Origin: Solirubrobacteraceae bacterium
GTDB taxonomy: Bacteria; Actinomycetota; Thermoleophilia; Solirubrobacterales; Solirubrobacteraceae
Assembly (NCBI GenBank): GCA_030655275.1
Contig: JAURVW010000352.1
Location: 1-32,661, forward strand
Direction of reading: 5' to 3'
DNA: 32,661 nucleotides
Below, one piece after another: positions 1-32,661 of this stretch (within the stretch, counting starts at the first letter, position 1; each line of letters begins with the position of its first letter). Under the pieces are notes generated by a model, which saw only the letters and a list, made by a program, of their open reading frames with translations, ran no database searches and was not told the DNA's origin. The position numbers were made by a program, and so were the translations under genes.

Positions 1-2
1 GC

Positions 3-188
3 GCCAAGGCTCGCAGCGAGCGCCGCTCCAAGGCCGCGGCCGCCGCCCTGGCCCGTCCTGCGGTCGCCGTCGTGCGACCCGCCGCACCGGCCGTGCAGAG
101 CGCTCCTGCGCCGCGCGCCGCCGCTCCCTCTTACTCGCCTCCTCGTCCACGGACCGAGACGCCGCTGTGCGAACTCGGGCCCTGCTGA
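3..188 (+). CDS. C-terminal fragment of an upstream Ala/Pro/Arg-rich CDS, truncated by window edge
   Basis: Open frame from the window edge (AKARSERRSKAAAAALARPAVAVV...ETPLCELGPC*) ending TGA 186-188, just upstream of the T4SS operon. Confidence 0.4.
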   Translation, partial: AKARSERRSKAAAAALARPAVAVVRPAAPAVQSAPAPRAAAPSYSPPRPRTETPLCELGPC

Positions 189-214
189 TCGATCCGCCAG
201 AAAGGCACAAGCCC

Positions 215-637
215 ATGCCCATCACCTCTCTCATCACCGCCTCGCCGGCCGCTCCTCCGCGGCCCCGCACGCGCCGCTCGAGCGACGCAGGCCACCCCAG
301 GCTCTCGCCTCGCCAGCGCCGCGCGCTGACCGTGGCGTTCGGCGTCGCCGTCGTCGCCGTGCTGGCGATCGCGCTGCACGTCTCCGGCGGCCTCGGGCTC
401 TACACCAGCGTCACCAAGGACGAGATCGTCAAGCCGCCCAACTGGGCTCAGCTCGACGGCACCAGCAAGAACATCAAGGGCCAGATCCTCGCGTACGTCG
501 GTTTGTTCCTGGGCCCGCTGCTCGTGTTCGCCGGAGCGTGCGTCATCGTCGGCGCCCGCCTAGGCAACGAGCTGATGGGCAAGATCGCTGGCGGCCTGGT
601 CTTCCTCGTCGCCGTCGCCCCCGCGATCCTCGCGTAG
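215..637 (+). CDS. Small multi-TM protein, VirB2/TrbC pilin-like position in T4SS operon
   Basis: ATG 215; hydrophobic segments VAFGVAVVAVLAIALHV, ILAYVGLFLGPLLVFAGACVIVGA, IAGGLVFLVAVAPAILA; first gene of conjugation operon. Confidence 0.6.
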   Translation: MPITSLITASPAAPPRPRTRRSSDAGHPRLSPRQRRALTVAFGVAVVAVLAIALHVSGGLGLYTSVTKDEIVKPPNWAQLDGTSKNIKGQILAYVGLFLGPLLVFAGACVIVGARLGNELMGKIAGGLVFLVAVAPAILA

Positions 638-641
638 CGCG

Positions 642-2543
642 ATGCGTTGCCGCGCCGCTCTTATCGCAGCCGTCGCCACCGCCCTGGTCTTTCCAGCGGC
701 GGCCGGTGCGGCAACGCTCAACCCCCACTTCCTGCCGATGGCCGGCCTGCTCGACGAGATCGGGAAGGTCATCTTCGGCGGCCTGGAGTTCGGAGCCAAG
801 GAGCTTGGAAAGCTCGTGCTCTCGCTCATCGCGGGGATCGCCGACATGATCGTCCCGGACTCCTGGGGCAAGAAGGGCGTCGAGTTCATCAAGTGGCTCG
901 CCGCGATCCCGGACTACACCGGGAAGGGGTTCAGCGACTTCCACCAGATGCGCCGCATGACGCTCGGTCTGGCGCTGATCCTGCTGCCCGTCACGATGAC
1001 CTGGGCGGGCGCTGCATGGATGTTCGGCACCGAGCGCAGCGAACCGCTGCAGGCGATCATCATCCGCACGCTCACGGTGATCATCCTGCTGATCTCGTGG
1101 GGCACCGTCTGGAAGACGGTCCCGGCGCTGGGTAACCAGCTCACCAACGCGTTTCTGTCGATGCCGGCGGTCTCCACCGGCCTGCAGAAGTACATGGAGG
1201 TCGCCGTCGCTGGCGGCCTGCTCGGGTCGATCCCGTTCCTGGGCGCCCTGATCTGGATGCTCGCCGCGTTCCTGCTGGTCTGCGGCGTCGGCCTCAAGGT
1301 CTTCATCCTGCTGCTCGGCGGGATCCTCTACTTCGTCGGGCCGCTGCTGCTCGCCGTCGCCCCGCTGCAGGCCGGCTCGCGGCTGTTGCGCCGCTACATG
1401 GCGCTGTTCGTCGCGATCCCGGTCCTGCCGCTGGCGTTCGCGATCATCTTCACCGCGGCCGCACTCTTCATCAAGGGTGCCGCTGGCATCGGGACCGCGA
1501 TCGGCGGGAGCTCGGTCTTCGGCGCGGCCGCCGGCAGCATCATCGCGGGCTTCTCCGCGATCCTCGGACCGCTGCTGTGCTTCGGCGTGGCCAAGCGGAT
1601 GCTCGGCCCCGGCATGGACTCCCTCAAGGGGTCCGTCAGCAACTTCTCCCCCGCTGCGTCACTGGGCAAGGCCAAGGCCAGCCTCGCGGCGGCGCGCGGC
1701 GGCGTCACCGGCCGCTCAGCAGGCCAGACCGCCACCTCCGCACACGGCGCCGCGGGTCCGCGATCGGCAATGCAGAGCCTTTCGGAGTCGCGCATCGGCG
1801 TGCGCCAGGCCATCCAGGTCGGCGCTGGTTTCGCGGGTCTGGGCGCCAAGCCCCCTACCCCGGCACGCGCCGCGCTGCGGACCGCGCAGATCGCGGCTCG
1901 AGGAGGCCCGCAGGCCCTTGCCGGCGTCGGCGTCGGATACGCCACGGCCGGAGCGCGCGCGAACCTCGCAGGTCGCGGCGGCGTCAAGGGCATGGCCCGC
2001 GACGCGGCCACCAAGCTGCGCACGCCCGACGGCCGCCCCAACGGCACCGCGGCGGCGCACGAGGCCGCCGTCCACAGCCTTCGTCCCGAGGGCTTCCGCG
2101 GCCCCCAGGAGCCGGGCGTGGCGCCCAAGACGAACGCTCGCAAGCCCCCGGCCCGCTCAACGGCCGACAGCCCAGGATCGCGCCTTCCCGGCGCCTCTCC
2201 GGAGCCGCTTCGCGCAGAGGAGCGCGCCAAGCTCGCGGGAACCGCGAGCAACGGTCGCCAGACCCCTGCGCCGTCGCACACGCTGCTGCCCGACCGCGGC
2301 AGCCGCGGGCCGTCCGTCACGCCCGACTCGACGATCCACCTGCCCGCCGGCGGGCGGCGCCGCACGACCTCCGAGGGCTCGATGCCCTCCCGGTCTGCGT
2401 CCACGCCCAGCCTCCGGCCTGACAGCGGTCCGGAGGGCCCCACGCCGCGGCCCACGCAGCAGCGGCCCGTCTCGCTGCAGCACCCCACGCGCCCGGAGCG
2501 TCCGGGGTCTGGTCCACGCCTCGATCGCCGCGAAAACGCATGA
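642..2543 (+). CDS. TrbL/VirB6-like polytopic conjugal transfer membrane protein with long Pro/Arg/Ser-rich C-terminal tail
   Basis: N-terminal signal, many TM helices over ~first 330 aa, low-complexity basic tail; 4 nt downstream of previous stop. Confidence 0.7.
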   Translation: MRCRAALIAAVATALVFPAAAGAATLNPHFLPMAGLLDEIGKVIFGGLEFGAKELGKLVLSLIAGIADMIVPDSWGKKGVEFIKWLAAIPDYTGKGFSDFHQMRRMTLGLALILLPVTMTWAGAAWMFGTERSEPLQAIIIRTLTVIILLISWGTVWKTVPALGNQLTNAFLSMPAVSTGLQKYMEVAVAGGLLGSIPFLGALIWMLAAFLLVCGVGLKVFILLLGGILYFVGPLLLAVAPLQAGSRLLRRYMALFVAIPVLPLAFAIIFTAAALFIKGAAGIGTAIGGSSVFGAAAGSIIAGFSAILGPLLCFGVAKRMLGPGMDSLKGSVSNFSPAASLGKAKASLAAARGGVTGRSAGQTATSAHGAAGPRSAMQSLSESRIGVRQAIQVGAGFAGLGAKPPTPARAALRTAQIAARGGPQALAGVGVGYATAGARANLAGRGGVKGMARDAATKLRTPDGRPNGTAAAHEAAVHSLRPEGFRGPQEPGVAPKTNARKPPARSTADSPGSRLPGASPEPLRAEERAKLAGTASNGRQTPAPSHTLLPDRGSRGPSVTPDSTIHLPAGGRRRTTSEGSMPSRSASTPSLRPDSGPEGPTPRPTQQRPVSLQHPTRPERPGSGPRLDRRENA

Positions 2544-2601
2544 CCGACTCACCCTCTCCCCTCGTTGAACCCGCAGCACCGACCTTCCACGGAGGCGTCT
2601 G

Positions 2602-3000
2602 ATGTCCCTCGTCCTTCGACGCTTTAACGACCCCACCCGGTGGGTCGGCGTCCCGATCGGCACGTGGTTCGGCGGCGGCGGCGCCGTCGGCCTGCTCGCG
2701 CTGGCGTTCTACATCATCAAGCCGCCGTTCATGCTCGCGGTCGGTTTCACCATGTGGGTGATCTTCCTGCCGTCCGGCCTGGTCCTGCTGTGGGCCGCCG
2801 TGACCGGCGTTCCGCTGCTGCTGCTCGTCTCGGACTTCCTCCGATTCCTGCTGCGCCGCCGCCGGGTGCTGCAGCACGTCTCGCGCTCCCATCTCAAGGG
2901 CGGGATCTACGTGCGAGACATGCCCGCCGTCGTCACCTACGACCAGCCGGCGTGGACCAGCGACGTGGAGATCCCCGAGCCAAACCAGGACGCACGATGA
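2602..3000 (+). CDS. VirB3/PrgI-like T4SS membrane protein
   Basis: 132 aa with two hydrophobic segments, directly upstream of and ATGA-overlapping the VirB4-like ATPase. Confidence 0.65.
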   Translation: MSLVLRRFNDPTRWVGVPIGTWFGGGGAVGLLALAFYIIKPPFMLAVGFTMWVIFLPSGLVLLWAAVTGVPLLLLVSDFLRFLLRRRRVLQHVSRSHLKGGIYVRDMPAVVTYDQPAWTSDVEIPEPNQDAR

Positions 3001-5771
3001 GCCCTTGGAACCAGTCCGAGAAGACTCCTAAGGCCAAAACGCCGAAGGCGAGGACGTCGCCGCTGGGCAGCCTTCTGGACGTGGCGGTGGTGGAGCCCGA
3101 CGGCCTGATCGTCACGACCTCCGGCGACTACGTGCGCCTGGTTGAGATCGGTCGGGTGCCCAACCTGTTCTTTGCCACCGACGAGCAGCGCGCCCGCACG
3201 ATCGACTACTGGACCCGCCTGTGCGGGTCGATCCCCAACCAGCAAGAGCTGTGGTTCTTCGTCCTGCGAAACCCGCTGCCCCCGGAGCTGGTCTCAGCGC
3301 CCGACGTGGCGATCGCCCGCCGGGTCGCCGACCGCGACATGAAGCGCGTCGACGACCCGCTGCACGAGGACATGGCCCGCATGCGTCTGCGGCTCGAACG
3401 CCTCACCGCGCGGACCGTCTCCGAGGCCGCCACGGGCGACATGGGCGCCTCGTGGGCCCGCCACTACGCCGCCGTCGTCTGGCGGCCTCAGCCGGGCCGC
3501 AAGGTCCGTGACCAGGCTGGCTACTACCTCATGCGTGGCGGCAAGATGTCGCGCAGCAAAGCCCACGCGCGCAGCTACGCCTACACCGAGCACTACAACG
3601 CCGCCCTGGCGTCGCGCAACCTCGCGCTGTCGGTCGCCGCTCGCCTCAGCGACAGTGGCGCCCACACCGCCCAAGTCGACGGTGTTCACGCCCTCTCGCT
3701 GCTGTGGGAGCGCCTGCACCCCGCCGCGGGGCCCCACCCTCACCCCGAGCGCCTGGCCGACGTGTGCTCGACGCTCGCAGCCGGTTCGCCGGCCGAGGCG
3801 GCCCGCGCGCGGGCCGTGATCGTCGACGAGCTCGTTGCGGGCATGCCCGAGTACGAGATCCCTGAGGCCGAGCTGGACCTGACCAACCACGACTACGTTC
3901 GTCACTCAGACGGCACGTTGGAGGAGACGCTGTGGCTGGCCAAGCAGCCCGCGACCGCCGACCCGTGGTGGCTGGACCCGCTCTCGCAGACCGCGCTCGC
4001 CAGCACGCTGGCCGTCCGGATCCGACCCGAGGACCGCTCCGTGGCCCGCGTCTCCACGCGGACCCGCGTCGCTCGTCAGCAGGTCGCGATCGACGGCGCC
4101 AGTCGCCCAGTCTCGCGCGAGCAGTGGAAGGTGCTCGACGAGACCGAGACGGTCAACGAGCAACTGCAGTCCGAAGCCGGCGCGACCGTCTTCAAAGTCT
4201 CGGTCTACCTGAGCCTGCGCTGCACGTGGGGCGACTCCGACGCCCTGGAGACGACGGCCGACAAGCTCGCCACCGACTACCGCACCAACCTGGACGCCAC
4301 GCTCATGCGCGGCCGCCGGCTCGGGGCCCGTGGACTGCTGTCCTCACTGCCAATCGCCTCCGACCGGCTCAAGCGCGTCACCAAGTGGGCCTACAGCGAC
4401 ATGGGGCACCTCACCCCGCTGTCCTCGAGCCGCTGCGGCCACGACCGCGGCATGCCGCTGGGCTTCGCCTGGCCGCACGCCACCCTGGAGCGGCTGGACC
4501 TCTTCGACCGCAAGGCCGGAACGTTCATCGTCGGCATCACCGGCAAAGGCGGCCACGGCAAGACGCTCACCGCCAACGTGCTCGCCGCGCGCGCCACGCC
4601 CCCAGGCATGCGCCTTCGGATCATCGACCGTTCGACGGTCAGCGACGAGGACCACCACGCCCGTACCGGAGGCCACTACGACGCGCTGCTCTCGCTGATC
4701 CCCGGATCAGCACGAGTCGCGATCGGCACGCGCGACGCCAACGCCTCGCGGCTCAACCCGTGGGACGTGGACGACGTGACCGACGTGCACGACAGCCAGA
4801 TCTCGTTCCTGGCCACGCTGCACGACCTGCTCATCGGCGACGTGCACGGAGCCAACTCCTCCGATCGCCGCCTCGACGCCACCGACAAGGCGATCGTCAC
4901 CAACGCGATCACCGACGTGTACGAGCTGTGCGCGCAAGACCCCGACCTGCAGCCGACCGAATCGCTGCTCGTCGACCGCCTCAAGGAGCTGTACCTGGAG
5001 GCGTTTGACTCCGACGCCGAGACCGACCTGAGCCAGCGCATCCGCTCGCTGCTGGTCCGCCTGCAGGCCTACGCCTACGACGGCCCGCTCTCGTTCCTGA
5101 TGGACGAGCCCACGACCATCCCGCGCGACGCGCCGGCGATCGTCTTCGACACCACAGGCGTTCCAAAGGAGCGTCTGGCCGCCGTTCAGTACATCGTGCT
5201 GCAGGCCATCAACACCGAGGCCGAGCGGCTGTTCCAGCAGCGCCGCAAAGCGGGCCTGCCCGCCGAGTCCTGGCAGGACCGGCTGATGGTGATCGTCGAG
5301 GAGATCTGGCACCTCACCGACACCGAGGCAGGCCACCAGATGCTCAAGGAGTGGGCCCGTCGCGGCCGCCACCTCTACATGGTGCTCGTCTGGGTCACGC
5401 AGTTCCTCAACGACCTGGACTCGGCCGGCGGCCGCGGCCTGCTCGGCCAGACCAGCACGCTCATCACGCACTTCCAGGATGAGGCCAACGTCGCGCCGAT
5501 CGCCGCGTCGGCCGGTCTGACGGCCAACGACATCGCCAACATCGGCATGCTGCGCACCCGCCCGGGCGAGTTCAGCGAGGCGTTCGTCAAGACCAACGCC
5601 GGTCGCGGCAAGGTCCGCATGGCGTACGCCGCGCCCGAGTTCTGGGCCCTGGCGCAGGACCCCGAGGCCAACCAGCCGGTCCGCGCGATCGCGCTGGAGC
5701 GCTCCGGCGGTGACCCGTGGAAGGCGATCGAGCTGCTTGCCGATCCCGAGTCCGACCTAACCGCCGCCTGA
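2997..5771 (+). CDS. VirB4-like conjugative ATPase
   Basis: 924 aa; Walker A GITGKGGHGKT; RLMVIVEEIWHL (Walker B-like) and ARRGRHLYMVLVWVTQ motif typical of VirB4/TraC-type ATPases. Confidence 0.85.
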   Translation: MSPWNQSEKTPKAKTPKARTSPLGSLLDVAVVEPDGLIVTTSGDYVRLVEIGRVPNLFFATDEQRARTIDYWTRLCGSIPNQQELWFFVLRNPLPPELVSAPDVAIARRVADRDMKRVDDPLHEDMARMRLRLERLTARTVSEAATGDMGASWARHYAAVVWRPQPGRKVRDQAGYYLMRGGKMSRSKAHARSYAYTEHYNAALASRNLALSVAARLSDSGAHTAQVDGVHALSLLWERLHPAAGPHPHPERLADVCSTLAAGSPAEAARARAVIVDELVAGMPEYEIPEAELDLTNHDYVRHSDGTLEETLWLAKQPATADPWWLDPLSQTALASTLAVRIRPEDRSVARVSTRTRVARQQVAIDGASRPVSREQWKVLDETETVNEQLQSEAGATVFKVSVYLSLRCTWGDSDALETTADKLATDYRTNLDATLMRGRRLGARGLLSSLPIASDRLKRVTKWAYSDMGHLTPLSSSRCGHDRGMPLGFAWPHATLERLDLFDRKAGTFIVGITGKGGHGKTLTANVLAARATPPGMRLRIIDRSTVSDEDHHARTGGHYDALLSLIPGSARVAIGTRDANASRLNPWDVDDVTDVHDSQISFLATLHDLLIGDVHGANSSDRRLDATDKAIVTNAITDVYELCAQDPDLQPTESLLVDRLKELYLEAFDSDAETDLSQRIRSLLVRLQAYAYDGPLSFLMDEPTTIPRDAPAIVFDTTGVPKERLAAVQYIVLQAINTEAERLFQQRRKAGLPAESWQDRLMVIVEEIWHLTDTEAGHQMLKEWARRGRHLYMVLVWVTQFLNDLDSAGGRGLLGQTSTLITHFQDEANVAPIAASAGLTANDIANIGMLRTRPGEFSEAFVKTNAGRGKVRMAYAAPEFWALAQDPEANQPVRAIALERSGGDPWKAIELLADPESDLTAA

Positions 5772-7402
5772 TGGCTGCCCCCGCGGTCGTAGCCAAGGCC
5801 GCGGCGACCCCTGCGGGGCGCCGCGTGATCCGCCTGGCGATCATCGGCGTCGTCGGGCTGCTGCTGCTCCCGGTCCTGCTGCTCGTCCTGATCGTCATGC
5901 CGGCGGCCGACTGCGCGCCGCCGGCCAGCGTCGACGACGGCTCGATTCCGAGCACCTGGGACGGCCCGGGCTCACTGGGCGGCGTCGCCGGCACGGGGGT
6001 GACCGCGGCCGAGCTCTCCGCCGCCCGCAAGCGCGGCGGGGGCCTCAAGATCACCGCCGGTCCCTACCGCTCCACCGCCTACGCCCCGATCGCGGGCGGC
6101 GTGAACTGCGGCAACGGGTGCGGCTACACCGCCTCGGGGATTCGCGTCGACAACGGCCGCCGTCGCGCCTACCTGATCGCCAGCAACCCGCGCCTCAACA
6201 GCTACGGGTCGCTTGCCTACATCTGGCCCAACCCCTACGACTGGCGCGGCCCGTTCGTCGTTGCCGACACGGGCGGCGACTTCGGCGGCGCCGGACGCCT
6301 GGACTTCTACACCTTCGAACCCCGCTCGCTCAGCAAAGCGCTCTCGTGGGGCAACACGAAGATGGTCCAGGTCTCCTCCAAGCCGATCGTCTCCGGCGGC
6401 CCTGGCGACGCAGGCTCCGGCGTGCAGACCGTTCCGGTCGCAGACCGCACCGCCCCCGCCAGCCCGGAGGCCTCCTCGAGCCGCTGGCCCGCCCCGGTCC
6501 CCGGACCGATTACCTCCGGCTTCGGACCGCGGTCCTCGCCCGGCGGCATCGGCTCCACCAACCACGAAGGCATCGACTTCGGCGTGCCGATCGGAACGCC
6601 GATTAAGGTCCCCGTCGCGGGCCGCGTGATCTTCGCCGGCACGATGAGCGGCTACGGCAACTACGTCTGCGTGCTGCATCAGCCCGCGCTTTCGAGCTGC
6701 TACGCCCACCTCTCAAGGATCAATGTCTCTGTGGGGCGCGCCGTGGCCGCCGGCCAGGTCATCGCCCTCTCGGGCAACACCGGCAACTCCACCGGCCCTC
6801 ACCTGCACTTCGAGGTCCGCCGCTCCGCAACGCCCGCCGGAGATCCGGCCGTGGATCCCCGCAAGTTCCTCTCAGGAGAGGCACCCACCGCCAGCGTCGT
6901 CGACGCCGCCGAGCACCAGTGCCCCGGGGCTGTCGACACCACCGATGTCGCCGGCAGCGTCGACCCCGCAAGCGGCGCGGCCGCGGGCTACCCCACCCGC
7001 GGCGGCCAAGGCCAGATCATCGGCCGCCCGGGCCAGGGCACGCACTCCTTCGCCGCGGCGCCCAACAACTGGCAGTCCGACCGCGCGATCGACATCGGCA
7101 TCCCATCCGGCACGCCGCTGCTGGCCACCGAAGACGGCGTGATCTGCGCCAGATGCGGCTTCGGAACGCTCGACGCCAGCGCCTCCAGCCGCTTCGGCGG
7201 CATGCGCTTCACGCTCACCGCAAACAGCGGCCGCCAGTGGTACTACGCCCACCTCTCGCGCCTGGCCGTGCGGCCCGGCCAGCGCGTCAAGCGCGGCGAG
7301 CTCGTCGGCTACTCCGGCGTCGCCAACGGCGTCGCACACCTTCACCTCGGCCTCAGCGCCGGAGACATCCTCGCCGTCCTCGGAATCACCAAGCAGGTCT
7401 GA
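5771..7402 (+). CDS. Secreted/membrane-anchored cell-wall hydrolase: 3D-like domain, M23 LytM peptidase, second degenerate M23-like domain
   Basis: N-terminal TM; YTASGIRVD...PFVVADTGGDF; HEGIDFGVPIGTPI...GNSTGPHLHFEVR; second copy DRAIDIGIPSGTPL...VAHLHLGL. Confidence 0.8.
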   Translation: MAAPAVVAKAAATPAGRRVIRLAIIGVVGLLLLPVLLLVLIVMPAADCAPPASVDDGSIPSTWDGPGSLGGVAGTGVTAAELSAARKRGGGLKITAGPYRSTAYAPIAGGVNCGNGCGYTASGIRVDNGRRRAYLIASNPRLNSYGSLAYIWPNPYDWRGPFVVADTGGDFGGAGRLDFYTFEPRSLSKALSWGNTKMVQVSSKPIVSGGPGDAGSGVQTVPVADRTAPASPEASSSRWPAPVPGPITSGFGPRSSPGGIGSTNHEGIDFGVPIGTPIKVPVAGRVIFAGTMSGYGNYVCVLHQPALSSCYAHLSRINVSVGRAVAAGQVIALSGNTGNSTGPHLHFEVRRSATPAGDPAVDPRKFLSGEAPTASVVDAAEHQCPGAVDTTDVAGSVDPASGAAAGYPTRGGQGQIIGRPGQGTHSFAAAPNNWQSDRAIDIGIPSGTPLLATEDGVICARCGFGTLDASASSRFGGMRFTLTANSGRQWYYAHLSRLAVRPGQRVKRGELVGYSGVANGVAHLHLGLSAGDILAVLGITKQV

Positions 7403-7403
7403 C

Positions 7404-7604
7404 ATGAACCAGCCCACCAACACCCCCGACCCCGACAACCGCCCGCCGTCAAGCCTGGTGATCGGGCATCCCAGCACGGGCCGCACGACGGCCCCGATCG
7501 CCGCGCTCGCGCAGGCCTTCAACGCCGCCGACAGCGGCGCCGTCGTCGTCCTCGACCCCAAGGGCGAGCTGGGGCCCTACGCCGCTTCTGGGAGCGACCG
7601 ATGA
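7404..7604 (+). CDS. 66-aa P-loop protein resembling the N-terminal nucleotide-binding part of a TraG/VirD4 coupling protein (truncated or micro-protein)
   Basis: SLVIGHPSTGRTTAPIAALAQAF...GAVVVLDPKGEL; coupled both sides in operon (ATGA with next gene). Confidence 0.55.
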   Translation: MNQPTNTPDPDNRPPSSLVIGHPSTGRTTAPIAALAQAFNAADSGAVVVLDPKGELGPYAASGSDR

Positions 7605-8170
7605 GGGCCGCACGGACCACCGCTACGGCGATCACGCTCGCCGCGGCGCTCGCGATCGGCGGATGCGGCGTCAACGACCCGTACGCCGACAACCAGGGCG
7701 CCACCCCGGCCAAGACCGAGGGCAGCGATCACGACGAGCTGACCGTCAACGACGAGACAACCGATGTCACGACCGGCGACGTCGGCGACGTCGGCGGCGC
7801 CGCCGGCGCCGAGCGCGTGGCGCGCGAGTTCGCGGTCACGAGCCTGACCTACAGCCCCGACACCTACGTCGCTCAGCAGCGCTCGCTTCGGGCCCGCGCC
7901 ACGGGCGCGATGTCCACGCAGCTCGAACCGCCGGTTCCGGACGAGGACACCGCCAAGACGCTCGCCGCCAGCAAGCTCACCAGCCGCGCCCGGGTCCTGG
8001 TCTCCGATATCGAGTCCAGCGACCCGAAGTCCGCCAACGTGATCGTGCTGCTCAAGGTCTTCACCGGCACCCAGGGCCGTCGGCGTGTGACGCCCGACTA
8101 CCAGCCCTACCGCGTTCGCCTTCGCCAGCAGGCGGGCACGTGGAAGGTCTTCGCGATGGACGCGCCATGA
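7601..8170 (+). CDS. Lipoprotein, VirB8/TcpC-like (NTF2-like) conjugation protein
   Basis: Signal + lipobox AIGGC; ~150 aa soluble part with terminal VRLRQQAGTWKVFAMDAP typical of NTF2-like folds; ATGA overlaps. Confidence 0.55.
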   Translation: MRAARTTATAITLAAALAIGGCGVNDPYADNQGATPAKTEGSDHDELTVNDETTDVTTGDVGDVGGAAGAERVAREFAVTSLTYSPDTYVAQQRSLRARATGAMSTQLEPPVPDEDTAKTLAASKLTSRARVLVSDIESSDPKSANVIVLLKVFTGTQGRRRVTPDYQPYRVRLRQQAGTWKVFAMDAP

Positions 8171-8676
8171 CCGCCATCCCGATGAGCACCCGCGCCCGCC
8201 GCACCGACGCGGTGTGGGTCGCGCTGACGATCACGGCGTTCGTGTGGGGCGCAGCGTTTGAGAACACCACCGGCTACTCCGGCGGCCAAACGCTCGCGCC
8301 CGCCCTCCACGGCACCCCTGGCGAAGCGATCGCGATCTTCGTGCGCAACACCACAGCGTGCCTGCTTTTGATCGCCTTCGCGCACCGCCCCGCCAGCACG
8401 CCGCGCCTGCTTTCCGGAGCTGGCGAGAGCCTGTGCGGCGCGATCCCGTGGGGCACCGCGGTGTTCGGCGGAATCCTGGCCGCCCACCCCGACGGGCTGC
8501 AGTACTTCCCCCACGCTCCGGCCGAGCTGCTGGCGGCCGCGCTCGCCGGCGCCTGGCCGCTGTGCGCGCGCAGCATCCCGCCAACCCGCCGGGCAACCGC
8601 CCAGCGCGCGGCAATCGTCGTCGCGCTGCTGGCCGTCGCTGCGCTCCTCGAGACCTTTGCCGTCCCGCACGCATGA
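8167..8676 (+). CDS. SpoIIM-like (stage II sporulation protein M family) integral membrane protein
   Basis: 170 aa; FVRNTTACLLLIAFA and FPHAPAELLAAALAGAW resemble SpoIIM 'NN..' and 'PHGxxELPAxxxAG' motifs. Confidence 0.45.
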   Translation: MTAIPMSTRARRTDAVWVALTITAFVWGAAFENTTGYSGGQTLAPALHGTPGEAIAIFVRNTTACLLLIAFAHRPASTPRLLSGAGESLCGAIPWGTAVFGGILAAHPDGLQYFPHAPAELLAAALAGAWPLCARSIPPTRRATAQRAAIVVALLAVAALLETFAVPHA

Positions 8677-8698
8677 CCCCGACCGATCGGACCTGACG

Positions 8699-9475
8699 AT
8701 GATGGGCGCAACCCACGGCGTCGGCGGCCTGGCCGTCGGCGCCGCGACCGTCCTGACGGCGCGCGAGCTCGGCGTGGACCTCGACGGCGCACAGGCTGCG
8801 ATCGTCATCGCCTGCGGCGCCGTCGCCGCCGAGCTTCCGGATCTGGACCTGCGGACCTCCCGCATCAGCCACGGCACCAGCAGCCTGACCGGCGTCCCGT
8901 TCGTCGGACGCCTGGCGCTGCTGCTCACCCTTCCCGTCGTCCTGGCCGGAGCCGCGATCCGCAGCACGGGCGTCAGCCACCGCGGCCCCACCCACTCCGT
9001 GGCGGCCGCGCTGGCGTGGACCGCGGCGATCGTGCCGCTCTACGGCCTGTACTGGTGGCTGCTGGGCGCCCTGCTGCGCTTCGTCGCCGCGCAAACGCCG
9101 CTGCTTGCCTCCCTCTCCCTCGCCGACACCTCGGCGCTGCAGCACGCTTGGTTCGGGGTCGCTCCGGTGGTCGCGATCGCCACCCTGACCGCGTACCTCT
9201 CGCACCTGCTGCTCGACGACATGACGCCGGCCAAGCAATCGCTGCTGTGGCCGCTTCGCACCGAGAATATCTCCGTGCTCCGCCGCCCGCAGGTCCCCGT
9301 CGGCGGCGCCCGAGAGTTCCTGCTGGTCGCGCTCCCGCTCGGCCTGCTGGCGCTCTCGCTCGGCTGGCAGGCCGCCGGTCCGTTCCTGCCCGCGCCCGGC
9401 GACCTCTACGACCAGAGCGCCCTCCAGCAGCTCGTGATGCAGTCCGAGAGAGACGCTGATGCCGCTGCGCGGTAG
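8699..9475 (+). CDS. YdjM-like (DUF457) membrane-bound metal-dependent hydrolase family protein
   Basis: ATHGVGGLAVGAA...AELPDLDL...SHRGPTHSVAAAL: conserved H/D motifs with TM segments. Confidence 0.65.
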   Translation: MMGATHGVGGLAVGAATVLTARELGVDLDGAQAAIVIACGAVAAELPDLDLRTSRISHGTSSLTGVPFVGRLALLLTLPVVLAGAAIRSTGVSHRGPTHSVAAALAWTAAIVPLYGLYWWLLGALLRFVAAQTPLLASLSLADTSALQHAWFGVAPVVAIATLTAYLSHLLLDDMTPAKQSLLWPLRTENISVLRRPQVPVGGAREFLLVALPLGLLALSLGWQAAGPFLPAPGDLYDQSALQQLVMQSERDADAAAR

Positions 9476-9653
9476 CCCCAGCGGTCCCTCGCTCAACCGA
9501 CGCTGGGAAGTGATGCGCGCCGCGGGCCCACCTCCCGCGATAGCCCCTGCTTTGAGCGTTCTCACCCTCGCCGCGGCCCGCACGTTCCCGCGAATCGCGC
9601 TGAACCCCCTTCCGCCTCAATTCCGTAACAGCACCGTCTAGGGTTCGTTTGAG

Positions 9654-10028
9654 GTGAAGGTCGATATCCACGCCAACGAGTTGCCCTCCATGGGTGACGA
9701 CGCCCGGGAGGAATTCCGAACAGAGACCGGGAAGTTCGCCAAGGAGGTCCTTCGAGAGGCGCAGCGGCTAGAAAGCTCGACACGAAGCACAGGCAACGCC
9801 GAGATCACGACTTCCCACGTCAGCGATGCTTGGCTCTTGATGCGCCGTGGCTACCGTCCACAACGCAAATCCAAGCTTCGCGTAGTCGGGATAGTGGCCA
9901 TCTATCTGCTTGCAATCGTGGCTGGGATCGCTGGAAATAATTTGAAGGAGCAGTGGGGCCAGATTCTTCTGGCTGCGTGCATCCTGTTCGCAATCGCTGT
10001 GACGGTCAGTCTGGAGTGGCCTCAATGA
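9654..10028 (+). CDS. Small membrane protein with N-terminal histone-fold-like helical segment
   Basis: GTG start; FAKEVLREAQRLESSTRSTGNAEITTSHVSDAW then two TM helices; lower GC than flanks; ATGA overlap with next gene. Confidence 0.6.
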   Translation: MKVDIHANELPSMGDDAREEFRTETGKFAKEVLREAQRLESSTRSTGNAEITTSHVSDAWLLMRRGYRPQRKSKLRVVGIVAIYLLAIVAGIAGNNLKEQWGQILLAACILFAIAVTVSLEWPQ

Positions 10029-10828
10029 GCGACGCGAAGGAACCAGCGCGCACTGATTCGGCGGACGCTGTATTGGACGCGGTGACTGCCGAGTTTCGCG
10101 AGCAAGTCACGCGTTATGCAGAGAGAGAGATCGCTCGTTCGGGACGACCCGGGCCAGTCTCTGCGGCGGACATCCTGCATGCTGCCGACGCGACCGCAGG
10201 ACTGTTTCGCTCAAGTCAAGACTCAGCTGATCGGCGCCAGCTCAAGCTGCAGTTTCTTTCAAGCGCTTATCGCTCGCTCGGAGCCTTGGCCGCAGGGCTC
10301 GGGGTCGTGGCATATGCGTTGGATCAACGGACAGAACGAGACTGGCCTCTTCTTCTGGTGGCCATCGGAGCGATGGCTTTTGCTGGGTCGACTTTCCTGA
10401 CTCTGCTGTCGCAGACGTTCCGGCTTCGTCAGGCGCGGTCCTTGGCAGTTCCGGCTTTTGCTGACTCCTCCTCAAACCTGGTCGAGCAGAACGGATTGTT
10501 CCTCGCAAGCTGGGGACAGCTCGAGTCTGCGATCAGAGACGTGGTGGGTCTGTTGGCCGGCGAGTCGCATGTGATGGCGTCTCCACGACAGCTACGCGGA
10601 ATCCTGATCGACTTCGGAGTCTTCTCCCAAAACGATGCCGAGGTCTTTACAGATCTCCTCCGGCAGCGCAACAGCGTGGCTCACGGAACCGCCGACCTCG
10701 ATCGCGAAGCCCTTCGTCAAGCCTTCGAACAGATCCAGAAACTGCGGAGCAAACTTCAAGATCCAGAGGAAATTTTGCGGCGTGCACGAAACGTCCCCAG
10801 GGTCGACGCACGACCCGGGATCGATTGA
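10025..10828 (+). CDS. Membrane protein: histone-fold-like N-terminus, two TM helices, C-terminal HEPN-like domain
   Basis: FREQVTRYAEREIARSGRPGPVSAADILHAADA; TM hairpin; ...DLLRQRNSVAHG (RxxxxH) helical C-terminus. Confidence 0.6.
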   Translation: MSDAKEPARTDSADAVLDAVTAEFREQVTRYAEREIARSGRPGPVSAADILHAADATAGLFRSSQDSADRRQLKLQFLSSAYRSLGALAAGLGVVAYALDQRTERDWPLLLVAIGAMAFAGSTFLTLLSQTFRLRQARSLAVPAFADSSSNLVEQNGLFLASWGQLESAIRDVVGLLAGESHVMASPRQLRGILIDFGVFSQNDAEVFTDLLRQRNSVAHGTADLDREALRQAFEQIQKLRSKLQDPEEILRRARNVPRVDARPGID

Positions 10829-10907
10829 ACTTCCGCGAAGCCGCTCCACACCTGCTCTTCGAGGCAGTTGTAACTGAGACGGCCCTCGTCTGAACCGGTC
10901 GGTCTGA

Positions 10908-10923
10908 CCCGCCAAGTGGCGGG
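10908..10923. promoter_or_regulatory. Dyad CCCGCCA-AG-TGGCGGG
   Basis: Perfect 7-bp inverted repeat, also at 31685..31700 and 32532..32547. Confidence 0.65.
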
Positions 10924-10994
10924 GATCGGTCATGGCTCTCGGGGGTCTGCATAGGACGGCGGGACCTTGACCGGCGCTGGTCCGTCGGCGCCCC

Positions 10995-11060
10995 GCCCAA
11001 CACCCGTCGGACCTCCGCAGGCTCCGGCCCAACGCGCTTCGCCCCTTCGGGGTGTCGAGC
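10995..11060. repeat. Copy 1 of ~66-bp dispersed repeat upstream of regulator
   Basis: gcccaacacccgtcggacctccgca...tccggccc/aac...gcttcgccccttcggggtgtcgagc, matches 31963..32029. Confidence 0.9.
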
Positions 11061-11141
11061 GGCGTTCCCTCGCTGCGCTCGGCTCTGTCGGCCTGCGTCG
11101 CCGGTCTTTTCGGTCCGCGTCAAGCAGACCACCGAGAGCCG

Positions 11142-11897
11142 ATGACCGACACCCTCACCCCAACAATCAGCCGCACCCTCCCCGACGCGCTCCGCGTCCC
11201 GCTGACTGCGATCCGCATCCTGCTCCTGGCGCCGCTCGGGCCACCGGCCGACGAGATCATGCGGCACCTGCTCGCCGACGACGTGGAGGTCGTCGACGCC
11301 CCCAGCGTCGCGGCCGCCGAGGCCCGCCTGCACGGTGGCGCGCCCGCGGCGATCGTCCTCAGCGCCGAGCTGGAGCGGGGCACCGGCTACGCGGCGCTGC
11401 AGACCCTCCGCGATCGCCTCGTCGTCTCAGAGCGCTGCCCCGCGATCGCGTACGGCGACCACGCCGGTCCGCTCGACCGCCTCCGAGCGCTGCAGCGCGG
11501 GTGCGTCGACTTCCTCGCCCTCCCGGTCTTCTACCCCGAGCTCGTCGCCCGCCTGCAGCTCGCTGTTAGCCGCAACGACTCCCAGCAGACGCTCCGGGTC
11601 CTGCCCGGCGGCCTGCAGATCAACCACGCGGCCAGGTCGGTCCGCGTCGGCGACCAGGCGATCGTGCTCACCGGCATGGAGTACGGGTTGCTCAAGGCGC
11701 TGGCTCGCGAGCCCGAGCGGGTCTACGAGAAGCGCGAGCTGTTGCATGACGTGTGGGGCTACGAGACCGTCGGCCGCACCCGAACGCTCGACGCCCACGC
11801 CTGCCGCCTTCGCAGCAAGCTCCGCGAAGCTGGAGGCGAGTACGTCCAGAACGTGTGGGGCACCGGCTACCGCCTGCTGCCCGACCACGTTGTGTAA
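11142..11897 (+). CDS. OmpR/PhoB-family regulator with atypical receiver domain
   Basis: C-terminal wHTH (LTGMEYGLLKALAREPERVYEKRELLHDVWGYETVGRTRTLDAHACRLRSKLREAG...VWGTGYRL); receiver-like N-terminus lacking the usual acidic pocket. Confidence 0.8.
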   Translation: MTDTLTPTISRTLPDALRVPLTAIRILLLAPLGPPADEIMRHLLADDVEVVDAPSVAAAEARLHGGAPAAIVLSAELERGTGYAALQTLRDRLVVSERCPAIAYGDHAGPLDRLRALQRGCVDFLALPVFYPELVARLQLAVSRNDSQQTLRVLPGGLQINHAARSVRVGDQAIVLTGMEYGLLKALAREPERVYEKRELLHDVWGYETVGRTRTLDAHACRLRSKLREAGGEYVQNVWGTGYRLLPDHVV

Positions 11898-11972
11898 CGA
11901 CTCTGCAACGAAGCAGCGCCAATACGCCCCCGCGCCCCGTCAGAGGTGCCGGGGCCGCCCTACGTTCGGGGA

Positions 11973-12269
11973 ATGAGCCCGACCCTGTTCCCAGCACCGC
12001 TGCGAGAGACCCCAGCGAAGACCGCTTGCCGGATCAAACGACGCTTGCGTGATCGCTGGCCCGCGGCCGTGTTCTCGGTGCGCTCAAACCGCCACACACA
12101 GACCGTCACCGTCACCTGGCGCGGCGGACCGACCGCCGATCAAGTCGACGTCGTGACGGCGCCCCACGACCGCAGCGCCGGCATCACCCTGTGGGCATCG
12201 CCCCGCGGACACCTCAGCATCGTGGAGCCGCAGGCTCGCGTGGAACTGCGCCGCGAGCGCAACTCATGA
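11973..12269 (+). CDS. Small LPD29-like protein (large polyvalent protein-associated domain)
   Basis: IKRRLRDRWPAAVFSVRSNRHTQTVTVTWRGGPTADQVDVV resembles LPD29. Confidence 0.5.
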   Translation: MSPTLFPAPLRETPAKTACRIKRRLRDRWPAAVFSVRSNRHTQTVTVTWRGGPTADQVDVVTAPHDRSAGITLWASPRGHLSIVEPQARVELRRERNS

Positions 12270-12284
12270 ATACCAACGGTGTTC

Positions 12285-12305
12285 CTGTAGACCCACGGTT
12301 ATGAT
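12285..12305 (+). promoter_or_regulatory. Putative promoter with CTGTA element and TATGAT -10
   Basis: cctgtagacccacggtTATGATcgaaacgcgATG, -10 immediately upstream of CDS 12315. Confidence 0.5.
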
Positions 12306-12314
12306 CGAAACGCG

Positions 12315-13553
12315 ATGAAGCGACACGCTCTCACCCTCGCGCTCCCCGCCACCCTCGCCGCGGCCGCGCTCCTCCCAGCCACCGCCAACGCGGGCCTGAT
12401 GACCGTCGACCTGTGCCCCGCCAGCGGAGCTGCCCCCGCAGGCCAAAGCGGCTGGTCCACTGTAACTACAGGGGGCGCCATCTACCCCAGCGCTACGCCA
12501 GCCGCCTGGGCGGATGTCTGTTCGCGCCCGCGCGCCGGCGGTGAAACTTGGGCCGGCGCTGGCGGCGCCTTCGGCGACACCGCACTTCCAGGCAGCACTG
12601 CTTTCCTCAGGTTCACCCCACCCGCCGGCTCGAGCATCGTTCAGGTGACGGGCTTCCAGAACCTCTCCATCACCGCTGAATCCCACGCCGAAGCCGGTGT
12701 GTTCACCTCAACCGGCCGGAACATCGACCCGACGTTGCAGATCCTTCCCGGCACGGGCGACACCGCGACCTACCAGTTCAACTATGCCGCCGACAGCCTC
12801 GGCAGCGACGGCGCTGGAGGCCTGCTCTTCGGCAGTCGCTGCCCCTCGTCTCTGCCTGCAGGCGTTGACTCCTGCGGCGGCGCCGGAAGCGCGTACGCGG
12901 GCGCCAAGATCTACATGGAAAATCCGTCCCCGCCAGCCCTGAACGTCTCGGCGACGCTAGACAACAGCAACGGCATGGTGACGGTGAACTGGACCGCCAC
13001 CGATCCTCAAAGCGGAATCTCATCCGTTGGCGTCGGCATCGGGACGGCGGAACTGCCTTCGAAGGACACTACGTTTGCCTGTTCAACTCTCGGAGCCCCA
13101 ATGTGTCCGGTGACGGTGTCGGGCTCGACGACGATTGGACCGCTTCCGGCCAACGGCCCAAGGAATGTCACCCTCGGCGCTAGCGGCCCGGGAAATGGCG
13201 CGACGTGGTCTCAGAAGTTCACATGGACTCGGCCAGGCCAGGCCCCCACGCCCACGCCGGCCCCGACGACCCCTGGGCAGCCGACCCCGACGCCGGGGAC
13301 TTCCACACTGTCGCCTCAGCCGCCAAGTTCTGAGCCAAAGATCTCGATGAAGACGAAGGCCAAGAAGGGACGCAAGCTCGTCGTCAGTGGTACCGCGAGC
13401 GGTTGCAAGAAGGTCAGTCTGCGCACGCCGCGCTCCAAGCGCAGCAAGTCGGCGACGGTCCGCAAGGGCCGGTGGTCGATCACCGTGCCGCGGACGAAGG
13501 GCACCTACCGCGCGAAGTGCGGCAGCGTCTCGGCAAAGCGCACCACTCGCTGA
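12315..13553 (+). CDS. Secreted surface protein (signal peptide, beta-rich, PT-rich linker, basic C-terminus)
   Basis: MKRHALTLALPATLAAAALLPATANAG signal; TPTPAPTTPGQPTPTPG linker. Confidence 0.7.
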   Translation: MKRHALTLALPATLAAAALLPATANAGLMTVDLCPASGAAPAGQSGWSTVTTGGAIYPSATPAAWADVCSRPRAGGETWAGAGGAFGDTALPGSTAFLRFTPPAGSSIVQVTGFQNLSITAESHAEAGVFTSTGRNIDPTLQILPGTGDTATYQFNYAADSLGSDGAGGLLFGSRCPSSLPAGVDSCGGAGSAYAGAKIYMENPSPPALNVSATLDNSNGMVTVNWTATDPQSGISSVGVGIGTAELPSKDTTFACSTLGAPMCPVTVSGSTTIGPLPANGPRNVTLGASGPGNGATWSQKFTWTRPGQAPTPTPAPTTPGQPTPTPGTSTLSPQPPSSEPKISMKTKAKKGRKLVVSGTASGCKKVSLRTPRSKRSKSATVRKGRWSITVPRTKGTYRAKCGSVSAKRTTR

Positions 13554-13578
13554 GCGAGCGGCACGCCCGCCGCCGCAG

Positions 13579-14844
13579 TTAGCGGCGGCGCGGCACCTTC
13601 AACGACCAAGAACGCTCAAAGACCTGGCCGTCCTTCGTCTGCGTAACACGGACCTTCACGCGGTTGCCCCGAGGGCGGCCTGTGATCGTGCGGCGCTTGC
13701 CGGCCTTGCCGCCACGCAAGTTCGTCCAGATCGACGCGGCGCGGTTCTTGTCCGGGCTCGTGACCTGGATCTTGCCGCGCGACAGGCGCTTGATCTTCGG
13801 CCGCAGCTTGGCCCCATACCAACGGGGAGCGATCACGACTGTCAGATCGAGGTTCGGAGTCGACGGCAACGCCGCTGGCGGTGCCACGGTAGCCAGCGGG
13901 GCCGTCAAGACTGGGGCTGTGAGGCCGCGCGCGGCCGCGATCGCGCGCAGGTCCGGCACCTTGCCGCCGGGCACGGCGCGGGCCGTGGACTGGACCAACG
14001 CCAGGCACTCACGCGGGGTTAGCTCGGGCGCCAGGTCGCACGCCTGCGCGATCGCTGCGGCAACCATCACCGTGGCGCCCGACGTGCCAGCCGAGTCCAC
14101 GGTCTGCGCCCGCCCCTCGACAGGCATCGTCACGAGACAGCCGGGACCGACGAGACCCGCGGACTCCGGATCGGGATCGGCGGTGCCAGCGCATGTCTCG
14201 CCGGTCACGGTACTTACGGCGCTCACTCCAACGACGCCTTCGGCCTGAGCCGGGAATTGAGGCACGCCCGGGCGGTTGCCCACGGCGGCCACTGGCACCG
14301 CGGGAAGATCAGCTACGCGCTGCGCCACGCTGTTGCGCTCATCGCTCTGCGGAGCTTCACTCCCGAGGGCCAAGGCGATCGAGGCGAGCCTCCACCCGAC
14401 TGCTCGAGCGGCGCGATCGCAGATCAGCATCCCGCCCGCGTAGTCGGACCCGTCGAACTTGCCAGTGCCGTCGCGCATCGCCCGTACAAAGATCACCGGC
14501 ACGCCTGGAGTCGGCCCGATCATGCCCGTGCCGTCTGCGGGAGCGAAGGCCGCCTGGAGCATCCATGTGCCGTGCATCACTGGCTGCTGGGCCGCATCTA
14601 GGGCCGGGCCGGTGCTGGTCAAGCCTGAGATCGTCGTCGCTTTCACGTCCTGGCGGACATCGAGCTGCGCGGGATCAAACCCGGAGTCCACCAGGCACAC
14701 GGCGGAGCGCTGTCCAGGTGGCGTCAACGACCAGCCGCCGCTCATCGCCTGTGCTTGCAGACTTACGACTTCTTGTGCGCTCGCCGAAGGCGCCGCCGCC
14801 ATGGCGGCAATCGCGAGCGTGGCTGCTGTAGCTGCACGTTTCAT
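13579..14844 (-). CDS. Secreted subtilisin-like (S8) serine protease
   Basis: Signal MKRAATAATLAIAAMAAAPSASAQ; VDSGFDP (Asp), HGTWM (His), AVGNRPGVPQFPA (Asn region), AGTSGATVMVAAAIA (Ser); basic C-terminal tail. Confidence 0.75.
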   Translation of the reverse strand: MKRAATAATLAIAAMAAAPSASAQEVVSLQAQAMSGGWSLTPPGQRSAVCLVDSGFDPAQLDVRQDVKATTISGLTSTGPALDAAQQPVMHGTWMLQAAFAPADGTGMIGPTPGVPVIFVRAMRDGTGKFDGSDYAGGMLICDRAARAVGWRLASIALALGSEAPQSDERNSVAQRVADLPAVPVAAVGNRPGVPQFPAQAEGVVGVSAVSTVTGETCAGTADPDPESAGLVGPGCLVTMPVEGRAQTVDSAGTSGATVMVAAAIAQACDLAPELTPRECLALVQSTARAVPGGKVPDLRAIAAARGLTAPVLTAPLATVAPPAALPSTPNLDLTVVIAPRWYGAKLRPKIKRLSRGKIQVTSPDKNRAASIWTNLRGGKAGKRRTITGRPRGNRVKVRVTQTKDGQVFERSWSLKVPRRR

Positions 14845-15464
14845 CCGTCGATCTCCTTCACGCGCACAGTGTCGCCGTCTCGTGCAATCTGCAACCGGAT
14901 CACCGGTAGCCGCGGATCGCGCGTGAGAACACTCGCCGACCACTCGTCGCCTGTTGGGTGAGCCTCGAACACCTTCACGCCGTTGCTCAGCGCCGCACCT
15001 TTGACACGCTCCGTTGGGACCATCGGCGGAACACCGTCCCACACCGACCGCGGAATCACACTGGAATCGGGCGCCTTGCCGTTCACTCGGTAAAGAAGCC
15101 ACTGGCGGCCTGCACGAGCGGCCAGGGTGAGCGCATCGGCAGGCGCCGTCGAGGAGTTTGGCCTCACCGTCTGCCCGCCAAGGTCGCCAGGGAGCTTCAC
15201 GCCCTTGAGCCGATGCTCGGCGGGGTTGATGACCTTGTTCTGGGCTGATTTGATCTGCGAGTCGGTAGGTAGCGATTGTGTCCCCCCGGCGCGTTCGGCT
15301 TGGGTGAGACCCGTCGTTAGCCGCTTCACCGACTCTTTGCCCACACCCCGGTCCTGACTCTCGCCACCGCACGCCGCAAGCGAGGACGCCAAGAGCGTCA
15401 CCGAAGCGGCGAGCACCAGCGGTTTCGAGCTTTGGAATGGGCGGGACTTTGAATGCAAAGGCAT
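14841..15464 (-). CDS. Lipoprotein, translationally coupled to subtilase
   Basis: MPLHSKSRPFQSSKPLVLAASVTLLASSLAACGG lipobox; ATGA overlap with downstream protease. Confidence 0.75.
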   Translation of the reverse strand: MPLHSKSRPFQSSKPLVLAASVTLLASSLAACGGESQDRGVGKESVKRLTTGLTQAERAGGTQSLPTDSQIKSAQNKVINPAEHRLKGVKLPGDLGGQTVRPNSSTAPADALTLAARAGRQWLLYRVNGKAPDSSVIPRSVWDGVPPMVPTERVKGAALSNGVKVFEAHPTGDEWSASVLTRDPRLPVIRLQIARDGDTVRVKEIDG

Positions 15465-15467
15465 GTG

Positions 15468-15480
15468 CTGTACCCTACAG
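15468..15480. promoter_or_regulatory. Palindrome CTGTA-CCC-TACAG between divergent genes
   Basis: Between lipoprotein start (15464, -) and surface protein start (15518, +). Confidence 0.55.
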
Positions 15481-15517
15481 GGACGCACTAGCTAATGGGG
15501 GAATCTTGCGAAACCGA

Positions 15518-17884
15518 ATGACACCACTCCGAGGGCGCCGCCGCATCCAGATCGCGGCCGCGTTTACCTTGGCAGCGGCCACCGCGAGTATGGCGCCGGG
15601 GCTCGCCCATGCCGGCGCCTACGACGTACAGATCTGTCGTGGCGGCTATGGCAACGGTGGTGCTTTGACCGCGCATGGTGGCGGCGCAGCCTACGACTGG
15701 CTCTTCCGCGTCACCAACAACAACTGCGACACGGGGTGGGGTGGCTGGAATGGCATCAGTGCCTCCATCACCAACGGCGGACCGATCGAGAACGAGCCGT
15801 ACGTCCCCGTCGGCACGTCCGCGAACCTCTACGCCGCCGCTCCCGCCGGCGCCGGCATCGAGCGCATCCACGTCGACAGCGGTCGCCTCGCCAGTCACTA
15901 CGGCAACGCGACTGGCTGGAGCGCCCGCGTCATGGTTCCCTCCTCCGGTTTCTGCCGGACCGACGGCGACGGCGGCAACTGGTGTGGCCTCGGCAGGCAG
16001 CGCTCCGCTGACAACAGCGCCGAGACCGTCTGGGCCTCCCCCAGCTACCCGCAGATCACCGACGTGGACCTGGGCCCGATCACCGGCCCGGTCTCCGACA
16101 TCGCGATCGGCGTCGTGTGCAACGGCGGCAGCACCTACGCAGCCCGCCCCTGCTACCGCATGCCCTACAAGAACTCAGCGGGCGTTGCTGTCGCCTCGGG
16201 CTTCATCCGCGTCCGCGACAACACGCCACCCACCATCAGCGGCATCAGCGGCCCCGTCGCCGACGGCCAATGGCATCGCCCCGGCGACATCGCCCTCAGC
16301 GTCACCGGCTGGGACAACACCGGCATCCGCGCATTCGAGCGCTACATCGACGGCGAATACCGCGGTGAGATCGCCCAAGCCTGCGACTACAGCCAGATGA
16401 AGCCCTGCCAGGACCGCGCGATCGACACAACCGCCCCCGTCGGCGGCTACGACGGCTTCCACACCGTCGAAATGGCCGCCTACGCCGCCACCAACACCGA
16501 AGTCAACTGCTCCATCGACTGCGCAGTAACCGGCGTCAAGGTCGCCATCGACGGCACCGCACCCGGCGCGCCCGCCAGCAAGAACAACGGGCCCGCCTGG
16601 AGCAACGCCAACGCATTCAACCTCAACGCGCCGACCCCGGCCAGCGAGAACGATCCTGACGGCGACGGTCCCCAGGCCCGCTCGCCGATCACGCGCAGGA
16701 TTGCAGTCGTGTGCCCCGGGAGCTCTCCTGAGGGCTCCGCCTGCGTCACGAAGGACGTTTCGCCGGTCAACGGCAGCGGTCAGGTGGCCAGCGCCGCAGT
16801 TGCCGTTCCCGGCGAGGGTGCGTGGAACGCACGGATTCAGCTCGTCGACCAGGTCGGCAATGCGAGCGACATCAAGGCCTCAGCACCGGTTCCCGTCCGC
16901 CTCGATCAGAGCCCGCCGACCGCCGCGGTGTCGACGAGCCCCCTCACGATCAAGGTCACGACTGGTGATGCTCTTTCAGGTCCCGCCTCGATCAAGTACC
17001 GCGTCGATGGCAAGGGCGAGTGGTCGACGGTCGCCAAGGCGGCCGTCGACGTGACTGCCGAGGCTGGCCGCCGCTTCATCGAGGTGCAAGCGACTGACGC
17101 CGCCGGCAATGCGATGGCCAAGCCGCAGCGGTTCGACATCACGGTCCCGGACAGCACCGGTTCGGCCCCGCGCACGCCGCAGACGGTCGGCGGTGACTCG
17201 CAGATCACGCTCGCTGACCGCGGCGAACTCAACGGCGCGGGCGCTTCGGAGAAGGCCACGCTCACCGCGTGGTTCGTTCGCAAGTCGAGCAAGGACAAGA
17301 AGCGCGACCTAACGGTCCGAACGATCGGCGAGCGCAACACCGCGGCAATCCAAGGCACGCTCATCAACGGGGAGAACCAGCCGATCCGCAACGCGCGGAT
17401 CGACCTGCAGGCCAGCATCGCCGGAGGCCGCGTGGAGACCTCCAAGGACGTGGCACGCACCGACAACGAAGGTAACTTCGCGGCCAAGCTCAACAAGGGG
17501 CAGACTAGCCGCAAGCTCGCCGTGCGCTACGTCGAGCGCGTCAACGACGAAGTAGCGACTTCCGCCGTTGGCCTCGAGCTCGTCGTCAAGGCACGCGTGG
17601 CGCTGAGCGTCCACGCACCCAAGCGCGGCAACCGCTGGAAGCTCTCGGGCTTCGTCTCCAGCGGCTACCTGACCAAGCAGGGCGTGCAGGTCCAGCTCCA
17701 GTGGCGCTCCCCGCGCGACGGCTGGACCGACCTGCGCACGGTCCGCACCGACGCCAAGGGCCGGTTCAAGTACTTCCGGCGGATGAGCGGTCACTACCGG
17801 CTGCGCGCTCGCGTGGCCTCCACCCCGGCCTACGCCTACAAGGGCAACGTGAGCCGCACCGTGCGCGGCGGCGGGCACCGCTAA
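15518..17884 (+). CDS. Large secreted surface protein with Ig-like/carboxypeptidase-regulatory-like repeats
   Basis: Signal IQIAAAFTLAAATASMAPGLAHAGAY; repeated beta-domains; TTG 15506 with SD gggga is an alternative start. Confidence 0.7.
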   Translation: MTPLRGRRRIQIAAAFTLAAATASMAPGLAHAGAYDVQICRGGYGNGGALTAHGGGAAYDWLFRVTNNNCDTGWGGWNGISASITNGGPIENEPYVPVGTSANLYAAAPAGAGIERIHVDSGRLASHYGNATGWSARVMVPSSGFCRTDGDGGNWCGLGRQRSADNSAETVWASPSYPQITDVDLGPITGPVSDIAIGVVCNGGSTYAARPCYRMPYKNSAGVAVASGFIRVRDNTPPTISGISGPVADGQWHRPGDIALSVTGWDNTGIRAFERYIDGEYRGEIAQACDYSQMKPCQDRAIDTTAPVGGYDGFHTVEMAAYAATNTEVNCSIDCAVTGVKVAIDGTAPGAPASKNNGPAWSNANAFNLNAPTPASENDPDGDGPQARSPITRRIAVVCPGSSPEGSACVTKDVSPVNGSGQVASAAVAVPGEGAWNARIQLVDQVGNASDIKASAPVPVRLDQSPPTAAVSTSPLTIKVTTGDALSGPASIKYRVDGKGEWSTVAKAAVDVTAEAGRRFIEVQATDAAGNAMAKPQRFDITVPDSTGSAPRTPQTVGGDSQITLADRGELNGAGASEKATLTAWFVRKSSKDKKRDLTVRTIGERNTAAIQGTLINGENQPIRNARIDLQASIAGGRVETSKDVARTDNEGNFAAKLNKGQTSRKLAVRYVERVNDEVATSAVGLELVVKARVALSVHAPKRGNRWKLSGFVSSGYLTKQGVQVQLQWRSPRDGWTDLRTVRTDAKGRFKYFRRMSGHYRLRARVASTPAYAYKGNVSRTVRGGGHR

Positions 17885-17921
17885 GCGCCAGCCGGCCAAC
17901 GGCTCCCCCGGGCACTGACCA

Positions 17922-17965
17922 AAGGGCGACAGCGCGCGGCTCCCCCGCCGCGCGCTGTCGCCCTT
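17922..17965 (+). terminator. Very strong terminator hairpin, 19-bp perfect stem
   Basis: AAGGGCGACAGCGCGCGGC-tccccc-GCCGCGCGCTGTCGCCCTT after CDS ending 17884. Confidence 0.9.
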
Positions 17966-17991
17966 CCTCGTTCTTCCACCCCACACATCTG

Positions 17992-18357
17992 ATGACTGAA
18001 CTCACCACCACACTCGCCTCCGAAGAAGTTCCACGCGCTCTGCGCGCCGTTCTTCACTCCACGCAGAAGGCGCGGCTGCTGTGCTTGCTGGAACAGGGCG
18101 CCGCGACGAGCAAAGACCTCGCGGCCGCGCTGGATCCCCAAATTCAAGCCAACAGCGTCAACAGCCACCTGCGAGAGCTGCAGACACTCGGATGGGTCGA
18201 CGTTCAGGCCGTTACCCAGAACCGGGGAGGCTTCTCTCGCATTTGGGCGCTCACCACCCCCGACGTGTCGTGGTCGAGTTTTCTGGCTGCTGTGCTCGAC
18301 GCCGCCCCCCAACCTGCTGAGCCGGTCGCCGGTCAGGCGACGCCTCTGGCATCGTGA
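17992..18357 (+). CDS. ArsR-like winged-helix regulator
   Basis: LRAVLHSTQKARLLCLLEQGAATSKDLAAALD...NSVNSHLRELQTLGWVDVQAVTQNRGGFSRIWAL; paralogue of 22951..23325. Confidence 0.65.
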   Translation: MTELTTTLASEEVPRALRAVLHSTQKARLLCLLEQGAATSKDLAAALDPQIQANSVNSHLRELQTLGWVDVQAVTQNRGGFSRIWALTTPDVSWSSFLAAVLDAAPQPAEPVAGQATPLAS

Positions 18358-18361
18358 ACGC

Positions 18362-19063
18362 GTGACGCAGATGACCGCCGACAACGCCCCTCTCTGGTTC
18401 CGTCTGACTGCCGCCGAAGCGGAGCAGTACGTGCGCGCCGTGAGCGTCGCGCACCCGTACCTGATCCACCAGCAGCGCGACGGCTACGTGCGCTTGGCGC
18501 CGGTCAAGGAATCGGGCATGCGCTACACGATCGGTCGCACCCCCGGCAACCATCTGCCGGTCCCCAACGAGCACGTCTCGGGCCTGCACGCCGTCCTCGA
18601 GCGGCGCGCCGGCCTGCTCGTCATCGAGGATCAGAGCAGCCGCAACGGGACCTTCGTTAACGGCCGCAAGGTCACGGCCGCCCACACGCTGCACGACGGC
18701 GACGAGCTGCTGATCGCGACGACCAAGTTCCTTGTGCGCTGCCCGACCGGCGCCGAGGGCACCGGCACCACCGTGCTGCCTAGCGCGCCGGACTGGGACA
18801 CCCTCTGGCCCTCGCACCGCCAGTTGCTCATCATGCTGGTGGATCTCACGCGCAGCAACGAGGGCCGGCCTCCCAGCCACACCGAGCTTGCCGAGGCGCT
18901 TGGTGCCAGCAGCGAGGCGACCAAGGGCCGCCTGCGCGGCATCCGCGACAAGTTCCGCGAGGCTGGCGAGACGGCTAGCTTCCGGACCCCGGCGCTCGCC
19001 GAGATCGCGCTGATGCATGAGGAGTCGCTGCGCGCCTCCGCGGCCGCCAACGACGACGACTGA
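18362..19063 (+). CDS. FHA-domain protein with C-terminal HTH-like region
   Basis: YTIGRTPGNHLPVPNEHVSGLHAVLERR...IEDQSSRNGTFVNGRKV. Confidence 0.85.
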   Translation: MTQMTADNAPLWFRLTAAEAEQYVRAVSVAHPYLIHQQRDGYVRLAPVKESGMRYTIGRTPGNHLPVPNEHVSGLHAVLERRAGLLVIEDQSSRNGTFVNGRKVTAAHTLHDGDELLIATTKFLVRCPTGAEGTGTTVLPSAPDWDTLWPSHRQLLIMLVDLTRSNEGRPPSHTELAEALGASSEATKGRLRGIRDKFREAGETASFRTPALAEIALMHEESLRASAAANDDD

Positions 19064-19072
19064 CGCTGCCCG

Positions 19073-21094
19073 ATGGCGATGCCGTTCCCCGAGGTGCTGA
19101 CCGCCGGCACGATCGTCGATGGTCGATTTGAGATCACCGGTCCGCTCGGTCACGGCGGCACCGCGACGGTCTACTCCGCTCGCCAGCTCTCCGTGGAAGG
19201 CCGCCCGGTCGCGCTCAAGGTCATGCACTCCTACCTCACCGGAGACCCCGATTTCGTTCGCAGCTTCAAGCGTGAGGCCGGGCTGAGCGGCCACCTGGAT
19301 CACCCCAACATCGTCTACGTCCACGAGTCGGGCGAGCACGACGGCCACCTCTACATCGCGATGCAGAAGGTGTCCGGCACGACGCTCCGCCAAAACCTGC
19401 AGGGCGGCCGCCGCAGCCTCGATGCGGCCGCGGTCCTTGCGATTTTGGAATACGTCGCCGACGCGCTCGACTACGCCCACCAGGAGGGCGTCACGCACCG
19501 CGATGTCAAGCCGGAAAACATCCTGCTCGACCACCGCGGCCGCGTCTACCTCGCCGACTTCGGCATCGCCCGTGCCGCGAGCACAGCGACGATGACGCGC
19601 CGGCAGATGGCCACGGAGAACTACGCCGCTCCCGAACAGCTCAAGCGAGTCAAGGGCGAGAAGCTGACCGGCGCCGTCGACATCTATGCGCTCGCGATCG
19701 TCGCCTACGAAGCGCTCACCGACGCCCCCGGTCCCTACGACGCACAGGACCAGAGCATCGTCTTCGCGCACCTGGAGCAGCAGCCATTGCCGCTGCTCCC
19801 GGCCGGGCCCGGCGCCGACGCCCTACACGCCGCCCTGAGTCGTGGCCTGGCCAAGGCGCCGGCCGATCGGCCCGCCACGGCGCGCGAGTTCGTCGAGGAC
19901 CTGCGCCAGGCGCTCGCCGTCGATCCCGCCGCCGGCGAGCGCGTGCCGGCGTTCTCCCAGGACAACCCCGGCGGCGACGAGGATCTGGACTGGAACGACC
20001 CCGATCCTCACGTCGGACTTACGATCGCGCTGCCGGGTGCCACCGAGCTTCCGAGCGAGCCAGCCACGCAGGTCACGGGCGAGCTGCCAGCCTTCGCCTG
20101 GCCCGAAGCGCCGACCGTGACCGCGCTCGTCGACGAGCCCCTTCCCGCCGCGGTGACCGCGCCCGTCCCTGCCCCCGCTCCCGCTCCTGCGGCGCCCGTC
20201 GATGAGGCTCGGCCGGTTCGGCGACGGAGATCGCCAACGCTTCCAGCGCTGCCCACCTGGTGGCCGCTCCCGCTCGCCGTGCTGACGATCGCCGCGCCGC
20301 TCGTGGCGCTGCGGTCGCGACCCGAACCGCCGCCCGGCCCCTCCGCACTGCGAGCGGGCCCGGTGAGCTTCACCGCGGCAACCGGAACGCGACCGGTGGC
20401 CAACCCGCAGCCGATCGCGGCGGCCGCGCTCAAGGGCGCGCCGGCCGGCGGCTCCACCACGGCGATCGGCACGCCCGGCGACGGCGTGGCCGTGCGCTCG
20501 CTGACCTCCGGTACCGCGGCGATCGCCCCGGCCGACGCGACGTCGGCCGAGACCCTGCGGATCGCGGGCGGCACCGCTCGCCGCTACCGCGTGGGCGCCT
20601 CCACCATCACCGTGGCCCAAACGCCCGAGACGATCGTGTGGGCGGGCTGCAGTCGCCCGAGCTCGGCGGTCTGCTCGCAGGCGCTCGGGTCGCTGACAGC
20701 CGGTGACGAGACGCTGCAGGCCGACCCGATCCCAAACGTCGCCGAGACGATCACCGCGGCGCTCGCCCAGGCTCGCGAGCGACGCCAGCGGCCCATGCCG
20801 ACCACCGACCGCGCCCGCCGCCAAGAACGCGCGGTGGCGATTGCCACTGCCTACCGCCGCGGCGCCCAGCGCCTGGACTCCTTCGTCGACGAGCGTCCTC
20901 GAGACCGAGACGTGCGAGATCTCGCCACCGCGGTGCGCGCGGCCGCCGACAGCTACACGCGCATTGCAGGCGCAGCCGACACCAAGTCCACGACCTCTGA
21001 CCGCCGCGGCCGCGCCGCGCTGGCATCAGCCGACGCACGGATCGCGCGCGCCGGCAAGAAGCTCGCGGCCCGCGGCTACAAGGTGACCCCATGA
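19073..21094 (+). CDS. PknB-like Ser/Thr protein kinase with one TM helix and extracytoplasmic region
   Basis: LGHGGTATVYSAR; VALKVMHSY; THRDVKPENILL; LADFGIARA; TM LPLAVLTIAAPLVAL. Confidence 0.92.
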   Translation: MAMPFPEVLTAGTIVDGRFEITGPLGHGGTATVYSARQLSVEGRPVALKVMHSYLTGDPDFVRSFKREAGLSGHLDHPNIVYVHESGEHDGHLYIAMQKVSGTTLRQNLQGGRRSLDAAAVLAILEYVADALDYAHQEGVTHRDVKPENILLDHRGRVYLADFGIARAASTATMTRRQMATENYAAPEQLKRVKGEKLTGAVDIYALAIVAYEALTDAPGPYDAQDQSIVFAHLEQQPLPLLPAGPGADALHAALSRGLAKAPADRPATAREFVEDLRQALAVDPAAGERVPAFSQDNPGGDEDLDWNDPDPHVGLTIALPGATELPSEPATQVTGELPAFAWPEAPTVTALVDEPLPAAVTAPVPAPAPAPAAPVDEARPVRRRRSPTLPALPTWWPLPLAVLTIAAPLVALRSRPEPPPGPSALRAGPVSFTAATGTRPVANPQPIAAAALKGAPAGGSTTAIGTPGDGVAVRSLTSGTAAIAPADATSAETLRIAGGTARRYRVGASTITVAQTPETIVWAGCSRPSSAVCSQALGSLTAGDETLQADPIPNVAETITAALAQARERRQRPMPTTDRARRQERAVAIATAYRRGAQRLDSFVDERPRDRDVRDLATAVRAAADSYTRIAGAADTKSTTSDRRGRAALASADARIARAGKKLAARGYKVTP

Positions 21095-21495
21095 CCAGGC
21101 CCTCCCGCTCCACCGCTCTGCTGAGCCTGGCGATCGTCGCCATCTCGGCCGGTTCCACCGTGGCGATCGCCAGCGCTCCAGATCCGTCGCCCGAACCGAC
21201 GCCGTCACCCAGCGCCGCCGTGGCCGCCAACGCAGCGATCACCCTTCCCCCTCGGAGCCAACCCCCCGCCTTGCGGGTGCCGAAACCCCGCAAGAAGACG
21301 AGCACCGCGGCCGCCACGAGCCAGACCCAGTCGCAGACCGGATCCACCGCCGCAGGGACCAGCGCAGGCAGCACGTCGACGAACACCCAGCAGCCCAGCT
21401 CGGGCACCAGCAGCAGCAGCGGGTCAGGCAGCAGCCAGCCGCGCGACAGCAACCCCTCGGGCGGTTTGGGATGCGGCGAGCTCGACGCCTGCTGA
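21091..21495 (+). CDS. Low-complexity secreted S/T-rich protein
   Basis: Signal TALLSLAIVAISAGSTVAIASA; S/T/G/Q-rich tail ending GGLGCGELDAC; ATGA overlap with kinase. Confidence 0.6.
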   Translation: MTRPSRSTALLSLAIVAISAGSTVAIASAPDPSPEPTPSPSAAVAANAAITLPPRSQPPALRVPKPRKKTSTAAATSQTQSQTGSTAAGTSAGSTSTNTQQPSSGTSSSSGSGSSQPRDSNPSGGLGCGELDAC

Positions 21496-21518
21496 CCTAG
21501 CGCGAAGCCCGCCCCGCT

Positions 21519-22076
21519 CTAGGTCGTGGTCGGACCTTCGCCCTCGTGCGCGGGCGGTGCGTCGTCACGCTGCTGCCAGCGGCGCCGCACTACCGGCACC
21601 GCCTTGTAGATCCCATAGGCCGTGACGGCCGCGCCCAACCCCACGGCGACGACGGGGGCACGCGGTGCCGAGCCAGCGGCCTCGGCTGCCCGCTTGGCGG
21701 ATTGGAATTGTCGAAACGCCTCATCGGCCGCTGCGGCTCCCGCGTCACGCGCGACCTTCTGAGCCAGCCTGCGGTCGGCGAGAACCTGCCGGATCTGCCC
21801 GACGCCCTCCTCCGAGAGGTCGAGTTTTTCGATCACCGTTTCAAGCCAGGCCGTGGTGTCCCAGGCTTGATACGCGGACCCGCCGTAGCCGTTGGTGTGG
21901 TCGCGCACCGCGGCGAACGGCGCACCGGCCTCAGTTAGCTGCCACGCATTGGGCTCGCCAGCCAGCAGACCAGCGCGCTTCAAAGCGACATTGAACTCCT
22001 GGGCCGAGAGTCCGACCCTCGACCCGAGAGCGGACACCGACCTTCTGGCAGTTTCGGTGGCTTCGTTGCCGGGCAT
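21519..22076 (-). CDS. Hypothetical; KilAC/antirepressor-C-like N-terminal helical motif and C-terminal TM segment
   Basis: VGLSAQEFNVALKRAGLLAGEPNAWQLTEAGAPFA; VVAVGLGAAVTAYGIYKAV. Confidence 0.5.
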   Translation of the reverse strand: MPGNEATETARRSVSALGSRVGLSAQEFNVALKRAGLLAGEPNAWQLTEAGAPFAAVRDHTNGYGGSAYQAWDTTAWLETVIEKLDLSEEGVGQIRQVLADRRLAQKVARDAGAAAADEAFRQFQSAKRAAEAAGSAPRAPVVAVGLGAAVTAYGIYKAVPVVRRRWQQRDDAPPAHEGEGPTTT

Positions 22077-22167
22077 GCGGTTCCTGGTGAGTCGGACTAA
22101 GACCGCTGGGATCGTAGTACAGCGGTCCCTCATCGGAATGCGTTGTGGACGGATCCCGCGTTCTTGC

Positions 22168-22196
22168 AAAAGGGGAGGTCCTCCTACTCCCCTTTT
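22168..22196 (+). terminator. Rho-independent terminator/attenuator
   Basis: AAAAGGGGAG-gtcctccta-CTCCCCTTTT 10-bp perfect stem with T-run. Confidence 0.75.
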
Positions 22197-22232
22197 CTTG
22201 GCCGAGATTGCGGCCCGGCGCAGAATCGGCCC

Positions 22233-22637
22233 ATGCCGATCGCGACGTGGAGCGCCACTAAGGCGCCGCCCAACATCTCCGAGGAGACGATCGCTGCCGC
22301 GGCGGCGTTCGTTGCCGCCCACTACGACGAGGAGGGCTACACGATCCTCGCGACCGCCGAGCAGACCACCCAGGGCCTGCTCCCCCTCGCCGCGCGCCGC
22401 AACGGCCATTTCGTCCTGCCGAGTCTTCGCGTCGCCGAGCACGGCACCGAGTTCGGCCCGCCGATCGGCGCTTACGAGCACGACACGCCCAGCGCCCTGC
22501 GCGCGCTGTTGACGAGCTGGTTCAGCGACACCGGCCAGATCCCCCCGCCGCTTCCTCTTCGCCTCGACGCCGTTGGCGTCTATCTGGATCGCGACGGCGC
22601 TCCGGTCGCCCTCGACATCGTTCAGTCCGCCTACTAG
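22233..22637 (+). CDS. UPF0102 (YraN)-like protein lacking recognisable catalytic residues
   Basis: AFVAAHYDEEGYTILATAEQTTQGLLPLAARRNGHFVLPSLRV...PLRLDAVGVYLDRDGAPVALDIVQSAY aligns by eye to the UPF0102 pattern. Confidence 0.45.
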   Translation: MPIATWSATKAPPNISEETIAAAAAFVAAHYDEEGYTILATAEQTTQGLLPLAARRNGHFVLPSLRVAEHGTEFGPPIGAYEHDTPSALRALLTSWFSDTGQIPPPLPLRLDAVGVYLDRDGAPVALDIVQSAY

Positions 22638-22650
22638 CCAAAGCGCCCCA

Positions 22651-22923
22651 ATGAGCACCGCCACCGCCGTTTCAACTACCCGCCGCGCTCCGTCAGTCCC
22701 CGCCGAGCCGCGCCGCCTGAGCCCGCTCGAGCACGGCCTGCTGGCCATCCACCAGACGCTCTTTCCCGAGCGCTACGAAGGCGTTGATCTCCACGAGTGG
22801 TCGGCTGACACCATCGACCAGGTGGCCCGCCAGCTGGAGAGCATCGCCGCCGCGCTGGAGATCCCCGGCTTCGTGCTCACCCCCGACGCTCCGGCCGCGC
22901 CCGCAGCAACTCGCCCTCGCTAG
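22651..22923 (+). CDS. Hypothetical small protein
   Basis: 90 aa, short gap after previous CDS. Confidence 0.5.
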   Translation: MSTATAVSTTRRAPSVPAEPRRLSPLEHGLLAIHQTLFPERYEGVDLHEWSADTIDQVARQLESIAAALEIPGFVLTPDAPAAPAATRPR

Positions 22924-22950
22924 CTGTCACAGACCCCGTATCGTGGCCGC

Positions 22951-23325
22951 GTGGCCACCCGGAAAAGTAAGCCCCCTACCGAGGACGCGCCAGACGATCT
23001 GCCGGCGTCCCTGCGCACCGTCCTCTACTCCCCCACCAAGGCGGAGCTGCTGCGACTGATCGAGGAGCACGGACCGGTCGACGCCGGCGTACTCATCGAG
23101 AAGCTACGCACCCCGATGCACCGCAACAGCATCAACCTGCACCTCCGCGAGCTCGAGAGTGCCGGCTGGATTACCGTTGATTCGGTCAAGCAGAACCGCG
23201 GTGGCTTCGGCCGGATCTGGGATCTCACCAGCCGCGACCGCTCGTGGATCGCGTTCCTGACCCTCGTGCGAGATCAAGCACCAGTCCCAGTACTCAGCGA
23301 ACCCGCCACGGAATTTTCGACTTAG
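22951..23325 (+). CDS. ArsR-like winged-helix regulator, paralogue of 17992..18357
   Basis: LRTVLYSPTKAELLRLIEEHGPVDAGVLIEKL...NSINLHLRELESAGWITVDSVKQNRGGFGRIWDL. Confidence 0.65.
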   Translation: MATRKSKPPTEDAPDDLPASLRTVLYSPTKAELLRLIEEHGPVDAGVLIEKLRTPMHRNSINLHLRELESAGWITVDSVKQNRGGFGRIWDLTSRDRSWIAFLTLVRDQAPVPVLSEPATEFST

Positions 23326-23352
23326 CTCACCCGGCGCCGCGTTCCTGTTGCC

Positions 23353-24666
23353 ATGAGCAAGCTCCCGAAAGAGAACACGATCTGGCTGGCTGTTTCGGCC
23401 GCGCTGGTGATCGGCGTTGTCTTCCTCGCGGCCGCCGGCATCAGCGGCCTGGGCGACCTTCCCGTCAGACCCGGGCCGCCCGGCAAGGGCGCGGCGATCG
23501 AGAATGTGGGTGCTACCCCGCAAGAGAAGGCGGCTGCGATCACCGCCGCCGCGACCGCGGACGCCGCTCAGGTGACGCGATACAACGCTGACGTAGGTGC
23601 GTGGGCGACGGAACGAGCGAACAAGCGAACGTCGTCGTTTGCTCTCTTGGCCGGGGCGGTTGCGCTGCTTACTGCTGCCGTTGGCGCGGCGACCCACGCT
23701 GAAACAGTCCGCAAGAACCGTGGCGACAGCCAGTCTGCCGCCGAAGGACGTGCTGACGACCGGTTCGCGACGGCTATCGAACACCTTTCCAGCAAACAGC
23801 TTGGCGTCCGTATTGGGGGCATTTTTTCCCTGGAAGCGCTCGCTCGCGAGGCCGAAGGGCGCATCCAGACAGTCGTCCAAGTGCTACTGGCACACGCCGA
23901 ATCGTGGACCGATGGCGCTAAGAGTTGGTCCGAGCGGCCAGATGGTGCCGAGCCCTATCCAGCCCCGAGTGATGTTCGCGGGGCATTTGCGGCAGCCGCC
24001 AGGGTACGCACCGTCGATGCGATGCCGATTATTGACCTCAGCTATGCCGACTTGGGGGCTGCCGAAATCGCAGCAGTGGACTTGCGCCACGCAGACCTAA
24101 GCAACGCAGTTCTAACCAAAGCCGACCTTCGGTTCGCAGTCCTCAAAGGGGCGAACCTTCAGTGCGCCGTCCTGGCAGAGGCGGGGCTAGACGGTGCCAA
24201 CCTGACTGATGCCGATATGAGACAAGCCGATCTCACTGGGGCGTCGCTCATAGGAACGCAACTGTCCGGCGCGCGTTTGGCGGGCACTGTGTTCTGGGGC
24301 GTTGAGCTTTCGGAAGTTGACCTCATCGGGGTGGACCTCCGTGGGGCAGACCTCGTCGGCGCCCACCTTGAACTCGCCGACCTAGCACGGACGCGATTGG
24401 ACGGTCCAGAGCTGATCGGTGCCACAGGCGTTGGTTCGCACAGCTCCCACGAAACCTTCTTTGCCAAGCTCATTGGCGAGCATGTAACGGTGGCCTCATC
24501 TGTCGGCGACGATCAGCGTGGCGTCATCCAAGAAGTCGAGGTAGACCCCGGACCTCAGGAGGTCTTCGACGCGGACCTAAGTCTCGGCCTATCGCTCGGC
24601 GACGATAAGACGAAGCTTCTGTGGATCGCCAACTCGATGGTTAGGCCCCACGTCTTCCCCTTCTAA
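23353..24666 (+). CDS. Membrane-anchored pentapeptide-repeat protein
   Basis: Two TM helices, RFATAIEHLSSKQLGVRIGGIFSLEALAREA segment, then ADLxxAxL repeats (LRHADLSNAVLTKADLRFAVLKGANL...). Confidence 0.8.
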   Translation: MSKLPKENTIWLAVSAALVIGVVFLAAAGISGLGDLPVRPGPPGKGAAIENVGATPQEKAAAITAAATADAAQVTRYNADVGAWATERANKRTSSFALLAGAVALLTAAVGAATHAETVRKNRGDSQSAAEGRADDRFATAIEHLSSKQLGVRIGGIFSLEALAREAEGRIQTVVQVLLAHAESWTDGAKSWSERPDGAEPYPAPSDVRGAFAAAARVRTVDAMPIIDLSYADLGAAEIAAVDLRHADLSNAVLTKADLRFAVLKGANLQCAVLAEAGLDGANLTDADMRQADLTGASLIGTQLSGARLAGTVFWGVELSEVDLIGVDLRGADLVGAHLELADLARTRLDGPELIGATGVGSHSSHETFFAKLIGEHVTVASSVGDDQRGVIQEVEVDPGPQEVFDADLSLGLSLGDDKTKLLWIANSMVRPHVFPF

Positions 24667-24671
24667 TAGAA

Positions 24672-24700
24672 AGTATACGCCTGTACCGTCATGGTATGAT
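24672..24700 (+). promoter_or_regulatory. Putative promoter gtatacgcCTGTAccgtcatggTATGAT
   Basis: CTGTA element plus consensus-like -10 upstream of CDS 24761. Confidence 0.5.
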
Positions 24701-24760
24701 CTGTGCAATCGAGCGACGGCGCACCGGGCGCCGCCGCGAACCACAAGGGCACAGACGACC

Positions 24761-25279
24761 GTGATGCATTCCCCGTCCGCCGATACTCCGCTGGCCCGCC
24801 AGCTACGGGCAACCCGGCTGGCCTTCACCCGCCCCGCACCCGGCCTTCGGTCTTCGGCTCCGATCGCCGCCTGCGACGATCTCCACCTCGCTCGCGGCCT
24901 CGCGCTTAGAGCGACCGACGAGCTGCTGAACCCAGGCGAGCTCCTTCCCTCGCTCGTGGCTGAGAACGGCGCGCCAACGGACCCGCTCACCGCGGCGCGG
25001 ACCGCGACCCGCAGCGCGGCCGCCACGCTCCTGGACCGCCCGACGCTTCGGCGTTCACCGCGCCTGCGCGCCGCCACGGACGCCGAGAGCCGCCACGTCC
25101 GTGCCTTGGTCGCGATCGCCGTGGCCGACGGCCACGGCCAGCACACCCCGATCGGGTACGCCCTGCAGGGCGTGCGCTACCTGACCGAAGCGATCGTGTC
25201 GCTTGCCGATGGCGACACCTGCACTGCGGCCGCCTCCACGCAGGTCGCCCAGATCTTCCTCGGCCGCGTGTCGCGCTGA
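24761..25279 (+). CDS. Hypothetical helical protein
   Basis: 172 aa ORF, GC-rich codon usage, preceded by promoter-like sequence. Confidence 0.5.
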   Translation: MMHSPSADTPLARQLRATRLAFTRPAPGLRSSAPIAACDDLHLARGLALRATDELLNPGELLPSLVAENGAPTDPLTAARTATRSAAATLLDRPTLRRSPRLRAATDAESRHVRALVAIAVADGHGQHTPIGYALQGVRYLTEAIVSLADGDTCTAAASTQVAQIFLGRVSR

Positions 25280-25360
25280 ACCGAACGTTTGGTATTCGCT
25301 GCACGTCGGGCAATTCCTTCCCGCGTTTTCTCATCTCGAAAAAGCCACTCGCCCCCAAAG

Positions 25361-25372
25361 ACTCATATGAGT
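25361..25372. promoter_or_regulatory. Perfect palindrome ACTCATATGAGT
   Basis: 12-bp palindrome ~30 bp upstream of RHH-like gene; candidate autoregulatory operator. Confidence 0.4.
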
Positions 25373-25404
25373 TTGCCGCCGATCGGGCTGCCACTCTTTC
25401 ACTC

Positions 25405-25668
25405 GTGCAGCAGCAGACTCTCGACGGCACTCCCCCTGCCTCCACGCGCCCAGGGCGCCGCGGCGGCCGCCCTCGCAAGGCTGAGGACGACAAGGTCAAA
25501 CAGAAGCTCATCGGGATGTACAAATCCGATGCCGCTCTGCTCAAGAGCCTCGTCGACGCCGGCGTTGGCAAGAGCGAATCCGAGGTCGTACGCAAACTCG
25601 TGCGCGAGCGTGCGAGCCAGCTCGAAGTCGCAGCTGCCCCGATCAACGGAGGCCGTCTAGCGGTGTAA
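25405..25668 (+). CDS. RHH-like DNA-binding protein with AT-hook-like N-terminus
   Basis: RPGRRGGRPRKAEDD; KQKLIGMYKSDAALLKSLVDAGVGKSESEVVRKLVRERA. Confidence 0.55.
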   Translation: MQQQTLDGTPPASTRPGRRGGRPRKAEDDKVKQKLIGMYKSDAALLKSLVDAGVGKSESEVVRKLVRERASQLEVAAAPINGGRLAV

Positions 25669-25686
25669 CCGACCCCTTAGAACGCG

Positions 25687-25714
25687 AAAGACCCGCCTTG
25701 CAGGGCGGGCCTTT
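25687..25714 (+). terminator. Terminator hairpin
   Basis: aaagacccgcc-ttgca-gggcgggccttt downstream of CDS ending 25668. Confidence 0.75.
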
Positions 25715-25887
25715 CAGAAGCGTTCCGACATAGCTCTCTAGCGCGAGGGCGACCTAAGGGCCACATCGGGATCTCCACAACTAGGTCCCACCTTACCGCA
25801 ACCAGGCGGACGGAAAAAGCTTTCGTCTCCGGTCGGTCACTTCGACGTGCCGTTTTGCACGTCTTCTGACCACCGACTCGCCGGGCG

Positions 25888-26064
25888 GTGCTGCTGGTGC
25901 ACGCCCGCGCCGCGACCATCTCGCGCGTCCGCTCCCGGACGGCGCGCGGGGTGGTGGCGATGCCGGCAGGCACCCACACACCAGCGGTCATCCCCGCAGC
26001 CCCGCAGCTCGTCGACGAGCTGGCGATCGTGCACGCGCTCCTCGAGGAGGCCGCGTGGTCGTAG
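25888..26064 (+). CDS. Small ORF (58 aa) overlapping start of replication initiator
   Basis: GTG start; VLLVHARAATISRV...LVDELAIVHALLEEAAWS*; carries SD gaggagg for next CDS. Confidence 0.4.
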   Translation: MLLVHARAATISRVRSRTARGVVAMPAGTHTPAVIPAAPQLVDELAIVHALLEEAAWS

Positions 26065-28619
26065 TCACCACTGCCCTCCAGCGGGAGCATGGCGCTCGCT
26101 CGCGAGCGCGCGACGCCGTTCGCGAGCGGCCGCGCCGCGGCGCTCACCGCCGCTGGTCACGCGACCGGATCTGGCATCCGGCCGCGCACGTCTCGCTGGC
26201 CGAACGTCGCCAGCCCGATCGCGTGGAGATCTCCGCGGCCGTTCAGCGCTACCGCCTGCAGTGTGGCCGCAAGACCGCTGGCGACGATGAGCTGTTCGCG
26301 CACCTGGTGGCGCTCGTCCACGTGCTCTACGCCAAGGCTCACACCGAGCAGGCGCAGACGGACGCTGGCGAGAAGAAGAAGGGCAGCGCCCACTTCGCGA
26401 CGACCTACGAGCAGATCATGTCGGCGCTGGCTGAGAAGTTCGGCATCTGGGGCCCGGCGCCGACGAAGGACACGCCCGAGCGCGAGGAGTGGGTCTCAGA
26501 CCACCGACCGCGGCTCTACGACTGGCTGGAGATCCTGCGCCAGTCTGGGCTCATCAGCCACGACAGCCGCGGAGTCAAGGACAACGCGCGCGTCTGGTGG
26601 CGCACAGAGGTCACCGTGCTCGGCGTCCCGGCCGATCTCACGCGCGAGGAGCTAGCGGCCGCACGCAGCTACGCGGCCGCGTTCCCGGACCGTGAGCGCG
26701 ATCGCCGGCGCCGCGGCCGCGTGCGTCCCTACGCGGAGATCTTCAAGGCAGCCAAGCGGCCCAGCAAGACCCAGAAGAAGGCGAAGGCGATCGTCACGGC
26801 GCGGGCCACCCGCAAAGCCCGGCGTGGTCCTCACAGCGGAAGTTCAGGTGGTCCTTGCAGTCCTGCGTTGCCCCCTACGGGGGCAACAGCAGAATTCGAG
26901 CCAACACCTTTTGATGAAGAGGCGTTTACAACTCCAAATACGTCTCTAGATAGGACGGGTGTGCGCGAGCGCCCACGTCCGGGTACCCCGGACCGATCAC
27001 GGCGGCTTCGCCGCAGTGTTCCTGCCGATCACTCCCGCGTCAGGCCGACGCCACGTGGCGGCAACCTTGAGCCTCCAGCCGGGTATCCCGGCGAGGGAGA
27101 GGGGGAGCTTTCCGAGCATGTCCGCAGGGCTCAGCGTGGGCCTCACGGCCGTAGACGGTCTCGTGGGCCGGTTTCGCCGGTCGAACGGGCCACTTGGGTT
27201 GAGGAGGGCCTGTCGATGGCGCAAACCCTGCGGGCGCTCGGCGCCGACGTCGACCTGACCGACGGGCCGTCGCTGGAGGCGATCACCAGAGCGTGGTACC
27301 TGGAGCGCTACGGCGAGGACGAGATGATGCGGCTGCTGCCGTGGTGCCCGCGCTTCGATGTGGCCGAGCTCGTCGACGCCGCGGCGCTCTACCGCCGCCA
27401 CGCGGCGGCCAAGCTGCCCGGCTGGCCGACCGATCCGCTCGGCGCGCTGCTGCGGATGGCCTCCACCCCGCTCCCGCCCTACGAGGTCCGCGTCCGCCAG
27501 GACGACGGGCGCTGGAAGGCCTTCACCCGTTACTCCGAGCGGCCCGAGACGATCGCCTACGCCGTTCGCGGCCTCCGAATGCTCGCTCGGGACATGGCGG
27601 CCGCCGCGGTGCTCCTCGAGGACCGCCGCCCGGCAGTCCAGGAGCCGGAGATCTACCAGCAGCCGACGGGCGGCCGCGTGTCGTTCCGCCACGAGGTCCG
27701 CGAGGCGTGGGACGAAGACGAGGCCACCCGCCGCCAGCGCGTCCGCGACCAGCTCGTGAAGGCCGGAGGCAACCCGCGCCGCCACCACGACTGCGAGTCG
27801 ATGGAGTTGGAGCTGGTCGACCGCGAGCGCCACGACCTGCTCCCGGCCCAGTTCGCCTACCCCAGCCCAACGAAGATGCGCGCCCACCGCGGCGCTTGGA
27901 TGCCGGCCTGGTACGTCACCACGCCCGACGCCCTCTCCCCCGTCTCGGCCTGGGCGCAGATCCTCGCCGCCGCCGGCGAATGGATCGACGAGCACACGAT
28001 CGAGCTGTGGCTGACGGGCCTCGCCCCGATCGAGCTGGCCGACGGCACCCTGACCGTCGCCGGACCGGCCACCCACGTGCAGTTCGTGACGACCCGCCTC
28101 GCGACCGTCCTCGACCAAATCCGCGAGGCCAGCGGCGTGGCTCGGCGTCTGCGCATCGTGGACCTGGCGGACTTCTCCGGCGGCCGCCATCACACCCCGC
28201 CGCGGCCGCCGGCCGCCGACCCCGGCGCCGACGGCAAAGCCGCCCGGGCTGGCCGCCACCTCAAGCGGATGGAGATAGAGCGCCGCCGTCTGCTCACCGA
28301 GCGCGACCAGACGATCAGCGACACCGAGCTCGTCGCTCGCCGCTCCTCGGCGACCGCCGACAACGAGACCTGGGACGAGCTGATGGATATCGCCGCGACC
28401 CGCGCCGAGTTCCACGGACCGACGGTCGTGGACCTGTGGCTGCGGCCGCTACTGCCGCGCTTCGGTGACGACGGCATCCTGACACTGACGGGGCACGCAT
28501 CGACGATCGAGCCGGTCCGGATGCGGCTCGGAGATCAGGTGACGCATCTGGTGCGCGCGATCGTCGGAGGCCGCGGCGTGGCGTGGCACGCGATTGACGA
28601 TTCGGAGGCCTGTCGATGA
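26055..28619 (+). CDS. Putative replication initiator: N-terminal helical/wHTH-like region, low-complexity linker, two C-terminal DnaA_N-like domains
   Basis: SD gaggagg + GTG; WAQILAAAGEWIDEHTIELWLTGLAPIELADGTLTVAGPATHVQFVTTRLATVLDQIREASG and WDELMDIAATRAEFHGPTVVDLWLRPLLPRFGDDGILTLTGHASTIEPVRMRLGDQVTHLVRAIVG both fit DnaA domain I pattern. Confidence 0.65.
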   Translation: MVVVTTALQREHGARSRARDAVRERPRRGAHRRWSRDRIWHPAAHVSLAERRQPDRVEISAAVQRYRLQCGRKTAGDDELFAHLVALVHVLYAKAHTEQAQTDAGEKKKGSAHFATTYEQIMSALAEKFGIWGPAPTKDTPEREEWVSDHRPRLYDWLEILRQSGLISHDSRGVKDNARVWWRTEVTVLGVPADLTREELAAARSYAAAFPDRERDRRRRGRVRPYAEIFKAAKRPSKTQKKAKAIVTARATRKARRGPHSGSSGGPCSPALPPTGATAEFEPTPFDEEAFTTPNTSLDRTGVRERPRPGTPDRSRRLRRSVPADHSRVRPTPRGGNLEPPAGYPGEGEGELSEHVRRAQRGPHGRRRSRGPVSPVERATWVEEGLSMAQTLRALGADVDLTDGPSLEAITRAWYLERYGEDEMMRLLPWCPRFDVAELVDAAALYRRHAAAKLPGWPTDPLGALLRMASTPLPPYEVRVRQDDGRWKAFTRYSERPETIAYAVRGLRMLARDMAAAAVLLEDRRPAVQEPEIYQQPTGGRVSFRHEVREAWDEDEATRRQRVRDQLVKAGGNPRRHHDCESMELELVDRERHDLLPAQFAYPSPTKMRAHRGAWMPAWYVTTPDALSPVSAWAQILAAAGEWIDEHTIELWLTGLAPIELADGTLTVAGPATHVQFVTTRLATVLDQIREASGVARRLRIVDLADFSGGRHHTPPRPPAADPGADGKAARAGRHLKRMEIERRRLLTERDQTISDTELVARRSSATADNETWDELMDIAATRAEFHGPTVVDLWLRPLLPRFGDDGILTLTGHASTIEPVRMRLGDQVTHLVRAIVGGRGVAWHAIDDSEACR
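26867..26887. repeat. 9-bp perfect hairpin in initiator linker
   Basis: GTTGCCCCC-TAC-GGGGGCAAC. Confidence 0.85.
26977..26993. repeat. Dyad GTCCGGG-TAC-CCCGGAC in initiator linker
   Basis: Perfect 7-bp arms; related to GCCGGG-TAT-CCCGGC at 27078..27092. Confidence 0.85.
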
Positions 28620-28950
28620 CGGCTCCTCTCCCCCTCGCTGACGGCCGGAGGCTGGGCGGGCACGTCGGTGTCCCGACCGAGCACCCGCCCGCCTCGGGGG
28701 CGGCCGGCCTTCGCTTGGCGGGGCTCCGGACGAGCGATCCGAGCGGTTCGTTCGATGCGCTGCGGCGGGGGGCCGTGACGCGATCGGCGGGAGTGCCGGA
28801 AGGCGGCCCGGGCGGGGCCGCGAAGGTCTGCACGCTCGCCCGGATCAGGGCCACCCGAACCAGACGAGCGCGGCGTCGGAAGACGCACCCGCAACCCTAC
28901 AGATGTTGCATTGCCAATGAAACAGTCGGCCGGAACGGCCCCGAAACGAC

Positions 28951-28978
28951 GAGCGCCCCAGCCGAGGCCGGGGCGCTC
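28951..28978. terminator. Strong hairpin/terminator-like
   Basis: GAGCGCCCC-agccgaggcc-GGGGCGCTC 9-bp perfect stem. Confidence 0.7.
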
Positions 28979-29032
28979 ACCGTGGTGTCAGTGAAGACGA
29001 CCAGATGCCCCGCCAGCGTATCACCGCAGAGG

Positions 29033-29065
29033 GCCAGCGCGGCGCCGTGGTGGCGCCGCGCTGGC
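29033..29065. repeat. 14-bp perfect-stem hairpin
   Basis: GCCAGCGCGGCGCC-gtggt-GGCGCCGCGCTGGC. Confidence 0.9.
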
Positions 29066-29135
29066 GCGCCGGCGGCGCGCGGAGGGTTCTCTCCTCTTCC
29101 GACCCACAATGGACATGCTGCTCCGTCAAGGTATA

Positions 29136-29152
29136 CGCTGTACCGTACAGCG
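29136..29152. promoter_or_regulatory. 17-bp palindrome CGCTGTAC-C-GTACAGCG
   Basis: Perfect 8-bp arms, full form of the CTGTA motif, preceded by GTATAC. Confidence 0.7.
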
Positions 29153-29165
29153 GCTTGTACGCGAG

Positions 29166-29330
29166 CCATGACCACCCTGCACCCCAAACGATCCGGAAAA
29201 CAGGCCCATTGCCCGCGCCTGCGAATGCGACCACACACCCCCAACGTGGAACAAGTTCTGTTGGTGATGTGTGGTCGCATTCTTGTCTTGGTTATGGGCC
29301 TGTGGATCTGGGGGTGCAGGGTGGTCATGG
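29166..29330. repeat. Long imperfect inverted repeat (165 bp)
   Basis: 29166-29185/29311-29330 (20/20), 29200-29209/29294-29303 (10/10), 29223-29237/29268-29282 (15/15), 29241-29245/29260-29264, apex GAAC-AA-GTTC 29249-29258. Confidence 0.95.
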
Positions 29331-29592
29331 TGCAGGTCTGTGGTTGGTCCAGAGTATTTTTGTGACGGAGTTGTTTGGTGGGTAGGAAGAGAAGAGAACG
29401 AGTGACGCGCGCCTGGCCTGGCCGGGGAGTAAGAGAGCTAAGGCAGCCAGCGGGCTCTACGGAGTACGAGCGGGTTGGTCGCGCGAAGAAGGTCGGTTTC
29501 GCTGGCGCGAAAGCCGACTGGAGGGGGGAGATTCTCTCCCCCGGGCCCCCTCTACCGCGCGTTCGCGCGGGGGCTGTCTACGGGGTCTTGGC

Positions 29593-30492
29593 GTGCTGAC
29601 AGATCGAGATGTTTGGTTTGTTCGCCAGCTCCAGCGGACTGGCGGCATGACCGCGCGTCAGATGGCCGTCGCGGCCGGTCTGACGATCGCCGCGCCCGCT
29701 CCTCGGGAGCCGGTGCTGGCGGCCGCTCAGGCGGCCGACGCCCGGTCACGCAAGAAGCGTCCGAGCACCACGGTGCCCAGCTCTACTGGGCAGCGGATCG
29801 TGGAGCGCCGGATGGCCGAGCTGCATCGCCTGAACTTCGCCCGACCGGCCCGGCCCTACGGCCCGGGCTCCGAGGGCATCTGGGTGCCGACCCGCACGGG
29901 CTTGCGCGAGCTGCTGGCCGACGACGTGAGCGAGGACGACCCGAGCATCGGCGCCGGGACCTACAAGCATCAGTACGGGTGCGGCGAGGTCTACGCGCTG
30001 CTGACGCGGCTCGACCTGTACCACCTGACCGAGCGCGAGATCCGGCGCAAGCACGCGGAGGAGGACCACCGCCGCTACTCGCTCAAGACCGGTCCGGAGT
30101 CGTGGCACCAGCCCGATGGTCTGGTCTACCCGACCGTCGAACACGTGCGTGACGAGCGGCCGATCGCGATCGAGCTTGAACGGTCCCGTAAGGGCGGGAC
30201 GCGCCTGCGCAAGATCATGGAGCGCTACCGCGCCCACGAGGTGATCGACCATGTGATCTACGTGTGCACCCGCGAGACGCTGGTCTCCACCCGCAACGTG
30301 GTTAGCGGGAAGCCCATTGCCAAGGGCCAGCCGCCCAAGACGCCAATGGAGGAGACCGTGACCGTGATCGAGCTCGGCGACCTCTACTCAGCGCTGCCCG
30401 CGTTCCTGGCCGATCGCGGAGCCAACGGCGTTCCGGAGTTCACGAAGGCCGAGACGCGGCGCTTCGGTGTGGCGGTGGCTCGCTACTTTTAG
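29593..30492 (+). CDS. Replication-relaxation family protein
   Basis: GTG start; LTDRDVWFVRQLQRTGGMTARQMAVAAGL wHTH; FARPARPYGPGSEGIWVPTRTGLREL; HVRDERPIAIELERSRKGGTRLRKIMERY. Confidence 0.7.
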   Translation: MLTDRDVWFVRQLQRTGGMTARQMAVAAGLTIAAPAPREPVLAAAQAADARSRKKRPSTTVPSSTGQRIVERRMAELHRLNFARPARPYGPGSEGIWVPTRTGLRELLADDVSEDDPSIGAGTYKHQYGCGEVYALLTRLDLYHLTEREIRRKHAEEDHRRYSLKTGPESWHQPDGLVYPTVEHVRDERPIAIELERSRKGGTRLRKIMERYRAHEVIDHVIYVCTRETLVSTRNVVSGKPIAKGQPPKTPMEETVTVIELGDLYSALPAFLADRGANGVPEFTKAETRRFGVAVARYF

Positions 30493-30560
30493 CCGGCCAG
30501 GCCGGCCGCCCGTCTCTCGGTCTCTTGCTCCCCCGTGCCCCGCCTGCTCGAGTGCCGTAG

Positions 30561-30591
30561 CTGACCCGGGCGCCGGCGGCGCCCGGGTCAG
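30561..30591. terminator. Bidirectional terminator, 14-bp perfect stem
   Basis: CTGACCCGGGCGCC-ggc-GGCGCCCGGGTCAG between convergent genes. Confidence 0.85.
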
Positions 30592-31454
30592 ACCCGCACC
30601 TTGTCCCCTTCGTGGGCACCAGCTGGAGGTTGAACTTGGGCTTGAAAGGCAGCGGCAGCAGGACCAGATCGTCGTTTCCGACCATCCGGGCTCGCTGACG
30701 CGTCCTGAACCGCGTAGAGCAGCTCAAGCACTCGGGCGCGCTGGGTCATGAGGGCGTGGACGCCCTCTCGTCGCCGTCTTAGCGGAGTGGAATCGTTCTC
30801 AGGCGGAACGCTTGCTCCTCGTGGGGTGCGCCGGTTAGTCATACGGGAGCGAGCGTCGTCAACCCCGCGAAATGCTTCCTCGATCAACTCTTCTTGGGAC
30901 TTGGTCTGGTCGACCTCGGGACCGCAGGCCGCTATGAGCTCCGCGAGGAGGGGTGTCACGGGGTTCGAGGGGAACCGGCGCCTGAACGAAAGGCACGCAA
31001 TGTGCAGAGCCACAAAGGCTGCTTGAGACGCGTCCGCGGACGCCTCCATCCGGGCGAGGTACTTGTTCAGCATGGCGTCGTCGGACACGTACGACTCGGC
31101 GAAGCCTGTGTCGGCCGCACTCATCGCGATCGTGCCGGCGTAGGCGAAGCCGGTTTCCAGCACCCGATCGATACCGTCGTTTCGCTCCTTGTTCCGATCA
31201 CGGCGCACGGTTGCTTGGTGCGCAATCGTTTGCGCAATCACGGCCGCCAACAGCGTGACCGTCCCTGTGAGAGCGACGGCAGGCCAGACTGGAGCTGCTG
31301 GAGCTTGGTTTGGCGAGGGCACTGCCTGCACCGTTGTGGCCGTGGGCTGATTTGGTGTGGTTTGCCGTGGAACACGTTGGCCGCTGACGGCCAGTCGGAG
31401 CGGCCCGGTCCACGCGATGTGCTGACCCTGTGTCGCTATTGCCACCTCGGTCAC
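30588..31454 (-). CDS. Hypothetical single-TM membrane protein
   Basis: 288 aa; TM VWPAVALTGTVTLLAAVIAQTIAH; lower local GC. Confidence 0.6.
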   Translation of the reverse strand: MTEVAIATQGQHIAWTGPLRLAVSGQRVPRQTTPNQPTATTVQAVPSPNQAPAAPVWPAVALTGTVTLLAAVIAQTIAHQATVRRDRNKERNDGIDRVLETGFAYAGTIAMSAADTGFAESYVSDDAMLNKYLARMEASADASQAAFVALHIACLSFRRRFPSNPVTPLLAELIAACGPEVDQTKSQEELIEEAFRGVDDARSRMTNRRTPRGASVPPENDSTPLRRRREGVHALMTQRARVLELLYAVQDASASPDGRKRRSGPAAAAFQAQVQPPAGAHEGDKVRV

Positions 31455-31661
31455 TCCGACCTCCTCTGTGCGCGGGGGTCAAGCCTAGCTGCGGTGCCGC
31501 TGCACCAGGACCAGAGGCTCTTCGATCGACCGCGATGGGCACCTCAAGGCGTGGTCCGCGCAGACCCGAGACGACGCCAGCTCACGACGGAGGTCGGCGG
31601 GCTCCCCCGCCTCGTGCCGGGTGGCCCCGCCTGCCGCTGGGCACCGCCGCCACCACCGGGC

Positions 31662-31703
31662 ACACCCGCCACGAGGCGGGGGGCCCCGCCAGATGGCGGG
31701 TGT
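31662..31703. repeat. Nested inverted-repeat cluster
   Basis: ACACCCGCCA 31662-31671 / TGGCGGGTGT 31694-31703; inner GGCGGGG-gg-CCCCGCC 31675-31690; dyad CCCGCCA-ga-TGGCGGG 31685-31700. Confidence 0.8.
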
Positions 31704-31962
31704 AAGCGGGGAGGGCTGGGCGTTGGCGGGGCCGCATCGCGAAAAGGGGAATGCCGCCTGCTCCCGTTTTCTGGAGGCGGCTTGCCCCTTGCGCGCATGG
31801 TGGCCCAGATGGCTTCTCTGGTCTCCCCCACTGCTCGGTCACCGCGGGCTGCTCTTCGCAGCACGCCGGCCGGGGATGGGTCTGCTTCCAAGCGGACCTC
31901 AGGCGGCGGTCGCCCGGTAAAGCCACCACTGACTGTCGCCGACGCCACGCGCGTCCTCAACG

Positions 31963-32029
31963 GCCCAACACCCGTCGGACCTCCGCAAGTTCCGGCCACA
32001 ACGGGCTTCGCCCCTTCGGGGTGTCGAGC
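31963..32029. repeat. Copy 2 of ~66-bp dispersed repeat upstream of ssb
   Basis: gcccaacacccgtcggacctccgcaagttccggccacaacgggcttcgccccttcggggtgtcgagc. Confidence 0.9.
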
Positions 32030-32104
32030 CGTCTGCGGCGCGCGAGCTCGCCGGCGATCACGTCGGGTGTCACCACCGACCAACCACCACCAAGGAACAC
32101 GACC

Positions 32105-32512
32105 ATGAACACCATCACCGGCCTCGCCCGACTCACCGATACGCCCGAGCTGACCAAGCTCCCGGGCACGGATACGAGCAAGCTCACGATGCGCCTGGCC
32201 GAGCGCAAGGCCAAGCCGCAGGGCAAGGGCGACAACCGCCAGACCCACAACTTCTACTCCGCCGAGGTCTTCGGCCCCTACGCCGACCACCTCGCCAAGA
32301 GCCTCGACAAGGGCTCGCGGATCTCCTACCGCGGCGAGCTCGACCACCAGACCTGGACCGCCCAGGGCGAGCGACGCGGCAAGTACGTCCTGCGCCTCGA
32401 CCAGGTCGAGTTCGCCGACCCCCGCCGCACCGACGGCGACGAGCCCGCCGACGACGGCTACGCCGACGCCCCCGCCCCCGCCCACGACCGCGAGGAGCAG
32501 CCCGCCTTCTAA
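32105..32512 (+). CDS. ssb: Single-stranded DNA-binding protein
   Basis: MNTITGLARLTDTPELTKL...HNFYSAEVFGPYADHLAKSLDKGSRISYRGELDHQTWTAQGERRGKYVLRLDQVEF; acidic tail. Confidence 0.8.
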   Translation: MNTITGLARLTDTPELTKLPGTDTSKLTMRLAERKAKPQGKGDNRQTHNFYSAEVFGPYADHLAKSLDKGSRISYRGELDHQTWTAQGERRGKYVLRLDQVEFADPRRTDGDEPADDGYADAPAPAHDREEQPAF

Positions 32513-32530
32513 CGACCCCAAGGTTCGTTG

Positions 32531-32548
32531 CCCCGCCAGATGGCGGGG
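32531..32548. promoter_or_regulatory. Dyad CCCCGCCA-GA-TGGCGGGG downstream of ssb
   Basis: Perfect 8-bp arms; same motif as 31685 and 10908; followed by two ACCCGCCAC half-sites. Confidence 0.7.
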
Positions 32549-32661
32549 CAACCCGCCACAACCCGCCACCATGCCCACTGTCCCGGCCAGACGGCGCCTG
32601 AGCCCCACGCTCACCGACCAACGCACAGCCCGGCCACCGGGTACCCAGTGAGGAGAGAGAG

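What the first reader, a model, noticed from the sequence alone, without database searches (positions are those of the whole stretch)
29131..29360. Very long near-palindrome (165 bp core, up to ~230 bp) next to a replication-relaxation gene
Seen directly: 20/20, 10/10 and 15/15 bp complementary blocks plus an apical GAACAAGTTC nest around one centre (~29250). Weaker similarity continues outward: GGTATACGCTGTACC on the left matches the complement of GGTCCAGAGTATTTT on the right. Both strands therefore begin a short ORF with MTTLHP. Inference: an oriT, replication origin, single-strand initiation site or structured RNA, possibly the substrate of the Rep-relaxation protein encoded 260 bp downstream. 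Unpaired bulges make it unlike a simple terminator.
Basis: partly seen in the sequence, partly recalled or inferred. Interest (0 to 1): 0.85.

Follow-up and report, generated by a model that had tools for sequence, protein, structure and literature searches.

The report
Giant hairpin oriT of a MOBC element
A 330-base DNA palindrome in a soil bacterium's mobile element is most likely the start site (oriT) from which the element is copied into other cells, and the same giant hairpin lies beside the same kind of DNA-nicking gene in distant bacteria, including a classical Enterococcus plasmid.

Summary
The palindrome is real and larger than reported: about 29080-29410, folding far better than any shuffle. 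It is one member of a widespread family. A gene-blind DNA pattern search found about 25 further giant hairpins with the same inner motif (GACCAC..CCC..CAAC../..GTGGTC) in Solirubrobacteraceae, Elusimicrobia, Bdellovibrionota and others. They share a Watson-Crick covarying stem and have no Rfam family. About half sit within 300 bp of a Replic_Relax/MobC-type gene, often followed by xis and int. Two of the host elements have tRNA att repeats. Nine of ten MOBC-type plasmid genes also have a giant hairpin upstream. So does Enterococcus pAM373, with the same CCTGACCA..CAACGTGG motif and adjacent direct repeats. The neighbouring gene carries invariant PD-(D/E)xK residues. Best reading: this is the oriT of a MOBC relaxase. 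It is a new member of a known kind, with an unexpectedly wide range. Most actinobacterial PF13814 genes lack such a hairpin, and nicking was not tested.

The parts
29080..29410 (+). Whole giant imperfect palindrome (putative oriT)
   Evidence: Arm alignment; RNA fold -186.5 kcal/mol; core DNA fold z -10.5
29166..29185 (+). Outer GACCACCC-type block, left copy CCATGACCACCCTGCACCCC; resembles the inner conserved motif, so the motif occurs twice, nested
   Evidence: Perfect 20-bp complement of 29311-29330
29311..29330 (+). Outer block, right copy GGGGTGCAGGGTGGTCATGG
29200..29209 (+). Middle block ACAGGCCCAT, pairs with 29294-29303
29294..29303 (+). Middle block ATGGGCCTGT, pairs with 29200-29209
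29223..29237 (+). Inner stem, 5' side GAATGCGACCACACA (family motif GACCAC)
   Evidence: Pairs 15/15 with 29268-29282; family motif shared with about 25 hairpins elsewhere and GACC invariant with plasmid oriT hairpins
29268..29282 (+). Inner stem, 3' side TGTGTGGTCGCATTC
29242..29249 (+). Apical CAACGTGG; ACGT invariant with pAM373, Bacillus, Peribacillus and Paenibacillus hairpins; candidate nick region (inferred)
29086..29107 (+). Outermost left block GTTCTCTCCTCTTCCGACCCAC
   Evidence: Pairs with 29378-29399
29378..29399 (+). Outermost right block GTGGGTAGGAAGAGAAGAGAAC
   Evidence: Pairs with 29086-29107
29593..30492 (+). Divergent MOBC-type (Replic_Relax) relaxase gene: winged helix plus PD-(D/E)xK domain
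   Evidence: NCBIfam MobC_subf E 4.4e-4; residues H126, D175, E194, E196, K200, R204 invariant over 18 proteins; model's best PDB match is restriction enzyme EcoO109I, prob 0.99, E 6.7e-3
26055..28619 (+). Putative replication protein; its C-terminal part resembles DnaA domain I
   Evidence: Matches the N-terminal part of chromosomal DnaA in relatives, E 1e-8 to 1e-9
2958..5771 (+). T4SS ATPase (TraC/VirB4)
   Evidence: NCBIfam TraC-F-type E 6e-26
642..2543 (+). Likely TrbL/VirB6-type T4SS membrane protein
   Evidence: weak Pfam TrbL E 0.86; position next to virB4

Best explanation
The palindrome is the origin of transfer (oriT) of a conjugative or mobilizable element. It is recognised by the MOBC-type relaxase encoded just downstream (29593-30492), a winged-helix plus PD-(D/E)xK endonuclease. 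Proposed working: in supercoiled or partly unwound DNA the palindrome extrudes as a hairpin or cruciform; the relaxase binds the conserved inner stem (GACCAC..) and nicks one strand in or near the apical (A/T)AC(G/C) segment; the freed strand is passed by the coupling protein and T4SS to a recipient; there the same hairpin helps religation and/or priming of the complementary strand. SHOWN: the hairpin, its covariation in relatives, its linkage to MOBC-type genes in several phyla, the catalytic-residue pattern of the gene, and that relatives lie in integrated elements. INFERRED: nicking, its position, extrusion, and the part played in the recipient.
For: (1) A gene-blind DNA search found about 25 giant hairpins; 14 of the 29 instances tallied (window included) have a MOBC-type gene within 300 bp. 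In Elusimicrobia every full-length hit of an independent relaxase search had the hairpin upstream on the same strand; in MAG LSA5.bin12 five hairpins match five relaxase loci. (2) Nine of ten MOBC-type plasmid genes from Bacillus, Paenibacillus, Peribacillus, Sporomusa and Bdellovibrio have an upstream palindrome above the Markov null maximum; in most of these plasmids a T4CP gene follows the relaxase gene, and the three Paenibacillus plasmids are typed MOBC by MOB-suite. (3) pAM373, whose oriT lies in this interval (own knowledge, Francia & Clewell 2002), has its top palindrome (score 81) between relaxase and TraG-like gene, with CCTGACCA..CAACGTGG (window: GCGACCAC..CAACGTGG) and 5.5 copies of a 12-bp direct repeat next to it. 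(4) PF13814 is the MobC relaxase superfamily (PMC5357655); MOBC is related to PD-(D/E)XK restriction endonucleases and TraX of pAD1 binds direct repeats 70-120 bp from nic (PMC12857230). (5) Invariant D..ExE...K; AlphaFold models match PD-(D/E)xK enzymes. (6) Bdellovibrionaceae L049 has the order T4CP (PF12696), relaxase, hairpin. (7) Hairpin and relaxase distances correlate (Mantel rho 0.51, p 2e-4, 20 pairs). (8) The window carries a TraC/VirB4 ATPase and SSB.
Against: No nick site or nicking was tested. Among 30 actinobacterial PF13814 genes, upstream palindromes are no stronger than elsewhere, and CloDF13 and Francisella pFPK_1 show none, so the hairpin is not universal for the family. The hairpin-relaxase correlation is carried by the Elusimicrobia lineage and absent in the other nine pairs. 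Half the hairpins, including four of the five Solirubrobacteraceae relatives taken with wide flanks, have no relaxase beside them. The window lacks clear direct repeats of the pAM373 type. The window relaxase is very divergent, and Foldseek E-values are only about 1e-3 to 1e-2.
Confidence: 0.82

Rival explanations
1. It is the replication origin (double- or single-strand origin) of the element, used by the Rep-like protein encoded upstream (26055-28619), not an oriT.
For: The palindrome begins about 460 bp after the end of that gene, which has a DnaA-domain-I-like part; large strand-specific hairpins are typical of single-strand origins of rolling-circle plasmids (own knowledge).
Against: Relatives of the hairpin travel with MOBC-type genes and integrases, not with this Rep gene; rep_win had no tblastn match in any other hairpin locus. 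A dual role (oriT plus priming in the recipient) is not excluded.
Confidence: 0.08
2. It works in site-specific integration/excision with the tyrosine integrase (a folded attachment site, like integron attC or CTX phage attP).
For: An integrase lies within a few kb of most chromosomal hairpins, in several cases with no relaxase.
Against: In two elements the att repeats lie in tRNA genes, kilobases from the hairpin, which is intact inside the integrated element. MOBC plasmids carry the hairpin next to relaxase and T4CP genes, and no integrase was seen in the window.
Confidence: 0.04
3. It is a non-coding RNA or transcribed regulatory structure of the relaxase operon.
For: The window alone has more G.T than A.C mismatches in the arms on the + strand (13 against 2); hairpins are mostly upstream of, and on the same strand as, the relaxase gene.
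Against: Across 29 hairpins G.T and A.C mismatches are nearly equal (78:63, p 0.24), which is not expected if the RNA strand is selected; no Rfam family matches; in L049 and L114 the hairpin follows the relaxase gene.
Confidence: 0.04
4. It is a palindromic transposable relic (MITE) or assembly artefact.
For: Long palindromes can arise from inverted insertions or chimeric assembly.
Against: The arms are only about 73% alike yet pair in long exact blocks; no other copy in the genome; conserved architecture in independent assemblies and closed plasmids.
Confidence: 0.02

Closest known systems
oriT of Enterococcus faecalis pAM373 and oriT2 of pAD1 (MOBC relaxase TraX family)
   Same: Large inverted repeat beside a MOBC relaxase gene; pAM373's has the same CCTGACCA inner stem and CAACGTGG apex. 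That these regions are experimentally mapped oriTs is own knowledge (Francia & Clewell 2002); PMC12857230 confirms TraX as the MOBC prototype with an oriT bind site of five direct repeats.
   Different: The window's hairpin is longer (about 331 bp), carries the GACCACCC motif twice (nested), lies in an uncultured actinobacterium, and has no clear 12-bp direct repeats beside it.
Bacillus thuringiensis/cereus and Paenibacillus MOBC plasmid hairpins (unannotated)
   Same: Giant hairpin 250-790 bp upstream of the replication-relaxation gene; the Bacillus ones read CTGACCACTCAC..GTGAGTGGTCAG
   Different: AT-richer flanks; in most a T4CP gene follows the relaxase directly
CloDF13 MobC/oriT (MOBC name-giver)
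   Same: Same relaxase superfamily (PMC12857230)
   Different: No giant palindrome in the CloDF13 sequence
Rolling-circle single-strand origins and folded promoters of leading regions (Frpo)
   Same: Long imperfect hairpins that act once DNA is single-stranded (own knowledge)
   Different: Not tied to MOBC relaxases; sequence not shared (not tested here)

Membership tests
MOBC relaxase (PF13814 Replic_Relax / NF041423) for 29593-30492 | Sequence match to the family model | tested here: inconclusive
   NF041423 E 4.4e-4 over the catalytic part, far below the 200-bit cut-off; no Pfam match. Eight further relaxases of the set all hit the same model, E 8e-14 to 0.08
MOBC relaxase (PF13814 Replic_Relax / NF041423) for 29593-30492 | PD-(D/E)xK catalytic residues | tested here: met
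   D175, E194, E196, K200 invariant over 18 proteins including MOBC-type plasmid relaxases
MOBC relaxase (PF13814 Replic_Relax / NF041423) for 29593-30492 | Restriction-endonuclease fold with N-terminal winged helix | tested here: met
   Models pLDDT 72 (window) and 84 (L131): best PDB matches EcoO109I and PD-(D/E)xK nucleases/Holliday junction resolvases, plus PadR/MarR winged helices; E-values only moderate
MOBC oriT of the pAD1/pAM373 type | Large inverted repeat next to the relaxase gene | tested here: met
MOBC oriT of the pAD1/pAM373 type | Shared inner-stem and apical motif | tested here: met
   GACC and C.ACGT invariant among window, pAM373, Bt, Peribacillus, Paenibacillus hairpins
MOBC oriT of the pAD1/pAM373 type | Short direct repeats beside the inverted repeat (relaxase bind site) | tested here: inconclusive
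   Only a weak 11-bp GC-rich array (2.9 copies) at 29037-29080 and no significant repeated hexamer; a clear array is present in pAM373. Whether this array is required outside pAD1/pAM373 is unknown
MOBC oriT of the pAD1/pAM373 type | Site- and strand-specific nicking by the relaxase; mobilization in cis | not testable with these tools
   needs protein and mating assays
Known structured RNA families (Rfam 15) | Covariance-model match | tested here: not met

The most novel reading that the evidence does not exclude
MOBC relaxases of this lineage recognise their oriT as a folded structure (extruded cruciform or ssDNA hairpin) and cut it as a structure-selective PD-(D/E)xK nuclease, related in fold to Holliday-junction resolvases, unlike HUH relaxases that cut a linear single strand. 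Relaxase-less integrative elements of several phyla that carry only the hairpin, xis and int would be oriT-only hitchhikers mobilized in trans by such relaxases.
Probability: 0.3. Interest if true: 0.8.

Novelty: new member of a known kind. Interest (0 to 1): 0.58.

Why it matters
oriTs are the hardest part of mobile elements to find by sequence, and most mobilizable elements cannot be assigned to helpers for that reason. Here a single searchable signature (giant hairpin with GACCAC..(A/T)AC(G/C)..GTGGTC) ties an experimentally studied but little followed-up oriT type from Enterococcus to elements in Actinomycetota, Elusimicrobia, Bdellovibrionota and Bacillota. It marks elements that carry the hairpin without a relaxase, often with defence-like cargo (AIPR, CHAT, a type I restriction-like gene). 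It also poses a testable question: does a relaxase of the restriction-endonuclease fold read DNA shape rather than a linear nick site?

Tried and rejected
Motif-only hits of GGAACAAGTTCTG in G025, G384, G356, G013 are chance: no hairpin. About 55 of the 83 pattern loci (e.g. five near-identical Amycolatopsis loci, Rhizobium/Ensifer) are chance, no adjacent pairing. RNA hypothesis: no G.U bias in the family, no Rfam match. Viral collection: relaxase scan empty; hairpin pattern gave 6 loci, none accepted. Window relaxase in PLSDB plasmids by tblastn: none. Converse test in 399 actinobacterial genomes: PF13814 genes there mostly lack a giant hairpin; this stopped me from claiming a universal MOBC feature. 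PDB sequence search with the relaxase profile returned only winged-helix and ribosomal eS10 matches among the best. tRNA att repeats not found for L059, L061, L076, L089, L099. No covariance model was built; covariation was counted directly.

Full report
OBSERVATION. The window holds one outstanding palindrome. The 230-nt core folds as DNA at -72.8 kcal/mol against -36.9 for shuffles (z -10.5); the full element folds as RNA at -186.5 kcal/mol. The arms are about 73% alike overall, with long exact blocks separated by unpaired bulges, so it is neither a recent duplication nor an assembly fold-back.

FINDING RELATIVES. A DNA search in 100 related genomes gave one weak match in another genus of the same family (G005), which turned out to be another giant hairpin with the same apical TGGAACAAGTTCTG. 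Searching with that hairpin gave four more members of the same architecture: L024, L025, L026, L030. Their common inner stem suggested the pattern GACCACNCNCCCNCAN{15,45}GNGTGGTC. One scan of 85,488 species genomes with it, which uses no gene information, returned 83 loci. About 25 are true giant hairpins by adjacent pairing and folding: Solirubrobacteraceae, Elusimicrobia (several per genome), Bdellovibrionota/Oligoflexia, an Actinomycetota MAG and others; the rest are chance. Titles place G005, G030 and G045 (L102/L052, L115, L060) in Solirubrobacteraceae/Solirubrobacterales. Outside the positions fixed by the pattern, the eight flanking base pairs are Watson-Crick in 75% of cells with three or four pair types each, against a mean of 45% and a maximum of 56% when right arms are reshuffled among hairpins. 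The pairing is therefore maintained by selection. G.T and A.C mismatches are about equally frequent (78:63), which does not favour an RNA. No Rfam family matches.

NEIGHBOURS. Most chromosomal hairpins lie within a few kb of a tyrosine integrase; L049 and L114 have a serine recombinase by eye. In 14 of 29 instances, the window included, a gene of one family lies within 300 bp: an N-terminal winged helix and a C-terminal PD..ExE...K motif, matching Pfam Replic_Relax (PF13814, above cut-off in L114) or NCBIfam MobC_subf. PF13814 is the MobC relaxase superfamily (PMC5357655), related to PD-(D/E)XK restriction endonucleases (PMC12857230). Over 18 such proteins H126, D175, E194, E196, K200 and R204 (window numbering) are invariant. 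AlphaFold models of an Elusimicrobia homologue (pLDDT 84) and of the window protein (pLDDT 72) match PD-(D/E)xK enzymes best (Hjc/Hje resolvases, PspGI, VC1899; EcoO109I for the window), though with E-values of only 1e-3 to 1e-2.

CONVERSE TESTS. Searching 16 hairpin-bearing genomes with one relaxase gave 15 matches. Every full-length gene had a hairpin 40-340 bp upstream on its own strand, including loci not in the seed set (L135, L138, L140, pseudogene L143). In MAG LSA5.bin12 the five relaxase loci are on the five hairpin contigs. In ten MOBC-type plasmid loci of PLSDB, nine have an upstream palindrome above the Markov null maximum: three Bacillus plasmids at exactly -250 with CTGACCACTCAC, three Paenibacillus plasmids with GACCCCACC in the inner stem, Sporomusa, Peribacillus and Bdellovibrio. 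Outer stems of the two closest Paenibacillus plasmids differ by compensating changes. Francisella pFPK_1 and CloDF13 lack one. In 30 actinobacterial loci taken only by PF13814, upstream palindromes are not stronger than elsewhere (median 37 against 39, p 0.14). So the giant hairpin belongs to some branches of the family, not to all. Hairpin and relaxase similarities correlate (Mantel rho 0.51, p 2e-4), driven by the Elusimicrobia lineage (0.61, p 0.0018) and absent among the other nine pairs.

THE LINK TO A KNOWN oriT. In E. faecalis pAM373 (MOB-suite: MOBC) the strongest palindrome of the plasmid (score 81) lies between the replication-relaxation gene and the TraG-like gene. On the relaxase strand it reads CCTGACCATTTTAGCGCAACGTGGGG, against GCGACCACACACCCCCAACGTGGAAC in the window, and it is flanked by 5.5 copies of a 12-bp direct repeat. 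From my own knowledge this is the interval of the mapped pAM373 oriT, and pAD1 oriT2 is a large inverted repeat next to short direct repeats (Francia & Clewell 2002, not held in the library). The held review states that pAD1 TraX binds five direct repeats 70-120 bp from nic. An alignment of window, pAM373, Bacillus, Peribacillus and Paenibacillus hairpins has GACC and C.ACGT invariant.

HOST ELEMENTS. Two hairpins lie inside integrated elements with tRNA attachment repeats: a 43-bp repeat of tRNA-Met about 13.5 kb apart in G005 and a 23-bp repeat of tRNA-Arg about 20 kb apart in the closed genome G011. xis and int sit at the tRNA end, and no relaxase was recognised beside either hairpin. These look like oriT-only mobilizable elements (inference). 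The window itself carries a T4SS ATPase of TraC/VirB4 type, an M23 peptidase and SSB, and a putative Rep protein with a DnaA-domain-I-like part. It is probably part of a conjugative element; plasmid or ICE is undecided because the contig ends there.

MECHANISM. Best reading: oriT. The relaxase binds the folded palindrome and nicks near the apical (A/T)AC(G/C) segment; the strand is exported through the T4SS; the hairpin may also serve religation or priming in the recipient. Everything after 'linked, conserved, structurally selected' is inference.

NOVELTY. The kind (MOBC oriT with a large inverted repeat) is known from Enterococcus. New here are a very divergent actinobacterial member with the motif nested twice, the cross-phylum signature, and hairpin-only integrative elements. 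I therefore file it as a new member of a known kind, with above-average interest because the signature is searchable and a shape-reading relaxase is a direct experimental question.

Noticed in passing
window 29392-29425 and 30493-30526: A 34-bp inverted repeat (85%) brackets the relaxase gene; its left copy overlaps the outermost arm of the giant palindrome.
   Followed up: partly
window 10995-11029 and 31963-31997: A 35-bp direct repeat, 94% identical, 21 kb apart; origin unknown.
   Followed up: no
window 31596-31690: Strong 34-bp inverted repeat (85%) with 27-nt loop upstream of the SSB gene.
   Followed up: no
window 26055-28619: Large protein with a DnaA-domain-I-like part, without Pfam match; possibly a new plasmid/ICE replication protein.
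   Followed up: partly
window 18362-21094: FHA-domain protein followed by a Ser/Thr protein kinase on the mobile element; 23353-24666 encodes a pentapeptide-repeat protein.
   Followed up: no
L072 475-530 and 1946-1990 (reverse strand): Two giant hairpins of the family about 1.5 kb apart, in the same orientation, around a small gene of unknown family and xis, with no relaxase beside them.
   Followed up: partly
L061 4571-7713: Compact Elusimicrobia arrangement: hairpin, integrase, a deaminase plus RecG-C-like gene and a tRNA within 3.1 kb; no att repeat found.
   Followed up: partly
L031, L022, L074: Hairpin elements carry defence-like cargo: AIPR (L031), CHAT (L022), type I restriction-like (L074).
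   Followed up: partly
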